From Leucobacter tenebrionis (GTDB taxonomy: Bacteria > Actinomycetota > Actinomycetes > Actinomycetales > Microbacteriaceae), in NCBI RefSeq assembly GCF_019884725.1, contig NZ_CP082322.1, positions 2,356,001 to 2,420,000 of the forward strand: a stretch of 64,000 nucleotides of DNA, in the 5' to 3' direction. A program made the position numbers and the translations under genes. Shown piece after piece: positions 1 to 64,000 of the stretch; positions within the stretch are counted from its first letter, which is position 1, and the number at the start of each line of letters is the position of its first letter. The notes under the pieces are model-generated. The model saw only the letters and a list, made by a program, of their open reading frames with translations. It made no database searches and was not told the DNA's origin.

Positions 1-2
1 GC

Positions 3-836
3 TACCAGAACGTGTTCGCCTCGCACGACCAGATCGCGACGATGATCGCCGATCCGCGCGTGCAGGGCGTCTCGCTCACCGGCTCGGAGCGGGCTGGCGC
101 GATCATCGGGGCGCAGGCCGGCCAGCACCTGAAGAAGTGCGTGCTCGAGCTCGGTGGCATCGACCCGATGGTGGTGCTCGACAGCGACGACGTCGCGGCG
201 ACCGCGGCCGAGGCCTGGAACTTCCGCGTCTACAACGGCGGCCAGGTCTGCAACTCGAACAAGCGCCTCATCGTGATGGACGACATCTACGACGAGTTCG
301 TGGCCGAGCTCAAGAAGCTCGCTTCGGGCCTCACCCCGGGCGACCAGCTGAACCTCGCCGAGGGCGAGTTCGCCCCGCTCTCGACCCGCGCAGCCGCCGA
401 GACGGTGCACGCGCAGGTGCAGCGCGCCGTCGAGGAGGGCGCGACCCTTGAAGCCGGCGGTGTGCTCTCCGAGGGTCCGGCGGCCTACTACTCGCCGGCC
501 GTGCTGACCGGTGTGCCCCGCGACTCCGAGTCGTACCGCGAGGAGATCTTCGGCCCGGTCGCGACGGTGTACCGCGTGTCGAGCGACGAGGAGGCACTCG
601 AGCTCGCGAACGACTGCGCGCTCGGCCTCGGCGGCTCGGTGTTCTCGACCGATGAGGCCCGCGCGGCACGCGTCGCCTCGCGGCTCGAGGTCGGCATGTC
701 GCACGTCAACACCATCGCGGCCGAGGCGGCCGAGATCCCGTTCGGCGGCGTGAAGCGCTCGGGCTTCGGCCGAGAGATGGGCCCGCTCGGCATCGGCGAG
801 TTCGCGAACAAGCGCCTGTACTTCGTCGCGGCATAG
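3..836 (+). CDS. NAD(P)-dependent aldehyde dehydrogenase, probably succinate-semialdehyde type (5' end missing)
   Basis: The reading frame is already open at the window edge, so the N-terminal cofactor-binding part lies upstream; about 277 C-terminal codons are present. The catalytic-domain signatures are visible: the glutamate motif LELGG and, about 35 residues later, the nucleophilic cysteine in GGQVCNSNKR. The C-terminal PFGGVKRSGFGRE block is typical of aldehyde dehydrogenases. The sequence resembles succinate-semialdehyde dehydrogenases (GabD/Sad), which oxidise the aldehyde to succinate in GABA degradation, but the substrate cannot be fixed from this fragment. A 28-bp perfect hairpin follows the stop codon. 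Family is certain; substrate is inference. Confidence 0.9.
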   Translation, partial: YQNVFASHDQIATMIADPRVQGVSLTGSERAGAIIGAQAGQHLKKCVLELGGIDPMVVLDSDDVAATAAEAWNFRVYNGGQVCNSNKRLIVMDDIYDEFVAELKKLASGLTPGDQLNLAEGEFAPLSTRAAAETVHAQVQRAVEEGATLEAGGVLSEGPAAYYSPAVLTGVPRDSESYREEIFGPVATVYRVSSDEEALELANDCALGLGGSVFSTDEARAARVASRLEVGMSHVNTIAAEAAEIPFGGVKRSGFGREMGPLGIGEFANKRLYFVAA

Positions 837-854
837 CGCGCCGCGTTCCTGAGC

Positions 855-915
855 GTCGATATGACGCGTGTGGCCCCTCCTCGGGAAGAGGAGGGGCCAC
901 ACGCGTCATATCGAC
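855..915. terminator. 61-base perfect hairpin between convergent genes
   Basis: Arms 855-882 and 888-915 are perfect 28-bp reverse complements around the 5-base loop GGGAA. It sits between the aldehyde dehydrogenase (+) and the CU044_5270-type gene (-), so a two-way terminator is the simplest reading. There is no T-run on either side, and the stem is much longer than an ordinary intrinsic terminator. It may belong to the group of long intergenic palindromes found across this window. Confidence 0.7.
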
Positions 916-967
916 GGCGCATCGAGCGGGGTCGGTACCCCCCTCTTCGTCGTGCGGCGGCGCAGGG

Positions 968-2038
968 TCACGGCGCGTCGTCGACCACTCGCGTCTCGAT
1001 CGCCGTGCTGCTCGTCACCTCGTTCGCGCCGAAGCCGAACACGGCGACCCCCGTCAGCATCCGTTCCCCGATCACGAGGCCCGTCTCGGGGTCCACAATG
1101 ATCTCCATCCGCTCGTCGTTCCGCAGAGCCTCGGTGCGTCCGAACGCCACACCCTCCATGCCGTCGAGGTTCGGAACCCCGGCCGTGCTCGTGACTCCGG
1201 GTACGAGGGCGAGCGCTTCGAGCAGCGCAGCTCGCTGGGCGGCCGGGATCAGACCCGTGCGCAGTAGGCCGGCGATCCGATCGAAGTTATCCTCGGCGCG
1301 CGACGCCGACGCGTCGGCGTATTGGCCGTCGATCCAGGCGTAGGCGGCTTCGCCGCTCTCAGTGGGGATATCGCCGAGGTCGACGCCGATCCAGCCCTCT
1401 TCGAGACCGGGGTCGGCAGCGGGATCCGTGCCCGGCGGCAGATCACCGAGTCCGTGGTAGAAGGCACCATGGGGTGCGGTGAGGTGCTCGACGTGTTCGC
1501 CGGATCCGGGTTCCGCAGTGACCGCTTCTCCTGCCCCCCAGTCGCGTACGAGCACCCATTCGTCGCTCGGATCTGCGGGCATGTACACGTCGATCCTCTG
1601 CTCGTTCGGCTGGTATTCCGCGGTTGCGGGATCCGCCTCGTCGCCTGCGATCACCCCCCAGTCGGCCCGAGTGCTCGCCAGCAGGTACTGGCCCGGAGCC
1701 GGCACCGCGTCCTCGAATGCGACCGTCGTGCCCGCGATCTCCCGCAGCAGCTCGCTCGCGCGGGCGGACTCGACCGCCAGCGCGACGTTGCCGCCGACCA
1801 GTGTGAGCGCGAGGGCCCCGCCGACGGCGCCGAGGCTCCAGCCGACCCGGTGGCCCACCCGCTTGCGGTTGCCGACGTGGGACGCGGCGGGCACGGGATC
1901 CGCGATCCGCACCTCCTGCTCCTGCGGGGCCACCTCGCGCATCGCCCGGTCGAGGCGGGCGAACGCCGGCGCCAGCTGCGCGGGCGTCGGCTCGGTCACT
2001 TCTGCGCGCAGGGACTGCAGCGCGGTGTAGTCACTCAT
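968..2038 (-). CDS. CU044_5270-type membrane protein, putative anti-sigma partner
   Basis: A 356-residue protein with a cytoplasmic N-terminal region of about 75 residues, one membrane segment (around residues 76-100, VGWSLGAVGGALALTLVGG) and a long outside domain. The start overlaps the end of the upstream ECF sigma gene by 8 bases, so the two are translationally coupled. Proteins of this architecture are regularly encoded next to ECF sigma factors in actinobacteria and are thought to sequester them, but no classical zinc anti-sigma motif is visible here. The anti-sigma role is inferred from position and topology. What signal the outside domain senses is unknown. Confidence 0.75.
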   Translation of the reverse strand: MSDYTALQSLRAEVTEPTPAQLAPAFARLDRAMREVAPQEQEVRIADPVPAASHVGNRKRVGHRVGWSLGAVGGALALTLVGGNVALAVESARASELLREIAGTTVAFEDAVPAPGQYLLASTRADWGVIAGDEADPATAEYQPNEQRIDVYMPADPSDEWVLVRDWGAGEAVTAEPGSGEHVEHLTAPHGAFYHGLGDLPPGTDPAADPGLEEGWIGVDLGDIPTESGEAAYAWIDGQYADASASRAEDNFDRIAGLLRTGLIPAAQRAALLEALALVPGVTSTAGVPNLDGMEGVAFGRTEALRNDERMEIIVDPETGLVIGERMLTGVAVFGFGANEVTSSTAIETRVVDDAP

Positions 2039-2597
2039 GGACGGTCTCCTTCAACTCGGTGACGGTTGGCGGGGCGTCGCGCAGCACGCGGCGCGCCCGA
2101 TTGAGTCGTGAGCGCACCGTGCCGACGGGGATCTCCATCGCCTCCGCGATCTGCTCGTAGCTCAAGCCCTCCCAGGCGAAGAGCAGCAGGCAGTCGCGGT
2201 CCGCCATCGAGAGCCGCCGCAGTTCGCGGGCGACGCGGCGCACCTCCAGGCGCGTCTCGGCGATCTCGGCGAGTTCGTCGGCGATGCTCTGGATCGGCGC
2301 CTCCGCCGCGGCCCGCTCAGCGGATCTGAGCGTGCGAGCCTCGGCGATGCGGTGGCGGTGGATCAGATTCGTGGCGATCCCGAGCAGCCACGGTCTCGCG
2401 TCCTCCCGTTCGAGATCGAAGCGGCCGCGCCGCTCGAACGCGATGAGGAAGGTTTCGCTCGTGACGTCGTCGGCGACGCTGCTTCCGGTTCGGCGCGCGA
2501 CATAGCGGTGCAGGGCCGCGGCGTGACGATGGAAGAGTTCCCCGAAGACGGCGGGCTCCGCGAGTGATCGTGCGATCAGGATGGAATCTGTGCTCAC
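2031..2597 (-). CDS. ECF-family RNA polymerase sigma factor
   Basis: Region 2 (FGELFHRHAAALHRYVARR through RPWLLGIATNLI) and region 4 (LSYEQIAEAMEIPVGTVRSR, a helix-turn-helix that reads the -35 element) are both clear and are separated by a typical linker. The GTG at 2597 gives a 188-residue protein with the usual short lead before region 2; another GTG at 2633 would add 12 residues. The gene precedes and overlaps the membrane-anchored CU044_5270-type gene, the usual sigma/anti-sigma order. Its target promoters cannot be read from the window. Confidence 0.9.
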   Translation of the reverse strand: MSTDSILIARSLAEPAVFGELFHRHAAALHRYVARRTGSSVADDVTSETFLIAFERRGRFDLEREDARPWLLGIATNLIHRHRIAEARTLRSAERAAAEAPIQSIADELAEIAETRLEVRRVARELRRLSMADRDCLLLFAWEGLSYEQIAEAMEIPVGTVRSRLNRARRVLRDAPPTVTELKETVHE

Positions 2598-2712
2598 ATA
2601 GGGGTATTCCCCGGGCGGAGCGGAAAAGTTCACGATTCACGCCGGCAGCGCTCCGTCGAGCAACCGCGCCCGGTCGAATCCGGAGTCGGGTAGGAGCGGT
2701 GATACGCCGGGC

Positions 2713-3357
2713 TCACGCCTCGGGCGAGTCGTCCATGGTGCCGGTCTCGGGGCTGCCGGCCTCGGGCGCGTAGCGCAGCAGCACCGCCCCGGCGCTCCCC
2801 GAGACCGGCGGCTCGATGAGGCGCAGGTTCGTGGGTGCCGCCCCGTCTGGGAAGACCCTGCTGCCCTCGCCGAGCACGATCGGGTAGACCCAGAGCTTCA
2901 GCTCGTCGAAGAGGCGCTCGGCGACGAGCGTCTGCACGAGGTCGATGCTGCCGATGACGTGCACCTCGTCGTGCCGCTCGCGCAGGCGCGCCAGCTCGCC
3001 AGGAAGGTCGTCTCCCACGCGCGTGCTGCCCGGCCAGCCGAGCGGGAAGTCGCGGTTGCGCGTGGCGACGTACTTGGGCAGCGCGTTCAGCACGCGGCCG
3101 ACCTCGCTGTCGCCGTGCTGCGGCCAGTATTCCGCGAAGATGTCGTAGGTGCGGCGGCCCAGCAGCAGCGCGTCCATGCGGTGCATGCCGTCCATGACGG
3201 ATCGGCCGACCATGTCGTCGGGGTGCGGCGCCTGCCAGCCGCCGAAGCGGAAACCCCCGGCGGGATCCTCGTCGGGCGCGCCCGGGGCCTGGGCGACCCC
3301 GTCGAGCGTGGTGAACAGGTCGATCACGATGCGACCCGCTGCTGCGTTCTCGGTCAT
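2713..3357 (-). CDS. RibD C-terminal / dihydrofolate reductase-like family protein
   Basis: 214 residues with the fold signatures of the RibD C-terminal (DHFR-like) family: an N-terminal IDLFTTLDGVAQ strand-loop, LLLGRRTYDIF, and the C-terminal YPIVLGEGSRVF segment. Members bind NADPH, but stand-alone copies such as this one usually have no known substrate and should not be read as folate enzymes. It follows the VOC-family gene on the same strand with a 31-base gap, so the two are probably co-transcribed. Confidence 0.85.
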   Translation of the reverse strand: MTENAAAGRIVIDLFTTLDGVAQAPGAPDEDPAGGFRFGGWQAPHPDDMVGRSVMDGMHRMDALLLGRRTYDIFAEYWPQHGDSEVGRVLNALPKYVATRNRDFPLGWPGSTRVGDDLPGELARLRERHDEVHVIGSIDLVQTLVAERLFDELKLWVYPIVLGEGSRVFPDGAAPTNLRLIEPPVSGSAGAVLLRYAPEAGSPETGTMDDSPEA

Positions 3358-3388
3358 GATGGCTCGAACCGGTCGTCTATGGGCGGTC

Positions 3389-3841
3389 TCAGATTCCGGG
3401 CACCGAATCCGGGCCCGCGCCGTGCTCCTCGGTGTACGCCTCGGGGCCCTGCTCGGCGGCCTGCGGCTCCATGTAGGTGAACTCGATGATGTTGCCGTCG
3501 GGGTCCTGCATGCTGCGCTGGTACATGAAGCCGTAGTCCTGCGGCTCGCGGTTCTCGGTGCCGCCGGCGGCGAGGCCGGCCTCGACTGTCGAGTCGACGT
3601 GCTCGCGGGAGTCGCGGGTGAATGCGACGATCGCCTGCGCGCTCTCGCGCGGATCGGCGATCGGCTTGTCGGTGAACTGCGCGAAGTGCTCGTGGGTCAG
3701 CACCATGAAGAACGTGTTCTCGTCCCAGACGACGCAGGCGGCGTTCTCGTCGGTGAACAGCGGATTGATGTCGCAGCCCAGCGCCGTGTAGAAGGCCTTG
3801 CTGCGTTCGAGGTCGGTGGTGGTGAGGTTGACGAAGATCAC
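3389..3841 (-). CDS. VOC (glyoxalase/bleomycin-resistance fold) family protein
   Basis: A GTG at 3841 preceded by AAGGGAG at ribosome-binding distance gives a 150-residue protein; longer upstream reading frames lack a binding site. The N-terminus (IFVNLTTTDLERSKAFYTAL) and the DPDGNIIEF block near residue 120 are hallmarks of the vicinal-oxygen-chelate fold. This subfamily is common in bacteria and mostly uncharacterised. It precedes the RibD-like gene and diverges from the marR-MFS pair. Confidence 0.85.
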   Translation of the reverse strand: MIFVNLTTTDLERSKAFYTALGCDINPLFTDENAACVVWDENTFFMVLTHEHFAQFTDKPIADPRESAQAIVAFTRDSREHVDSTVEAGLAAGGTENREPQDYGFMYQRSMQDPDGNIIEFTYMEPQAAEQGPEAYTEEHGAGPDSVPGI

Positions 3842-3998
3842 GTGAGGCTCCCTTGGCTCGCTCGTCGGATGACTCAAGCTTGCAAAAAACTCGCGAGCTT
3901 GTCGAGGGCAAGCGGCGAGATTCGTTCGGCGCCGGCCTCGGAGCCCCGCCACGGGACCCTGGGATCGCCTGGAGCGGGGCGCCATTGTAGGCCTCCGG

Positions 3999-4043
3999 CC
4001 CCGTTGTAGACCTCTCGCACCGCGCGAGAGGTCTACAACGGGG
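3999..4043. repeat. Long perfect hairpin between divergent genes
   Basis: Arms 3999-4018 and 4024-4043 (CCCCGTTGTAGACCTCTCGC and its reverse complement) are perfect over 20 bp with a 5-base loop, and weaker pairing extends to roughly 3986-4056. It lies in the 355-base gap between the VOC gene (start 3841, -) and marR (start 4197, +), upstream of both, so it is not positioned as a terminator. The GACCTCTCGC core also occurs in the hairpin at 7242-7295. Apart from this element and the marR operator I see nothing else in the gap. Confidence 0.75.
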
Positions 4044-4164
4044 CGAGGAGTCTACGCCGGCGCTGTGGGCGAACGCCGCGATCGTCGTGCTGCTCACCCC
4101 GCTCGCGCCGATGCTCGCGGGATGAAAGGGGGCGTCCTGCCCCGTCTCGTCGTCACATCATCGT

Positions 4165-4191
4165 CATTTGCATAGCTCTGCTATGCAAATG
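4165..4191. promoter_or_regulatory. MarR operator
   Basis: A perfect dyad: CATTTGCATAG (4165-4175), a 5-base centre CTCTG, and CTATGCAAATG (4181-4191). It ends 5 bases before the first ATG of the adjacent marR gene, the usual place for an autoregulatory MarR site. The assignment is by position and symmetry. Confidence 0.8.
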
Positions 4192-4196
4192 GGTGT

Positions 4197-4670
4197 ATGA
4201 TTGTTTTTGTGGTTGAAGATAACGCTCAGAATGCATCGAATCTTGATGCTCTTGCGCTTGAGCTGACCCGTATCAGCGGTCGGTTCTCCCGCATCGCGGG
4301 CCGCACCGCGGGCGTGGGCTACTCGCTCGTCGCCTGGCGCGTGCTCGCCGAACTCGAGCAGTCGGGTTCGGCGCGCGTGAGCGAACTCGCCCAGCAGCAG
4401 CGGGTCGCGCAGCCCTCCATGACCGGACTCGTGCAGCGCCTCGAGCACGAGGGCTGGGTCGACCGGCACCCCGATCCCGATGACGGCCGCGCCACCCGCG
4501 TGGGCATCACCGAGGCGGGCCGTGCGGCTCTCGACGAGTACCGCGGCATCGCCGCCGATCGCGTGCGGCCGCATCTCGGCGAACTCTCCGACTTCGACCG
4601 GGCGACGCTCGCGCGCGCGGTCGAGCTGCTGCAGCAGCTGAGCGAGCGGATCGAGGATCCGCGAGCCTGA
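4197..4670 (+). CDS. MarR-family transcriptional regulator
   Basis: 157 residues with a winged helix-turn-helix: VSELAQQQRVAQPSMTGLVQRLEHEGWVDR is recognition helix and turn, followed by the wing DPDDGRATRVGITEAG. The gene heads the MFS transporter gene on the same strand and probably controls it together with itself. The start is uncertain: the ATG at 4197 has no ribosome-binding site and nearly abuts the operator, which would suggest a leaderless message; a GTG at 4209 is the in-frame alternative. Confidence 0.88.
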   Translation: MIVFVVEDNAQNASNLDALALELTRISGRFSRIAGRTAGVGYSLVAWRVLAELEQSGSARVSELAQQQRVAQPSMTGLVQRLEHEGWVDRHPDPDDGRATRVGITEAGRAALDEYRGIAADRVRPHLGELSDFDRATLARAVELLQQLSERIEDPRA

Positions 4671-4778
4671 TCCACGGCCGCCCGCCCGGCGCGCGCGGCA
4701 CCCACACCGAACACCAACGACCGAGGAGTCATCACGTCCACCGTCACAGAATCCCGCTCCGACACCGGGTCGATCCGC

Positions 4779-6104
4779 GTGCCGCACGGCGCATCGCAGG
4801 CGAGCACCGCCCGCGCCGCAGCCGAGCCGCCCCGCAAGGCTTCGATCCTGCGTCAGCCCACCGCCGTGTGGGCGATCGCATTCGCCTGCGCCATCTCGTT
4901 CATGGGGATCGGCCTCGTCGATCCGATCCTGCCGGCCATCAGCCATGAGCTCGGCGCGACCGCCAGCCAGACCATGCTGCTCTTCACGAGCTACCTCTTC
5001 ATCACGGGCATCGCGATGTTCTTCACGAGCTGGGTCTCCGGGCTCATCGGCGTCCGCTGGACGCTCGTGGCGGGCCTCGTGCTGATCGTGCTCTTCGCCG
5101 CCCTCGCCGGTGCATCCGGCACCGTCGGCGAGATCATCGGCTTCCGCGCCGGCTGGGGGCTCGGCAACGCGCTCTTCATCTCGACCGCGCTGGCCGCGAT
5201 CGTGGGCGCAGCCTCAGGAGGCTCGCGCCAGGCGATCGTGCTCTACGAGGCCGCGCTCGGCGTGGGCATGGCGATCGGACCGCTCGTCGGCGGCGCGCTC
5301 GGTTCCATCTCGTGGCGCGGCCCGTTCTTCGGCACCGCGGTGCTCATGGCCGTCGCGCTGCTCGCGATCCTCGTCCTGCTGCGCGCCCCCAAGCAGACCG
5401 CTGAGGAGCGCAAGGCCGCCCGCGCTCAGCGCCCCTCGCTCGTGGCGGGATTCAAGGCGCTCGGCAACCCCGCGCTGCTCGCGCTCAGCGCCGTCGCGTT
5501 CTTCTACAACTTCGGCTTCTTCGTGCTGCTCGCCTACAGCCCGTACCCCATGGAGGCCGCGGCGAAGGCCGCAGGTATGCATGAGTTCGGCGCCCACGAA
5601 CTCGGCCTCGTATTCTTCGGCTGGGGCCTCGCGCTCGCGATCACCTCGGTGCTCGTGGCGCCCGTGCTGACCCGTCGCTTCGGATTGCGGCCCGTGCTCT
5701 TCACCATGCTCGGCGGGCTCACGATCTGCCTGGTGCTGCTCGGCGTCTTCGTGAACTCCCTGCCCGGCCTCATCGCGGTCGTCGTCGTGAGCGGTCTGCT
5801 GCTCGGTGTGATGAACACCGCCCTCACCGAGGCCGTCATGGAGGCGACCGACCTGCCGCGCAACGTGGCATCGTCGACCTACTCGGCGGTGCGGTTCATC
5901 GGCGGAGCGATCGCCCCCGCCATCGCCGGCCCCATCGCCGCGGCGCTCGGCGCCCCGGCCCCGTACTGGGTGGGAGCCGCCTCGCTCGTCGTCTCGATCA
6001 TCGTGCTCGCGAGCGTCGGCCACCTGCTGCACCGCGTCGGCGCGACGCCGCACGAGACCGCGGTGGGCGAGGCCGAGGCGATCGCCACGGGCGACGCCGC
6101 ATAG
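4779..6104 (+). CDS. MFS (DHA1-like) efflux transporter
   Basis: About 440 residues with twelve predicted membrane segments. The first segment ends GIGLVDPILPAIS, the pattern of drug/H+ antiporters of the Bcr/EmrD group, and long hydrophobic runs continue to LVVSIIVLASVGHLL near the C-terminus. It lies downstream of a MarR gene, a common layout for inducible efflux. The start is doubtful: the GTG at 4779 has no good ribosome-binding site, while GAGGAG at 4723-4728 precedes in-frame ATC ACG TCC at 4731, which looks like a start in which ATG has become ATC. Substrate is unknown. Confidence 0.88.
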   Translation: MPHGASQASTARAAAEPPRKASILRQPTAVWAIAFACAISFMGIGLVDPILPAISHELGATASQTMLLFTSYLFITGIAMFFTSWVSGLIGVRWTLVAGLVLIVLFAALAGASGTVGEIIGFRAGWGLGNALFISTALAAIVGAASGGSRQAIVLYEAALGVGMAIGPLVGGALGSISWRGPFFGTAVLMAVALLAILVLLRAPKQTAEERKAARAQRPSLVAGFKALGNPALLALSAVAFFYNFGFFVLLAYSPYPMEAAAKAAGMHEFGAHELGLVFFGWGLALAITSVLVAPVLTRRFGLRPVLFTMLGGLTICLVLLGVFVNSLPGLIAVVVVSGLLLGVMNTALTEAVMEATDLPRNVASSTYSAVRFIGGAIAPAIAGPIAAALGAPAPYWVGAASLVVSIIVLASVGHLLHRVGATPHETAVGEAEAIATGDAA

Positions 6105-6114
6105 GTCCGGCGCC

Positions 6115-6185
6115 CAGTGAGGAGATCCTGCTTCAGGCGGGTGTTCCGCCGCGGAACACCCGCCTGAAGCAGGATCTCCTCACTG
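6115..6185. repeat. Class II palindrome, copy 1 (71 bases)
   Basis: Arms 6115-6149 and 6151-6185 are perfect 35-bp reverse complements separated by a single C. The ends read CAGTGAGGAGATCC and GGATCTCCTCACTG. A second copy with the same ends and centre but a changed stem is at 41286-41356. It lies between two genes on the + strand (MFS and Dyp peroxidase), where a terminator role would also be possible, but no T-run follows. Confidence 0.85.
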
Positions 6186-6246
6186 AGTCCGGGTCGGTCC
6201 AAGATCGGCCCGCTACGCCGGGGCTGTGCGCTGCTAGCGTTGGCGC

Positions 6247-7200
6247 ATGGAGCAGTCCGACTACAACACTCAGAACATCGAGGGCCCTCTGACTCCCCAC
6301 GCCGTGTTCCTGGTGGTGAGGATCGTGGACGACCACGGGGACGGCGAGCAGAGCTTCGCGACGGTGCGGGAGACGCTCGGAGGTCTCGAGGATCTGGTCA
6401 AGACCGTGGGATTCCGAGGGCCGCGCATGCGACTCTCCTGCACGGTGGGCATCGGCGATCGGGTGTGGGATCGCCTGCTCGGGCCGCAGAAGCCCGCCGA
6501 ACTGCACCCGTTCCGCGCGGTGCAGGGGGCGAAGCACACGGCGGTGTCGACGCCGGGCGATCTGCTCTTCCATATCCGGGCCGAGCGCGAGGACCTGGTC
6601 TACGAGCTCGAAAGGCTGCTGCTGCAGGGGCTCGGATCAGCCGTCGAGACGGTTGATGAGGTCTCGGGGTTCCGATACTTCGACGCGCGCGACCTGCTCG
6701 GCTTCGTCGACGGCACGGCGAATCCGATCGGCCCCGACCTCCCCGAGTCGGCGCTCGTGGGAGACGAGGATCCCGGCTTCGCCGGTGGCAGCTACGTCGT
6801 CGTGCAGAAGTATCTGCATGACCTCGAGGCGTGGCAGGGGCTGACGACGGAGCAACAGGAGGCCGTCATGGGGCGCACGAAGGCCGACAACCTCGAGCTC
6901 GACGACGCTCCGGCGGACGCGCAGAAGGCGCACAAGACGCTCGCGACGATCGAGGATGCTCAGGGCGAGCACGACATCGTGCGCGACAACATGCCCTTCG
7001 CGCGGCCGGGCAGCGGCGAGCACGGCACCTACTTCATCGGCTACTCGCGCCACCTCTGGGTGATCGAGCGGATGCTCGAGCGCATGTTCATCGGGGATCC
7101 GCCGGGGATGCACGACCGCCTGCTCGACTTCTCCACGCCCGTCACCGGCAGCGCATACTTCGTGCCGACCCCCGAGATGCTCGCGAGTCTCGCCGACTGA
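6247..7200 (+). CDS. Dyp-type (dye-decolourising) haem peroxidase
   Basis: 317 residues, close to the length of the YfeX-like bacterial Dyp peroxidases. The family signature GFVDGTANP carries the distal aspartate; AHKTL supplies the likely proximal haem-ligand histidine, and VRDNMPF the conserved arginine. There is no Tat or Sec signal, so the enzyme is likely cytoplasmic. The ferredoxin-like repeat is visible in both halves. The physiological substrate is not known; oxidative-stress or haem-related roles are described for relatives. The gene stands alone, flanked by hairpins on both sides. Confidence 0.93.
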   Translation: MEQSDYNTQNIEGPLTPHAVFLVVRIVDDHGDGEQSFATVRETLGGLEDLVKTVGFRGPRMRLSCTVGIGDRVWDRLLGPQKPAELHPFRAVQGAKHTAVSTPGDLLFHIRAEREDLVYELERLLLQGLGSAVETVDEVSGFRYFDARDLLGFVDGTANPIGPDLPESALVGDEDPGFAGGSYVVVQKYLHDLEAWQGLTTEQQEAVMGRTKADNLELDDAPADAQKAHKTLATIEDAQGEHDIVRDNMPFARPGSGEHGTYFIGYSRHLWVIERMLERMFIGDPPGMHDRLLDFSTPVTGSAYFVPTPEMLASLAD

Positions 7201-7241
7201 GCGCACGCGGTTCACGCTCGGCCTCCGGTGCCCGGCCTCGT

Positions 7242-7295
7242 GAGAGGTCGAAAAGGGCGCGGGAATCCGGAGGCGAGAGCCTTTATCGACCTCTC
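7242..7295. terminator. Hairpin between convergent genes
   Basis: GAGAGGTCGAAAAGG (7242-7256) pairs with CCTTTATCGACCTCTC (7280-7295) with one bulge, around a GC-rich centre. It lies between the Dyp peroxidase (+) and the FMN reductase (-), so a bidirectional terminator is plausible. Its outer arm resembles the core of the hairpin at 3999-4043. Confidence 0.6.
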
Positions 7296-7320
7296 GCGCT
7301 ACTCGGAGCGCATCCCCGGC

Positions 7321-8007
7321 TCAGCGCCCGCCGGTCGCCAGCCGCATGAGGTCGCTCTCGAGGTCGATGCCGACCTCGGTGCCGCCGGCGCTGCCGAAGG
7401 AGTGCTGGTATCCGGCCCAGGCCTCGCCGCGCACCGCATCGCGGAAACCGCCCGAGATCAGCGCAAGCAGCTCGGTCGCAGCGCGCTCGACCCGCTTGCC
7501 GAGATCGCCGCTGTTCCAGTCCTCGGGTGCGGCGAACAGGGAGGTGGGCACCGTCACGGTGCGCAGGTACGCGAACAGGCCGCGCAGCTGGTCGTCGATC
7601 ACGAGCGCGTGCCGCGAGCTGCCCGCGGTCGCGGCGAGCACGACGGGGGTGCCGATGAGCAGGTCGTTGTCGAGCACCTGGAAGAACGAGGTGAACAGGC
7701 CGCTCGGCCCGGCCTTGTAGACCGGCGTCGAGACGACGAGCGCGTCGGCGTCGCGCAGGGTGTCGCTCGCCTCCTGCAGCGCCGCGGATACGTGCTGGGA
7801 GACCAGCGCGGTGGTGATGTCCTGCGCGAGCGACCGCAGGTCGATGAATCGGATCTGCAGGGAGACCTCGTTCTGCTTCGCCAGCGCGGCCGCCTTGTCG
7901 GCGATCCTGCTTGCGAGCATCGAGGTGGTGGAAGGGTCGCTCGTGCCGGCGCTCACGACCGCGAGGGTGCGGGTGCGCGGTTGTGCGGTGTTGGGGGTCT
8001 GGAGCAT
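7321..8007 (-). CDS. NADPH-dependent FMN reductase, CE1759-type
   Basis: 228 residues of the flavodoxin-like FMN reductase family; LAVVSAGTSDPSTTSML is the FMN phosphate loop and VVSTPVYKAGPSGLFTSFF the conserved active-site region seen in SsuE-type reductases. It starts at ATG 8007 behind GGAGGAA. It lies in one operon with a MarR regulator and a luciferase-like monooxygenase; this monooxygenase/reductase pairing is the recognised CE1758/CE1759 duo of actinobacteria, where the reductase presumably supplies reduced FMN. Confidence 0.88.
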   Translation of the reverse strand: MLQTPNTAQPRTRTLAVVSAGTSDPSTTSMLASRIADKAAALAKQNEVSLQIRFIDLRSLAQDITTALVSQHVSAALQEASDTLRDADALVVSTPVYKAGPSGLFTSFFQVLDNDLLIGTPVVLAATAGSSRHALVIDDQLRGLFAYLRTVTVPTSLFAAPEDWNSGDLGKRVERAATELLALISGGFRDAVRGEAWAGYQHSFGSAGGTEVGIDLESDLMRLATGGR

Positions 8008-8053
8008 GGGTTCCTCCGGTGAGGGTGGCTGGATGTGAGTAGTAGCAGTGGGG

Positions 8054-8491
8054 CTAGGAGACGAGCTTGCGGCAGAGCGCTCGCAGATCCCGCATCTCCT
8101 CCGGGGTGAGGGCGGCGCCGAGCTCGCGGCCGACGCTCTTCGCGTGCGCGCGCCCGGTCTCCCGCTGCACGCGCGAGCCCTCCTCGGTGAGCGAGATGCG
8201 CACGGCGCGCCTGTCGTCGGGGTCGCTCTCGCGGTGCAGCAGGCCGCGCTCGACGAGCCGGTCGATCATGCGCGAGAGCGCCGGCTGGCTGAGCAGCACG
8301 CCGTCCTGGATCTGGCAGAGCCGCATGGGCCCGTCGCCCTTCGCGAGTGTGTAGAGCACGTCGTACTCGCGCATGGAGGCCTCGCTCCACATGCCCTCGC
8401 CCGCGAAGATCGCGGTGAGCCTCGCGTGCGCTGTCATGAGTGACTCCCAGGCCTCGTTGGCGAGCCTGAGGTCGACGCGGTCGGTGCTCAT
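8054..8491 (-). CDS. MarR-family transcriptional regulator
   Basis: 145 residues with the winged helix-turn-helix LCQIQDGVLLSQPALSRMID, wing DPDDRRAVRISLTEEG, and flanking dimerisation helices. It is the middle gene of a three-gene operon, 47 bases after the monooxygenase gene and 46 before the FMN reductase gene. It probably represses the operon through the imperfect dyad at 9747-9770. The inducer is unknown. Confidence 0.9.
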   Translation of the reverse strand: MSTDRVDLRLANEAWESLMTAHARLTAIFAGEGMWSEASMREYDVLYTLAKGDGPMRLCQIQDGVLLSQPALSRMIDRLVERGLLHRESDPDDRRAVRISLTEEGSRVQRETGRAHAKSVGRELGAALTPEEMRDLRALCRKLVS

Positions 8492-8538
8492 GGGGTCCTC
8501 CAGATGGTGAGCGGGGTGGGGCGCGGGGGCTGGGCGGA

Positions 8539-9720
8539 TCAGCGCAGCCCGAAGCTCGCGCCGGCGCTGTCGAGGTACGGCGATCCGCCCGTCACGTTAT
8601 CACCGCGGTTGGCGCGCGGGCGCGGCTGCCGCGGGGCCTCGTCGCCGTACTTGGCGCGCACGAGGCTCGCGTGGGTGGGGGCGGTCTCGGGGACCTCGGG
8701 ATCGCGGAGCGCTGCGAGCTCTCGGCGCAGCACCGGCACGACCTCCTCGCCCAGCAGATCGAGCTGTTCGAGCACGGTCTTGAGCGGCAGGCCCGCGTGG
8801 TCGACGAGGAACATCTGGCGCTGGTAGTCGCCGAAGGTCTCGCGGAAGGTGAGGGTCTTGTCGATGATCTCCTGCGGGCTGCCGACGCTCAGCGGGGTCT
8901 GGCTCATGAAGTCCTCCATGCGGGGACCGTGACCGTAGACGGGGGCCTCATTGAAGTAGGGGCGGAAGCCGTCGATCGCGTCCTGCGAGTTCTTCGCGAT
9001 GAACGTCTGCCCGCCGAGGCCGACGATCGCCTGCTTCGCGGTGCCATGGCCGTAGTGCTCGTAGCGTTCGCGGTAGAAGTTGATGAGGCGCAGCGAGTGC
9101 TCCGAGGGCCAGAAGATGTGGTTCGCGAAGAAGCCGTCGCCGTAGTAGGCGGCCTGCTCGGCGATCTCGGGGGTGCGGATCGAGCCGTGCCACACGAACG
9201 GGGGCACGTCGTCGAGCGGGCGCGGGGTGCTCGTGAAGCCCTGCAGTGAGGTGCGGAAGTTGCCCTCGTAATCGACCACGTCCTCGCGCCACAGCCGGTG
9301 CAGCAGGTTGTAGTTCTCGAGCGCGAGGGGGAGCGAGCTGCGGATGTCCTTGCCGAACCAGGGGTAGACGGGGGCGGTGTTGCCGCGGCCGAGCATGAGG
9401 TCCATGCGGCCCTGGGAGAGGTGCTGCAGCATCGCGTACTCCTCGGCGATGCGCACCGGGTCGTTCGTCGTGATGAGCGTGGTGCTCGTGCTGAGCTTCA
9501 GCCGCTCGGTCTGCCCGGCGAGGTAGGCGAGGAAGGTGGTGGGGCTCGACGAGAAGAACGGCGGGTTGTGGTGCTCGCCGATCGCGAAGACGTCGAGGCC
9601 CACCTCCTCGGCGTGCTTCGCGATGGTGGCGAGGCCCTGAATGCGCTCGGCCTCGCTGGGGGTCTCGCCGCTGACCGGGTCGCGGGTCACGTCGCTGACC
9701 GAGAAGATCCCGAACTCCAT
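8539..9720 (-). CDS. Luciferase-like FMN-dependent monooxygenase, CE1758-type
   Basis: 393 residues with the bacterial luciferase-like TIM-barrel pattern: EFGIFSVSDVT at the N-terminus, FAIGEHHNPPFF, STSTTLITTNDPVRIAEEYA, and LMLGRGNTAPVYPWFG. The C-terminal 50 residues are a poorly conserved tail. It heads the operon with MarR and the FMN reductase, which would supply FMNH2 for an oxygen-dependent reaction. The family (CE1758) is named from Corynebacterium and has no established substrate. Confidence 0.88.
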   Translation of the reverse strand: MEFGIFSVSDVTRDPVSGETPSEAERIQGLATIAKHAEEVGLDVFAIGEHHNPPFFSSSPTTFLAYLAGQTERLKLSTSTTLITTNDPVRIAEEYAMLQHLSQGRMDLMLGRGNTAPVYPWFGKDIRSSLPLALENYNLLHRLWREDVVDYEGNFRTSLQGFTSTPRPLDDVPPFVWHGSIRTPEIAEQAAYYGDGFFANHIFWPSEHSLRLINFYRERYEHYGHGTAKQAIVGLGGQTFIAKNSQDAIDGFRPYFNEAPVYGHGPRMEDFMSQTPLSVGSPQEIIDKTLTFRETFGDYQRQMFLVDHAGLPLKTVLEQLDLLGEEVVPVLRRELAALRDPEVPETAPTHASLVRAKYGDEAPRQPRPRANRGDNVTGGSPYLDSAGASFGLR

Positions 9721-9746
9721 GGGGTGCTCCGTTCTGTTGTTGCGTC

Positions 9747-9770
9747 AATTATATGCGCTTGCATGTAAAT
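9747..9770. promoter_or_regulatory. Candidate MarR operator for the monooxygenase operon
   Basis: TTATATGC (9749-9756), a 4-base centre, and GCATGTAA (9761-9768) form a dyad with one mismatch; the flanking bases extend it partly. It lies 27-50 bases upstream of the monooxygenase start in an otherwise GC-rich region, so it probably overlaps the promoter. Confidence 0.5.
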
Positions 9771-9895
9771 CTAACGCGGTGGGGCGCGGGTTATTCCCGC
9801 CCTGTGCTGCTCCGGGGTGCGGGCGGCGCGGGATCGGGGTGGGCGAGGTCCGCGGGGTCGGCGCAGGCGAGGTTCGCGGGATGGGCGCGGGCGGG

Positions 9896-9935
9896 TTGAC
9901 GTAGCCCTCATGCGGATTTAGACTGACTAGTCAGT
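9896..9935 (+). promoter_or_regulatory. Promoter of the ATPase/YhgE operon with overlapping palindromic operator
   Basis: TTGACG (9896-9901) and TAGACT (9919-9924) are separated by 17 bases and resemble a housekeeping promoter. A perfect 14-base palindrome, ACTGACTAGTCAGT (9922-9935), overlaps the -10 box. This size and placement fit a TetR-type operator, and a TetR gene lies at the end of the cluster (13652). The link between the two is inference. Confidence 0.7.
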
Positions 9936-9957
9936 ACAAGGAATTAGAGGAGGATCC

Positions 9958-10770
9958 GTGAGCACCATCGAAGCCGCTGAGGAGCTCGGGAACGTGGAGC
10001 TCGATATCGCGGAGGTCGGGATCGCCGAGACCGGCGGCGAGGCCTCCGTCGAGGCGGGCGCGGTCTCGCCGAGGCGCGGCTCACCCGTTCCCGCGGTCGA
10101 GCTGCGGGCCGCCCACGTGAGTGCTGCGCGGGGTGCGGTCTTCGGCCCGCTGACGGCCACGAGCACGAGCCCCGTCACGGTGGTGCTCGGGGCGCGGGGC
10201 AGCGGCCGCACCTCGCTGCTGCTCTCGATCGCGGGGCGCATGAAGCTGAGCGGAGGATCCCTCGAGACGCTCGGCGAGACGAAACTCTCGGAGATCCGGC
10301 GCATCACCGGCCTCGTCGGCTTCGACGGCATCGACGCGCTCGAGCCGTCGGTGACGCTCGGCGCCACGCTGCGGGAGCGCCTGGGTTGGGCGCTGCCCTG
10401 GTACCGGCGCACGCCGCGCATCACCCCCGAGCTCTCGGGCGAGCTGCTCGCAGAGGCGTTCGGCGAGTTCGAGCAGCCGGACCCCGCGATCCTCGTGCGC
10501 GAACTGGGCCCGGCCGAGGAGATGCTCGTGCGCGTCGCCCTCGCCCTCATCGAGGGGCCCGAGCTGCTTGTGGTCGACGACTTCGACGCCCTGCGCGATC
10601 CCGCCGAGCGCGCACTCGTCGCCGAGCGGCTGAGCAGCCTCGCACGGCGAGGGATCCGCATCGTCGTCGCGACCACCGACCCCGGCGACGCGGCGCTGTT
10701 CACCTCGGCTGCCCCGGCGGCGGCCCGCGGCAGCGCCTCGGACGCCGCCCCCACCGTCATCGAACTCTAA
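9958..10770 (+). CDS. Degenerate ABC-type ATP-binding protein paired with YhgE
   Basis: 270 residues; GTG start at 9958 behind AGAGGAGG. The ABC ATPase fold is recognisable: a P-loop at residues 78-86 (GARGSGRTS) and Walker B in LLVVDDFDALRD. Three catalytic features are altered: the P-loop lysine is arginine (R84), there is no LSGGQ signature (LGPAEEMLVRVALAL stands in its place), and the H-loop histidine is absent after the last strand (VVATTDPGDA). It is followed by a YhgE/Pip membrane protein and is probably its partner. Whether it hydrolyses ATP is doubtful. Confidence 0.8.
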   Translation: MSTIEAAEELGNVELDIAEVGIAETGGEASVEAGAVSPRRGSPVPAVELRAAHVSAARGAVFGPLTATSTSPVTVVLGARGSGRTSLLLSIAGRMKLSGGSLETLGETKLSEIRRITGLVGFDGIDALEPSVTLGATLRERLGWALPWYRRTPRITPELSGELLAEAFGEFEQPDPAILVRELGPAEEMLVRVALALIEGPELLVVDDFDALRDPAERALVAERLSSLARRGIRIVVATTDPGDAALFTSAAPAAARGSASDAAPTVIEL

Positions 10771-10824
10771 CGACGCGGCCGCAGCCCGTTCCGCGCATCG
10801 GCCATCACCGCAGAAAGAAACGCC

Positions 10825-13395
10825 ATGTCACTGTTCACCCGCAGCACCGAGCTGAAGCGCTTCCGCGAGGGCACCCTGCCCAAGGTCGCGCTCGTGGTGC
10901 TCCTCGTCATCCCGCTCATCTACGGAGCGCTCTACCTGTGGGCGTTCTGGGCGCCCACCGACAACCTGAACAAACTGCCCGTGGCGATCGTCAACCTCGA
11001 CGAGCCGGCCGAGAAGCCGGACGGCGGCACGCTCGCCGCGGGCGACGACGTGATCGAGCAGCTCGAGGAGGGCAAGGATCTCGACTGGCAGCCCCTCGGC
11101 GCCGATGAAGCGGCGAAGGCCGTGGGCGACGGCGACGTCTACTTCTCGGTGACGATCCCGAGCGACTTCTCGAGCACGCTCGCCGGTCTGCAGGACGACC
11201 CCAAGGCCGGCGAGATCGAGGTCGTCTACAACGACAACAACTCGTTCCTGGCCTCGACGCTCGGCAAGCAGGCCATGGTGCAGCTGCGCGACGCGGTCGC
11301 GCAGACGGCCACGCAGACCGCTGCCGAGCAGGTCATGGTGGGCGTCGAGAAGCTGAGCGACGGCACCCGCAAGGCGGCCGAGGCGGCGGAGACCCTCGAC
11401 GGAGGCGCCTCGAAGGTCGCCGACGGCAGCACGAAGCTCAGCGCCGGCCTCGGCGAGCTCGCCGACGGGACCGCGCAGATGGTCGCGCAGGCTCCCGCGC
11501 TCATCGACGGCACGCAGCAGCTCGCGGCGGGTGCCGGCGCGGCGCACGACGGCAGCGGGCGCCTGGCCGCGGGGCTCGACGAGGCGCGCGGAAAGAGCGC
11601 CCAGCTCGCGGCCGGCGCTGACCAGGTGAGCGGCGGCGCGAGCGAGCTCGCCGGCAAGTCGGGCGAGCTCCGCGACGGACTCGGAGCGCTGAAGGACGGC
11701 ACCGAGCAGGTCGCCGGCGGTGCCGCCTCCGTCGCGCAGGGCAGCAAGAAGCTGGCGGGCGGCGTCGACGAGCTCGTCGAGCGGGCGAGCGCACTGCCCG
11801 CGGGCACGTCCGCCGCATCCCAGGGCGCCTCGCAGCTCGCGGCGGGCCTCGCCCAGCTGCAGGCCGAGGGCAGCGCTCCGCTCAGCTCCGGCGCGTCGAC
11901 GCTCGCCGCCGGGGCGACGAGCCTGAACGACGGCGTGGCCCAGCTCGCCGACGGTTCTGCCGCGCTGAGCCCGGCGCTCGCGCAGGTCGCGCAGCTCGCG
12001 GCGGCGAACCCCGAAATGACCCTCGCCCAGCTCGACGCGGCACTGCAGCAGCAGGGCTCCTCGCTGCAGGCGCTCGCGGGCGGTGCGGCGGCGCTGCAGG
12101 ACGGCGCTGCGGCCGCTCGAGACGGCGCCTCGCAGGTATCGCAGGGTGCGAACGACCTCTCCGCGGGCGCGGCGTCGCTCGACTCGCAACTGCAGAACGT
12201 CGCCGCGAAGAGCGGTGAGCTCTCGGTCGGAGTCGCCGAGCTCGATCAGGGCGCGGGCGCGCTCGTCGACGGTCTCGGCAAGCTGCAGGGCGCAGCGGGT
12301 GAGCTGAGCGCGGGTGCGACGCAGGTCGCCTCCGGATCCGGCACCCTCGCCGCCAAGAGCGGTGAGGCGCAGGCCGGCAGCGCCCAGCTGGCGGACGGCG
12401 CGTCGAAGCTCGCGGCCGGCACGGGCACGGTCGCCGAAGGGACGAACGCGCTCGCCTCCGGCGTCGGTACGGCCGCGGACGGCGCCGCGGTGCTCACCCA
12501 GGGCACCGGGGCGCTCGCCTCCGGGGCGGACCAGCTCGCGTCGGGCGCGGGGAAGCTCGCCGACGGCGCATCGAAGCTCGACGCCGGCGCCCAGCAGGCG
12601 AGCGAGAAATCGGGCGAGCTCGCGAAGGGCGCCGAGCAGGTGAGCGAGGGATCCGGAACCTTCGCCCAGCAGCTCGCCGAGGGCGCCGATGAGGCACCCG
12701 AATTCTCCGAGGGGCAGGGGGATCGCATCGCCGAGACCATGGCGGCCCCCGTGCAGCTCGCCGAGCACACCGAGAACGAGGTGCAGGGCTTCGGCGAGGG
12801 CTTCGCCCCGTTCTTCATCGCACTGGCCTCGTTCGTGGGGGCGCTCATCACCTGGCTGATCCTGCGCCCGCTGCCGCGTCGCCCCCTCGCCTCGAACGTC
12901 TCGGGGCTGCGATCGGTGCTCACCGGCTTCTGGCCCGCCGCGCTGATCGGCGTCGGGCAGGTGGCGATCATGATGGCCGTGCTGGTGTTCGGGATCGGCA
13001 TGCGGCCCGCGCACTGGATGGGCATGACGGCGTTCATGCTGCTCGTCACCCTCGCGTTCCTGGCGCTGCAGCAGATGTTCATCGCGCTGCTCGGTACGGC
13101 GACGGGGCGCGTGGTGAGCCTCGTGCTGCTCATGCTGATGCTGTCGTCGTCGGGCGGCACCTACCCGGTCGAGACGACGCCCGCCTTCTTCCAGGCGCTG
13201 CACCCCTTCATGCCGGCCTCGTACGTGGTCGAGGGGCTGCGTCAGCTGATCGGCGGCGGGATCGACGCCCGGTTCTGGGGGTCGCTGCTCGTGATGGCGG
13301 GCGTGCTCGTCGGGTCGCTCGCGATCAGCGCGATCGCCGCGCGCCGCCAGAAGGTGTGGACGATCAAGCGGCTGCACCCCGAGCTGGCGATCTAG
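10825..13395 (+). CDS. YhgE/Pip-family membrane protein
   Basis: 856 residues. One N-terminal membrane segment (about residues 19-43, PKVALVVLLVIPLIYGALYL) is followed by the YhgE N-terminal domain, then about 450 residues (roughly 180-640) of degenerate glycine/alanine repeats of the type LADGASKLAAG that should form an extended helical or coiled stalk, then about five C-terminal membrane segments (from ALASFVGALITWLI). Relatives include the Lactococcus phage infection protein Pip and Bacillus YhgE; some function as phage receptors, others in export. It follows the degenerate ATPase gene by 54 bases. Specific role here is unknown. Confidence 0.88.
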   Translation: MSLFTRSTELKRFREGTLPKVALVVLLVIPLIYGALYLWAFWAPTDNLNKLPVAIVNLDEPAEKPDGGTLAAGDDVIEQLEEGKDLDWQPLGADEAAKAVGDGDVYFSVTIPSDFSSTLAGLQDDPKAGEIEVVYNDNNSFLASTLGKQAMVQLRDAVAQTATQTAAEQVMVGVEKLSDGTRKAAEAAETLDGGASKVADGSTKLSAGLGELADGTAQMVAQAPALIDGTQQLAAGAGAAHDGSGRLAAGLDEARGKSAQLAAGADQVSGGASELAGKSGELRDGLGALKDGTEQVAGGAASVAQGSKKLAGGVDELVERASALPAGTSAASQGASQLAAGLAQLQAEGSAPLSSGASTLAAGATSLNDGVAQLADGSAALSPALAQVAQLAAANPEMTLAQLDAALQQQGSSLQALAGGAAALQDGAAAARDGASQVSQGANDLSAGAASLDSQLQNVAAKSGELSVGVAELDQGAGALVDGLGKLQGAAGELSAGATQVASGSGTLAAKSGEAQAGSAQLADGASKLAAGTGTVAEGTNALASGVGTAADGAAVLTQGTGALASGADQLASGAGKLADGASKLDAGAQQASEKSGELAKGAEQVSEGSGTFAQQLAEGADEAPEFSEGQGDRIAETMAAPVQLAEHTENEVQGFGEGFAPFFIALASFVGALITWLILRPLPRRPLASNVSGLRSVLTGFWPAALIGVGQVAIMMAVLVFGIGMRPAHWMGMTAFMLLVTLAFLALQQMFIALLGTATGRVVSLVLLMLMLSSSGGTYPVETTPAFFQALHPFMPASYVVEGLRQLIGGGIDARFWGSLLVMAGVLVGSLAISAIAARRQKVWTIKRLHPELAI

Positions 13396-13507
13396 GCGGC
13401 CGGCTGGCCGGGTCGGCCGGCCCGACCGGCTGGGTCGGCCGGCAATCCGCCCGATCCAGCCCGCCGCGCCATCCCAACCAGCCGCACCGGCCTCCGCACC
13501 CCGTGCA

Positions 13508-13571
13508 GCACCGATCTGCCCAGGAACACCTCGAAACCGCCGAATCGGTGTGCTTTTGGGCAGATCGGTGC
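13508..13571. repeat. Class I palindrome, copy A
   Basis: GCACCGATCTGCCCA (13508-13522) and TGGGCAGATCGGTGC (13557-13571) are perfect 15-bp arms; the 34-base centre contains further weak pairing. The ends GCACCGATC/GATCGGTGC, the length and stretches of the centre (AACACCTCGAAA, AATCGG-GTGCTT) match copies at 17883, 18918 and 55071. It lies between the YhgE gene and tetR, both on the + strand. Just upstream (13396-13452) is a GC-rich stretch with GGTCGGCCGGC twice, which may form the YhgE terminator. Confidence 0.85.
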
Positions 13572-13651
13572 AGTTAGGGCGGCGGGTTCACCTGAGGCGG
13601 CTGCGCGCACGAGTTGAGCCGGGAACAGCGCGAACGCGAGAGGATAGACCC

Positions 13652-14221
13652 ATGGCACGGGTGAACACGAAGCAGCTCATCACCGAGGCGGCGGTGCGCA
13701 TCGCGGCGCAGCACGGGATCAGCGGCGCCTCGATGGACCAGATCGCCGAGGCGGCCGGGGTCGCCAAGGGCAGTCTCTACTACAACTTCCCGTCCAAGGA
13801 CGCGATCTTCGAGCAGGTGATGCGCGACGGCTTCGAGCGTCTCGCCGCCGCCATCGACGAGGCGCGCGCCCGAGCCGAAGGCGATCCCGAGCTGCTGCCC
13901 CGCGCGGTCGCGGCCGCGACCCTCGAGACCCTGCGCGGCAACCTCGATCTCGCCAAGCTCATGGCGTCCGAGGTGTTCCGCACCGACCGGGCGTGGGCAG
14001 GGGCCATGGAGCTCGCCCGCTCCTCGGTGGTGGTGCGCTTCCGCGACGTGCTGCGCGAGGCGGAGGCCGCGAGGGGAGGATCGCGCTTGCCCGACGACAT
14101 CACCGAGATCGCGGGGGCGGCCTTCTTCGGGGCGCTCGCGGGGGCGTGCCTCGACTGGCTGCTCTTCCGCCGGGATCAGAGCGTGGACCAGGTGCTCGAT
14201 CAGGTGCTGCGCGCGTACTGA
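13652..14221 (+). CDS. TetR-family transcriptional regulator
   Basis: 189 residues starting at ATG 13652 behind GAGAGGA. The N-terminal helix-turn-helix is classical (LITEAAVRIAAQHG, MDQIAEAAGVAKGSLYYNFPSKDAIF); the C-terminal half is a ligand/dimer domain. It follows the YhgE cluster and probably regulates it through the palindrome at 9922-9935. The following 250 bases to the next gene contain no other feature that I can support. Confidence 0.9.
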   Translation: MARVNTKQLITEAAVRIAAQHGISGASMDQIAEAAGVAKGSLYYNFPSKDAIFEQVMRDGFERLAAAIDEARARAEGDPELLPRAVAAATLETLRGNLDLAKLMASEVFRTDRAWAGAMELARSSVVVRFRDVLREAEAARGGSRLPDDITEIAGAAFFGALAGACLDWLLFRRDQSVDQVLDQVLRAY

Positions 14222-14474
14222 CTTCGGTGCTCGGGATCGGGCCGCGCTGATCGTGCTCGCCTACGAGACGGGCCTCGTGCGCCCCGGACGCGCCGAGGGG
14301 TGAGCGCGGGCTGAGCGCCAGCCTCATCCCGACGGATTCCCCCGCGCGGCGGAGCGGCGATCCCGATCTCATTCCCGCGGCGGATCCGCCCCGCTGCCCG
14401 TCTCAATAGCCTGGAACGACGGGCGGAAGCCATGCCCGGCCCGCACGCACGACACCGGAACCAGGGAGCACGAG

Positions 14475-14957
14475 ATGATCGAACAACTGCAGGAATTCGC
14501 GGCCGGCTTCCCGGAGTGGGCTCAGTGGTTGGCGGTCGCGCTCGTCTCCATGATCCCGTTCGTGGAGTCGTACTTCGGATCGGTCATCGGCGTCGCGATC
14601 GGCCTCCACCCGGTCGTCGCCGTCGTGGCCGCCGTCGCAGGCAACGCCGTCTCCATGCTCATCTTCGTGCTGAGCGTGCACGCGACCCGACGGAAGGTGC
14701 GGGAGACGCGGGGCACCGCCGACCTCGAGGCGAGCCCGAAGCGCCAGCGGCTGAAGCGCATGTTCGACCGCTTCGGGGTGCCCGGAGTCTCGCTGCTCGG
14801 GCAGACGCTGCTGCCGAGCCAGATCACCTCGGCGGCGATGGTCGGCTTCGGGGCGTCGAAGAACGCCGTGATCGGGTGGCAGATCGTGTCGATCGTTCTC
14901 TGGGGAGCCCTCTTCGGGTGCCTCTCCTACTTCGGGATCGAGCTGCTGCTGCGCTGA
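14475..14957 (+). CDS. Small membrane protein of the small multidrug export family
   Basis: 160 residues with about four hydrophobic segments, opening with WLAVALVSMIPFVESYFGS; a charged cytoplasmic loop (RKVRETRGTADLEASPKR) splits the protein. The VESYFGS and GQTLLPSQITSA segments are typical of the family annotated as small multidrug export protein (Pfam Sm_multidrug_ex, related to the SNARE-associated/DedA-like group). Transport function is by family name only. It stands alone and is followed directly by a perfect palindrome. Confidence 0.75.
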   Translation: MIEQLQEFAAGFPEWAQWLAVALVSMIPFVESYFGSVIGVAIGLHPVVAVVAAVAGNAVSMLIFVLSVHATRRKVRETRGTADLEASPKRQRLKRMFDRFGVPGVSLLGQTLLPSQITSAAMVGFGASKNAVIGWQIVSIVLWGALFGCLSYFGIELLLR

Positions 14958-14968
14958 GGCGCGCAAGA

Positions 14969-15010
14969 CGAGGAGGCGGGCAGGATCGCGCGATCCTGCC
15001 CGCCTCCTCG
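14969..15010. terminator. 42-base perfect palindrome without loop
   Basis: Arms 14969-14989 and 14990-15010 are exact 21-bp reverse complements with no spacer (centre GATCGC/GCGATC). It follows the small membrane protein gene by 12 bases and can act as a terminator, although no T-run follows. The absence of any loop base makes it equally a candidate protein-binding or cruciform site. Confidence 0.6.
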
Positions 15011-15028
15011 CGTTCGCGCCGCCGCGCT

Positions 15029-15079
15029 CGGCCCCGGTCCTCCTGCGGCTCGCAAACTCGCGCAGGGGGACCGGGGCCG
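15029..15079 (-). terminator. Terminator of the aminotransferase gene
   Basis: CGGCCCCGGTCC-CCTGCG (from 15029) pairs with CGCAGG-GGACCGGGGCCG (to 15079) over about 18 bp with a bulge, 12 bases past the aminotransferase stop codon on the minus strand. Together with the palindrome at 14969-15010 it separates two convergent genes. Confidence 0.6.
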
Positions 15080-15090
15080 GAGGGGGCCCG

Positions 15091-16293
15091 CTACTCGCTC
15101 AGCAGCGCCTGGATGCGACGCACGCCCTCGACGAGCGCTTCATCGCCGAGCGCGTAGCTGAAGCGCAGGTAGCCGCTCGGGCCGAAGGCCTCGCCGGGCA
15201 CCGCGGCGACCTCGGCCTCGGAGAGGATCAGGTCGGCGAGCTCGAGCGACGTGGTCGGCGTGACTCCGCGGATCTCGCGCCCAAGCGCACCGGTCACGTC
15301 GACGTAGGCGTAGAACGCGCCCTCGGGGGTGGGGCAGTTGAAGCCGGGAACGCGGTTCAGCTCCTCGACGATGAGCTTGCGGCGGCGGTCGAACGCGAGA
15401 CGCATCTGCTCGATCGGCTCCTGGGGGCCGTTCAGGGCGGCGATGGCCGCGCGCTGCGCGATGTTGTTTACGTTCGAGCAGAGGTGCGACTGCAGGTTCG
15501 CTGCGCCCTTCATGATGTCGGCGGGGCCGACCATCCAGCCGAGGCGCCAGCCGGTCATCGCGTAGGTCTTGGCGACGCCGTTCACGAGGATCGCGCGATC
15601 CCGCAGAGCGGGCACGGCCTCGACGATCGAGACGGCGCGCACCCCGTCGTAGACGAGGTTCTGGTAGATCTCGTCGGCGACGACCCAGAGGCCGTTCGCC
15701 TCGGCCCACTCGCCGATCGCCCGCGTCTCCTCGGGGGAGTAGACGGCGCCCGTCGGGTTGGAGGGCGACACGAACAGCAGCACCTTGGTGCGCTCGGTGC
15801 GGGCGGCCTCGAGCTGCTCGACGGTCACCTTGTAGCCCTGATCGGCGCCGGCGAACACCTCGACGGGCACACCGTCGGCGAGCTGGATCGCCTCGGGGTA
15901 GGTGGTCCAGTACGGCGCGGGCACGAGTACCTCGTCGCCCGGATCGAGCAGCACCTGGAACGATTGGTAGACCGCCTGCTTGCCGCCGTTCGTGACGATG
16001 ACCTGGCCGGCGGGCACGTCCCAGCCCGAGTCGCGCGCGGTCTTCGCGGCGATCGCCTCGCGCAGCTCGGGCAGGCCCGTAGCAGCCGTGTAGCGGAAGT
16101 TCTTCGGGTCGTCGAGGGCGGCGCGCGCGGCGTCGACGATGTGCGACGGCGTGGCGAAATCAGGCTCGCCTGCGGCGTAGCTGATCACGGGCCGACCCTC
16201 GGCCTGCAGGGCCTTGGCCTTCGCGTCGACCTTGAGGGTCGCGGACTCGGCGATGGCGGCGATCTTCTTCGAGAGACGGGAGATGTTGGTCAC
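15091..16293 (-). CDS. Pyridoxal-phosphate aminotransferase, aspartate aminotransferase type
   Basis: 400 residues, the full length of class I aminotransferases of the aspartate / prephenate (type Ib) group. Visible hallmarks: the N-terminal [12 protein letters not shown] substrate loop, [39 protein letters not shown], and the pyridoxal-phosphate lysine in [16 protein letters not shown]. It would interconvert aspartate and oxaloacetate with 2-oxoglutarate. It diverges from the tRNA-Trp/secE-nusG region. Two copies of GGGTGATCCCAGGGGCG lie just upstream (about 16337-16377) and could be regulatory or incidental. Confidence 0.92.
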
Positions 16294-16517
16294 CCGTCCA
16301 GACTACCGGCTGCGGCACCCCACCGGTGTGTTTCTGGGGGTGATCCCAGGGGCGTTTCGGAGGGTGATCCCAGGGGCGGGGCGCGGGATCGCGGAGCCGG
16401 TGCGCGGGGAGCCGGTTCGACAAGCCGGGTCGGATCGCGTAGAGTGATCCACGGTGATTGACTTTCGCCATAATTTTTCATGCCCTCAGGGCGGAAGGTG
16501 AAGGTCGTGATCTCCAT

Positions 16518-16593
16518 AGGGCGGTGGCGCAATTGGTAGCGCAGCGGTCTCCAAAACCGCAGGTTGCAGGTTCGAGTCCTGTCCGCCCTGCCA
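16518..16593 (+). tRNA. tRNA-Trp (anticodon CCA), 3' CCA encoded
   Basis: The acceptor stem AGGGCGG (16518-16524) pairs with CCGCCCT (16583-16589), followed by discriminator G and an encoded CCA (16591-16593). The anticodon stem GCGGT/ACCGC holds the loop CT-CCA-AA with the anticodon at 16551-16553, and the T-arm contains GGTTCGAGTCC. Position directly before secE-nusG is the usual actinobacterial arrangement. Confidence 0.97.
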
Positions 16594-16596
16594 GAT

Positions 16597-16624
16597 CCCG
16601 ATCGGTGCTCGCGCACCGGCCGGG
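16597..16624 (+). promoter_or_regulatory. Short hairpin between tRNA-Trp and secE
   Basis: CCCGATCGGTGC and GCACCGGCCGGG form a 12-bp stem with two mismatches around TCGC. It starts four bases after the tRNA 3' end, so it may help separate tRNA processing from secE translation or attenuate the transcript. It shares GATCGGTGC with the class I palindromes, possibly by chance. Confidence 0.35.
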
Positions 16625-16638
16625 AGAGTTGAAAGGAC

Positions 16639-16917
16639 ATGCGAGTGAGCAGTGAAGTCGAGGAGAGCGGCGGCGGTCTGGTCGAGCGCGCCAAGGCCGA
16701 CCGCGCTGCGAAGCGCAACTGGTTCAGTCGGATCTTCCTGTTCATCCAGCAGGTGATCGGCGAGCTGAAGAAGGTCGTCACGCCGACCCGCAAGGAGCTC
16801 GTCAACTTCACCCTCGTGGTGATCGCGTTCGTGCTGATCATGATGGCCCTCGTGTGGGTGCTCGACCAGGCGTTCGGCTGGGTGACCGTCTTCATCTTCG
16901 GCACGCCGCTCGCCTGA
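16639..16917 (+). CDS. secE: Preprotein translocase subunit SecE
   Basis: 92 residues with a charged N-terminal tail, the conserved amphipathic helix FIQQVIGELKKVVTPTRKEL, and one C-terminal membrane helix (FTLVVIAFVLIMMALVWVL). This is the single-membrane-span SecE of actinobacteria that clamps SecY in the Sec translocon. ATG 16639 has AAAGGA just upstream. It lies between tRNA-Trp and nusG, the conserved order. Confidence 0.96.
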   Translation: MRVSSEVEESGGGLVERAKADRAAKRNWFSRIFLFIQQVIGELKKVVTPTRKELVNFTLVVIAFVLIMMALVWVLDQAFGWVTVFIFGTPLA

Positions 16918-16964
16918 CGGGCGAGCGTCCGATCCCGAATCCCGAGCAAGGAAAGCAAGAACAG

Positions 16965-17765
16965 ATGACGAGCGAGAACAACAACCCCGAGGCCGAGCTC
17001 GACGCGGCGCTCGATGCGCTGGTGCAGTCGACCGACCCGGTCGCCGACGCCGCGGTGGAGGATGCGCTCGACATCGACAGCGCCGAGGAGGCGGCCGCGG
17101 CCGCCAGCGCGATCGTCGACGAGGAGGTCGAGGAGGAGACCGAGGCCGCCGAGGATCCCTACAAGGCCTTCAAGAAGGATCTGCGCCGTCGCCCGGGCAA
17201 GTGGTTCGTGATCCACACCTACGCCGGATACGAGCGCAAGGTGAAGTCGAACCTCTGGAACCGCCGCGAGACCATGGGCGCCGTGGATGACATCTACGAG
17301 ATCCAGGTCCCCATGGAAGAAGTCATGGAGGTCAAGAACGGCCAGCGCAAGATGGTGACGCGCGTGCGCATCCCCGGCTACGTGCTCGTTCGTATGAACC
17401 TCAACGAGACCACCTGGTCCGTCGTGCGCCACACCCCCGGTGTGACAGGCTTCGTGGGCAACGCCCACAACCCGGTGCCGCTGCGTCTCAACGAGGCGTT
17501 CGAGATGCTCAAGAGCACCGTCGAGTTCGAGCCGGCCGCCGCTGCCAAGGGCAAGGCCGCCGCCAACGCCGCCGCTCAGGGCAACGTCGAGATCGACTTC
17601 GAGATCGGCGAGACCATCACCATCAAGTCGGGCTCCTTCGAGGGCCTGCCGGGCACGATCAGCGAGATCAACCCCGCCGCGGGCAAGCTCACGGTGCTCG
17701 TCTCGCTCTTCGAGCGCGAGACCCCGGTCGAGCTCAGCTTCGACCAGGTCACCAAGATGGTCTGA
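16965..17765 (+). CDS. nusG: Transcription termination/antitermination factor NusG
   Basis: 266 residues from ATG 16965, preceded by AAGGAAAG. An acidic N-terminal extension of about 75 residues, typical of actinobacterial NusG, precedes the NGN domain (KWFVIHTYAGYERKVKSNL to VPMEEVMEV, GYVLVRM, VRHTPGVTGFVG) and the C-terminal KOW domain (IKSGSFEGLPGTISEI). It binds RNA polymerase and Rho or ribosomal S10. It follows secE by 47 bases. Confidence 0.96.
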   Translation: MTSENNNPEAELDAALDALVQSTDPVADAAVEDALDIDSAEEAAAAASAIVDEEVEEETEAAEDPYKAFKKDLRRRPGKWFVIHTYAGYERKVKSNLWNRRETMGAVDDIYEIQVPMEEVMEVKNGQRKMVTRVRIPGYVLVRMNLNETTWSVVRHTPGVTGFVGNAHNPVPLRLNEAFEMLKSTVEFEPAAAAKGKAAANAAAQGNVEIDFEIGETITIKSGSFEGLPGTISEINPAAGKLTVLVSLFERETPVELSFDQVTKMV

Positions 17766-17776
17766 TCCTCTCTCTT

Positions 17777-17815
17777 CGAACGCCCCGCCTTCTCTCCCGA
17801 AGCGCGGGGCGTTCG
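17777..17815 (+). terminator. Terminator of secE-nusG
   Basis: CGAACGCCCCGC (17777-17788) and GCGGGGCGTTCG (17804-17815) form a perfect 12-bp stem, 11 bases after the nusG stop. This is an ordinary-size intrinsic-type hairpin and contrasts with the longer palindromes elsewhere in the window. Confidence 0.75.
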
Positions 17816-17882
17816 CGCGTTCGGGTGCCGTCTTGCTTTACGCCTGCTTGTTCGCCCTCCGGCCTTTCTCCTTTCCGCTCAC

Positions 17883-17945
17883 GCACCGATCGATGTTCGA
17901 ACACCTCATTTCGCTGTGGTTGAGGTGTTCGAGCGTTGATCGGTG
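17883..17945. repeat. Class I palindrome, copy B (3' flank of the DUF559 gene)
   Basis: The arms 17883-17908 and 17921-17945 pair over about 25 bp. Within the paired region the departures from perfect complementarity are G-T pairs, which would be G-U wobbles in an RNA read from the + strand. It ends 17 bases before the DUF559 stop codon (17963). Its left arm matches the reversed copy at 18918-18980, so the two are in inverted orientation around the gene. Confidence 0.85.
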
Positions 17946-17962
17946 TATCTAGACGAAGGCGG

Positions 17963-18787
17963 CTATCGCGCCAGGTGTAGGCCGCGCGCGATGGCTTCGA
18001 GGATCATCGTTTCGACCTCGTGCCAGCGGTATACGATCTGCTCGTAACCGACGCGAATCACGTGGTACCCGCGCAGTCTCAACTCTGCATCGTGCTCGTT
18101 GTCACTCGTTCGCTGTCGGCCCACGTGATCCCGGCCGTCGATCTGAATCACGAGGCGGTCACCGATGAGGAAGTCGACGCGGTGCCCGTGCAGCCAGGAC
18201 TGCGCGCGCACCGGGACTCGCAACCACCTCAGACGGCTGCGAAAAAGCGACTCCAGGCCGGAGTCGGCGAACGGCGTGCACTCGAGCAGGATCTTGCGGG
18301 CTCGGGGGCTCAGCGGAAGCGTGGCCAGCTTCGGGTAGTCGGTCAACTGCCGCTGCAGTGCGGAGTCCCATACTGCGAGCGATTCGTCGTGCGGCCGGCA
18401 TCGAGCCACGCAGTCCAGGACGTTCTCGAGGTGGTCGGTCAATAACTCGGGGCTCCGCGGGACCAGAGGGGTGTGCCAATGTACTCGGGATCTTCCCGGC
18501 AGATCGACATGGCGGCCGCGTGGTGCGGCCACGTGCCATTCCTCGCGTTTCAGCACCCAGAGCCCCAGCCGGGCCGCCTGGGTGATGCAACTGAGCACGA
18601 CCCCGTGTCGGGCGGCGAGAACGAGTTCGGGATCCGCCGACGCGAGCGCGAGCCATCCCCTGCGCGGCCGGGATGCCGTTCCGTTTGCGATGCTTCTCCT
18701 GATCTGGTGCTGCGAGTGGCCGAGGCGCAGAAGGCGGGAGGTGCGCGCAATCCCGCCTTCGGTCTGCAGAGACTGTTCGATGGACAT
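17963..18787 (-). CDS. DUF559 / Vsr-like endonuclease-domain protein
   Basis: 274 residues from ATG 18787 (no good ribosome-binding site). The N-terminal 90 residues contain a putative winged helix resembling AbiEi-type antitoxin N-domains (GIARTSRLLRLGHSQHQIRR). The C-terminal 110 residues are the DUF559 domain, with a PD-(D/E)XK-like core: ESLFRSRL, VDFLIGDRLVIQIDG, then DAELRLRGYHVIRVGYEQI. Such proteins are common in actinobacteria and untested. It interrupts the nusG-rplK neighbourhood on the opposite strand and is flanked by class I palindromes. Confidence 0.85.
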   Translation of the reverse strand: MSIEQSLQTEGGIARTSRLLRLGHSQHQIRRSIANGTASRPRRGWLALASADPELVLAARHGVVLSCITQAARLGLWVLKREEWHVAAPRGRHVDLPGRSRVHWHTPLVPRSPELLTDHLENVLDCVARCRPHDESLAVWDSALQRQLTDYPKLATLPLSPRARKILLECTPFADSGLESLFRSRLRWLRVPVRAQSWLHGHRVDFLIGDRLVIQIDGRDHVGRQRTSDNEHDAELRLRGYHVIRVGYEQIVYRWHEVETMILEAIARGLHLAR

Positions 18788-18917
18788 GCATTGAGTGTGC
18801 AGCGGTCCCTTGCGCGGCTGCGCCCGAAAAGCCTGAATGTGGATAACTTGCCGCGATATGGCACTTTCTACGAGCTGTGGGCGAAGTGTTCTGCGGGGGC
18901 TCGACACCCTTCCAGCG

Positions 18918-18980
18918 GCACCGATCGACCTCTGGGCACCCCCTCTTCGGAGTTCTAGGTGGTTGAACGTCGATCGGTGC
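18918..18980. repeat. Class I palindrome, copy C (5' flank of the DUF559 gene)
   Basis: Terminal arms GCACCGATCGAC (18918-18929) and GTCGATCGGTGC (18969-18980) are perfect; the inner part pairs less well. Read on the minus strand it begins GCACCGATCGACGTTCAACC, close to the start of copy B, so copies B and C are inverted relative to each other. It lies 131 bases upstream of the DUF559 start and about 245 upstream of rplK. The rest of the 439-base gap (18788-19226) holds the rplK promoter region and GC-rich sequence with no gene. Confidence 0.8.
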
Positions 18981-19098
18981 TGCTGGGATGGGGCGGGGGC
19001 GGCGGGACTGGGCGGTGGCGGCGGTGGCGCGGTGTGGCGGCGAGGCGGCGGCAGGGCGGGGCGACACAGGGACGGGTGCGGAATGGGCGCGGATCGGG

Positions 19099-19104
19099 TA
19101 GACT
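19099..19104 (+). promoter_or_regulatory. Probable -10 box of the rplK-rplA promoter
   Basis: TAGACT followed by TGCC lies 122 bases upstream of the rplK start, leaving a leader of roughly 110 bases, as expected for this operon where L1 can autoregulate. No convincing -35 box is visible at the right spacing. Confidence 0.45.
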
Positions 19105-19226
19105 TGCCTGGTTTGCGTCTTCGCGCGCCCTGTGCGCGATCCTCGCAGACACGCACCGCATCCCGGACCGGCCGGGACGGCGGGAGAGCGCGCGCAACCG
19201 CGCGGGCTCGAAGAAAGGAAACAATC

Positions 19227-19658
19227 ATGGCAAAGGCCAAGAAGGTTACCGGTCTGATCAAGCTTCAGATCGCAGCCGGCGCAGCCAACCCGGCGCCCCC
19301 CGTGGGCCCCGCGCTGGGTCAGCACGGCGTCAACATCATGGAGTTCTGCAAGGCCTACAACGCGGCCACGGAATCCCAGCGCGGCAACATCGTGCCCGTC
19401 GAGATCACGGTCTACGAGGATCGCTCGTTCACCTTCGTGCTCAAGACCCCTCCGGCGGCTGAGCTGCTGAAGAAGGCCGCAGGCGTGCAGAAGGGCTCCG
19501 GCACTCCGCACACCGTCAAGGTCGCGAAGGTCACCGCCGAGCAGGTTCGCCAGATCGCCGAGCAGAAGCAGGCCGATCTCAACGCGAACGACCTCGACGC
19601 AGCATCGAAGATCATCGCCGGCACCGCCCGTTCCATGGGCATCACGGTCGAAGGCTAA
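19227..19658 (+). CDS. rplK: 50S ribosomal protein L11
   Basis: 143 residues from ATG 19227 behind GAAAGGA. The L11 signature is complete: the N-terminal proline-rich hinge ([24 protein letters not shown]), the RNA-binding C-terminal domain ([19 protein letters not shown]) and the terminal [13 protein letters not shown]11 forms the GTPase-associated centre of the large subunit. It is followed by rplA after 12 bases. Confidence 0.98.
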
Positions 19659-19670
19659 GGGGTAGGACAC

Positions 19671-20360
19671 ATGGCACAGAAGTCGAAGGCGTACCGCGCC
19701 GCTGCCGAGAAGATCCAGGCAGGCAAGTTCTACACTCCCGCTGAGGCCGTCGCCCTGGCGAAGGAGACCGGTTCCACCAAGACCGACTCGACCGTCGAGG
19801 TCGCCGTCAAGCTCGGTGTGGATCCCCGCAAGGCCGACCAGATGGTGCGCGGCACCGTCAACCTCCCCCACGGCACCGGTAAGACCGCGCGCGTCATCGT
19901 GTTCGCGGTCGGCGCTGCCGCCGAGGCCGCCATCGCCGCAGGTGCCGACGAGGTCGGCGGCGACGAGCTGATCGAGAAGGTGGCCGCAGGCTACACCGAC
20001 TTCGATTCGGCTGTCGCGACCCCCGAGCTCATGGGCAAGGTCGGCCGTCTGGGTAAGGTGCTCGGCCCCCGCGGCCTCATGCCGAACCCCAAGACCGGCA
20101 CCGTCACCCCCAACACGGCGAAGGCCGTCGAGGACATCAAGGGCGGCAAGATCGAGTTCCGCGTCGACAAGCACGCCAACGTGCACTTCATCGTCGGCAA
20201 GGCCTCGTTCTCGGCCGAGCAGCTCACCGACAACATCAACTCGGTGCTCGACGAGATCTCGCGTCTCAAGCCGTCGTCGGCCAAGGGCAAGTACGTGCAG
20301 AAGGGCGCCGTTTCGACGACCTTCGGCCCGGGCATCCCGCTCGACGTCTCCGGCCTGTAA
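19671..20360 (+). CDS. rplA: 50S ribosomal protein L1
   Basis: 229 residues, full length. Conserved L1 blocks include [20 protein letters not shown], the [15 protein letters not shown] signature and [13 protein letters not shown] near the C-terminus. L1 binds 23S rRNA at the E-site stalk and in many bacteria represses its own operon. Start ATG 19671 follows AAGGGGTAGG. A strong terminator follows. Confidence 0.98.
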
Positions 20361-20385
20361 GCGATCCGGCCGAGGCCGGTAGAAC

Positions 20386-20436
20386 AGCACGAACGGCCCT
20401 CCCCCGACACCTGTCGGCGGGAGGGCCGTTCGTGCT
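20386..20436 (+). terminator. Terminator of rplK-rplA
   Basis: AGCACGAACGGCCCTCCC (20386-20403) pairs perfectly with its reverse complement at 20419-20436, with an inner CCGAC/GTCGG stem, followed by TTTAG. It starts 26 bases after the rplA stop. Confidence 0.9.
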
Positions 20437-20487
20437 TTAGCATTGGGGATATGTTCCCGCGGGCCGCCTCCTCCGTCGCGATCGGCG

Positions 20488-21723
20488 ATGCCTGAGGCGG
20501 CAGCGGCGAAACCCCCGCTCATCTCGGGTTTCAACTATGTTCGCCCGCTGGGATCCGGCGGGTTCGCCCAGGTCTACCAGTACGAGCAGGACATGCCGCG
20601 GCGCGTGGTCGCGGTGAAGGTGCTGACGGGGAGCGCGGCGCTTGCGGCATCCGTCGAGGACCGGCTGGCGTTCGACGCGGAAGCCGACGCGATGGCGCGT
20701 CTGTCGAGCCACCCGTCGATCGTCTCGATCTTCGCGGCGAGCATCTCCAGCGACGGGCGGCCCTACATCGCCATGGAGTTCTGCCCCGAATCGTTCCGCC
20801 ACCGCGACGGCGGTCGCCCGATCCCGCTCGACCAGGTCATCGACGCCGGGGTGCGCCTGGCCGGTGCGCTCGAGACCGCGCACCGGGCCGGCATTCTGCA
20901 CCGTGACATCAAGCCGTCGAACGTGCTGCTGGCCACGACCGGGCGACCGGTGCTCGCGGATTTCGGGATCGTGTCCCTGCGCGGGCAGATGCGTGGCGCG
21001 GGCACGAGCGAGGCGATGTCGATCCCGTGGGCCGCCCCCGAGGTGATCGATCGGTCGACCGCCGGCACGGTGGCGAGCGAGGTGTGGTCGCTCGCGGCGA
21101 CGCTCTACACGTTCGCGGCGGGCCGCTCGCCGTTCGCGCGGGATGACGGCGTGAAGGACTCGCGCAAGTCGATGAGCGATCGGATCATGCGGGCGAGATA
21201 CCGGCCCGTGCCCGGTGCGCAGGGCTACGAGGCGTTCGACGGCGTGATGGCGGCCGCGCTCTCGAAGCGCCCGGAGCAGCGGTTCGCGACGATGCAGCAG
21301 TTCGGCGAGGCGCTGCAGCAGTTGCAGCGCCTGTACGGCTACGACGTGACGCCGCTCGATGTGGTGCGCTCGGAGTGGGTGCCGCCGGTCGCCTCGTCTC
21401 CGGCGGAGCACAGCCCGCTTGAGCATGGCTCGGTGGCGCCTGGCTCGGCGCCGCACAGCCCGACAGCGCATGGAGTAGCCCAGAGCCCCACAGCCCACAG
21501 CCCGGCAGCCCATGCGCCGGTGGTGCGCGGCCCCGTGGTGTCGCGCGTGCAGGCCGACGGCCGGGCGAGCAGGCGCGCCGAGATGGAGCGCGAGCGCGCG
21601 GTCTCCGACGGGCGCGGCTCGGGCGGGGGAGGAGTGCTGCGGCCGGCGCTCATCGGGGCGGCGTCGGCCGCGGGTGTGCTGCTGCTGGCGGCCGCGCTGT
21701 TCAGTGTGCTTGGCGGTAGGTGA
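20488..21723 (+). CDS. Membrane-anchored serine/threonine protein kinase
   Basis: 411 residues from ATG 20488; TTG 20443 is an alternative that abuts the terminator. Kinase motifs are intact: GSGGFAQVY glycine loop (22-30), lysine K44 in VAVKV, catalytic D140 in LHRDIKPSN, and D158 in DFG. After the kinase domain comes a linker rich in His, Pro, Ser and Ala (about residues 300-345) and one C-terminal membrane segment ([19 protein letters not shown]) with almost nothing outside, so there are no PASTA sensor domains. The next gene overlaps its stop codon (TGATG) and encodes a large exported protein that may be the sensor partner. Confidence 0.92.
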
Positions 21724-24700
21724 TGGCTCGGAGGGAACGTGCGCAGCGGAGGCCGCCGGGGGCGCAGAGCCGCCGCTCGCGCCTGCTGACCTGGGTCTCG
21801 GGTGCCGCCGCGCTGGCGGTGCTGGCGACGATCGCCGTGGTCGCCGCGGGGTACGACGCGCGCGAGACGCCGCGGGAGGAGCCCTCGGTGTGGGCGATGC
21901 GGAGTTCGGGCCAGTACGCCCGGGTGAATACGCTGACCGCCGAGATCGACACGGTGCGGCGCGTCGATGAGCCGAGCGGCGTGATCCAGGCGGGGGCGCG
22001 GGGCGCGGTGCTGAGCCACGGCGACGGCAGGGTCTGGCCGATCGATCCCGCGATGCCGCGCGATCTCGTCGAGGATGCCGGAGCCGACGGCGGTCATGAG
22101 AGCGCCGAGACCGTCCTCTCCGGGTCGGAGGGCGCGGGATCGGACGCGGATCCGGGATCGGACGCGGGTTCAGGGCCCGCATCCGGCGAGGCGCCGTCCG
22201 CGATGCGCGCTCCTGACGGCACCCGCGACACTGTCGTCGCCGGCGACGCGGTGCTCTTCAGAACCGACGGCGGGGAGGTCTTCCTCTCGCGCTTCGCGGG
22301 TGAGGGCGGGGAGGTGATCGCGGATCCGATGCTGCTCGATCCTTCAGCCGATCCGGCCGCGGACGACGCAGGCGACGCGGGCGACGGGCGGGACGGTCAG
22401 ACCGATGCCGCGTCTGACGACGCCGCGGGAGCGCGGTTCGCGGCCGACGCGGCCGCGCTCGACGCGGACGGGCGTCTCGTGATGTTCTCGGCCGAGGCGG
22501 GCGAACTGCGCTGGTACGACGTGAACCTCGGCCGCTTCACGGAGACGGAGGAGGCGCCGCCCGACGCGGGGGAGGGCGCTCAGCTCGCGATCGTGGCGGG
22601 TGAATGGGTGCTGCTCGACGCCGAGTCGGGCCGCCTGTGGCGCGAGGGATCGGGCCGACCGGTCGAGTTCGGGGTCGGCGGCGACGCCCTACTGCAGGCA
22701 TCGAGCACGGCGGGCGCGAGCACGGCGGGCGCGAGCCCCGGGCGCGCCGAGGGTGCGGGCCTCGGGGACTCGGAAGCGCTCGTGGCCGACGGCTCGGGCC
22801 TGTGGAGCGTGTCGGCGCAGGGCGCCGAGCGCATCGCGGAGGCGGCCGGGGTGCCGACGCAGCCGACGCAGGTGGGAGCGGGTCGCTATGCCGCCTGGCT
22901 CGGCCCGAGCGGCGCGAGCCTGTGGTCGGCGGCCGAGGGGTTGAAGCCTCTCGAGCTCGACGGCGCGGTCGAGCTGCCGGGTCAGCCCGATCCGGTGTTC
23001 CGCTCGAACGGCACGAGCGGGCTGCTCTCGGAGCAGAGCACGGGCATGATGTGGACGCTGCCGGAGGGGCGCCTCATCCCGGTCGAGCAGTGGTCGCTCG
23101 TCGAACCGCCCAAGGAGCGCAGCGGCACCGTCGTGGTCGCCGACGCGACCGAGCAGGAGCCGCCCGTCGCGGTCGCCGACTCGTTCGGCGTGCGCGCGGG
23201 CGAGCCGGCGCAGCTGCCCGTGCTGCTCAACGACTACGACCCGAATCGCAAGGACGTGCTGACGATCGTGCCCGACGGTCTCGGCGACGATCTGACACCC
23301 GGGTTCGGCGCGGTGTCTCTGCTGCCCGACGCCCAGTCGATCGTGATCCATCCCGCTGCGGATGCGGGAGGATCGGCGACGTTCTCGTACCGAATCACGG
23401 ACGGCGTGCACGTCTCCGAACCGGCGACCGTCGCGCTGACGGTCGCCGAGCCCGGCACGAACTCCGCCCCGCAGTGGTGCCCGGTCGAGGGCTGTCAGCG
23501 GGAGTGGCCGAGCCCGGAGCTCGCGCCGGGCGGCACGCTCGTGCTGCCGGGGCTCGAGGGCTGGGTCGATCCCGAGGGCGATCCGATGATGCTCGAGAGC
23601 GCCCGCGCCGTGAACGCTGAGGACCCGGTGCGCGTGCTCGTCTCGGGCGACGGCCGCCTCGCGCTGCGCCACTCGGATCCGAATGCCGCCGACGGCGATG
23701 TCGCGGTGCGGGTGCGAGTGGCGGATGCCCGCGGCGACGCGACGGAGCGGGACCTGGTCGTGCAGATCCGCTCGGGCGCCAGTGCCGAGATGAGCCCGAT
23801 CGCGAGCACGGCCGTGGTGGGCGAGTCCGCCGTGGTGCGCCCGCTGAGCCGCATCACGGGCGGTTCGGGATCCTTCGCGCTCACGGACGCGCGGGTGCAG
23901 AGCGGCAGCGCGGATGTCGGCGTGAACGTCGCCGCGGGAACGATCGAGGTGAGCGCGAGGCAGCCGGGTGCGATCCTCGTGGCGATCACGGCGCGGGACA
24001 CGGGCACGGACGCCGAGATCACGGGGACGCTGCGGGTCACCGCACTCGAATCGCGCCCCGAACTCGGGTTGCCGCCGCTCAGAGCGTTCGTGCGACCGCT
24101 CGCGGATACGACGATCGACGTGCTCGATGCGGTGCCCGGGGCGAACGCCCGGGCGCTGGTCGTGAACGCGGCGACGGTGGTCGACGGCGAGCTGAGCGCG
24201 GATGTGCTGGATCACGCGCAGGTGCGGGTCTCGGGCAGCACACTCGACGGTGCCGCAGGCAGGATCGGCTCCGCCGATATCACGGTCGAGGAGGGCGACC
24301 GGGTGTCGACGGCGCGGCTGACCGTCTTCCAGGTGCCCGAGACGAGCGAGGGCGGCGCGATCGCGGTCGCCGACAGCATCACGGTGCGGGCGGGTGCGGT
24401 CGCAGACATCCCCGTGCTCGACAACGATGTCGCGCCGCCCGGGCAGCGGCTCGTGCTGCACCCGCAGATCGGCGGTTCGGGGGCGAAGGGAGAACTCGCC
24501 TTCGCCTCGGGCAATGTGCTGCGGTATCTGGCGCCGAGTGACCCGGGTACCTACACGCTCACCTACACGGGCTACGGTGCGAGCACGCCCGAGGCGAGCG
24601 ACGTCGGCGAGGTGCGCGTGACGGTGCTGCCGCGCGAGGGCAATCGGGATCCGCAGCCCGCGCCGCTCACGGTACGTCTCGCGCCCGGGGAGCGCAGTAC

Positions 24701-27700
24701 GGTGCGGGTGCCGCTCTCGGGCGTCGATCCCGACGGGGATCGCGTGCGGCTCGTGGGAGTCGAGGCGACGGAGGGGGCGCAGGTGACGGCCTCGGTGGTG
24801 TCGAGGTCGGCGGCCGTGCAGGTCGAGGCGTCGGCGGGTGCGCAGCCGGGCGTCGAGATGCTCGGTTACACGGTGCGCGACGAGTTCGGCGGCGAGGCCG
24901 AGGGCCGGCTGCGCGTGATCCTGGTGGAGGAGACCGGCGGATCCCGAGCCCCCGTCGCCTTCAGCGACTACGTGCGCATGACGAAGGGGGCGGCGAGCCC
25001 CGCGGTGGTGCGGCCGCTCGACAACGATGCCGACCCGGCCGGCGGCAGGCTCGAGCTCGTCGAGGTGGTGCCGAACGTGCCCGGCGGCGAGGGCTCAGCG
25101 CAGTATCGCGACCTGCAGCAGCGGCTCGACCTGTCGCAGCTGGAGGAGGGCCGGGTGACGGTGCGGGCCGCCGACGAGATCGGCACGGTCTCGTACCGGT
25201 ACACGGCCCGCTCGACCGAGTCGTCGAGCACGGCGGACGGGCTGATCGTGGTGCAGGTCTCGTCGAGGGTCGGCCAGCAGGCGCCGGTCGTGCAGGACAC
25301 GGTCCTGTCGGCGCGCGACCGCACCGAGCTGGAGCGCGGCGGCGTCGATGTCGTGACCGACCGCGTGCGGTGGGCCGCGGGCGATCCGAGCACGCTGCGG
25401 CTCTCGGTCTGGGGGAGTGCAGCGGATCGCTTCTCGGTGGACGGCTCGCGCATCTCGGGCGAGTACCGGGCCGAGGGCGATCTCGTACCGTTCGAGCTCG
25501 CCGGCGAGGACGCGAGCGGCGCGGAGGTGCGGAGCTTCGGCTTCCTGGTGATCCCGCCGCTCGACGAACTGCGGCTCACCCTCAAACCGGGCGTCGGTCC
25601 GCTGAGCGTCGACGAGGGCGAGTCGATCGAGGCGCAGCTCGCCGACCTGGTGGATCTCGCGAGCGGCGACCGCGCGGAGTTCCGCGTCGGCGCGTTCCCC
25701 GTGCGGAGGGATCAGGCATCCTGCGAGGCGACGAGTGCATCGAGCCTGCGCTACACGGCGGGCGAAGACGGCCCCTGGGGCGATAGCTGCCTGATCTCGG
25801 TGAAGCTGGTCGAGCAGCGCGCGTGGACGCAGTTGGCGGTGCCGGTGCAGATCGTGCCGGATGAGCCGGTCGCCGAGCTCGAGCCCCTCACGAGAACCGT
25901 CGCGCCCGGAGCGTCGCAGACGATCGACCTCACCGACATGGTGCGCTGGCAGGGAGGCCGCGAGGGCGACCTCGGGAGCCTGCGGTTCTCGGTGAGCGGG
26001 GGCGGAGACCGCTTCGAGGTGCAGCAGAGAGGCTCGAAGCTCGAAGTGGAGGCCCGCGCCGACGCCGTGCCCGGCCGCGAGGATGCGCTCGTCGTGAGCG
26101 TGGCGAGCGGCGAGGGGAGCAGCGCCCCTCTCGCGCTGCGCGTGGGCACTGCCGCGAAGGATTCGCCGCGCGGGGCCTCGGTGGCGCTGAACTGCACCGT
26201 CGGATCGGCCTGCGGTGCGCAGCTGATCGGCGCACCCGGCGAGCACGACCCCTTCGCGGGCAAGAAGGGCGGCGGTCTGAAGCTCGAATCGATCGATGGG
26301 AGCGGCTGCGCGGTAGCCTCGCTGCGGATCTCCGGCGACGGTGTGAGCGCGAGCTGGCCGCGAGGCGACGGCGGCCCCGGCGGCGAGTGCACCGCTGTGT
26401 ACACCGTGAGCGATGCGCAGGGGCGCACCGGTCAGGGACGCATCGAACTCGACGCGCGGGGCGTTCCGCGCGCGCCGGTCGGAGTCGCGCCCCTGAGCGC
26501 CGACGGCAGCAGCGTCGCGCTCTCCGTGCGGCTGAGCGGCGAGGCATCGCATCCCGCCGTGACCGGCGTGGAACTGCTGACCGGCGGGGGCGAGCCGGTC
26601 GGCAGCTGCTCGCTCGCGGGCAGCCAGGCCACCTGCACGGTCTCGGGTCTCGAGCCCGGGGAGCGGCGCACCTACTTCGCGCGGGCCGTGAACGAGGTGG
26701 GCGCGTCGGAGCGGAGCGCGGGCGGGGCGCAGACCTGGGCGTACGTGCCCCCGGCTCCGCCCTCCATCACCGCCGAGGCCGTGAAGTGGCCCGAGAACAC
26801 CCGCTCGGACCGCGGCCGCGTGCGAGCGACGATCGGCGAGAGCCGCGCCGCGGTGCGTGTGCTCACGATCGACGGCGTCGAGACGCCGATCGCCGGCGAC
26901 GGCGTCTACGAGCTCTCCGCGGGGCAGCCGCACATCCTCAGGGTCGTCGCCGCCGACCGGCCGGGGATGATCCCGCCCGGCTACACGGGGCAGGACGGCG
27001 GGCGCGGCGCCGCGAACTCCGCGAAGGTCACGCCAATCGGCGCGCCGGCGGCGCCCCGGAGCGCGCTGCTGACCGCGACGGGGGCGAACGAGACGGGGTG
27101 GCTGTTCGATACCGCGGGGTTCGAGCGGGGCGGCGGAGACGAACTCGAGTTCGACTTCGGTCTGCAGGAGGGGCGCACCGCCCCCGACTGCACCGGATCG
27201 ACGAAGAGCGGCGACCGGCTGCCCCCGTTCAAGTACTTCACGGGCGCGGTCTGCGCGAGCAACAGCTTCGGTCGCACCGCCGCTATCGGCACGAACTCCA
27301 TCTTCACCGGTGGTGCGGTACCCGCCCCGAACGAAGCCCGGTACACCATCAGCTCCGTGCCGAGCCCGGCGAGCTCCGAGACCTCGGTGACGTACGCGGC
27401 CGTCGCCCCGGACGAATCCGCCATGGTCACGGTCGAGGGCGGCACCATCGTCTGGGACGTGCCCGTCTCGGAGGTCACGCCGAACCGTCCCGATGCGCGG
27501 GCGAGGCAGTGCGTCGACGGCGGAAACCGCTGCTCCGTCGACGCGGCGACCGTCGGCCCGCCGCGGGGCAAGACCCCCTTCACAGTCTCCTGGAAGGGCG
27601 GCGGATGCATCGATCCGGCATCCGACCCGAGCCGGTGGGGTTCGCGCTTCTCGATCGACGGCAAGCCCGGGGCGACACCCTCCTACTCGCTGTCGGGCAC

Positions 27701-27905
27701 GAACGACGTGCTGGTGAGCTGGTCGACCGACTACGAGCCGGCGATCTTCACCGGCAAGGTCTGCGATCCGCCACCGGACCCGGGCGGGTCCGACGCCGGA
27801 TCCGACTCCGGGTCCGACGCCGGAGCCGAGGGCGGTGGGGCCGACACCGGCGGCGAACCGCCGGGCGATCCCGATCCCCCTACCCTGTACCAGCCAACGC
27901 CGTGA
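21723..27905 (+). CDS. Giant membrane-anchored Ig-like / fibronectin type III repeat protein
   Basis: 2060 residues from ATG 21723 (GTG 21720 also possible). A basic N-terminus and one membrane segment (about 20-42) place the rest outside the cell. Residues roughly 45-450 are Asp/Gly/Ala-rich with possible beta-propeller-like repeats; Ig-like (Big_9/cadherin-like) modules start near residues 480, 880 and 1075 (pattern VADS-VRAG-PVLLNDYDP); a fibronectin type III-like module is near 1580; the C-terminus is an acidic Ser/Gly/Asp tail (SDAGSDSGSDAG). No LPXTG sorting signal. It lies between the kinase and MoxR genes in one operon. A surface or adhesion role is inference. Confidence 0.85.
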   Translation: MARRERAQRRPPGAQSRRSRLLTWVSGAAALAVLATIAVVAAGYDARETPREEPSVWAMRSSGQYARVNTLTAEIDTVRRVDEPSGVIQAGARGAVLSHGDGRVWPIDPAMPRDLVEDAGADGGHESAETVLSGSEGAGSDADPGSDAGSGPASGEAPSAMRAPDGTRDTVVAGDAVLFRTDGGEVFLSRFAGEGGEVIADPMLLDPSADPAADDAGDAGDGRDGQTDAASDDAAGARFAADAAALDADGRLVMFSAEAGELRWYDVNLGRFTETEEAPPDAGEGAQLAIVAGEWVLLDAESGRLWREGSGRPVEFGVGGDALLQASSTAGASTAGASPGRAEGAGLGDSEALVADGSGLWSVSAQGAERIAEAAGVPTQPTQVGAGRYAAWLGPSGASLWSAAEGLKPLELDGAVELPGQPDPVFRSNGTSGLLSEQSTGMMWTLPEGRLIPVEQWSLVEPPKERSGTVVVADATEQEPPVAVADSFGVRAGEPAQLPVLLNDYDPNRKDVLTIVPDGLGDDLTPGFGAVSLLPDAQSIVIHPAADAGGSATFSYRITDGVHVSEPATVALTVAEPGTNSAPQWCPVEGCQREWPSPELAPGGTLVLPGLEGWVDPEGDPMMLESARAVNAEDPVRVLVSGDGRLALRHSDPNAADGDVAVRVRVADARGDATERDLVVQIRSGASAEMSPIASTAVVGESAVVRPLSRITGGSGSFALTDARVQSGSADVGVNVAAGTIEVSARQPGAILVAITARDTGTDAEITGTLRVTALESRPELGLPPLRAFVRPLADTTIDVLDAVPGANARALVVNAATVVDGELSADVLDHAQVRVSGSTLDGAAGRIGSADITVEEGDRVSTARLTVFQVPETSEGGAIAVADSITVRAGAVADIPVLDNDVAPPGQRLVLHPQIGGSGAKGELAFASGNVLRYLAPSDPGTYTLTYTGYGASTPEASDVGEVRVTVLPREGNRDPQPAPLTVRLAPGERSTVRVPLSGVDPDGDRVRLVGVEATEGAQVTASVVSRSAAVQVEASAGAQPGVEMLGYTVRDEFGGEAEGRLRVILVEETGGSRAPVAFSDYVRMTKGAASPAVVRPLDNDADPAGGRLELVEVVPNVPGGEGSAQYRDLQQRLDLSQLEEGRVTVRAADEIGTVSYRYTARSTESSSTADGLIVVQVSSRVGQQAPVVQDTVLSARDRTELERGGVDVVTDRVRWAAGDPSTLRLSVWGSAADRFSVDGSRISGEYRAEGDLVPFELAGEDASGAEVRSFGFLVIPPLDELRLTLKPGVGPLSVDEGESIEAQLADLVDLASGDRAEFRVGAFPVRRDQASCEATSASSLRYTAGEDGPWGDSCLISVKLVEQRAWTQLAVPVQIVPDEPVAELEPLTRTVAPGASQTIDLTDMVRWQGGREGDLGSLRFSVSGGGDRFEVQQRGSKLEVEARADAVPGREDALVVSVASGEGSSAPLALRVGTAAKDSPRGASVALNCTVGSACGAQLIGAPGEHDPFAGKKGGGLKLESIDGSGCAVASLRISGDGVSASWPRGDGGPGGECTAVYTVSDAQGRTGQGRIELDARGVPRAPVGVAPLSADGSSVALSVRLSGEASHPAVTGVELLTGGGEPVGSCSLAGSQATCTVSGLEPGERRTYFARAVNEVGASERSAGGAQTWAYVPPAPPSITAEAVKWPENTRSDRGRVRATIGESRAAVRVLTIDGVETPIAGDGVYELSAGQPHILRVVAADRPGMIPPGYTGQDGGRGAANSAKVTPIGAPAAPRSALLTATGANETGWLFDTAGFERGGGDELEFDFGLQEGRTAPDCTGSTKSGDRLPPFKYFTGAVCASNSFGRTAAIGTNSIFTGGAVPAPNEARYTISSVPSPASSETSVTYAAVAPDESAMVTVEGGTIVWDVPVSEVTPNRPDARARQCVDGGNRCSVDAATVGPPRGKTPFTVSWKGGGCIDPASDPSRWGSRFSIDGKPGATPSYSLSGTNDVLVSWSTDYEPAIFTGKVCDPPPDPGGSDAGSDSGSDAGAEGGGADTGGEPPGDPDPPTLYQPTP

Positions 27906-27921
27906 CCAGAAGGAACCGCAG

Positions 27922-28947
27922 ATGACACCCGAGCAGCAGCCGATCCGCGACCAGATCCGCGAGCGAGGCGCCGCAGACGCGAGCGATCCGCTCACTGATG
28001 ACCGCGCGCGCTGGGCGAGCGAGGCCGTGCGCACCATCGCCGACGCGATGGAGCTGGCGATCCAGGGCAAGCGCCGCGTGATCGAGCTGGTGATCGCCAC
28101 GGCGATGGCGGGCGGCCACGTACTGCTCGAGGACGTGCCCGGAACCGGCAAGACCGCCCTGGCCCGCGCGCTCGCCAAGACCATGCACGGCACCTCGTCG
28201 CGCATCCAGTTCACTCCCGACCTGCTGCCGGGAGACGTCACCGGCATCACCGTCTACGACCAGAAGCAGGGCGTATTCGAGTTCCACGCGGGGCCGATCT
28301 TCGCGAACGTGGTGCTTGCCGACGAGATCAACCGGGCGAGCCCGAAGACGCAGTCGGCGCTGCTCGAGGTGATGGAGGAGCACCAGGTCACGGTCGACGG
28401 GCAGACCCATCGCGTGCACGAGCCCTTCCTCGTGATCGCGACCCAGAACCCCGTCGAGCAGGCGGGCACCTATCGGCTGCCCGAGGCCCAGCTCGACCGC
28501 TTCATGATCAAGACCTCGATCGGCTACCCCGACGACGCGGCCATGATGCGCATCCTGCAGCAGATCGCGCGCACCCCCGAGGTGCCCGCCGTGATGGGCA
28601 CGGGCACGCTCTCCCAGCTGCAGCGGTTCGCGCGCGCCGTATCGGTGAGTCCGCTCATCGCCTCCTACGTCTCCCAGCTCGTCGAGGCGAGCCGCCGCGC
28701 GAGCGAGGTGCGCCTCGGCGCCAGCGTGCGAGGCGCGCTTTCGCTCGTACGCATGGCCTCGGCGTGGGCGCTCGTGGCCGGCCGTTCCTTCGTCACCCCC
28801 GACGACGTGCGCGAGCTCGCCATCCCGGTGCTCGCGCACCGTCTCGTGCTCGAGCCCGAGGCCGAGTTCGACGGCGTCACGGCAGAGGCCGTGATCGGGC
28901 AGATCCTCATCGACACCCCGGTGCCGCGGGAGAACGGCACGGCGTGA
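27922..28947 (+). CDS. MoxR-family AAA+ ATPase
   Basis: 341 residues from ATG 27922 behind AGAAGGA. The AAA+ core is intact: Walker A EDVPGTGKT (residues 70-78), Walker B VVLADEINR, sensor 1 VIATQNPVEQ and the MoxR-specific GTYRLPEAQLDRFM. MoxR ATPases act as chaperones, usually with a DUF58 protein and a von Willebrand-type or transglutaminase protein encoded beside them, exactly the next genes here. The stop overlaps the DUF58 start by 4 bases. Confidence 0.93.
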   Translation: MTPEQQPIRDQIRERGAADASDPLTDDRARWASEAVRTIADAMELAIQGKRRVIELVIATAMAGGHVLLEDVPGTGKTALARALAKTMHGTSSRIQFTPDLLPGDVTGITVYDQKQGVFEFHAGPIFANVVLADEINRASPKTQSALLEVMEEHQVTVDGQTHRVHEPFLVIATQNPVEQAGTYRLPEAQLDRFMIKTSIGYPDDAAMMRILQQIARTPEVPAVMGTGTLSQLQRFARAVSVSPLIASYVSQLVEASRRASEVRLGASVRGALSLVRMASAWALVAGRSFVTPDDVRELAIPVLAHRLVLEPEAEFDGVTAEAVIGQILIDTPVPRENGTA

Positions 28948-30326
28948 GCGAGCACACCCGCAGCCGCCTGTTCCGCACCGCGACGCGCGGTACGCGGAGC
29001 ACGCGCGGCACCCGCACGTCGACTCGCCTCGGCGAGACGCGCACCTCGACGCGCGCGCTGGATCCCGCCCGGCGACGGCGCCTCGTCGCGCGCAGGTGGT
29101 GGCGGCGAACGCGGCGCGGCGTCTCCCTCGCATGGCGGGGCGCCGCGCAGGCCGTCACTCCGCTCGGCTGGTTCGTGCTCGCGATAACGGTGACCGGCGC
29201 GGTGCTCGGCAGCGCGCTCTCGTGGGTGGAGGCCTGGTTCGCGGCCGTCGCGGGCGGCGTGCTGCTGCTCGTCGCGCTCCCTTTCCTCATCGGCAGCCGG
29301 GCCTATCGCGTGCGCATCGTGCTCGACCGTCGCAGCGTGACCGTCGGCGGCAGGGTGCAGGTGCGGGTGATCGTGGAGAACGGGGGATCGCGGCCGGCGC
29401 TGCCCGCGGTCGCGGAACTGCCCGTGGGGCCCGCGCTGCGCGAGCTCGCGGTGCCCTTCATCGGCCCGGGCGCGGAGATCGAGTTGCCGGTGCAGGTGCC
29501 CGCGGTGCGCCGCGGCGTGATCGCGGTCGGGCCGCTCACCGTCGCGCGCAGGGATCCGGTGGGTCTGCTGCGCCGGGAGGTGACCTGGCCCGAGCGGCAC
29601 CTCGTGCACGTGCACCCGGCTCTCGCGCCGCTGCCCCAGAACTCCGCGGGCCTCGTGCGCGATCTGGAGGGCGCGTCGACCCGCCGCCTCACCGACTCCG
29701 ACCTCTCGTTCTACGCCGTGCGCGAGTACGCCCCCGGCGACGCCATGCGGCACGTGCACTGGAAGTCGACCGCCAAGACGGGCACGCTGATGGTGCGGCA
29801 GTACGAGGAATCGCAGACCGCGCGCGTCGCGGTGCTCTTCGATGCGATCCGCGGGGAGTACCGGAGCGACGACGAGTTCGAACTCGCGGTGAGCGTCGCC
29901 GCGTCCATCTCGGTGCAGGCCGTGCGCGAGGGGCGCGAGCGCTTCGTCGCCTCCGCCTGGGCGCCCGGTCGGATGCGCCCCAGCGTCGACGGGCTCGAGG
30001 AGCTGCCGTCCCGCGACCCGCAGCAGCTGCTCGACGCCTGGGCCGAGCTCGAGGCGGTCGCCGAGGGCGCGCCGTTCGAGGTGCTTGCTCGGGGGCTCGC
30101 GCAGTCGCGCCGCCCGCTGTCGATCGTCGCGCTGGTCGTGGGATCCGCGGCCGATCTGACGCGGATCCGCAGAGCCGCGATCGTGTTCGCCCCCGATGTG
30201 CACGTGCTGGCGGTGCGCTGCGAGCTGCACGCCGAGCCGCGCGCGCAGCGCATCGATCCCCTCACCGTGCTCACCGTAGGAGCGCTCGCCGACCTGCCGC
30301 AGCTGATGCTCAGGAGCTCGCTGTGA
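28944..30326 (+). CDS. DUF58 domain membrane protein
   Basis: 460 residues from GTG 28944, overlapping the MoxR stop (GTGA). An Arg/Thr-rich N-terminus (repeated TRGTRSTRGTRTSTR) precedes two membrane segments (about 75-115). The DUF58 core is clear: RRLTDSDLSFYAVREYAPGD followed by MRHVHWKSTAKTGTLMVRQ. DUF58 proteins work with MoxR ATPases and carry a von Willebrand-like fold after the core. It is followed by the transglutaminase-like gene, again with a 4-base overlap. Confidence 0.92.
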   Translation: MSEHTRSRLFRTATRGTRSTRGTRTSTRLGETRTSTRALDPARRRRLVARRWWRRTRRGVSLAWRGAAQAVTPLGWFVLAITVTGAVLGSALSWVEAWFAAVAGGVLLLVALPFLIGSRAYRVRIVLDRRSVTVGGRVQVRVIVENGGSRPALPAVAELPVGPALRELAVPFIGPGAEIELPVQVPAVRRGVIAVGPLTVARRDPVGLLRREVTWPERHLVHVHPALAPLPQNSAGLVRDLEGASTRRLTDSDLSFYAVREYAPGDAMRHVHWKSTAKTGTLMVRQYEESQTARVAVLFDAIRGEYRSDDEFELAVSVAASISVQAVREGRERFVASAWAPGRMRPSVDGLEELPSRDPQQLLDAWAELEAVAEGAPFEVLARGLAQSRRPLSIVALVVGSAADLTRIRRAAIVFAPDVHVLAVRCELHAEPRAQRIDPLTVLTVGALADLPQLMLRSSL

Positions 30327-32881
30327 AGCCCGCGGCGGCCCGCTCGCTCCCGGGCGGTGCGGTGCGCTCGCTCCTCGGGACGGCGGCCGCGGCGGGGGCT
30401 CTCGTTCTCGGCGTGTGGGCGGCGTGGCCGATCTACCGCACGTCGTGGCTCTGGGTCGTCGCGGTCGCGGCACTGGTTCTCGGTACCGGCATCGCGTGGG
30501 TGCGCGAGCGGTTCCGCCTGAGCCCCGTGGCGGTCGCCGCGCTCGCGCTCGTCGTCTTCGCGCTCACGGTCGTGCCGGTCGCGGTGCCCGAGGCGATGCC
30601 TCCCCGGGGCGCGCTCGGTCCGCTGCGCGGTCTGCTCGACGGCCTCGCCGCGGTCGCCCTCGGGTGGAAGCAGCTGCTCACCCTGACGCTGCCCGTCGGC
30701 GTCTACCGCACGGTGCTCGTGCCGGCCTACGTCGTGTTCCTGCTCTCGGCGCTGCTCGTGGGAATCCTCGCGCGGCGGGCCTCGCGCATTGCGAGCTTCG
30801 CGGCCGCCCCGCTGCTCGCGCCCGTCGCCTTCGGCACGGTGTTCGGGGCCTCGCAGGTGAGCGCGCCTCTGCATCTCGGCGTGCTCGAGATCGCGGCTCC
30901 CCGCGAGATCGGCCTGTGGCTGGGTGCCGCCGCGCTGGCGGCGGTGTGGGTCGGGCTCGTCTCGGGGGAGGATCGGCGTGCCGCGCTCAGGCTCGGCCGC
31001 GCCGCGGACGGGTCCTCCCGCGGCGGGGGCAGGGGCGCGCGGGCGCTCGTGGGCGCCGGCATCGTGGTCGTGGCACTCGTCGCCGGCGGCGCGTTCGCCC
31101 CGGTGCTCGACACCGGCGCGCGCGCGGTGCCCCGCGACCGCGTCGACCCCGAGATCGTCGTACGCGAGCGCCCCAGCCCCCTGGCCGCCTACCGCGGTTT
31201 CAAGCGCGACGACGCGCTCGACGCGCCGCTCTTCACGGTCGAGTCGAGCGGAGCGCTGCCGGAGCGCCTGCGGCTCGCCGTGCTCGACACCTATGACGGG
31301 GTCGACTTCCACGTCGGCGACGATGCGGCCGCACGGTTCACCCGCTTCCCGAGCGGCGGTGCGATCTCCGACCCCGAGCGCGTCACCGTGCGGATCGGAT
31401 CGGGGTACTCCGACATCTGGGCGCCGACCGCGCCGCTCGGCAGCCCGCCCGTGTTCTCGGGCGACCGCTCCGCCGAGCTCGCCGACGCGTTCTACGTGAA
31501 CCGCGAGACGGGCGCCGCGGTGGCGGTGCCGGGCGGCGCGGGCAGTGCCGCCGGTGCGGCGGGCGCCGCCGACCCTGCAGTAGGCTCTGCTGCGGGATCC
31601 GCCTCCGGCTCCGCGGCCGGGCGCACCGCGGGGCTCGCAGAGGGCGACGTCTACTCGGCCCAGATGCAGACCGCCGCCGATCCCGGTATCGACAGCCTCG
31701 GAGATCCCGGCGCCCCGCTCTTCGACACCGAGGCCGCCCCCGAGCTCGGCGCGTGGATCGAGCGTCAGCAGCAGCCCGACAGCGCGGCCGGGCTCATCGA
31801 ACTCATCGACCGGCTGCGGCAGCGCGGCTACCTCAGCCACTCCATGAGCGACGCCGACGGCGAGCGCCTCTGGCTCGAACGGCTCGGCGAGCGCTACGGC
31901 ACGCAGTTCGAATCGAGCCCCGGAGGGCACTCCCTGGCGCGCATCGAGGCGCTCTTCGAGCAGCTCAACGCTCAGCAGATCGCCGCGGGCGACGGGGCAC
32001 GACCCGAGCAGCTCGTCGCCGGCGTCGGCGATGACGAGCAGTTCGCGGCGGCCGCGGTGCTCATCGCCAGGGCGCTCGGCTACGAAGCCCGCGCGGTCGT
32101 CGGGGTGCGGCTGAGCGAGGGCGACGGGGATCGGGGCGAGGCCGGGGTGGACGGCGTTCCGTCCTGCACCCGCGAGTGCACGGGGGAGCATCTCGCGGCC
32201 TGGATCGAGGCCCGCGGGGATCACGGGGAGTGGGTGCCCATCGATGTCACACCGCAGGTCGAGCAGCGCCCCGAGCGCCTGGAGCAGGGCGAGCGGCTGC
32301 CCGAGTTCCCGACCGAACCCGAGGAGCGCGACGCCCGCGAGGTCGATCCCCCGGTGGGTCTCGGCGAGCAGGGCGAGAGCGGCGACTCCGAGACGCCGGC
32401 ACCCGCTGCATCCGGTCTGTGGCCCGTGCTGCGCGCGGTCGGCCTGTCGCTCGCCGCTCTCGCCCTGCTCGCCGCACCCCTGCTCTTCCTCCCCCTCGCG
32501 AAGCGGCTCCGCGCTCGCCGCAGGCGCGCCGAGCCGGTGCCCGAGCTGCGGGCCATCGGTGCCTGGGAAGAGATGCTGGATCGGGCGGTCGACTTCGGTG
32601 CGGCTGTGCCGGCCGGTGCGACGCGCAGCGAGATCGCGGAGGCGCTGGACACGGCGCCCGCGCGCTGGGCCGCCGCCCAGGTGGACCGCGCGGTCTTCTC
32701 GCCGCACGGCATCGACGCGGGCACGGCCGACCAGCTGTGGCGAGCCGCCGAGGCGGATCGGGCCGAGCGCGCGGCCGGCACGGGAATGATGACCAGACTT
32801 CGCGCGGCGTATTCGCTGCGCTCGTACGGAATCGGAGCGGGGCGGCGCAGGACGCCGCCCGGGGGAGGCTTGAGCGGATGA
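30323..32881 (+). CDS. TgpA-type transglutaminase-like membrane protein lacking the catalytic cysteine
   Basis: 852 residues from GTG 30323. Seven or eight N-terminal membrane segments (to about residue 270), an outside region with a Gly/Ala/Ser-rich insert (about 395-430), the transglutaminase-like domain, and a last membrane segment near 700. The active-site motif G-x-C-E-x-F-A reads GDDEQFA, so Asp571 replaces the cysteine; His623 (GEHLAAW) and Asp641 (VPIDVTP) remain. Two cysteines lie just before the histidine (PSCTRECTGEH). It is probably a binding or scaffold protein rather than an active protease or transglutaminase. DUF58/MoxR/TgpA is a known gene trio. Confidence 0.9.
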   Translation: MKPAAARSLPGGAVRSLLGTAAAAGALVLGVWAAWPIYRTSWLWVVAVAALVLGTGIAWVRERFRLSPVAVAALALVVFALTVVPVAVPEAMPPRGALGPLRGLLDGLAAVALGWKQLLTLTLPVGVYRTVLVPAYVVFLLSALLVGILARRASRIASFAAAPLLAPVAFGTVFGASQVSAPLHLGVLEIAAPREIGLWLGAAALAAVWVGLVSGEDRRAALRLGRAADGSSRGGGRGARALVGAGIVVVALVAGGAFAPVLDTGARAVPRDRVDPEIVVRERPSPLAAYRGFKRDDALDAPLFTVESSGALPERLRLAVLDTYDGVDFHVGDDAAARFTRFPSGGAISDPERVTVRIGSGYSDIWAPTAPLGSPPVFSGDRSAELADAFYVNRETGAAVAVPGGAGSAAGAAGAADPAVGSAAGSASGSAAGRTAGLAEGDVYSAQMQTAADPGIDSLGDPGAPLFDTEAAPELGAWIERQQQPDSAAGLIELIDRLRQRGYLSHSMSDADGERLWLERLGERYGTQFESSPGGHSLARIEALFEQLNAQQIAAGDGARPEQLVAGVGDDEQFAAAAVLIARALGYEARAVVGVRLSEGDGDRGEAGVDGVPSCTRECTGEHLAAWIEARGDHGEWVPIDVTPQVEQRPERLEQGERLPEFPTEPEERDAREVDPPVGLGEQGESGDSETPAPAASGLWPVLRAVGLSLAALALLAAPLLFLPLAKRLRARRRRAEPVPELRAIGAWEEMLDRAVDFGAAVPAGATRSEIAEALDTAPARWAAAQVDRAVFSPHGIDAGTADQLWRAAEADRAERAAGTGMMTRLRAAYSLRSYGIGAGRRRTPPGGGLSG

Positions 32882-33741
32882 ACGAGACGGTGACCCGGGG
32901 AACCGCGGGGATTCCGGTGATCGCAGCGGCCGCGCGCACGGACGTCGGCCTGCGGCGAAGCATCAACGAGGATCTGGCGCTCGCGCAGCAGCCCGTGTTC
33001 GTGGTGGCCGACGGCATGGGCGGGCACGCCGCGGGCGACCTCGCGAGTGCGGCGGCGATCGCCGCGTTCGCGGAGCTCGCCGCGCTCGGCAGCAGCCGGC
33101 CGCTCGAGGTCGCCGACGTCGATGCGGCGCTCGACAGAGCCAGGGCCGCCGTCGACGTGATCTCGCGCGGAGACGAGCGGGGCGCCGGCTGCACCCTCAC
33201 CGGCGTCGTGCTCGTGGAGCATCGGGGCGCACCGCACTGGTACGTGATCAACGTGGGCGACTCGCGCGTCTACCAGCATCGCGGCGCGAGCCTCTCGCAG
33301 ATCACGTCGGACCACTCGCTCTACGCCGAGCTCGCCGCGGCCGGATACGAGGACGCCGAGCTCGCGCCCCGCAACGTGATCACGCGGGCGCTCGGATCCG
33401 ACGACTCCCGCCACGACGGCTGGCTGCTGCCGCTGCGCACGGGGCTGCGGCTGCTGATCTGCTCGGACGGGTTGACCTCGGAGGTCGACGACGAGGAGCT
33501 GCGCGCGGTGCTCACCGTGGGAGGGCGCCCCGAGTCGGTGGCCGACGAGCTGGTGCGGCGCGCCTGCGAGGCCGGCGGTCGCGACAACGTGACCGTGATC
33601 GTGGTCGACACGCTCTCGGACGGGTCGGGGTTCGGCGTCGGCTCGGGCGGGGGCGGATCCGGCCCTGAGACCGACGACGACCCCGCGGACGATGACGAGG
33701 TGGACGAGACCACCCTCGATGTGACGAGGCCGGCATCGTGA
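32878..33741 (+). CDS. PP2C-family serine/threonine phosphatase
   Basis: 287 residues from ATG 32878 (ATGA overlap). Metal-binding motifs are intact: VVADGMGGHAAGD, INVGDSRVY, CSDGLTSEVDDEEL and GGRDNVTVIVV. The C-terminal 45 residues are an acidic Gly/Asp tail ending DETTLDVTRP, with no membrane segment, so it is cytoplasmic. It would reverse phosphorylation by the kinase at the start of the cluster. The next gene overlaps its stop by 4 bases. Confidence 0.95.
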   Translation: MNETVTRGTAGIPVIAAAARTDVGLRRSINEDLALAQQPVFVVADGMGGHAAGDLASAAAIAAFAELAALGSSRPLEVADVDAALDRARAAVDVISRGDERGAGCTLTGVVLVEHRGAPHWYVINVGDSRVYQHRGASLSQITSDHSLYAELAAAGYEDAELAPRNVITRALGSDDSRHDGWLLPLRTGLRLLICSDGLTSEVDDEELRAVLTVGGRPESVADELVRRACEAGGRDNVTVIVVDTLSDGSGFGVGSGGGGSGPETDDDPADDDEVDETTLDVTRPAS

Positions 33742-34214
33742 ATCCCGAAGGGCGGGGTGAACCCGAGGATCCGCACGACGAGACCGTCGTGGTGTCGAGA
33801 CGAGCCTCCGCAGCCCGGCACGGCGACGGCGCGCCGTCGGTCGATGCGCCCGGTGGCGCCCCGCTCAGCGACGAGACCGTGATCGCCGAGCGGCGCCCCT
33901 CCGCGCGGAAGCGCTCGGTGCGCGGAGCGTCGGAGCCCGCGGCCGATCCCGAACCGTGGCGTGCCGTGCCCGCCCCCGTCTACGGCCCGCGCAGCGCGAC
34001 GCAGCGGGGCGATGCGCCCGGGCCCGACGCGGTGCATCGGCGGATCGGCCCGGCCCCGAGCGCAACCGCGCAACCCGTGGTCGAGAGACCGCCGCTGCCG
34101 TCCCTGGCCAAGCGGGCGAGGCGATCCCGCACCATCACGATCATCGCCTACGCCGCGACCACGGCCCTGTCGGTCGTCGGTCTCTGGCTCGTGGCGGCGC
34201 TCGCTTTCGGATGA
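33738..34214 (+). CDS. Small tail-anchored protein with two DETV motifs, unknown function
   Basis: 158 residues from GTG 33738 (GTGA overlap). No known domain: about 130 disordered, Arg/Pro-rich residues followed by one C-terminal membrane segment (TITIIAYAATTALSVVGLWL). Two near-identical motifs, DETVVVSRR (Thr16) and DETVIAERR (Thr47), resemble DRTVVVPRR (Thr411) in the FHA protein encoded next, and could be phosphothreonine sites for the cluster kinase. This is inference. Translational coupling with the phosphatase supports a shared role. Confidence 0.75.
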   Translation: MNPEGRGEPEDPHDETVVVSRRASAARHGDGAPSVDAPGGAPLSDETVIAERRPSARKRSVRGASEPAADPEPWRAVPAPVYGPRSATQRGDAPGPDAVHRRIGPAPSATAQPVVERPPLPSLAKRARRSRTITIIAYAATTALSVVGLWLVAALAFG

Positions 34215-34352
34215 AGCGCACGAATCGGACGGTGCGAGAGAGGCAGATGAGCGCGGATAGCGTACGCGGCGAACCTTTGCGTCGCAGCACAGCCGCGGAT
34301 ATCGTTATGCAGTGTTGATGCCGCAATACTTGCGTCTGGAAAGCAGGAGCAC

Positions 34353-35924
34353 ATGCCCTCGACCCATCTGAGCCTCGACGTCCTCCCGATCATCGGCATG
34401 ACGTACACGCCTGCTCCGTTCTTCGGGCCCGCGGTGATGCTCGCGATGCTCGTCGGGCTGTTCTTCGCCATCGCCTTCTACATCTGGTACCTGTGGTCGC
34501 TCTCGGTGCTGTTCCCGCGCATCGGACTGCCCTCGACGCACGGTTGGATCCCGGTGTGGAACCAGTGGCAGCTCGTGCAGCGCGGCGGTCTGCCCGGCTG
34601 GCTCGTGCTGTTCGGTCTCATCCCGGGCCTCTCGCTGGTGGCCTACATCGTGTCGGTGATCGCGATCCACCGGCTCAACGCCGAGCACGGCAAGGGCGGC
34701 GGGTACACCGTGCTGGGGGCCTTGCTGCCGCCCGTGTGGGCGATGGTGCTGACCAGCGCGATCGACGCCGAGCGCCCAGGCGCGGGATACGACCCCGCCG
34801 CGTACCCCGCCCAGGGCGGGTACGCCGCACCGGGCGAGTACGCGGCGCCCGCCCCGATGTACGCGCCCCCGCAGCCTGTCGCGCCGCAGCCGGGATACCA
34901 GCCTGGGGCGGAGCAGGCCGGGCCGCAGGCGATACCGGAGGCCGGTTCTCAGGCGTTCCCGGAGCCGGTGCAGCCTTGGCAGCAGCCCGGTGAGCCGCAG
35001 CGGTTCGCGCCGGCGCCCGATGTCCCGCAGGCGGGCGCGCCGAGCGTCGGTGAGCCGCAGCCCCCGCAGCCCGGCGACGAGTGGGGGTTCAGCCGCACCA
35101 CCGCCGGCCACTACGAGCGTCTCGCCCAGGAGGACTTCCAGCGGCGCCAGCCGCCGCTGCTCGGCGCCGAGGAGCCGGCGAGGCCGTTCGCCTGGCCGAG
35201 CATCGAGGAGTCGAACCCGCGGCCGGTGCCCGCGGCTCCGCCGGCGGCCGATACGCCGCCCGCGTCGTCCGCTCCGCCCGCGCCCGCCGCTCCGCAGCAG
35301 GCACCGCCCGTGGTGCTGCCGCCGGTTGTCGCTCCCGAACCGCCGGCCGCCGGGCAGGAGTTCGACTCGCAGGAGTCCTTCTCGACCGTGCGCCCCTCCA
35401 TCTTCGACTCGAACCCCGAGCAGAGCACCGATCCCGCGCCTCGGGCGGCCGCCGCGCACCGGGCCGAGGAGGAGCCCGCAGAGGATGCGCTCGGCGAGAC
35501 GGTGGACGCGCCCGCAGCCTCGGCCGGAACGGTATTCACCGAGTCGGCGACCGACGCCGCGAACGAAGAAGACCTCGACCGCACGGTCGTGGTGCCCCGC
35601 CGGTCGCGCTGGGGTCTCGAACTCCCCGACGGCGAGGTGCTCGAACTCCGCGGCGACGACATCGTGGTGGGGCGTAAACCCCAGCCCAGGAACGGCAGCG
35701 CGGTGCTGCAGATCGTCGACCCCACGCGCACGCTCTCGAAGTCGCACGCCCGACTGCGCCGCGTCGACGAGACCTGGACCATCGAGGATCTCGATTCGAC
35801 CAACGGCGTCGCCCTCGTCGACGAACACGGCGATCAGATCCCGCTCGAGGTGAACCGCGAGGCTCCCGTGACCGAGCGTCTGGTGATCGGCACGCTCGAG
35901 GTCACGCTGCGCCGCCTCGGCTGA
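34353..35924 (+). CDS. DUF5684-type membrane protein with C-terminal FHA domain
   Basis: 523 residues from ATG 34353 behind AGCAGGAG. The N-terminal 130 residues contain three or four membrane segments with HGWIPVWNQWQLVQRGG, the pattern of DUF5684. A 270-residue Pro/Ala/Gln-rich linker follows. Residues about 412-523 are an FHA phosphothreonine-binding domain with GRK, SKSHARL and DLDSTNG. The motif DRTVVVPRR (Thr411) sits directly before it, as in actinobacterial FHA switch proteins. The 138-base gap before it may hold its own promoter. It closes the kinase/phosphatase cluster. Confidence 0.88.
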   Translation: MPSTHLSLDVLPIIGMTYTPAPFFGPAVMLAMLVGLFFAIAFYIWYLWSLSVLFPRIGLPSTHGWIPVWNQWQLVQRGGLPGWLVLFGLIPGLSLVAYIVSVIAIHRLNAEHGKGGGYTVLGALLPPVWAMVLTSAIDAERPGAGYDPAAYPAQGGYAAPGEYAAPAPMYAPPQPVAPQPGYQPGAEQAGPQAIPEAGSQAFPEPVQPWQQPGEPQRFAPAPDVPQAGAPSVGEPQPPQPGDEWGFSRTTAGHYERLAQEDFQRRQPPLLGAEEPARPFAWPSIEESNPRPVPAAPPAADTPPASSAPPAPAAPQQAPPVVLPPVVAPEPPAAGQEFDSQESFSTVRPSIFDSNPEQSTDPAPRAAAAHRAEEEPAEDALGETVDAPAASAGTVFTESATDAANEEDLDRTVVVPRRSRWGLELPDGEVLELRGDDIVVGRKPQPRNGSAVLQIVDPTRTLSKSHARLRRVDETWTIEDLDSTNGVALVDEHGDQIPLEVNREAPVTERLVIGTLEVTLRRLG

Positions 35925-35963
35925 TCCGCGAGGCACCTCTTGCGCCGCCCCGTTCCTCCGCCG

Positions 35964-36004
35964 CACCGCGTACGGTTGGCGGAGCCCGCCGACCGTACGC
36001 GGTG
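35964..36004. terminator. Bidirectional terminator between the FHA gene and putP
   Basis: CACCGCGTACGGTTGGCGG (35964-35982) pairs with 35986-36004 with one mismatch and a 3-base loop, midway between two convergent genes. Confidence 0.7.
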
Positions 36005-36021
36005 CCCGCTGACCGCCGGCG

Positions 36022-37509
36022 CTACCGGCCGACGACGACCATCGCGCCGGTGTGGGTGAACTCCTGCTCGATCTCCTCGTTCCGCTTGTACGTGGCGAGG
36101 CTGACGACGACGGCCACCAGCATGCCGACGATGAAGCTCGGGAGCAGCTCGTAGAGGCCCGTGCCGAGAGCCTTCCAGATGAAGACGGTCGCCGCGCCGG
36201 ACACCATGCCGGCGAGGGCGCCCCAGTTGGTGAGCTTGCGCCAGTAGAGGCTCAGCAGCACGATCGGGCCGAACGCGGCTCCGAAGCCCGCCCAGGCGAA
36301 GCTGACGAGGCCCAGCACGGTGTCGTTCGGCACGAGGGCGAGGATCGCGGCGACGATGGCGACCGCGAGCACGCAGAGGCGCCCGAGCAGGACGAGCGAC
36401 TTCTGCGAGGGAGGCGTCTTCCGCACCACCTTGTAGAGATCCTCGACGAGCGCGGAGGAGCAGACGATGAGCTGGCTCGAGAACGTGCTCATGATCGCCG
36501 CGAGCACGGCCGCGAGCACGAGGCCGGCGACCAGGGGGTGCAGCAGCGTCTGGGACATCATGAGCAGCACGGTCTCGGGGTCGCTCAGGTCGATGTCGTT
36601 CTTCGCGACGTAGGCGACGCCGATGAGGCCGGCGAGCACGGCTCCGGCGAGCGAGACGATCTGCCAGGTGATGCCGATGCGGCGACCCGACTTGGCGTCG
36701 GAGGGCGAGCGCAGCGCCATGAAGCGCACGATGATGTGGGGCTGGCCGAAGTAGCCGAGGCCCCACGCGAGACCCGAGACGATGCTGAGGATGGTGACGC
36801 TCGTGAGCCCGTCACCTCCGAAGAGGTTGAAGTGGTCGGGGTGCAGCGACGAGATGAGTGCGGTGGCCTCGCCGACGCCTCCCACGGCGACGACGGCGAA
36901 GACGGGCACGATGACCACGGCGATGACCAGCATCAGGCCCTGCACCACGTCGGTGAACGAGGCGCCGAGGAATCCGCCGAACAGGGTGTACGCGAGCGTG
37001 ACGACGGAGACGAGCCCCATGCCGAGCAGATAGCTCGAACCGAACGAGCTCTCGAAGAACTTGCCGCCGGCCACCATGCCCGACGAGATGTAGAGGGTGA
37101 AGAACACCAGGATGATGACGCTCGAGGCCACGCGGAGAATGCGGGTCTTGTCGCGCAACCGGTTCTCGAAGAAGCTCGGGATCGTGATCGAGTTGTTCGA
37201 GACCTGGGTGTAGGCGCGCAGCCTCGGCGCGACTAGCCGCCAGTTCAGGTAGGCGCCGATGGTGAGCCCGATGGCGATCCATCCCTCGATGAGGCCCGCC
37301 GCATAGATCGCGCCGGGCAGACCCATGATGAGCCAACCCGACATGTCGGAGGCGCCCGCGCTCAGCGCCGCGACCCATGCCGGGAGGTTGCGGCCGCCGA
37401 GCATGTAGTCCTCATGATCGGTGGTCTTGCGCGCAGCGAAGACTCCGATCGCGATCATCGCGGCGAAGTATATGCCGAGAGCGATGTAGAGATAGATCTG
37501 GTCGGACAT
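36022..37509 (-). CDS. putP: Sodium/proline symporter
   Basis: 495 residues with about thirteen membrane segments. SSS-family and PutP features include YMLGGRNLPAWVAALSAGASDMSGWLIMG in segment 2 and GYFGQPHIIVRFMA, which belongs to the sodium-proline subfamily. It imports proline with Na+. It lies 45 bases downstream of putA on the same strand, so uptake and breakdown are likely co-regulated. Confidence 0.95.
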   Translation of the reverse strand: MSDQIYLYIALGIYFAAMIAIGVFAARKTTDHEDYMLGGRNLPAWVAALSAGASDMSGWLIMGLPGAIYAAGLIEGWIAIGLTIGAYLNWRLVAPRLRAYTQVSNNSITIPSFFENRLRDKTRILRVASSVIILVFFTLYISSGMVAGGKFFESSFGSSYLLGMGLVSVVTLAYTLFGGFLGASFTDVVQGLMLVIAVVIVPVFAVVAVGGVGEATALISSLHPDHFNLFGGDGLTSVTILSIVSGLAWGLGYFGQPHIIVRFMALRSPSDAKSGRRIGITWQIVSLAGAVLAGLIGVAYVAKNDIDLSDPETVLLMMSQTLLHPLVAGLVLAAVLAAIMSTFSSQLIVCSSALVEDLYKVVRKTPPSQKSLVLLGRLCVLAVAIVAAILALVPNDTVLGLVSFAWAGFGAAFGPIVLLSLYWRKLTNWGALAGMVSGAATVFIWKALGTGLYELLPSFIVGMLVAVVVSLATYKRNEEIEQEFTHTGAMVVVGR

Positions 37510-37554
37510 CGTCGTCCCTTTCTCGAGTGTGGTTGGGGGAGGTGCCGAGGGGGA

Positions 37555-40500
37555 TCAGACGATGCCCTCCGACAGCCTGTTCGGCGTGCCGAAGCGGTGC
37601 GCCGTGATGGACACGGCCTGCTCGTGCAGGTAGGGCAGCATCTCGACGCGACCGGCTGAGACGACCCTACCGCCGTAGACGGCGATGTCGGGTTTACCCG
37701 CCGCGGCACGATACACCTCGGCGGTCTCGCTCTCGCGGGAGTCGCCGGCGACGATCCGGATCCGTGCGCCGGCGTGCGGCCCGTCCTGGGCGGCGAGGTC
37801 GCGCACGCGATCCCGCCACGCCTCCTGGTCCTCGAAGCGGACTTCGACGCGAGAGGCGACGAGCGCCGCGATCACGGGCTGCGGCAGCGCGACCGGGGTG
37901 CTCACGAGGAGGGCGGATCCGGCCGCGACTCCCGCAGCGATCGCGCGCACCGTGCGGTGCAGCGGCGCGTCGGCCGCGACGCGGATCGCCACCGGCACGG
38001 GCCGGTAGCGCAGCAGGTTGCGCTCGACACCCAGCCGGGAGGCGTCGCGCGCGATCCCGAACTCCTCGTCCCACGCGGCCGCGTCGGAGCCGAGCGCGGC
38101 GCGCAGCCACTCCAGATCCTCGCCCGCGACGCCCGCCTGCTGCGCCGCCGTCAGCAGCGGTGCGACCGCGGCGCGCGGGGCCCTCAGCTCGCCCGCGACG
38201 GGGGCGTCGATCCAATCGCCCAGGCCGTGCAGATAGTTCGGCCCGCCGGCCTTCGTGCCGGCGCCGATGGCCGACTTCTTCCAGCCGCCGAACGACTGCC
38301 GGCGCACGATCGCGCCCGTGATGCCGCGGTTGACGTAGAGGTTGCCCGCCTCGATGCGGTCGAGCCACAGCGCGAGCTCGTCGCGGTCGAGCGAGTGCAG
38401 GCCGCTCGTGAGGCCGTAGTCGATCTCGTTCACCATGTCGATCGCCTCGTCGAGGGTCTTCGCCGTCATGATGCCGAGGATCGGGCCGAAGTACTCGGTG
38501 AGGTGGTACTCGGATCCGCGCTGCACGCCGTCGCGCACGCCCGGGCTCCACAGCTTGTTGCCGCCCTGCTTGTCGAGGGCCAGCGAGCTGTCGCTCTCGA
38601 GCGGTTCGGGCTTCACGAGCCAGCGCTCGCCCGGGCCGAGGGTGGTGAGCCCGCGCAGCAGCTTGCCTTCGGGCGCCGTGATGATCGTGCCCATCTGCGT
38701 CTCGAGGCGGTCGGGGGTGCCGACCTTGAGCGAGCGCACCGCGTCGAGCAGCTGGCCGCGGAACCGCTTCGACGTCGCGACGGAGCCGACGAGGATCACG
38801 AGCGATGCGGCCGAGCACTTCTGGCCGGCGTGGCCGAAGGCCGACTGCGCCACGTCCCGCGCGGCGAGGTCGAGGTCGGCGGTGGGGGTGACGATGATCG
38901 CGTTCTTGCCGCTCGTCTCGGCGAGGATGGGCAGGTCGCGGCGCAACTCGCGGAAGCTGACGGCGGTCTCGTAGGCACCGGTGAGGATCAGCCGGTCGAT
39001 CCGCGGATCGGCGACGAGCTTCGAGCCGAGCCCGCGATCCGCGAACTGCACGAACTGCAGCACCTCGCGGGGCACCCCGGCCTCCCACAGCGCCTCGACC
39101 ATCACCGCGCCCGAGCGGGCCGAGTTCGAGGCCGGCTTGATGATGACGGAGGATCCGGCGGCGAGCGCCGACAGCACGCCGCCCGCGGGGATCGCGACGG
39201 GGAAGTTCCACGGCGGGATCACGGCGATGAGCTTCTGCGGCCGGTAGCTCGCGCCGTCGACCTGCTCGAGCTGCTGGCCGAGCATCGCGTAGTAGTTCGC
39301 GAAGTCGATGGCCTCGCTGACCTCGGGGTCGCCCTGGTCGAGGGTCTTGCCGCACTCCGAGCCCATGACCTCGAGCAGTTCCGCCCGGCGAGCTTCGAGG
39401 CGCTCGCCGGCGCGGTAGAGGATGCGGGCCCGCTCGTCGGCCCCCAGCGCCTGCCAGGCGTCGGCGGCCGAGACGCCGCGGGAGATCACCGCGTCGAGCG
39501 TCGCCTCGTCGCCGATCCGCGACTCCTCGACCAGCGCGAGGCCCAGCCGGGAGCCGACCATGCGATCGGCGATGCCGCGTCCCCAGGCCCGGTTGCCCGG
39601 CAGATCGGGATCGGTGTCGGGCGTGTTCTCGAACTCGCCGCGTCGGCCGGCCTCGACGCGCGCTTCGATCCGCGCCTCCGCGCCCGCCTCGTCGTAGCGG
39701 CGGCGATCCTGCACTCGATTCGGGGTGGGCACCGCGTAGCTCTGCACGGAGCCGTCGCCCGTGATCCGTTCGAGGTCGTCGAGCGACGCGAGAAAGCGCT
39801 GCTTCTCCCGCTCGAACAGTGACGGGTCGTCGTTCAGCTCGAACACCGCCGACATGAAGTTCTCGTGGCTCGCTCCCTCCTCGAGACGGCGGATGAGGTA
39901 GGCGATCGCGACGTCGAACTCCTGCGGGTGCACGACCGGCGTGTAGAGCAGCAGCGAGCCGACCTCGCGCTTCACCGCCTCGGCCTGCCCGGTCGCCATG
40001 CCGAGCAGCATCTCGAACTCGACGCCGGCCTGCGCGCCCCGCGCCTTCGCGAGCAACCACGCGAGTGCGACGTCGAAGAGGTTGTGGCCGGCCACGCCGA
40101 TCCGCACGTTCTGCACACGCTCGGGGGTGAGCGCGTAGTCGAGCACCGCCTTGTAGCTCGTGTCGCTCTGCTGCTTGCTGCCCCAGGTCGCCGCGGGCCA
40201 GCCGTGGATAGCGGCGTCGACGTGCTCCATCGGCAGGTTCGCGCCCTTCACGATGCGCACCTTGATCGGGGCGCCGCCGGATGCGACTCGGGCGGCGGCC
40301 CAGTGCTGCAGATCCATCATCGCGCTCAGCGCATCGGGCAGGTACGCCTGCAGCACGATGCCGGCCTCGAGCTCTGCGAACTGGGGTCGCTCGAGGATGC
40401 GCTTGAAGACCGCGATGGTGAGGTCGAGGTCCTTGTACTCCTCCATGTCGAGGTTGATGAACTTCTTCGGGCTCGCGGCGTTCGCCCGCTCGAACAGCGG

Positions 40501-41136
40501 CACCAGCTGCTGTTCGATGTGCGCGACGGCCTCGTCGAAGGCCCAGTGGTTGTGGGGCGCGACCGTCGACGACACCTTGATCGAGACGTAGTCGACGTCG
40601 TCCCTCGCGAGCAGCCGGTGGGTGCCGGCGAGGCGGCGCTCGGCCTCGTGCTCGCCCAGGATCGCCTCGCCGAGCAGGTTGATGTTGAGCCGCACCCCGT
40701 CGCGCTTGATCTTCGCGATCGCGGGGCCGAGCTTCGCGTCGCTCGCGTCGATGATGAGGTGGCTCACCATCTGCCGCAGCACCCTGCGCGCGATCGGCAC
40801 GACGACACCGGGCAGCGGCTTCGCGAAGGCCCCGCCGAGGCCGATGGCGCCGCGCATGGGAGGCGGCAGGAACTTCGGGGTGAGCGGTGTGAGCTCGTTC
40901 AGCTTCTTGGCCGCGGCGCCGAGGTCCTCGGGGCGCACGACGCCGTCGACGAAGCCCACCGTGAAGTCGAGGCCGTTCGGGTCGCGCAGCACTCCGGCGA
41001 GGCGGGCGGCCGACGCGTCGACGGGGAACTCCGAGGCCTCGCGGAGCCAGCGCTGCACGAGCGCGACGGCGTCGTCGGCGAGATCCTGGGGGCGGGCGGC
41101 GGTGCCTGCGGCGTTGTCTGCTGGGCGGGTGCTCAC
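37555..41136 (-). CDS. putA: Bifunctional proline dehydrogenase / glutamate-semialdehyde dehydrogenase
   Basis: 1193 residues from GTG 41136 behind GAAAGG; an upstream extension lacks a binding site. The FAD proline dehydrogenase barrel (about residues 100-440) includes VDYVSIKVSS and QAYLPDA; the aldehyde dehydrogenase domain (about 520-1000) has ETSGKNAIIV and the nucleophile in GHAGQKCSAASLV. A further C-terminal domain of about 190 residues is present, as in longer PutA types. There is no N-terminal ribbon-helix-helix DNA-binding domain, so it cannot self-repress; the adjacent LysR is the likely regulator. It oxidises proline to glutamate at the membrane. Confidence 0.96.
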   Translation of the reverse strand: MSTRPADNAAGTAARPQDLADDAVALVQRWLREASEFPVDASAARLAGVLRDPNGLDFTVGFVDGVVRPEDLGAAAKKLNELTPLTPKFLPPPMRGAIGLGGAFAKPLPGVVVPIARRVLRQMVSHLIIDASDAKLGPAIAKIKRDGVRLNINLLGEAILGEHEAERRLAGTHRLLARDDVDYVSIKVSSTVAPHNHWAFDEAVAHIEQQLVPLFERANAASPKKFINLDMEEYKDLDLTIAVFKRILERPQFAELEAGIVLQAYLPDALSAMMDLQHWAAARVASGGAPIKVRIVKGANLPMEHVDAAIHGWPAATWGSKQQSDTSYKAVLDYALTPERVQNVRIGVAGHNLFDVALAWLLAKARGAQAGVEFEMLLGMATGQAEAVKREVGSLLLYTPVVHPQEFDVAIAYLIRRLEEGASHENFMSAVFELNDDPSLFEREKQRFLASLDDLERITGDGSVQSYAVPTPNRVQDRRRYDEAGAEARIEARVEAGRRGEFENTPDTDPDLPGNRAWGRGIADRMVGSRLGLALVEESRIGDEATLDAVISRGVSAADAWQALGADERARILYRAGERLEARRAELLEVMGSECGKTLDQGDPEVSEAIDFANYYAMLGQQLEQVDGASYRPQKLIAVIPPWNFPVAIPAGGVLSALAAGSSVIIKPASNSARSGAVMVEALWEAGVPREVLQFVQFADRGLGSKLVADPRIDRLILTGAYETAVSFRELRRDLPILAETSGKNAIIVTPTADLDLAARDVAQSAFGHAGQKCSAASLVILVGSVATSKRFRGQLLDAVRSLKVGTPDRLETQMGTIITAPEGKLLRGLTTLGPGERWLVKPEPLESDSSLALDKQGGNKLWSPGVRDGVQRGSEYHLTEYFGPILGIMTAKTLDEAIDMVNEIDYGLTSGLHSLDRDELALWLDRIEAGNLYVNRGITGAIVRRQSFGGWKKSAIGAGTKAGGPNYLHGLGDWIDAPVAGELRAPRAAVAPLLTAAQQAGVAGEDLEWLRAALGSDAAAWDEEFGIARDASRLGVERNLLRYRPVPVAIRVAADAPLHRTVRAIAAGVAAGSALLVSTPVALPQPVIAALVASRVEVRFEDQEAWRDRVRDLAAQDGPHAGARIRIVAGDSRESETAEVYRAAAGKPDIAVYGGRVVSAGRVEMLPYLHEQAVSITAHRFGTPNRLSEGIV

Positions 41137-41207
41137 TGCTGACCTTTCTCGGGGCGCGGTTCTTCGCGCGATGGGTTGTTCCGCCAGTGTGGATCCCGCC
41201 GAGCGTG

Positions 41208-41223
41208 AAGTAAAGCGATACTT
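41208..41223 (-). promoter_or_regulatory. Candidate LysR site upstream of putA
   Basis: AAGTA-N6-TACTT (41208-41223) is a dyad in an AT-rich stretch 72-87 bases upstream of the putA start and includes a T-N11-A pattern typical of LysR-type sites. The neighbouring lysR gene is divergent. Position-based inference. Confidence 0.45.
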
Positions 41224-41285
41224 TTTACCGAATATCATGAAGGTGAACTGATGAGTTGGATGAGTGGGTGGGGACTCGTCGGCCC

Positions 41286-41356
41286 CAGGGAGGAGATCCG
41301 CGCCTGAGCGGGAGTTCTCGCGGAATACACCCGCTCAGGCGCGGATCTCCTCCCTG
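41286..41356. repeat. Class II palindrome, copy 2 (71 bases)
   Basis: Arms 41286-41312 and 41330-41356 are perfect 27-bp reverse complements; the 17-base centre (with GCGGAATACAC) matches the centre of copy 1 at 6115-6185. Ends are CAGGGAGGAGATCC and GGATCTCCTCCCTG. Compared with copy 1, several stem positions differ on both sides so that pairing is kept. It lies between the divergent putA and lysR genes, so a terminator role is unlikely. Confidence 0.85.
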
Positions 41357-41370
41357 AAGGCCGGCGGTGA

Positions 41371-41460
41371 AACGCAGGATTCCGGTTCAGGACGCAGGAT
41401 CCCGGTTCAGGACGCAGGATTCCGGTTCAGGACGCAGGATTCCGGTTCAGGACGCAGGAT
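41371..41460. repeat. 20-bp tandem repeat upstream of lysR
   Basis: Four and a half consecutive units of ACGCAGGATTCCGGTTCAGG-type sequence with only T/C variation at one position. The array ends about 20 bases before the lysR ribosome-binding site. It is direct, unspaced and therefore not a CRISPR. The 20-base unit is not a multiple of three, so read-through translations shift phase at each unit. Confidence 0.9.
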
Positions 41461-41492
41461 CCAGGATCCCCGAACTACAGGAAGGAGCCCCC

Positions 41493-42407
41493 GTGCTCGA
41501 GATGAAGCGCCTCCGGCTGCTGTGGGAGCTGCACGCGCGGGGCACGGTCGCCGCGGTCGCCGAGGCCCTCAACTACAGCCCCTCTGCGGTCTCCCAGCAG
41601 CTCGCGATCCTCGAACGGGAGGCGGGCGTGCGACTGCTGCGGCGCACCGGCCGCACGCTCGAACTCACGCCGGCCGGCGAGGTGCTCGTCACCGAGACCG
41701 AGGAGCTGCTCGCGGGCCTCGAGCGCGCGGAAGCCGCGCTGCACCGGGTGCGCGAGGAGGTGATCGGATCGATCCGGGTCGCCGCCTTCCAGACCGCGAT
41801 GCTCTCGATCCTCCCCGGCGCGCTGCGCCGACTGCGCGAGCGCTACCCGGGCCTGCGGGTCGAGGTCGTGCAGTACGAGCCGGGGGCCGCGCTGCAGGAG
41901 ACCTGGATCCGCAGCTTCGACCTCGTCGTCGCCGAGCAGTACCCCGGCCACGCGGCCGAGCACTTCCGGGGGCTCGACAGGGAGCCCCTCACCAGTGACC
42001 CGATCCGCCTCGCCGTGCCGCCGAAAGGCGCGGGGGATCCCCGCTTCGACACCGCGGAGCGCATCGAGGATCTCGCCGAGCTCCCCTGGGTCATGGAACC
42101 GCAGGGGGCCGCGACCCGGCACTGGGCCGAGCAGGCCTGCCGATCCGCGGGATTCGAGCCCGACGTGCGCTACGAGACCGCCGACCTGCAGGCGCACATC
42201 GGATTCATCGAATCGGGCAACGCCGTCGCGCTGCTCCCCGGTCTGGTGCATGTCGGTGCGGCTCCGCGCATGCGGTTCATCGAGCTGCCCGACCGCCCGC
42301 ACCGCACGGTGTTCACCGCGGTGCGCGCGTCGCAGGGCAGGCACCCCGCGCTCGCCGCCGTGCGGGAGGCGCTCGCCGTCGAGGCGGCGGCCCTGCCGTT
42401 CGAGTGA
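41493..42407 (+). CDS. LysR-family transcriptional regulator
   Basis: 304 residues from GTG 41493, preceded by AGGAAGGAG; an upstream ATG at 41367 would translate the tandem repeats and is unlikely. The N-terminal helix-turn-helix (RLLWELHARGTVAAVAEALN, SPSAVSQQLAILERE) and the periplasmic-binding-like effector domain (IRVAAFQTAMLSILP onward) are typical of the group with ArgP/LysG-like or IciA-like actinobacterial regulators. It diverges from putA and may control it. A tandem repeat separates the two, which may affect its expression. Confidence 0.9.
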   Translation: MLEMKRLRLLWELHARGTVAAVAEALNYSPSAVSQQLAILEREAGVRLLRRTGRTLELTPAGEVLVTETEELLAGLERAEAALHRVREEVIGSIRVAAFQTAMLSILPGALRRLRERYPGLRVEVVQYEPGAALQETWIRSFDLVVAEQYPGHAAEHFRGLDREPLTSDPIRLAVPPKGAGDPRFDTAERIEDLAELPWVMEPQGAATRHWAEQACRSAGFEPDVRYETADLQAHIGFIESGNAVALLPGLVHVGAAPRMRFIELPDRPHRTVFTAVRASQGRHPALAAVREALAVEAAALPFE

Positions 42408-42517
42408 GGACGGCTCCGAGGCGACGTTGTGAAGCTCCTGGGACTGCCAGGCTATTCGGATCCGCGGGCGTAAGGTAGTGCTGTCGGATCCCGACGCCCA
42501 CCGAGGAAGGAAGCTGC

Positions 42518-43213
42518 ATGAAGATCGTCAGCTACAACCTGCGCAAGAACCGGGCCGTCACCGAGATCGGTGCCCTGGCGGAGGACCACGAGGTGGACGT
42601 GCTCTGCCTGCAGGAGGCTGAGGCGGTCGCGCTCCCCGCGCATCTCGGTCACATGTCGCTCGTCCACGCGACCGAGCGCAACAGGCTCGGCCTCGCGATG
42701 TATGTGCGCCAGGAGCGGTTCGTCGCCCGCTCGGCGCACACCTTCCAACTCAAGAAGTCGCTGCACGATCGTCTGCTCGCGCCCGCCCACGAGCGCCTGC
42801 TCGGGGCACGGCTGCACGACACCGAGACGAGTCGCGATTTTGTGGTCGCCTCGTTCCACGCCGCGCCGCTCACCGCGCTGAACTCGCTGCGCCGGCACCA
42901 GATCCACGCCGCGCTCGGCGAGCTGCGAGCGCTCGGCCCCGGCCTGCCGGCGCTCATGGTGGGCGACTACAACTATCCCGTGTTCAAGGGGCGCCTCGAC
43001 ACCGAGATGCGCGACCACGGCTACGAGCTGAGCCTGAGCGACAAGCGCACCTACACGCGCTACAAGATGTTCCGCGGGCACTTCGACTTCGCGACCTCGT
43101 CGGGCATCGACATCTCGAGCGTGCGCACGCTCAACCGGGGCCTCTCCGACCACCTCCCCATCATCGTGTCGGCGGCGCTGCGCGAGGACTCGCTGGTGCC
43201 CGTACCCGCGTAA
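42518..43213 (+). CDS. Endonuclease/exonuclease/phosphatase-family protein
   Basis: 231 residues from ATG 42518 behind GAGGAAGGA. EEP-fold motifs: KIVSYNLRKN at the N-terminus, VLCLQEAEA carrying the metal-binding glutamate, VGDYNYPVF in the middle and LSDHLPIIV with the catalytic histidine at the end. The protein is shorter than exonuclease III and has no signal peptide. Members hydrolyse phosphodiester or phosphomonoester bonds; the substrate here is unknown. It is a single-gene unit. Confidence 0.88.
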   Translation: MKIVSYNLRKNRAVTEIGALAEDHEVDVLCLQEAEAVALPAHLGHMSLVHATERNRLGLAMYVRQERFVARSAHTFQLKKSLHDRLLAPAHERLLGARLHDTETSRDFVVASFHAAPLTALNSLRRHQIHAALGELRALGPGLPALMVGDYNYPVFKGRLDTEMRDHGYELSLSDKRTYTRYKMFRGHFDFATSSGIDISSVRTLNRGLSDHLPIIVSAALREDSLVPVPA

Positions 43214-43359
43214 GGGCCGGGCGCGGCGTCGGGGCGGATCCATTGACTTCCCCCTCGGGCGCCGTTATGGTGGCGGCAAGCGGGCCTCCGCGACCGGTGA
43301 ATCGTTCGGCGGAGAGATCGATTACTCCTGCTCAGCACCTGGATTCCGAGGGGGACCTG

Positions 43360-43644
43360 TTGCCCAGTTACTCGTATCGATGCTCGGAGGGGTGCCGCTT
43401 CGACGCGCTCTATCCGATGGCCGAGGTTCCGCAGGAGACCGACTGCCGCGTGTGCGGCGCCCGGGCACGGCGCTCCGTGACGGCCCCGCACCTCTCCCGG
43501 ACCGGCAGCTCGGCGTTCCAGCTCATGGACCGGTCGGCGAGGAGCGCCTCCGAGCCCGAGGTGGTGAGCAGCCTGCCCTCCTCGGGTGCTCCCCGGCAGC
43601 GCACGACGAGCAACCCCCTGCACGCGAAGCTGCCGCGCCCCTGA
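43360..43644 (+). CDS. fmdB: FmdB-family zinc-ribbon protein
   Basis: 94 residues from TTG 43360 behind GAGGGGGA. The start PSYSYRCSEGC and the second knuckle CRVCGAR form the short CxxxC...CxxC zinc ribbon of the FmdB family. In Methylophilus the fmdB product regulates or accompanies formamidase, and here the gene directly precedes fmdA by 110 bases. Sequence past residue 50 is Ser/Arg-rich and of low complexity. Confidence 0.85.
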   Translation: MPSYSYRCSEGCRFDALYPMAEVPQETDCRVCGARARRSVTAPHLSRTGSSAFQLMDRSARSASEPEVVSSLPSSGAPRQRTTSNPLHAKLPRP

Positions 43645-43753
43645 CGGCCCCCGGTCATCCGATCCCTCGCCCCTGAGTTCCGCCCGACCCGAGTCTTCAC
43701 ATCCGAACACCCGGCGGCAGCGCAGCCGTCACCACAGAAACGGAGACAGAACA

Positions 43754-45007
43754 ATGCCAGAGCACATCTTCAAGCTCGATTCGAGCAAGCGCTTCGTCGA
43801 TCAGGAGAAACTCGGTCACAACCGGTGGCACCCCGAGATACCGCCGGTCGCCACGGTCAAGCCGGGCGACAGCTTCCGCGTCGACTGCCGCGAGTGGTTC
43901 GACGGGGCGATCAAGAACGACGACTCGGCCCAGGACATCCTCGAGGCGCCGCTCCTGACGGTGCACACCCTGAGCGGCCCGTTCCGCGTCGAGGGCGCGA
44001 AGCCGGGCGATCTGCTCATCGTCGACATCCTCGACGTCGGCCCGATCCCCCAGGAGGAGGGACCGCTCGCGGGTCAGGGCTGGGGTTACACCGGCATCTT
44101 CTCGCGCAACAACGGCGGCGGCTTCCTCACCGAGCAGTTCCCCGATGCGTACAAGGCCGTCTGGGACTTCGCCGGGCAGACCGCGACCTCGCGGCACATC
44201 CCCGGCGTCTCGTTCACTGGCATCATCCACCCGGGCCTCATGGGCACCGCCCCCTCGGCCGAGCTGCTCGGCAAGTGGAACGCCCGAGAGGCGGCGCTCA
44301 TCGCGACCGACCCGGAGCGCGTGCCGCCGCTGGCGCTGCCGCCCGAGGCCGAGCACGCGATCCTCGGCGGCCTCGATCGCGGGGAATGGGCGCGGGTGGG
44401 CTCCGAGGCCGCCCGCACCGCGCCCCCGCGCGAGAACGGCGGCAACCAGGACATCAAGAACTTCACCAAGGGCTCGAGGGTGTTCTACCCGGTGTTCGTC
44501 GACGGCGCGAATCTCTCGGTGGGCGACCTGCACTTCTCGCAGGGCGACGGCGAGATCACCTTCTGCGGAGCCATCGAGATGGGCGGCTTCATCGATCTGC
44601 GCGTCGACATCATTCCCGGCGGCATGGAGACCTACGGGGTGCACGAGAACGCGATCTTCATGCCCGGTAACGTCGAGCCGAACTACAGCCACTGGCTCGC
44701 GTTCTCGGGCACGTCGGTGACTCTCGACGGCGAACAGCGGTACCTCGACTCGCACCTCTCGTATCAGCGGGCCTGCCTGCACGCCATCGACTACCTCACC
44801 AAGTTCGGCTACAGCCCGGAGCAGGCCTACCTGCTGCTCGGGGCAGCGCCGATCGAGGGGCGGCTCTCGGGCGTCGTCGACATTCCGAACTCGTGCTCGA
44901 CGGTGTACCTGCCGGTCGAGATCTTCGATTTCGAGGTGCGGCCCTCGGCCGGGGGTCCCACGCAGATCGATCCGGGGATCGGAGCCCCGGTCGCGGCGAA
45001 CCGCTAG
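43754..45007 (+). CDS. fmdA: Formamidase
   Basis: 417 residues, matching the FmdA/AmdA acetamidase-formamidase family. Conserved segments: HNRWHPEIPPVATVKPGD, GDLLIVDILDVGPI, VSFTGIIHPGLMGTAPS, DIKNFTKGSRVFYPVFVDGANLSVGDLHFSQGDGE and SCSTVYLPVEIF. It hydrolyses formamide to formate and ammonia, supplying nitrogen in the cytoplasm. No transport genes adjoin it. It follows fmdB in the same orientation. Confidence 0.95.
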   Translation: MPEHIFKLDSSKRFVDQEKLGHNRWHPEIPPVATVKPGDSFRVDCREWFDGAIKNDDSAQDILEAPLLTVHTLSGPFRVEGAKPGDLLIVDILDVGPIPQEEGPLAGQGWGYTGIFSRNNGGGFLTEQFPDAYKAVWDFAGQTATSRHIPGVSFTGIIHPGLMGTAPSAELLGKWNAREAALIATDPERVPPLALPPEAEHAILGGLDRGEWARVGSEAARTAPPRENGGNQDIKNFTKGSRVFYPVFVDGANLSVGDLHFSQGDGEITFCGAIEMGGFIDLRVDIIPGGMETYGVHENAIFMPGNVEPNYSHWLAFSGTSVTLDGEQRYLDSHLSYQRACLHAIDYLTKFGYSPEQAYLLLGAAPIEGRLSGVVDIPNSCSTVYLPVEIFDFEVRPSAGGPTQIDPGIGAPVAANR

Positions 45008-45040
45008 TGCGGCGGGCGGGCCGGGGCGTCTGGCCCGGGC

Positions 45041-45094
45041 CCGCCCCCGGAAACCGGCGAGGGCGGGGCGTCTAGGCCGCCCCCGGAAACCGGC
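45041..45094. repeat. Short imperfect tandem duplication
   Basis: CCGCCCCCGGAAACCGGC occurs at 45041-45058 and 45077-45094, each preceded by GGGGCGTCT. The duplication fills most of the gap between fmdA and the HAD gene and may form the fmdA terminator. Confidence 0.6.
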
Positions 45095-45114
45095 TGGCCG
45101 GGCCCGCCTCCCGC

Positions 45115-45153
45115 ATATCCCGGCCTACCGGCGCGCGAGGTAGGCCGGGATAT
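45115..45153. terminator. Hairpin spanning the 3' end of the HAD gene
   Basis: ATATCCCGGCCTAC (45115-45128) pairs perfectly with 45140-45153. One arm overlaps the last codons and the stop of the minus-strand HAD gene, so the hairpin both encodes the C-terminus and likely terminates convergent transcription. Confidence 0.6.
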
Positions 45154-45859
45154 CCGCGACCGAGTCGAGCAGCTCCGTGAAGGGCTGACCGTCGAAGGCC
45201 TCGCGATCCAGCTTGCCCGTCAGCACCCCGATCGTCGCCGCAGCGCCCGCGTTCGCCCCCGCCTGCACGTCGACGGCGGTGTCGCCCGCGACGAGCACCT
45301 CGGAGACGGCGAGGGTGCCGGTGCGCTCCATCGCCCGGTGGATCATGTACGGGGCCGGGCGACCGGCTGCCACCTCATCGCCGCAGACCACCGCGTCGAC
45401 GTGCAGCGATGCTGCGCTCTCCGGTCCGTTCTCGGCCGCCCCGCCGTCAGCGGAGTCGCCGCCCACGACCCATCCGAGGCGGTCGAGGATGCCGTGCGCC
45501 ACGTCCTGCGAGAACCCCGTGGTGAGCGCGACGCGCACCCCCGAGGCGCGCAGGGCGGCGATCGCCTCGGGGACGCCGTCGATCGGCGTCGGAGGGTGCG
45601 CGGTGTAGAGCTCGTCGAGGAGCGCGCGGAACCGGTCGAACGCGACATCCACCCTGTCCGCGGGCTGCGCGGGATCGCCGCCGCCGAGTTCGATGAGGGC
45701 GGTGATGGCGGCGCGCTTCTCCGCGCCCATCCAGGTCTGCAGGTCCGCGGGGGAGACGGGGACGCCCGTCTCCTCGACCGCGATTCGCAGTGCGTCGTAG
45801 ACGGCGCCGCCGTCGTCGATGGTGGTGCCGGCCATGTCGAAGACGGCGAGGGTGATCAT
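45125..45859 (-). CDS. Phosphonatase-like HAD hydrolase
   Basis: 244 residues. The HAD nucleophile Asp8 is in FDMAGTT, and the cap region carries MGAEKRAAITAL with Lys48 aligned to the Schiff-base lysine of phosphonoacetaldehyde hydrolase (PhnX, MGLLK motif). Motifs TTGFS and VAGDTAVDVQAG complete the active site. This clade (PhnX-like, distinct from true PhnX) is known to occur beside an FAD oxidoreductase of the HpnW type and a phosphonate transporter, as here. It probably cleaves a C-P bond of a phosphono-aldehyde. The gene follows gntR in one transcript. Confidence 0.88.
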   Translation of the reverse strand: MITLAVFDMAGTTIDDGGAVYDALRIAVEETGVPVSPADLQTWMGAEKRAAITALIELGGGDPAQPADRVDVAFDRFRALLDELYTAHPPTPIDGVPEAIAALRASGVRVALTTGFSQDVAHGILDRLGWVVGGDSADGGAAENGPESAASLHVDAVVCGDEVAAGRPAPYMIHRAMERTGTLAVSEVLVAGDTAVDVQAGANAGAAATIGVLTGKLDREAFDGQPFTELLDSVADIPAYLARR

Positions 45860-45926
45860 GCGGTGCTCCTTGGGTGCGAGATGAAGTGGGGGCCGGAAAG
45901 GTGAGAGGCAGGGAGAGAGACGCGGA

Positions 45927-46706
45927 TCAGGCCGAGCGCTCGAAGAGGTCGACGCTCGAGCCGCCGGCCTGGCGCGCGAACGGTGTGCGGTGCTCGGCGC
46001 TGTTCTCCACCACGAAGGTGGCCATCGACGGTAGGTAGCGGTCGTCGGCGGTCTCGATGACGGTGCCGAACTCGTTGTAGGCGAGGCGGCGCACGCGCAG
46101 CAGCGGTTCGCCCGGCCCCACCCGCAGCTGCTCGACCTCGAGCGGGTGGGCGCCGACGGCGTCGATCACGTGACGGGCGCGCACGGGGATCACCCCGGCT
46201 CGGCTCAGCGTCTGGTAGATGCTGCCGCCGTCGAGGTCGGCGGTGATGAGGTGCCTGCCGATCTCGTAGGGGAAGAGGGATCGCTCGAGCATGGCCGGTT
46301 TCTCGTCGAGCAGCCTCAGCCTGATGATCTCGACGACGGGGGTCTCGGGCTCGATCTGCAACTCGCGGGCGATGTCTTCGGTCGCGGGCCGGCGGCTCGC
46401 CTCGATGACGCGCTGCCCGGGGGTGAGGCCGAGCTCGCGCGCCCACTCGGTGAACGACATGAAGGTGTCGAACGACTGCGCCGGAGCCGTGCGCTGCACT
46501 CGGGGCGGGGCCCCGCGTCGGCCGCTGATCATGCCCTCGGCCCGCAGCGCCGCGAGCGCCTGGCGCACGGGGCCCCGGGAGGTGCCGAATTCGGCGACGA
46601 GGGATTTCTCGCTGGGCACGCGGTCGCCCGGCTGCCAGACGCCGGTGCGGATGCGGTGCACCATCTCGGCGTACAGCTGAGCGTGGAGCGGTGAGCTGTC
46701 GGTCAT
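45927..46706 (-). CDS. GntR-family regulator, HutC/PhnF subfamily (UTRA domain)
   Basis: 259 residues. N-terminal winged helix (LYAEMVHRIRTGVWQPGDRVPSE, SLVAEFGTSRGPVRQALAAL) and a C-terminal UTRA effector domain (ERSLFPYEIGRHLI, VRRLAYNEFGTVIETADDRY). It is divergent from the FAD oxidoreductase/phn genes and precedes the HAD gene, so it is the natural repressor of the cassette, likely responding to a phosphonate or its product. Confidence 0.88.
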   Translation of the reverse strand: MTDSSPLHAQLYAEMVHRIRTGVWQPGDRVPSEKSLVAEFGTSRGPVRQALAALRAEGMISGRRGAPPRVQRTAPAQSFDTFMSFTEWARELGLTPGQRVIEASRRPATEDIARELQIEPETPVVEIIRLRLLDEKPAMLERSLFPYEIGRHLITADLDGGSIYQTLSRAGVIPVRARHVIDAVGAHPLEVEQLRVGPGEPLLRVRRLAYNEFGTVIETADDRYLPSMATFVVENSAEHRTPFARQAGGSSVDLFERSA

Positions 46707-46870
46707 GCGGCAAGCCTATAAGTTGTCTGTACTAGTCGGAATGCCTCTCGGTAGCCGTCGAGTGAACGAATCATGACGATGTTTCGGCCGGTCGTGACCG
46801 AGCGTGAACGCTCGGAGAACTTCGCTCTGAAAAGTTGTCATGATTACTTTCAGGCCTCACCATCGAAGAC
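46707..46870. promoter_or_regulatory. Divergent promoter region of the phosphonate cassette
   Basis: The 164-base gap between gntR and the FAD oxidoreductase is the least GC-rich part of the cassette. AATCATGAC (46769-46777) and its reverse complement GTCATGATT (46837-46845) form a widely spaced inverted repeat. No consensus PhnF or Pho operator is convincing. Confidence 0.45.
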
Positions 46871-47992
46871 ATGACCCTCTCGAAACATGCTTCGCACGTC
46901 GTGATCGTCGGCGCCGGCATCGTCGGCCTCGGTCACGCGGTCGCTGCGCTCGACGCCGGCTACCGCGTGACGGTCGTCGAGCAGGACGCCGCGGCAGTGC
47001 TCGCCAGCGTGCGCAACTTCGGCCATGTCAGCACCTCCGCGCAATCCGGTGAGCTGCACGACCTCGCGCTCGAGGCGAACTCGATCTGGCTCTCGCTCGT
47101 CGAGCGCGCGGGGGTCGAGGCCCGTCGATCCGGCACGCTCGTCGTCGCGCGTTCGGCGGCCGAGGAGGCGGTGCTGCAGGAGCTCGCGGCGGATCGCGCG
47201 TCCGAGGACGCGAGGCTCGTCACCGGCGCGGAGGCGGGGGAGCTGCTGCGGATCCCGGATCCGGATCACCTGCGCTCCGCAGCCCTGTTCCCCGCCGACC
47301 TCACCGCCGATCCCCGCACCGCCGTCGCTCGCATCGCGGCGTGGGTGGACGACCACGAGCGCGGCGAGGTGCGGTTCTCGACCAGCGTCCGCGAGGTGCG
47401 GGAGGGCGCGGTGGAGACGAACCGCGGCCGGATCGCGGCCGACCACGTGGTGGTCGCGGCCGGCCACCTCGTCGGCCGGCTCTTCCCGGCGCTCGCCGAC
47501 GAGCGCGAGGTGCGCGAGTGCGCACTCCAGATGCTGCGCGTGCGACCGCCGCGGGAGATGGGGATCGGCCCCGCGGTGCTCACCGGCACCTCCATGCTGC
47601 GGTACGGCGCCTTCGCCGGCGCGGCGGTCGAGGCGCTGCGCGACGAGCTGCGCGCCTCCCGCCCCGAGCTGCTCGAGATCGACGCCAACGTGATGTTCAC
47701 CCAGCAGGCCGACGGCACCCTGCTCGTCGGCGACTCGCACGCCGCGCATCGGACCGCCCCGCCGTTCCTCGACGAGCGCTGGTCGAGACTGCTGCTCGAC
47801 GAGGTGGCGGCGGTGCTCGGCGCCCCGCGTCTGGAGGTGCTCGAGCGCTGGCAGGGCGTCTACGCGACGAGCACCAGGCAGGACATCCTGCGCGCCTACC
47901 CGGCGCCCGGTGTCTCGGTCGTCACCGTGACCACCGGCGTCGGTATGACCGTGGGGCTCGCGCTCGGCGCCCGCACCGTCGCCGCTCTCTAG
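46871..47992 (+). CDS. HpnW-type FAD-dependent oxidoreductase (phosphonate-associated)
   Basis: 373 residues of the D-amino-acid oxidase fold: N-terminal Rossmann motif VVIVGAGIVGLGHAVAALDAG, ending with TVTTGVGMTVGLALGARTV. It matches the clade (TIGR03364) that co-occurs with PhnX-like HAD proteins and phosphonate ABC transporters. A related oxidoreductase, PbfD, has been reported to oxidise N-methyl-aminoethylphosphonate to phosphonoacetaldehyde; a similar deamination feeding the HAD enzyme is plausible here. ATG 46871 has no strong ribosome-binding site. Confidence 0.85.
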   Translation: MTLSKHASHVVIVGAGIVGLGHAVAALDAGYRVTVVEQDAAAVLASVRNFGHVSTSAQSGELHDLALEANSIWLSLVERAGVEARRSGTLVVARSAAEEAVLQELAADRASEDARLVTGAEAGELLRIPDPDHLRSAALFPADLTADPRTAVARIAAWVDDHERGEVRFSTSVREVREGAVETNRGRIAADHVVVAAGHLVGRLFPALADEREVRECALQMLRVRPPREMGIGPAVLTGTSMLRYGAFAGAAVEALRDELRASRPELLEIDANVMFTQQADGTLLVGDSHAAHRTAPPFLDERWSRLLLDEVAAVLGAPRLEVLERWQGVYATSTRQDILRAYPAPGVSVVTVTTGVGMTVGLALGARTVAAL

Positions 47993-48025
47993 ACCTGTTC
48001 CGACCAGCCTGTTCCGTACCCCTGA

Positions 48026-48084
48026 GACCCTGCGACTCCGCGCAGGATGACGACCCGACCCTGCGTTTCGCTCGCGCAGGATGA
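48026..48084. repeat. Two tandem small hairpins in the phnD leader
   Basis: Two similar units, each with CCTGCG...CGCAGG stems (48029-48046 and 48060-48080), ending GCAGGATGACGAC and GCAGGATGATGAA. They lie in the 113-base gap before phnD. The shared CGCAGGAT also appears in the tandem repeat at 41371-41460. Confidence 0.65.
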
Positions 48085-48105
48085 TGAACCCACCCAAGGA
48101 GAACC

Positions 48106-49017
48106 GTGAAGAAGACCACCATCCTCGCCGCCTCGGCCGTCGCGCTGCTCGGCCTCGGCCTGACCGCGTGCTCGGCCCCGTCTGAAGCCGCATCGGGCGA
48201 GGCCTCGGCCACCTGCCCCGACGGCAAGATCCGCTTCGGGATCCTGCCCTACGAGGATCCGGAGCGTCTCGAGCCCGCGTACCAGGTGCTCGCCGACGCC
48301 CTCTCCGAGAAGCTCGACTGCCCGGTCGAGGTGTCGATCACCGAGGACTACGCGGCCGAGGTGCTCGCCATGGAGAACGACCAGCTCGAGATCGCGCAGT
48401 TCGGACCGCTCGGCTTCGTGTTCGCGAACGAGCGCGCGGGCGCCACCGCGATGGCCTCCTTCGGCGACGCCGAGGGGAAGCCCACCACCTACACCGGCGG
48501 CATCTGGGTGGCGAAGGATTCGCCCGTGCAGACGATCGAGGATCTGAAGGGCAAGACCCTCGCGCTCGGCAGCCCCGGCTCGACCTCCGGCGACGCGCTG
48601 CCGATGTCGGCGCTCGTCGAGGCGGGCATCGAGGAGGACGTGCAGTGGGACTACGCGGGCGGCCACCCCGAGGCGCTGCTCTCGCTCGTCAACGGCACCG
48701 TGGACGCTGCGCAGATCAACTCGCAGACCCTCGCGACGGCGAAGGCGGAGGGCACGTTCGACGAGACGCAGTTCCGGCAGATCTGGGAGTCGGAGCCGAT
48801 CCCGAACGATCCGATCACCGTGCGCGAGAATCTGCCGCAGGAGTTCCAGGACGCCGTGAAGGAGGCGCTGCTGAGCCTCGACACCGCGGCCGTCGAAGAG
48901 GTCAGCGGCTTCCTCGGTGTCGACCCCGCGGGTCCGCTGATCGAGGTGGACGACAAGACCTACCAGCCCCTCTTCGACCTGGCCGAGACCATGGGCCTCA
49001 CCGAGGCGGACGTCTGA
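48106..49017 (+). CDS. phnD: Phosphonate ABC transporter substrate-binding lipoprotein
   Basis: 303 residues from GTG 48106 behind AAGGAGAA. A lipoprotein signal ends LGLTAC (lipid-modified Cys22). The mature part matches PhnD/PtxB-type binding proteins: IRFGILPYEDPERLEPAYQVLADALSEKL and IAQFGPLGFVFA. The binding protein captures phosphonates outside the membrane for PhnC-PhnE. Its stop overlaps the phnC start (TGATG). Confidence 0.93.
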   Translation: MKKTTILAASAVALLGLGLTACSAPSEAASGEASATCPDGKIRFGILPYEDPERLEPAYQVLADALSEKLDCPVEVSITEDYAAEVLAMENDQLEIAQFGPLGFVFANERAGATAMASFGDAEGKPTTYTGGIWVAKDSPVQTIEDLKGKTLALGSPGSTSGDALPMSALVEAGIEEDVQWDYAGGHPEALLSLVNGTVDAAQINSQTLATAKAEGTFDETQFRQIWESEPIPNDPITVRENLPQEFQDAVKEALLSLDTAAVEEVSGFLGVDPAGPLIEVDDKTYQPLFDLAETMGLTEADV

Positions 49018-49826
49018 TGAGCGCCGTCACCGTGCTCGGAAGCGCCGCCCCGGCCGGCTCGGGCGATCCCGCTCGGACCGGCAGCACCGCCGAGGTGCTG
49101 CTCGACGTGCGCGCCATCTCCAAGAGCTTCGGCGATCGCGTCGTGCTGAAGGACATGAGCATGCGCGTGCACGCCGGGGAGGTCGTCGCGTTCCTCGGCG
49201 CCAACGGCTCGGGCAAGTCGACGACGCTGCGCGCGGTGAACGGCCTCATCGAGGCGGATTCCGGCGATATCATGATCGCCGGAGTCCGCCTGGCGGAGGC
49301 GAGTTCGGCCCGCCGCGCCGAGGCCCGCCGCACCGCCGCCACCGTGTTCCAGAAGATCTACCTGGTGCAGCGCCGAACGGTGCTGCAGAACGTGTGCGCC
49401 GGCGGCTTCGCCCGGGTCTCCGGCTGGCAGTCGCTGCCACCGCTCTTCCCGCGCGAACTGAAGGAGGAGGCGCTGGCCTGCCTCGACCGGGTCGGACTCG
49501 CGGATCGCGCCTACGACCGCGCGGGCAGCCTCTCCGGCGGTCAGCAGCAGCGCGTCGCCATCGCGCGCGCCCTCTGCCAGCGCCCCCGCATGATCCTGGC
49601 CGACGAGCCCGTGTCCGCCCTCGACCCCAAAGCCGCCGACGATGTCATGAGCCTGCTGCACGAGCTCGCCGTCGAGGAGAATCTCGGCGTCGCCGCCGTG
49701 CTGCACCAGCCGCAGCTGGCCCGCAAGTACGCGCATCGCGTCATCGGCCTGCGCGACGGCGCCCTCGTCTTCGACGAGCCCACCGACGAGATCGATGACG
49801 CCGAGCTGGCGTCGCTCTACCTGTGA
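49017..49826 (+). CDS. phnC: Phosphonate ABC transporter ATP-binding protein
   Basis: 269 residues from ATG 49017. All ABC motifs are intact: Walker A GANGSGKST, Q-loop VFQKIYLVQRR, signature LSGGQQQRVAIARAL, Walker B MILADEP and the H-loop VLHQ. The N-terminal 25 residues are an Ala/Gly/Ser-rich extension. Order phnD-phnC-phnE is the standard transporter operon. Confidence 0.94.
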   Translation: MSAVTVLGSAAPAGSGDPARTGSTAEVLLDVRAISKSFGDRVVLKDMSMRVHAGEVVAFLGANGSGKSTTLRAVNGLIEADSGDIMIAGVRLAEASSARRAEARRTAATVFQKIYLVQRRTVLQNVCAGGFARVSGWQSLPPLFPRELKEEALACLDRVGLADRAYDRAGSLSGGQQQRVAIARALCQRPRMILADEPVSALDPKAADDVMSLLHELAVEENLGVAAVLHQPQLARKYAHRVIGLRDGALVFDEPTDEIDDAELASLYL

Positions 49827-49836
49827 GGATCCACCC

Positions 49837-50700
49837 GTGACCGACACTCTCCCCGCGGCCCCCTCCACCCGCGCCTCGCAGCGCCCGCCCCGCGGGGCGA
49901 TCCAGCGCATGCCGCTTCCGCGCGATCCGAAGGTCCCTTACCGGGCCGGTTCGTGGGCGGTCGTGCTCATCGTGCTCGTGGTGCTGCACCTCATGGCGTT
50001 CTCGGCCACCGAGTTCTACCCGGGCAAGCTCGTCACCGGCGCACAGGGCATGATGAACTTCCTGGCCGAGGCGATCCCGCCCGACCTCAGCGCAGACGTG
50101 CTGCGGGCCGGCATCGACGGCGCGCTGACGACCCTCTGGGTCGGCCTGCTCGGCACCACGATCTCGGTGCCCTTCGCCCTGCTGCTCGCCGTGCTCGGCG
50201 CCCGCACCACGACACCCAACGGCTTCGTCTACCAGGTCGCGCGCGGGATCCTCTCGTTCTTCCGCGCCGTGCCCGACATCGTGTTCGCCCTGATCTTCGT
50301 GACGGCGGTCGGCCTCGGCCCGTTCGCGGGCGTGCTCGCGCTGATCGCGCACAACACGGGCGTGATGGGCAAGCTCTGGTCGGAGGCGATGGAGGACATC
50401 GATCCCGGCCCCGAGCAGGCGCTGCGCACCGCGGGGGCCTCGCGCTGGCAGGTGGTCGCGAACGCGACGATCCCGACCGTGCTGCCCCAGCTCACGGGCC
50501 TGCTGCTCTATCGCTTCGACGTCAACGTGCGCTCGTCGCTCGTGCTCGGCCTCGTGGGTGCGGGCGGCATCGGCCTGCTCATCAACAAGGCCATCAAGAC
50601 CTTCCAGTTCGACGAGATGCTGACCTACCTGATCATCATCCTCATCGTGATCGTCGCGGTCGACCTGGCCTCGGCCTGGATCCGCAAACGGTTGCAGTAG
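49837..50700 (+). CDS. phnE: Phosphonate ABC transporter permease
   Basis: 287 residues from GTG 49837. A basic N-terminal tail precedes about six membrane segments; the EAA-type coupling loop is visible as EAMEDIDPGPEQALRTAGAS, and GLVGAGGIGLLINKAI is the usual C-terminal PhnE motif. It follows phnC by 10 bases and ends the ABC genes. Confidence 0.94.
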   Translation: MTDTLPAAPSTRASQRPPRGAIQRMPLPRDPKVPYRAGSWAVVLIVLVVLHLMAFSATEFYPGKLVTGAQGMMNFLAEAIPPDLSADVLRAGIDGALTTLWVGLLGTTISVPFALLLAVLGARTTTPNGFVYQVARGILSFFRAVPDIVFALIFVTAVGLGPFAGVLALIAHNTGVMGKLWSEAMEDIDPGPEQALRTAGASRWQVVANATIPTVLPQLTGLLLYRFDVNVRSSLVLGLVGAGGIGLLINKAIKTFQFDEMLTYLIIILIVIVAVDLASAWIRKRLQ

Positions 50701-50771
50701 CGCCGGATCCGGCCCGCTCCACGACTCTCCCGTCTCCGCAATACTTCCGAACACAAGGAGAAGCATTCCTC

Positions 50772-52355
50772 ATGCTGCACAGCTCATTCCGCCGCGCCAT
50801 GCCCCGCACCATCGCAGGCGGCGCCCTGCTCGCTCTCGCGGGCGGCCTCGTCGTCGCCCCGACGCTCGCGGCCCCCGCCCTCGCCGCTCCGCCTCACACG
50901 CCGACCGTCGACGGCTCGACCACCGAACCTCAGTTCTGGTGGAACGGCTTCGAGGGATCCGTCTCGGACTGGCAGCAGTCGGGAGCCTCCGCGTGGGAGT
51001 TCATGGACCGCGAGGCCTCCAACAGCGCCTACGGCACGGACCGTCGCCACACCTTCACGCGGGCGTCGGGCACGATGGCGGTCGCCGAGTCGAAGAACGC
51101 CGCCTTCTCGGGCGCCCTCACCTCGGCGCCGATCAAGGTGTTCAAGGCCGGCGCCCTCGAGCTGCGCTTCGACAGCCACTACCTGAAGCGCGGAGCCGAG
51201 ACGCAGAGCGGCACCGTGACCGCGATCTTCGACGGGAAGAAGCGCGTCGAGATCCACCGCTTCTCCGACGCGGACGAGGAATCGGCCCAGCCGCGGGTGC
51301 CGTTCACCGTGCCGAACGGCACGAAGACGGTGCAGTTCGAGTTCGCGTTCGAATCAGCAGCCGGCGGCGGATCGTGGCGCATCGACGACGTCGAGGTGGT
51401 GCGACCGCTCTCCGAGCTCGCCGCGGATGCGGCACCCCGCGCGGTGGTCGACGTGTTCAGCGACGTGCAGGGAGCGAACGCCAAGCTCGCCGGGCAGGTG
51501 ATTCCCGGGCTGCGTGCGATGAGCCCGAGCGCGACGACGCTGCTGGCGAACGGCGACCTCACCGGAAACGGCACGGATAAGCAGTACGCCGACTACTTCG
51601 CGGCGCTGGATCCGGCGAAGGGCGACCAGTACGGAACGGTGGTCTCGACGATCGGCAACCACGAGTTCTACGGCGCGAACGGGTCCGAGAACTACATCGG
51701 GCGGTTCCTCGATCGCACCGGCATGCGCGCTCTCGGCGTCGACGGCGCGAACCCGGCGCACGCGGGCCTCTGGGGCGAGACGCTCGTCGACGGCGAACTG
51801 CCGCTGCTGTGGATCGGAAGCGAGTTCCACGACTATCCCGCGCAGACCGGCAACGGCCCGTTCGTCGAACTCAGCGACGAGCAGTTCACGTGGCTGAGCG
51901 ACCGGCTCGCGCACTGGAAGTCCGAGGGCAAGCCGGTCGTGCTCGCATCGCACCACGTGTTCAACGACTCGGTGTCGGGAACCTACGCCAAGTTCTACCA
52001 GGGCGACTTCGGGGCCGACACGGAGCGGCTCGAAGCGCTGCTCGCCGACTACCCGAACGTGACCGTGCTCACGAGCCACACGCACTGGTCGCCGCTGCTG
52101 AACGACTGGAGCGTCGAGCAGCGCTTCGATCCCACCTCGAACCACGGGCCGACCATCGTGAACACCGCCGCCGTCACCACCCAGTACGGACCGAGCGGGG
52201 ACTGGAACGAGAAGGCCGTCGGCGGCGCGGACCCGGTCGGCCTGCGGGTCGAACTGTTCGAGGACCGGCTGCGCGTGAGCTCGTACTTCTTCGGCGCCGA
52301 CGCGCAGGGCAAGGAGATCAAGCACGTCGACGTCCCGCTCCCCGCGGGGCAGTGA
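50772..52355 (+). CDS. Secreted calcineurin-like metallophosphoesterase
   Basis: 527 residues from ATG 50772 behind AAGGAGAAG. A signal peptide ends near ALAAPPHT (about residue 40). Residues 50-205 form a beta-rich accessory domain; the metallophosphoesterase domain follows with VFSDVQG (the usual DxH reads DxQ), NGDLTGNG, GNHEFYG, ASHHVFND and TSHTHW. It would act outside the cell on phosphate esters, possibly releasing material for the transporter encoded just upstream. Co-operonic position with phnDCE is suggestive only. Confidence 0.88.
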   Translation: MLHSSFRRAMPRTIAGGALLALAGGLVVAPTLAAPALAAPPHTPTVDGSTTEPQFWWNGFEGSVSDWQQSGASAWEFMDREASNSAYGTDRRHTFTRASGTMAVAESKNAAFSGALTSAPIKVFKAGALELRFDSHYLKRGAETQSGTVTAIFDGKKRVEIHRFSDADEESAQPRVPFTVPNGTKTVQFEFAFESAAGGGSWRIDDVEVVRPLSELAADAAPRAVVDVFSDVQGANAKLAGQVIPGLRAMSPSATTLLANGDLTGNGTDKQYADYFAALDPAKGDQYGTVVSTIGNHEFYGANGSENYIGRFLDRTGMRALGVDGANPAHAGLWGETLVDGELPLLWIGSEFHDYPAQTGNGPFVELSDEQFTWLSDRLAHWKSEGKPVVLASHHVFNDSVSGTYAKFYQGDFGADTERLEALLADYPNVTVLTSHTHWSPLLNDWSVEQRFDPTSNHGPTIVNTAAVTTQYGPSGDWNEKAVGGADPVGLRVELFEDRLRVSSYFFGADAQGKEIKHVDVPLPAGQ

Positions 52356-52364
52356 CGAGGCCGC

Positions 52365-52940
52365 TCAGTCCTCCGAGCCGTGACCGCGCGTGCAGCGGCC
52401 GGCGGGGCCGTCGATCCTGATGTCGTGAGCAGAGGCGTTGAAGCGGTGCAGGCCGGCGCGCAGCTGCTCGAGATCCTCGGCGCTCCAGTCGGCGAACCGC
52501 TCGTGGTAGGCGTGGGCCCACTGGCGACGGATGCGCTCGAGCAGTTCACCGGCATGGGCCGTCGCGGTGAGCAGGATCACGCGGCGATCCTCGGGCGACG
52601 CTTCCGCCTCGACGAGCCCGAGTTCGCGCAGCTTCGCGATCTGCCGGCTCACCACGGCCTTGTCCATGTCGAGCATCTGGCTGAGGGCGGTCGCCGTGAC
52701 CGGCCCCTTCCTGAACACCAGCTGCAGCACGATCATGCCGACGCCCTTGAGCTCGCTGTCGACCTCCTGGGCGTAACTCGCCCAGTGGCTGCGGGCGAAG
52801 GCGAATACCTCCGAGAACTCCGAGATGATCTGCGAGACCCGCTCGTCCCTCGGTGAGGCGGCCGCCCCCGCACCGGGCGCATGCGCGTGCTCGTGCGCGT
52901 GCTTGTGCCCGTGCGCGGGGCGGCCGTTCTGAACCTCCAT
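52365..52940 (-). CDS. MarR-family regulator with histidine-rich N-terminus
   Basis: 191 residues from ATG 52940. The N-terminal segment contains HGHKHAHEHAHAPG (about residues 11-24), unusual for MarR and capable of binding metal ions. The MarR domain follows: VTATALSQMLDMDKAVVSRQ as recognition helix and EASPEDRRVILLTATAHAG as wing. It is 11 bases downstream of a DHA2 efflux gene on the same strand and probably binds the paired sites at 54791-54834. Confidence 0.9.
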   Translation of the reverse strand: MEVQNGRPAHGHKHAHEHAHAPGAGAAASPRDERVSQIISEFSEVFAFARSHWASYAQEVDSELKGVGMIVLQLVFRKGPVTATALSQMLDMDKAVVSRQIAKLRELGLVEAEASPEDRRVILLTATAHAGELLERIRRQWAHAYHERFADWSAEDLEQLRAGLHRFNASAHDIRIDGPAGRCTRGHGSED

Positions 52941-52951
52941 GATCGTTGAGC

Positions 52952-54688
52952 CTAGCGGGCCGTCGAGGGGCCGTCGTCGCCGTCTCGCCCGCCGCCCTCG
53001 GAGGTGATGACGGGGATCGATCCGGTGGCGACCCGCACCGCGTCGCCGAAGAGCTCGGCCCCGGCCGTGCTGCCCGCGTCGGACGGGGCGGCCTTCTCGC
53101 GCTGGCTCAGCTCGGAGATGCGCTCCGCGTTGCTCTTGTTGCTCAGCGGGATGTTGGGCAGGAAGATGATCGCGATGAGCGCGACGATCGCCACCGGGGC
53201 CGCGGCCAGGAAGATGTTGCCGATCGCGTGGCCGTACGACGACTCGACGACCTCGCGCACGGGCGCCGACAGGTCGGCGATCTTCGGGATCGCGTTGCTC
53301 TCCTGGAACTTCTGCAGATCGGCGATCACCGCGGGATCCGGGTTCTGCTGCATGAGGGCGCCGAGCTTGGTGAAGCCCTCCTTGAAGTAGTCGGCGACCT
53401 CGTGGGCGAGGATCGCACCCATCACCGAGATACCCGCGGTGCCGCCGATCGTGCGGAAGAACGTGACCGCCGAGGTGGAGGTGCCCATCTCGGCCGGATT
53501 GACCGTGTTCTGCACCACGAGCACGAGGTTCTGCATCGTCATGCCGACGCCCGCGCCGAGCACCGCCATCGACACCCCTACGTACCAGTAGGTCGTGTCG
53601 TACCGCAGCTGACCCATCATGACCAGGCCCGCGAGCAGCGCGACGGCGCCCGCGACCATGTAGCGCTTCCACTTGCCGGTGCGGGTGATGATCTGGCCCA
53701 CGATCGTCGAGGAGAGCAGCACGCCCGCCATCATCGGCAGCGTCAGCAGGCTCGACTCGATGACCGAGCGACCGCGCGCGAGCTGCATGTACTGGCCGAG
53801 GAAGACCGCGGTGCCCATCATCGCGAGGCCCACCGCGATCGACGCGATCGACGCGAGGGTGAAGGTGCGGTTCGTGAAGAGCGTCATCGGGATGAGCGGC
53901 TCCTCGACCTTGAGCTCGACGAACACGGCGATCACGAGGGCGACGAGCCCGCCGCCGACCATCGCCGCCGTCTGCCACGACCACCAGTCGAAGTTGGAAC
54001 CGGCGAGGGTCACCCAGATGAGCAGGCTCGAGAAGCCGAGCGAGATGAGCGCAGTGCCCCAGTAGTCGATCTTGACCTTCTGCTTGCGGGTGGGCAGGTG
54101 CAGCGTGCGCTGCAGCATGATGATCGCGACGATGGCGATGGGGGCCGCGACGTAGAAGTTCCAGCGCCAGCCGACGGTGTCGGTGAGGAGGCCGCCGAGC
54201 AGCGGGCCGCCCACGGTCGCGACGGCCATGATGGCGCCGAGGATGCCCATGTACTTGCCGCGCTCGAGCGGGCTGATGATCTCGGCGAGCACGATCTGGG
54301 CGAGCGCGCCCAGGCCGCCGACGCCGATGCCCTGGAAGACGCGGCAGGCGATGAGCCACGTCGGATCCTGCGCGAAGCCGGCGAACGCCGAGGCGAGGAT
54401 GAAGACGATGAGGGCGACCTGCAGCAGCACCTTCTTGCTGGTCAGGTCGGCGAGCTTGCCCCAGATCGGGGTCGAGATCGCGCTCGCGAGCATCGTCGCG
54501 GTGACCACCCAGGTGAAGGCGGCCTGCGTGCCGCCGATGTCGGCGATGATGATCGGCATCGAGGTGCCGACGACGTTCATGGCGAGCATGGAGACGAAGT
54601 TGGCGAGGAAGAGCCCGGCGAGCGCGAGGTTCTTCGCTCGGCCGGTGAGCAGCCCCGTCTGGGGGGCTTGCTGGGAGGGCTGTGACAT
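52952..54688 (-). CDS. DHA2-family MFS multidrug efflux transporter
   Basis: 578 residues from ATG 54688 behind AAGGAC; an upstream ATG at 54805 lies inside the operator. Fourteen membrane segments are expected, and the DHA2 (EmrB/QacA) signatures VSMLAMNVVGTSMPIIIADI and GGPLLGGLLTDTVGWRWNFY are present. A cytoplasmic tail rich in Ser, Ala and Glu ends the protein. It is co-transcribed with marR, the typical self-regulated efflux pair. Confidence 0.93.
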   Translation of the reverse strand: MSQPSQQAPQTGLLTGRAKNLALAGLFLANFVSMLAMNVVGTSMPIIIADIGGTQAAFTWVVTATMLASAISTPIWGKLADLTSKKVLLQVALIVFILASAFAGFAQDPTWLIACRVFQGIGVGGLGALAQIVLAEIISPLERGKYMGILGAIMAVATVGGPLLGGLLTDTVGWRWNFYVAAPIAIVAIIMLQRTLHLPTRKQKVKIDYWGTALISLGFSSLLIWVTLAGSNFDWWSWQTAAMVGGGLVALVIAVFVELKVEEPLIPMTLFTNRTFTLASIASIAVGLAMMGTAVFLGQYMQLARGRSVIESSLLTLPMMAGVLLSSTIVGQIITRTGKWKRYMVAGAVALLAGLVMMGQLRYDTTYWYVGVSMAVLGAGVGMTMQNLVLVVQNTVNPAEMGTSTSAVTFFRTIGGTAGISVMGAILAHEVADYFKEGFTKLGALMQQNPDPAVIADLQKFQESNAIPKIADLSAPVREVVESSYGHAIGNIFLAAAPVAIVALIAIIFLPNIPLSNKSNAERISELSQREKAAPSDAGSTAGAELFGDAVRVATGSIPVITSEGGGRDGDDGPSTAR

Positions 54689-54790
54689 CTGGGTCCTTAT
54701 GGGAATGTGCGTTGCGTGAGATCGGTCGGCGGGGACTCCGTGAGCGAGCCGCCGAGGGGGCGCGGGATCGGAATCCCACGCCCCCTCTTT

Positions 54791-54834
54791 GTTGACGAAG
54801 ATCAACTATATGTCAATGGTTGATTTTCGTCAAC
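54791..54834. promoter_or_regulatory. Paired MarR-type operator sites
   Basis: GTTGACGAAGATCAAC (54791-54806) and GTTGATTTTCGTCAAC (54819-54834) are each dyads of GTTGA-N6-TCAAC and are near reverse complements of one another (one mismatch). They lie about 100 bases upstream of the DHA2 transporter start, in the only AT-rich part of the gap. Probably bound by the adjacent MarR. Confidence 0.7.
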
Positions 54835-54867
54835 CATTTGCGGGTTTCGTTTCGGGCGCGACCCAGC

Positions 54868-54923
54868 CGAGGTACGGATTTCGCGGCGTCGAGCGCGAGC
54901 GGCCGTGCGAAATCCGTACCTCG
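54868..54923. repeat. Long hairpin between divergent genes
   Basis: Arms 54868-54884 and 54907-54923 (CGAGGTACGGATTTCGC and its reverse complement) are perfect over 17 bp with a 22-base loop. It lies in the divergent gap of the MFS and purK genes, upstream of both. Confidence 0.75.
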
Positions 54924-54946
54924 CGGGGTCGGATCCCTCGGCGGGA

Positions 54947-55066
54947 TCCTTCCTTCCTTCCTCCTTCCTCCTTCCTCCTTCCTCCTTCCTCCTTCCTCCT
55001 TCCTCCTTCCTCCTTCCTCCTTCCTCCTTCCTCCTTCCCTTCTTCCCTCCTTCCCTTCCTTCCTCT
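54947..55066. repeat. Polypyrimidine tract with TTCCTCC heptamer array
   Basis: One hundred and twenty consecutive pyrimidines on the + strand, containing about eleven and a half copies of TTCCTCC (54958-55038) followed by CCCTTC-type degenerate units. It lies between the divergent DHA2 transporter and purK genes. Open frames through it in two phases give PPSSFLL repeats but no ribosome-binding site, so they are not genes. The heptamer length makes copy-number change likely. Confidence 0.9.
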
Positions 55067-55070
55067 AACT

Positions 55071-55133
55071 GCACCGATCGACGTTCGAGCATCGAAGATC
55101 CCGCAATCGGGGTGCTTGAGCGTTGATCGGTGC
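55071..55133. repeat. Class I palindrome, copy D
   Basis: GCACCGATCGACGTTCGAGC at the left end (55071-55090) pairs with GCTTGAGCGTTGATCGGTGC at the right (55114-55133); mismatches in the stem are all of the G-T type. Orientation is the same as copy B. It lies between the polypyrimidine tract and purK, in a divergent gap, so it is not placed as a terminator. The remaining 130 bases to purK show nothing clear. Confidence 0.85.
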
Positions 55134-55269
55134 CGGAGGCGGGATGGCAGAGATGCGGGGCGGGATGGAAGAGGGATCCGGGCCCGGGTAAAGAGGATGC
55201 AGCGCAGGGCGACAGTGGGTGGCGCGGCGAGCAGGGCGGGGCGAGAGGCACGGGCGGCAGTAGGGCAGA

Positions 55270-56427
55270 ATGGAGGGCATGACTCTCGAGAGCGGCAGCA
55301 TCAGGATCGGCGTCATCGGAGGCGGGCAGCTCGCGCGCATGATGGTGCCCCCGGCGATCCACCTGGGGCTGCGCATCAGCGTGCTCGCCGAGGCCGAGGG
55401 ATCGAGCGCGGCCCGCGCCGCCGATGCCGTGGGCGATTACCGCGATCCCGAGACGGTCTACGCCTTCGCCGACACCGTCGACGTGGTCACCTTCGATCAC
55501 GAGCACGTGCCGGGCGAGATCCTGCGCGAGCTCGAGCGCCGCGGCAAGGCCGTGCATCCCAGGCCCGACGCGCTGCAGTTCGCGCAGGACAAGATCCTGA
55601 TGCGCGAGAAGCTGGGGGAGTTGGGCGTGCCGATTCCGGCGTGGGCCGCCGTTGAGGACGAGGCCGAGCTGCAGAGCTTCATCGACGACAACGGGGGCCG
55701 CGCGGTCGTGAAGACCGCCCGCGGCGGCTACGACGGCAAGGGCGTGCGTGTGGTCTCCGACGCGGTCGAGGTGCGCGACTGGTTCACCGCTCTGGCTGAG
55801 GATGGTCACGGGGGCCGCCTGCTCGTCGAAGAGCTCGTCGATTTCACGCGCGAGCTGTCGCAGCTGGTGGCGCGCCGCCCCAGCGGGGAGACGCGCACGT
55901 GGCCGGTGGTCGAGACGATCCAGCGCGACGGCGTCTGCGCCGAGGTGATCGCCCCGGCGCCGGTGCAGAACGCTGCGACACTCGACGAGGCCGCGCGCAT
56001 CGGCGCGATCGTCGCCGAGGGCGTGCAGGTGACGGGGGTGCTCGCGGTCGAGATGTTCGAGACGCGCGACGGCCGCGTGCTCGTCAACGAGCTGGCGATG
56101 CGACCGCACAATTCGGGCCACTTCTCGATCGAGGGATCCGTGACGAGTCAGTTCGAGCAGCACTTGCGCGCCGTCGCCGATCTGCCGCTGGGCGACACCT
56201 CGATGGCCGCGCCCGCGGCGGTGATGGTCAACGTGCTCGGGGGGCCGGCGGAGGGGCCTATGCCGGTGCGCTACGCCGAGGCGCTGGCGGCTCATCCTCG
56301 CGCCAAGATCCACAGCTACGACAAGCAGCCCCGCCCGGGCCGCAAGGTCGGCCACGTCACCGTGACGGGCGACGATCTCGAGGCGGTGCTCGCCGAGGCG
56401 CGCGCCGCTGCTGCCGCCTTCGAGTAG
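55270..56427 (+). CDS. purK: 5-(carboxyamino)imidazole ribonucleotide synthase
   Basis: 385 residues of the ATP-grasp family: IGVIGGGQLARMMVPPA at the N-terminus, TFDHEHVPGE, VKTARGGYDGKGVRVV, and VNELAMRPHNSGHFSIEGSVTSQFEQHLRA with the PurK signature. It converts AIR, bicarbonate and ATP to N5-CAIR in purine synthesis. The start is ATG 55270 or ATG 55279, neither with a perfect ribosome-binding site. PurE is not in this window. Confidence 0.96.
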   Translation: MEGMTLESGSIRIGVIGGGQLARMMVPPAIHLGLRISVLAEAEGSSAARAADAVGDYRDPETVYAFADTVDVVTFDHEHVPGEILRELERRGKAVHPRPDALQFAQDKILMREKLGELGVPIPAWAAVEDEAELQSFIDDNGGRAVVKTARGGYDGKGVRVVSDAVEVRDWFTALAEDGHGGRLLVEELVDFTRELSQLVARRPSGETRTWPVVETIQRDGVCAEVIAPAPVQNAATLDEAARIGAIVAEGVQVTGVLAVEMFETRDGRVLVNELAMRPHNSGHFSIEGSVTSQFEQHLRAVADLPLGDTSMAAPAAVMVNVLGGPAEGPMPVRYAEALAAHPRAKIHSYDKQPRPGRKVGHVTVTGDDLEAVLAEARAAAAAFE

Positions 56428-56461
56428 GCCAGTTCGCGGCCGCCACCGCTGCTGTGGCGCG

Positions 56462-57112
56462 TCAGCGGCGAGAGCGCGCGTGCTCCCTCAGCAGGCGGAT
56501 GCGCAGCTCGCGAGCGGTGCTCATATGGGCGCTTGCAAGCTGCCGTGCGCGCTCCGGATCACGCGCGTCGATCGCCGCGACGATGGCCTCGTGCTCGTCG
56601 AGGGATTCGGCCCAGCGGTCGCCGACCGAGAGCGTCGAGTGGGGAGCGTTCGTCAAGTGGAATTGCAGCCGCTCGAGCAGCTCGACGAGCACCGGGTTGT
56701 GAGCCGCCCGCCACAGCGCGGCGTGGAACTCGAGGTTCGTCTCGATGCGCTGCGCATCGCTCGGGCGATCGAGGGTGCGATCCCGCGCGATGAGACTCTC
56801 GAGCTCGACCAGGTCGCTCAGTTGACGATGCTCCGCGGCCTCGGCGGCGGCCTCGCCCTCGAGCGCGATGCGGACGTTGTAGGTGTTCAGGATGCGTTCG
56901 GGATCCGGGGCGGTCACCCGCAGTGTGCGCCCGTCCCGCTCGACGAGTCCGTAGCCCTCGAGCTTCGTCAGCGCCTCGCGGATCGGGGTCCTCGAGACGC
57001 CGAACCGCTCGGCCAGCGCGACCTCGCGCATCGGGGCACCGGGCTCGAGCGCTCCGGTCACGATCTCGGTCCGCAGTGCGCGGACGAGGCTGTCGGGATC
57101 GTGCGGAGGCAT
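56462..57112 (-). CDS. GntR-family regulator, FadR-type (FCD domain)
   Basis: 216 residues from ATG 57112. N-terminal winged helix (LRTEIVTGALEPGAPMREVALAERFGVSRTPIREAL) and an all-helical FCD ligand domain (LEFHAALWRAAHNPVL, DEHEAIVAAIDARD). It is downstream of the tcuA gene on the same strand and probably binds the TTGTAT/ATACAA sites at 58796-58817 and 61395-61410, controlling tricarboxylate use. Confidence 0.9.
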   Translation of the reverse strand: MPPHDPDSLVRALRTEIVTGALEPGAPMREVALAERFGVSRTPIREALTKLEGYGLVERDGRTLRVTAPDPERILNTYNVRIALEGEAAAEAAEHRQLSDLVELESLIARDRTLDRPSDAQRIETNLEFHAALWRAAHNPVLVELLERLQFHLTNAPHSTLSVGDRWAESLDEHEAIVAAIDARDPERARQLASAHMSTARELRIRLLREHARSRR

Positions 57113-57251
57113 ATCGACTCGTTTCTACGGAAGGCCGCGCGAGACTTCGAGGGCGAATGCCGGGCGCGACGGCGGGTTGCGGCCGAGAGGGCACGTTCAA
57201 TTCTCGCGCACGGCGGCGGGAATAGCGGCGTGCACTCGCGGATGCCGTAAA

Positions 57252-57278
57252 GCGCGGAGCCGGGAACCGGCTCCGCGC
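57252..57278 (-). terminator. Terminator of tcuA
   Basis: GCGCGGAGCCGG (57252-57263) and CCGGCTCCGCGC (57267-57278) form a perfect 12-bp stem with loop GAA, then TTTAC on the minus strand. It is 26 bases past the tcuA stop. The rest of the gap to gntR (57113-57251) shows nothing. Confidence 0.85.
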
Positions 57279-57304
57279 ACCGCCCCTCAGACCCCCGGTC
57301 ACCC

Positions 57305-58774
57305 TCAGGCGATCGAACCGGCGCGACGGCCGAACACGCAGCCCGCTGCGAGGCCCGAACCTCCGGGGTAGTTGTTGCTGAACAGCCCGCCGAGCATCTC
57401 GCCCGCGACCAGCAGGCCCGGGATCGCGTTCCCCTGCTCGTCGAGCACTCGACCCGAGGTGTCGGATTTCAGGCCGCCGAAGGTGAACGTGATGCCGCAG
57501 GTCACCCCGAATGCGTAGAAGGGGCTGGTCTCGATGGCCGCCGCCCAGTTCGACTTGGGCGGCTCGACGGCGGCCCGGCGCCCGTCCTTCACGGTGGGAT
57601 CGAAGGGCTTGCCGCGGTCGATGGAGTCGTTGAAATTCCGCACGGTCGTGCTGAGCGCGGCCGGATCGATCCCGATCTTGACCGCGAGCTCCTCGATCGT
57701 GTCCGCCACCTCGACCGAGATGCCGGGCATGTCGTATTCCTCCGTTCGCAGCTGGGGGCGCAGCTCGGCGTCGAAGATCTGGTAAGCGACCGAACCTGGC
57801 TGACGCAGGATCTCGCGGCCGTACTTGGCGTAGGTGTAATTGCGGAAATCGGCTCCCTCGTCGAGGAACCGCTCGCCCTCGCGGTTGACGATGATGCCGA
57901 GCGGGTAGCTCTGGCGGGTGAGGCGGTTGGTGAGCTCTCGGTTCGACTCGTTCTGCGCCGTGAACGCATCCCACTGCACGGAGTGGCAGCTGTTCCAGTC
58001 GCCTCCGCGGGCGGCGCCGATCTCGAGCCCTGCGCGGATCATGTCGCCCTGGTTGTAGGGGGTGCCGCGCACCTTCGCGTTCTCCCACCCGGCGCCGAGG
58101 TGCTCCTCGCGCATGGAAGCGCTCGACTCGAAGCCGCCCGCGGTGAGCACGACCGACTCCGCGCGCACCTCCACCCGCTCCGAACCGTGCTCGGCGCGCA
58201 CGCCGACGACCCGGCCGTCCTCGACGATCAGTTCGGTGGCCCGGTGAGCGTAGCGGATATCGACGCCCGCATCGAGGGCGACCCGGGTGTGATCGGCGAT
58301 GAGGCCCTCGCCCCCGCCGACGTTGCCCACGTGGAGCCCGCCCCAGAACAGGTACGAGCCGTCGGCGCGCGAGTAGGCCTGGCGTTCGTACATGAGGCGG
58401 TATTTCAGTCCCTTGGAGTGCAGCCACTTGAGGGCGTCTGCGGCCTCCGAGACGAGCACCTCGGTGAGTTCGGGATCGTTGCGCCCCTCGGTGACCTTCT
58501 CGAGGTCCGCGCGGTACTCGTCCGCGCTGTACGGGGGAACGATCGTCGAGTCCCAGCGCTCGTCGGGCTCGAGCCAGGCGCGCAGATCCTCCAGTCCGTC
58601 GTGGGTGATGCGCGTGGCCCCCGCGGTGTAGAAGCTGTTGCCTCCGGCCATGTCGGCGGCTCCCGCTTCGAGCAGCACGACGCTGCGGCCGCGCTCGGCT
58701 GCGGCGTGCACCGCGGTGAATCCGGCGTTGCCGCCGCCGACCACGACAACGTCGGTGGTGAGGACTTCAGTCAT
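57305..58774 (-). CDS. tcuA: FAD-dependent tricarballylate dehydrogenase-like protein
   Basis: 489 residues from ATG 58774 behind GGAGG; the upstream ATGs are inside the operator. The FAD motif VVVVGGGNAGFTAVHAAAERG is near residue 8, and the fumarate-reductase-type flavoprotein pattern continues (GGFESSASMREE, CGITFTFGGLKSDTSGRV, GEMLGGLFSNNYPGGSGLAAG). It matches TcuA, which oxidises tricarballylate to cis-aconitate. TcuB, its usual electron partner, is not in the window. The adjacent TctCBA transporter and CitAB-like system fit tricarboxylate use. Confidence 0.88.
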   Translation of the reverse strand: MTEVLTTDVVVVGGGNAGFTAVHAAAERGRSVVLLEAGAADMAGGNSFYTAGATRITHDGLEDLRAWLEPDERWDSTIVPPYSADEYRADLEKVTEGRNDPELTEVLVSEAADALKWLHSKGLKYRLMYERQAYSRADGSYLFWGGLHVGNVGGGEGLIADHTRVALDAGVDIRYAHRATELIVEDGRVVGVRAEHGSERVEVRAESVVLTAGGFESSASMREEHLGAGWENAKVRGTPYNQGDMIRAGLEIGAARGGDWNSCHSVQWDAFTAQNESNRELTNRLTRQSYPLGIIVNREGERFLDEGADFRNYTYAKYGREILRQPGSVAYQIFDAELRPQLRTEEYDMPGISVEVADTIEELAVKIGIDPAALSTTVRNFNDSIDRGKPFDPTVKDGRRAAVEPPKSNWAAAIETSPFYAFGVTCGITFTFGGLKSDTSGRVLDEQGNAIPGLLVAGEMLGGLFSNNYPGGSGLAAGCVFGRRAGSIA

Positions 58775-58795
58775 GCGAACCTCCATCGAGAAATG

Positions 58796-58817
58796 ATTGT
58801 ATACCAATGTATACAAT
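58796..58817. promoter_or_regulatory. GntR (FCD-type) operator upstream of tcuA
   Basis: ATTGTATAC (58796-58804), 4 bases, and GTATACAAT (58809-58817) form a perfect dyad 22 bases upstream of the tcuA start. The same TTGTAT...ATACAA core recurs before tctC at 61395. Probable target of the GntR at 56462. Confidence 0.8.
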
Positions 58818-58912
58818 AGATCGGATGCGGGCGCAACACGGGCCTCGTCAGAGCCTCAGGATCTGTCGGCCCCGGGTGGGGCGGTTCGAGATCGCCCGGT
58901 CCGGCGCGGCCC

Positions 58913-59602
58913 TCACTCCTCGAGGCGGTACTCGTGCTGCGGGCGCCCGGTTTCGCCGTAGCGGGGCTGCATCCTGACGACGCCCTCGTTCACGAGCTGC
59001 TCGAGATACCGCCGTGCGCTGACGCGCGACAGCCCGGTCGCCTCTGATACGTCCAGAGCCGTCGCGGGCTCGGCGCTGTCCGTCAGAGCGTCGAGCACGC
59101 GCTGGCGGGTCGCGGGGTTCATTCGCTTCGCCCCATCCCGCCCGGAGCCGCCCGCGTCGCGACCGAGCAGCACGTCAACCTGCGCCTGGGTGACGCGACT
59201 GAGTCCGCCCAGTCGCCGTCGCTCGCGCACTCTGGCGGCGTAGGCGATCAATCGCGTGCTGAACTCGTCGCGGGTGAACGGCTTGAGCAGGAAGTCGGCG
59301 ACTCCCAGGGAGACCGCCTGCTCGATGAGCGTCGGTTCGTTCGCCGCGCTGACCATCATGACATCGACGAGGCATTGGGGGTCGGAGCGAATCCGCCGTA
59401 GCAACTCGATGCCTGAGGCGTCGGGGAGGTACAGGTCGAGCAGCACGAGGTCGATGCCGCCCGCTCGAATGCTGCCGAGGGCGTCGCCGGCGGTGAGTTC
59501 GCTCCCCACAGCCGCGAAGCCGGGGGTGCGCTCAAGGAACGCGGTGTGCATCCGCGCCACGGCGAAGTCGTCGTCGACGATCAGTGTGCGGATGTCGTTC
59601 AC
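58913..59602 (-). CDS. CitB/DpiA-type response regulator
   Basis: 229 residues. The receiver domain has the acidic pocket VDDDF (residues 9-13), phosphorylated Asp56 in LLDLYLP and Lys107 in FLLKPF. The C-terminal helix-turn-helix (ATALDVSEATGLSRVSARRYLEQL) is of the CitB/DcuR class. Its start overlaps the kinase stop by 4 bases on the same strand. It probably activates tctCBA and tcuA in response to tricarboxylates. Confidence 0.93.
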   Translation of the reverse strand: MNDIRTLIVDDDFAVARMHTAFLERTPGFAAVGSELTAGDALGSIRAGGIDLVLLDLYLPDASGIELLRRIRSDPQCLVDVMMVSAANEPTLIEQAVSLGVADFLLKPFTRDEFSTRLIAYAARVRERRRLGGLSRVTQAQVDVLLGRDAGGSGRDGAKRMNPATRQRVLDALTDSAEPATALDVSEATGLSRVSARRYLEQLVNEGVVRMQPRYGETGRPQHEYRLEE

Positions 59603-61260
59603 GCCGTTTCTCCTCTGTGATCCTCGGTCGTCCCGTTCCGCTCGCGCGCGTCGGTCCCGGCAAGGGAGACTGGCGAATCGGACCCGCTTGAGGAACCGGG
59701 CAGCGGCAGCGCCGCGATGACGCTGCCGCCGCCGAGATCCGACGCGCCGAACTCGAGCCGACCGCCCCGACCCGACACAGCCCGGTTCACGGAGTCGAGT
59801 CCGATGCCGTGTCGCGCGCCGTCCTCCTTCGTGGTGACGCCCCGGCGCAGGAGGCCTCCGGGATTGTCGCCGAACCCTGGTCCGTCGTCGTCCACGCGGA
59901 TCTGCAGTACGCCCGCCTCCTCGTCGCCGCTCAGCAGCAGTCGCACCGTTCCCCCGAAGCCAGTCGCCTCGACGGCGTTGTTGACGAGGTTGGCGACGAC
60001 GAGCAGATCCTCGTCGAACACCGGCCAGTCGGAGGCGACGCTGCTCGAGCCCTCGAGTTCGAGCGTCACGTGCTCTCGCGCGGCGACGCCGATGCGGGCC
60101 GAGATGAACGCGGCCAGCACCGGCACCTCGATAGACGGCACCGGGCGGAGATCCTGCGCGCTCTCGAGGTATGAGCGCGCCTCGTCGTACTCGCCGAGCT
60201 CGATCAGCCCGGCGACGAGGTGCATCCGGTTCTCGAACTCGTGCGCCTCGATGCGCAGCAGTTCGGCCTCGGCGCGTTCGGCCTGCAGGCGCGCGGCCGC
60301 GCGGTCCAGCTCAGTGCGGTCGCGCAGGGAGACCATGCGCCCGACCGGCCGATCGCAGTGACGCACCTCGGCGGCCTGGGCATACACGTTGAAGTCGCCG
60401 AGTCGGCGCAGATGGGCGTGGTGCGATTCGGCCCCGTCCGCGAGGATATCCCGGATACTGGCGGGCAGTACCCGCGCCTCCTCGCCGATCAGCGCCTCGG
60501 CGGCTTCGGGGTCGAGGCCGAGCAACCGCGCGGCCTCGGCGTTCACGAGCTGGATTCGCCCGGCGGTATCGACCGTCACGACGCCCTCGTGCCCGCTCGC
60601 CATCACCGCCTGGTGCGCTTGCAGCAGCGACACCAACTGCTCGGGCTCCACGCCGTAGAGCTCGCGGCGCAGCCAGCGGGCGATGAGCCAGGCCAGCAGC
60701 GCCCCGAGCAGGATCGAGCCGAGCGACGCCAGCGCGATCGGCAGGCTCTGAGCGAGCGCCTGGTGGCGGATCTCGCTGACGAGTTCCCCGACCGAGATCG
60801 TACCGACAACCTCGCCGTTCTCGGCGGTGATCGGGAGTTTGACGCGGTAGGTGACCCCCTGCGGGCCGGTTTCGACGCCGCGGAACTCGGCGCCGTCGCG
60901 GATCGGGCCGTGATCGCTCGATACCGGCTCGCCAACCCGTTCGGGATCGACGTGCGCCACGCGGATGCCGTTGAGATCGGCGACCGTGATGTATTGGAAG
61001 CCCGAGGCGGTGAGCGCGGCATCGACGATCGGCTGGATCTCGCCCGAGGGATCCTCCCCCTGCATGGCCGAGATCACCACGGGGAGTCGACGGATCGTGT
61101 CGGCGACATCCTGGATGCGCTGCTCGGCGGCCGATTCCGCCTCTCCCACCGCGCGCATCACCCCCACGCCGGCGACGAGCGCTACGGTGATCGCGACCAC
61201 CGCGAGCTGTACTCCGACGAGCGCACCCGAGAACGGCCGCGCTGTGCGCGATGAGGTCAT
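59599..61260 (-). CDS. CitA/DpiB-type sensor histidine kinase
   Basis: 553 residues from ATG 61260 behind GAAAGGAC. Two membrane segments (about 14-35 and 170-192) bracket an outside PAS-like domain (CitA type, with YITVADLNGIRVAHVDPERVG). A cytoplasmic PAS domain follows, then the phospho-acceptor His340 in EAHEFENRMH and the ATPase region (NLVNNAVEA, VDDDGPGF, HGIGLDSVNRAV). CitA-type kinases sense citrate-like ligands. It is divergent from tctC. Confidence 0.94.
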   Translation of the reverse strand: MTSSRTARPFSGALVGVQLAVVAITVALVAGVGVMRAVGEAESAAEQRIQDVADTIRRLPVVISAMQGEDPSGEIQPIVDAALTASGFQYITVADLNGIRVAHVDPERVGEPVSSDHGPIRDGAEFRGVETGPQGVTYRVKLPITAENGEVVGTISVGELVSEIRHQALAQSLPIALASLGSILLGALLAWLIARWLRRELYGVEPEQLVSLLQAHQAVMASGHEGVVTVDTAGRIQLVNAEAARLLGLDPEAAEALIGEEARVLPASIRDILADGAESHHAHLRRLGDFNVYAQAAEVRHCDRPVGRMVSLRDRTELDRAAARLQAERAEAELLRIEAHEFENRMHLVAGLIELGEYDEARSYLESAQDLRPVPSIEVPVLAAFISARIGVAAREHVTLELEGSSSVASDWPVFDEDLLVVANLVNNAVEATGFGGTVRLLLSGDEEAGVLQIRVDDDGPGFGDNPGGLLRRGVTTKEDGARHGIGLDSVNRAVSGRGGRLEFGASDLGGGSVIAALPLPGSSSGSDSPVSLAGTDARERNGTTEDHRGETA

Positions 61261-61394
61261 GTCGTGTCCTTTCTGCGACCGAAACGACCAAAAGTGATTT
61301 TTGTGGCCGTAATCGGATGATCGGGGTGGGCGCTTCGTAGAGTGTGAGGGCGCCGGCAACGCAGCCTGCGTGCAACTGTAACTCTTTGTATGCA

Positions 61395-61410
61395 GTTGTA
61401 TCCATACAAC
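61395..61410. promoter_or_regulatory. Operator before tctC
   Basis: GTTGTAT (61395-61401), CC, and ATACAAC (61404-61410) form a perfect dyad just before the tctC ribosome-binding site. It shares TTGTAT and ATACAA with the site before tcuA, so both are likely bound by the same GntR. Confidence 0.75.
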
Positions 61411-61422
61411 GACGGAGTTATC

Positions 61423-62403
61423 TTGGGCAAAGTCATACGAAGAACCGTTCTCGTCGCGGTCCTCGCGGTCACCGCGGTGTTCGGTTTCGGCAACGCCATC
61501 AGCACCGCATCGCAGTCCACCGTCCGCTCCAGCCTCACCATTCTCGCACCGGCGGCTCCGGGCGGCGGCTGGGACGGCTTCTCGCGCACCACGCAGCAGG
61601 CGCTGCGCAGCGAGGGCGTGGTCGCGAACGTGCAGGTGGTCAACGTGCCCGGCGCCGCCGGCACGATCGGTCTCGCGCAGTTCGTGCAGATGGAGGGCCG
61701 CAACGACATCCTCATGGCAACGGGAGGCGTGATGGTCGGCGGGATCTCGGTGTCGAAACCGAAGGAATCGTTCGATGATGTCACGCTCATCGCTCGCGTC
61801 GCCGACGACTACACGGCCCTCGTGGTGCCGGCCTCGAGCGATATCGAGACCCTCGAGGAGTTCATCGAGGTGTGGAAGGCGGATCCCACCGGTACCTCGT
61901 TCGCCGGGGGATCGCTCGGCTCGATCGACCACCTCGTCACCGGCTTGCTCGCCCGCGAGATCGGCATCGACCCCGTGATGGCGAACTACATCGCCTACTC
62001 CGGCGGGGGCGAGGCGCTGGGCGCGATGCTCTCGGGCACCACTACCGCGGGGATGTCGGGCTACAACGAAGTCGCCGGCCAGATCGAGTCGGGCGAGCTG
62101 CGCCTGCTCGCGATCTCCGCGCCCGAGCCCGTCGAGGGCATCGACGCGACGACCTTCGTGGAGGCCGGATACGACGTGACGATGACCAACTGGCGCGGCT
62201 ACGTCGCACCGCCCGGGATCTCGGATGCGGAGCGGCAGGAGCTGCTCGACATCCTCACCGAGATGCACGACACCGAGGCCTGGACCGAGGCCCTGGAGCG
62301 CAACTCGTGGACCGACTCCTGGCTCACCGGCCCGGAGTTCGAGGAGTTCGTGCGCTCCGAGCAGGAAGACGCCGACTCGATCGTGAAGGAGCTTGGACTG
62401 TGA
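61423..62403 (+). CDS. tctC: Tripartite tricarboxylate transporter substrate-binding protein
   Basis: 326 residues from TTG 61423, which follows GACGGAG at proper spacing; the ATG at 61390 lies in the operator. An uncleaved or Sec signal (TVLVAVLAVTAVFGFGNA) precedes a Bug/TctC domain: LTILAPAAPGGGWDGFSR, VNVPGAAGTIGLAQF and GYVAPPGISDAERQEL. It binds a tricarboxylate such as citrate or tricarballylate outside the membrane. Its stop overlaps the tctB start. Confidence 0.93.
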   Translation: MGKVIRRTVLVAVLAVTAVFGFGNAISTASQSTVRSSLTILAPAAPGGGWDGFSRTTQQALRSEGVVANVQVVNVPGAAGTIGLAQFVQMEGRNDILMATGGVMVGGISVSKPKESFDDVTLIARVADDYTALVVPASSDIETLEEFIEVWKADPTGTSFAGGSLGSIDHLVTGLLAREIGIDPVMANYIAYSGGGEALGAMLSGTTTAGMSGYNEVAGQIESGELRLLAISAPEPVEGIDATTFVEAGYDVTMTNWRGYVAPPGISDAERQELLDILTEMHDTEAWTEALERNSWTDSWLTGPEFEEFVRSEQEDADSIVKELGL

Positions 62404-63035
62404 CCACCACGACCAGGGACCGCGCGAAGTCGCGGCCTCGCACAATCAGATGGGGCGACCTGCTGGTCGCCGCCATCGGGCTCGGGATCGCCGCTGTGCT
62501 GTTCGCGGGCGTTGCCACCATGGAGGTGCGCGGGCAGTCGGTCCCCGGCCCCCAGTTCTTCCCCCTCATCGTGGCGATCCTTCTTGCCGCCGTGAGCGGG
62601 TTCCTGCTGCTGCGCGCGGCGATTCCCGCGAAGCGGGTCGAGGAGCACGACGACATCCGCCCCGACATCTCGCGGGAGATGCTCATCGACGTCTCTCACA
62701 CCAGCACCCAGCTCATTGACCTGGAGCGCGACCACCAGCGCGAGTCGGAGGCCGACGCCGCGGGGTCCGCCGCGGGCGACGACAGTCCCGGCGATCTCGA
62801 CTGGAGGGCGCTGCTCATCGCCGCCGCCTCTATGGCCGGATTCATCGTCCTCCTGCCGGTGCTCGGGTGGATCATCAGCTGCACGCTGCTGTTCGCGGGG
62901 GTGACCCTCGCGTTCGGCTCGAAGCGGATCTGGTTCAACCTCGCCATCGGCCTCTTCATCGGGGCACTGGTGCAGCTCGTCTTCAGCGGTCTGCTCGGCC
63001 TCGCGCTGCCGGCCGGCTTCATCGGAGGGATTTAG
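62400..63035 (+). CDS. tctB: Tripartite tricarboxylate transporter small membrane subunit
   Basis: 211 residues from GTG 62400 (GTGA overlap). Four membrane segments (about residues 23-42, 51-72, 145-165 and 180-205), with a long acidic loop in the middle (about 75-135), match the TctB family. It accompanies the large TctA permease encoded next. Confidence 0.9.
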   Translation: MTTTTRDRAKSRPRTIRWGDLLVAAIGLGIAAVLFAGVATMEVRGQSVPGPQFFPLIVAILLAAVSGFLLLRAAIPAKRVEEHDDIRPDISREMLIDVSHTSTQLIDLERDHQRESEADAAGSAAGDDSPGDLDWRALLIAAASMAGFIVLLPVLGWIISCTLLFAGVTLAFGSKRIWFNLAIGLFIGALVQLVFSGLLGLALPAGFIGGI

Positions 63036-63037
63036 TT

Positions 63038-64000
63038 ATGGAACAGCTCGACCTGCTGATGCAGGGATTCGCGTCGGCGATCACGCCGATGAACATGCTC
63101 TGGGTTCTGATCGGCGCCGTTATGGGGACGGCCGTGGGGGTGCTGCCCGGCCTCGGCTCGTCGATGGCCGTGGCGCTGCTGCTGCCGGTCACCTTCAGTC
63201 TCGACCCGGTCGCGGCGTTCATCATGTTCGCGGGCATTTACTTCGGCGGCATGTTTGGCGACTCGACCGCGGCGATCCTGCTCAACACCCCGGGGCAGTC
63301 GTCGGCGATCGCGTCGACGTTCGAAGGGCACCGCCTCGCCAAGAGCGGGAGGGCGGGGCAGGCGCTCGCGACCGCGGCGATCGGCGCGTTCGTGGGCGGC
63401 CTGCTGGCCACGATCCTCACGGTCTTCCTCATCCCCTATCTCACGAAGCTGGCGACGATCTTCGGCCCGGCCGAGTACTTCGCGCTCGCGGTGTTCGCGT
63501 TCCTCGCGGTCTCGAGCGTGGTATCGGAATCGGTCGTCAAGGGGCTCATCGCTCTCGGCATCGGCCTCGCACTGACGCTCGTGGGCATCGACGGTCCCTC
63601 GGGCACCGAGCGGTTCACGTTCGGCGTGCCCGACCTGCTGGACGGCTTCTCGATCGTCACGATCACCGTCGGACTCCTCGCCCTCGGCGAGGTGCTGAGC
63701 GTGGCGTCGAAGGCCCGCAGCGGAGCGCATCAGAAGCTTCAGCAGCAGAGGCGCGTGTTCCTGCCGTGGAGCGACTTCAAGTCGACGCTGCCGGCGTGGC
63801 TGCGCGGAACCGCCTTCGGGCTCCCGTTCGGTATCATCCCCGCGGGCGGAGCGGAGGTGCCCACGTTCCTCGCATATGGCACCGAGAAGTCGCTCGCGAA
63901 GCGCCGCGGCGACACGACCTTCGGCACCACCGGCTCGCTGCGCGGTCTGGCGGCACCCGAGGCTGCGGGCAACGCGACGACTGGCACCGCGATGGGAACG
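63038..64000 (+). CDS. tctA: Tripartite tricarboxylate transporter large membrane subunit (3' end beyond the window)
   Basis: Begins ATG 63038 behind GGAGGG, two bases after the tctB stop, and is open to the window edge: 321 codons of an expected roughly 500. TctA motifs: GTAVGVLPGLGSSMAVALLLP and FGLPFGIIPAGGAEVPTFLAYGTEK, with GGMFGDSTAAILLNTPG between. It is the main permease of the TctCBA system and defines its specificity with TctC. Confidence 0.94.
   Translation, partial: MEQLDLLMQGFASAITPMNMLWVLIGAVMGTAVGVLPGLGSSMAVALLLPVTFSLDPVAAFIMFAGIYFGGMFGDSTAAILLNTPGQSSAIASTFEGHRLAKSGRAGQALATAAIGAFVGGLLATILTVFLIPYLTKLATIFGPAEYFALAVFAFLAVSSVVSESVVKGLIALGIGLALTLVGIDGPSGTERFTFGVPDLLDGFSIVTITVGLLALGEVLSVASKARSGAHQKLQQQRRVFLPWSDFKSTLPAWLRGTAFGLPFGIIPAGGAEVPTFLAYGTEKSLAKRRGDTTFGTTGSLRGLAAPEAAGNATTGTAMGT

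Follow-up and report, generated by a model that had tools for sequence, protein, structure and literature searches.

We examined the window, that is, the whole 64-kb stretch of the Leucobacter tenebrionis genome (3.38 Mb, a single contig), and found that the sole gene between nusG and rplK is a DUF559 gene on the reverse strand, as the sequence-only reading had claimed. Its product matches PF04480 (E 2.7e-7), and Pfam names the neighbors NusG, L11, and L1. By structure comparison, the predicted fold has an AbiEi-like part at residues 1-171 and a Vsr/EDxHD-type nuclease part at residues 176-270, the latter sharing the fold of the homing endonuclease I-Bth0305I with its acidic and histidine positions conserved. 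This assignment comes from a second-look structural aligner with its own list, and families absent from that list are still possible. Two palindromes frame the gene, the first 16 bases from the stop codon and the second 130 bases from the start codon; both, together with two solo copies elsewhere in the window, lie where they had first been placed (Table 1).

Table 1. Coordinates of the DUF559 gene and of the related palindromes in the window
Feature	Position	Strand	Remarks
Solo palindrome, family of the DUF559-framing pair	13508..13571	.	pattern + covariance model
Palindrome 3' of DUF559 stop codon	17883..17946	.	pattern + covariance model
AbiEi-DUF559 nuclease-type gene	17963..18787	-	274 aa, ATG start; AbiEi-like DNA-binding part 1-171 + Vsr/EDxHD-type domain 176-270
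Palindrome 5' of DUF559 start codon	18918..18980	.	pattern + covariance model
Solo palindrome, family of the DUF559-framing pair	55071..55133	.	a cluster of three copies in G025 has matching flanks

The palindromes belong to a family dispersed throughout the genome. We located the pattern CACCGATC-N(40..56)-GATCGGTG at 21 places and its reversed control at 0, and a covariance model built from these 21 exact copies (family and model are called R1 here) yields 74 matches on both strands, all at E <=2.2e-4. The genome-wide search that had been suggested for such palindromes thus finds elements of 63-64 nt at 37 places. All 21 exact copies begin GCACCGATC and 20 of them finish GATCGGTGC, the 8-nt ends being invariant because the search pattern demanded them. 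Their arms pair in 94.1% of cells compared to 83.4% after shuffling, and their covariation score is 0.310 compared to 0.130 (0/500 shuffles in each case). Arm covariation clearly exceeds the shuffles on three of five measures (percentage paired, cells changed on both sides, and covariation score); on a fourth, 1/500 shuffles is as high, and on the fifth, arm pairs changed on both sides, there is no excess (8 versus 6.9; 138/500 shuffles). At 72 places in the window's genome (G000) and G025, the left flanks are rich in C and the right flanks in G, with a skew of -0.44/+0.43 beside the element that fades symmetrically over about 60 nt. Classified with a crude ORF caller, 72 places in these two genomes comprise 28 between tandem, 22 between convergent, and 11 between divergent genes, plus 11 inside ORFs.

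Two further arrangements were seen in the window's genome. An LtrA-family gene (L031:1551-2977, genome position about 2894750-2896176) is also framed by two palindromes of this family, so DUF559 genes are not the only ones framed. In addition, near-identical direct palindromes, skirts included, lie 3.2 kb apart at L033:1139-1225 and 4370-4456 (genome positions 1487138 and 1490369), with a GDPD-family gene and a small ORF between them.

Searching the DUF559 protein in 54 Leucobacter genomes gave matches at E <=1e-20 in 44. Removal of loci without a flank and of proteins >85% identical reduced the Leucobacter set from 71 to 64 loci and a set of named records, the best 80 of 188 relatives found by one peptide pattern, from 80 to 77 and then to 65; L153 was left out as a duplicate of L105, and the partial matches G020:C20 and G030:C67 were excluded. 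From 197 genomes drawn class-wide, of which 21 have a DUF559-protein match, came 30 loci, or 28 without the two from the window's genome. Each upstream flank was then scored against the downstream flanks of all loci, with no palindromes preselected. The highest score went to the downstream flank of the gene itself in 30/64 Leucobacter loci, 39/65 named-record loci (mostly Leucobacter, Microbacterium, and Agromyces), and 20/28 class-wide loci, including 10/14 outside the window genome's own family. Controls between loci reached rank 1 in 3/60 and 2/60 cases with windows shifted by 1800 bp and in 1/58 with outer windows; no shifted control was drawn from the class-wide set. The proposed check of framing at DUF559 genes against other sites therefore comes out clearly in favor of a link, the Leucobacter and named-record tests being not independent, since the records overlap (L189 and L123 have the same flanks). 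Scores reaching at least the 99th percentile of those between loci were found in 29/64, 36/65, and 15/28 loci, and some class-wide rank-1 scores are low (16.5 and 21). No rank-1 partner was found for 34/64 Leucobacter, 26/65 named, and 8/28 class-wide genes.

Most matched segments are themselves palindromes. Among those scoring >=26, 22/26, 37/41, and, inside the window genome's own family, 6/7 are palindromic (z>3), while outside that family 3/7 are clearly so by the same thresholds. Within the arm, 20/26 and 26/41 segments contain an internal direct repeat with a score that about 5% of shuffled segments reach, and 13 and 23 of these have it at an offset of 18 or 19. Many types thus carry a motif twice per arm, 18-19 nt apart, or about four times per element; this repeat is weak in the window's own palindrome family. 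Separately, a repeat of about 200 nt matches on both sides of the DUF559 gene at L393 (G103), outside the window genome's own family, possibly another kind of framing, and genes at L213 and L214 (JASDDH01 records titled Planococcus sp. APC 4015) are 54% identical to the window protein, whereas the other matches are actinobacterial, so these records are possibly mislabeled.

These tests bear on the simplest explanation, that the palindromes are ordinary transcription terminators that chance to adjoin the gene. They are hairpins in intergenic gaps, 22 of the 72 classified places between convergent genes, as terminators would be. However, the sequence is common within loci and not between them, which the between-locus tests disfavor as terminator behavior, some places lie between divergent genes, and the link to one gene family is class-wide. 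Moreover, no Rfam family reaches the cut-off over the palindromes in 13000-20500, where a tRNA alone does so. We consider this explanation scarcely credible.

The framing pair had been described as inverted, oppositely oriented copies, which is not borne out: the window pair scores 23.0 in head-to-tail and 21.5 in head-to-head comparison, and its two palindromes are so nearly symmetric that orientation is indistinguishable. Among pairs scoring >=40, 11/12 in Leucobacter are direct, as are 21/28 in the named set (5 inverted, 2 ties).

In the samples, palindrome types are largely private to the genomes that carry the matching gene. We searched 14 types, six from the sampled genomes and eight from others, in 400 kb each of G009, G027, and G016, each sample excluding that genome's DUF559 locus, and in the 64-kb window. 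Own-genome matches numbered 5 for the G027 type, 4 and 0 for the two G016 types, 2 and 1 for those of G009, and 3 for the window (the framing pair and one solo); thus, 5/6 sampled types recurred in their own genome, one G016 type having no solo copy in its 400-kb sample, and no type occurred in any other sampled genome. Similarly, one Microbacterium type matched four places in its source genome, including both members of its own framing pair, and was absent from nine other genomes. R1 occurs in at least 10/60 genomes, including the window's own, with 37 places there, at least 35-36 in G025, and fewer in eight others; counts in other genomes are lower bounds, with stricter filters and at most 74 candidates scored per genome. 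G025 encodes a DUF559 protein 83% identical to that of the window at the same nusG-rplK position. G029 is an exception to the pairing of gene and palindrome: it has at least four R1 places (best E 1.5e-15; L059 is one), and its best DUF559 relative is 50% identical.

Protein and palindrome also vary together. Across 50 loci whose pair is well defined, palindrome similarity correlates with protein identity (Mantel r 0.446, p 0.001), and a type is held in common by 60% of 15 pairs at 70-85% protein identity, 11% of 94 pairs at 60-70%, and 0.5% of 190 pairs at 55-60%. The signal lies in residues 1-171 (partial r 0.42, p 0.001), with no contribution from residues 176-274 (partial r -0.01, p 0.6). 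The strongest 30-residue window, 76-105, has a partial r of 0.372 given the rest, and the rest retains 0.218. In a correlation where relatedness is only partly controlled, this location suggests that the AbiEi-like part is the one that recognizes DNA. A specific and co-evolving pairing of gene and palindrome is, in our judgment, very probable.

The position of the gene tells a different story from the one first proposed. Insertion into a normally conserved neighborhood had been read as adding weight, but as a sign of recent insertion the position is not supported: the DUF559 gene occupies the nusG-rplK position in 11/54 Leucobacter genomes (in two, the rplK side alone was seen) and in two Microbacterium records. 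With proteins 57-64% identical to that of the window (83% in G025), it looks old and inherited in place. Among 30 rplK loci, 12 have nusG and no DUF559 gene, with gaps of roughly 190-670 bp (those of reversed loci taken by hand). The gene does not stand at this position without palindromes in relatives, a case that would have spoken against the link: R1 was seen at all five compared, on both sides at L095 (E <=1e-6) and L091 (E 3e-7 and 0.006), with a clear (E 2e-4) and a weak (0.19) side at L099, and on one side at L083 (E 0.002) and L101, where the contig stops within the gene. Short R1 matches just 3' of rplA (L084, L086, L087) and weak ones (L089, L096) were not counted as members of the family.

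Such persistence also bears on whether the framed gene is itself mobile, like a homing endonuclease or a cassette, with direct palindromes as attachment-type sites and solos as scars. Well-preserved pairs are indeed mostly direct, and the nuclease part has the I-Bth0305I fold. Yet one position is retained across species while the protein drifts, and in the window's genome the 37 palindrome places far outnumber the DUF559 matches, of which there are 5, representing several types. A mobile gene is very unlikely.

The palindromes themselves turn over. Between the window's genome and G025, 16/37 places have at least one flank in common with one of the 36 G025 places and 21/37 have none. Direct copies 148-288 bp apart in G025 resemble local duplication, the duplicated units include skirts, and the palindrome edges are not sharp; no clean insertion edges were visible in G025/G000 gap alignments, which were too diverged. 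Four places were compared between G016 and its close relative G022: two have a palindrome in both, one is an apparent gain in G016, and one an apparent loss in G022. At the place lacking a G022 palindrome, the G016 copy lies about 970 bp from a near-identical one. Counting by eye, we found 2 core-position differences between the two G016 copies and about 8 between the first copy and its G022 counterpart, which favors a recent gain in G016; CCCGAGC repeats flank this insert, so loss in G022 is possible there too. For a MITE of an insertion sequence a target-site duplication would be expected, and the repeats at this one insert are what was seen in that regard. The palindrome after the DUF559 gene is apparently lost in G022, leaving CTCACCGAA, and in the G022 assembly that gene is broken across two frames. 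As a separate observation, G025 has a Mutator-family Transposase_mut ORF (L153:3806-5101) that separates the DUF559 gene from a damaged upstream palindrome, an arrangement that would result if an IS had inserted there.

Another enzyme, such as an IS transposase, or replication slippage could spread the palindromes, the nuclease merely recognizing them, for example to cut or resolve hairpins. The closely spaced direct copies in G025, the G029 copies without a close cognate gene, and the Transposase_mut ORF beside the damaged palindrome would all fit. However, spread by other means leaves unexplained why sampled types were seen solely where the matching gene is present and why their similarity tracks the AbiEi-like part, and we regard it as rather doubtful.

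The chief rival is an operator family, in which the protein binds inverted repeats and regulates its own gene, the solos being further regulated sites or decoys, passively spread. It is the chief rival because known AbiEi proteins do so: AbiEi and Rv2827c autoregulate via inverted repeats, according to PMC7319586. The DNA-binding half here has the AbiEi fold, and in 38 named loci the median distance from the end of the upstream repeat to the gene start is 107 bases (quartiles 91 and 127). Nevertheless, a matched copy also lies 3' of the stop codon, most of the 72 classified places are in tandem, convergent, or intragenic settings, 21/37 are absent from the sister genome's set, copies with their skirts duplicate locally, and the nuclease domain is left unexplained. 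An operator family thus appears unlikely, if somewhat less so than the alternatives above.

We favor instead, as the probable explanation, an analog of REP/RAYT, a two-part system in which an unrelated enzyme, the nuclease, spreads the repeats. The AbiEi-like part would bind the motif copies in the palindrome, and the Vsr/EDxHD-type domain would nick or cut it, probably as an extruded or single-stranded hairpin. The cut palindrome would be copied in trans and reach new sites, most of them intergenic, and the DUF559 gene would remain at inherited places such as nusG-rplK. The protein and palindromes of each lineage would drift together, giving rise to lineage-specific families. A wider proposal, which we hold with no better than even confidence, is a separate class of hairpin repeats across Actinomycetes that AbiEi-EDxHD nucleases spread: the roughly four motif copies would be read by the AbiEi-like part, mainly in the region of residues 76-105, the nuclease would nick the hairpin, and protein and repeat would re-target in each lineage, leaving every genome with a private repeat code.

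Dispersed palindromes are common. In the open-licence literature, as far as its text was accessible, we found no description of a link between DUF559 and palindromes. If an unrelated protein family entered a REP/RAYT-like partnership, enzyme-repeat pairs would have arisen more than once, and the uncharacterized DUF559 family gains a testable role. Moreover, the dozens of natural protein-motif pairs could be used to decode DNA recognition by AbiEi-type proteins.

Integron attC sites are imperfect palindromes that conserve structure more than sequence. The elements described here are likewise imperfect palindromes, but with near-symmetric stems and conserved outer ends; one flank (L013) resembles the attC R-box consensus, which we take to be a mere resemblance. 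The DUF559 protein shares the AbiEi-type fold with AbiE toxin-antitoxin systems. Unlike the AbiEi antitoxins, its DNA-binding part is fused to a nuclease-type domain, its matching repeats are dispersed genome-wide, and its gene in the window neighbors NusG and ribosomal protein genes with no toxin; at this locus, Pfam detected no AbiEii (DUF1814) gene. It resembles I-Bth0305I and Vsr in the EDxHD/Vsr fold with conserved acidic and histidine residues and differs from both in that its gene stands free between the host genes nusG and rplK and is tied to dispersed palindromes.

The closest parallel is REP/RAYT, and the layout had been likened to it from the outset: the framing and the palindromes at relatives' loci uphold this likeness with an unrelated protein, whereas the inverted orientation and the position as a sign of recent insertion are not supported. 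As described in PMC3116915, REPIN/RAYT systems have dispersed, mostly extragenic palindromes and a gene that stays put and is not multiplied; in both systems, the enzyme gene is framed by its own repeat type, pairing is type specific, and the gene is kept in place. PMC3733652 describes REPs of 20-40 bp with a GTAG or CGTC tag at one end, the CGTC type having no known dedicated transposase; by comparison, the elements here are 63-64 nt with GCACCGATC ends, and their well-preserved pairs are mostly direct. The enzymes differ as well: REP/RAYT uses a Y1 HUH transposase, of which the window's genome has 0 matches (PF01797; positive in 5/14 control genomes), and the DUF559 gene encodes an AbiEi-like part joined to a Vsr/EDxHD-type domain.
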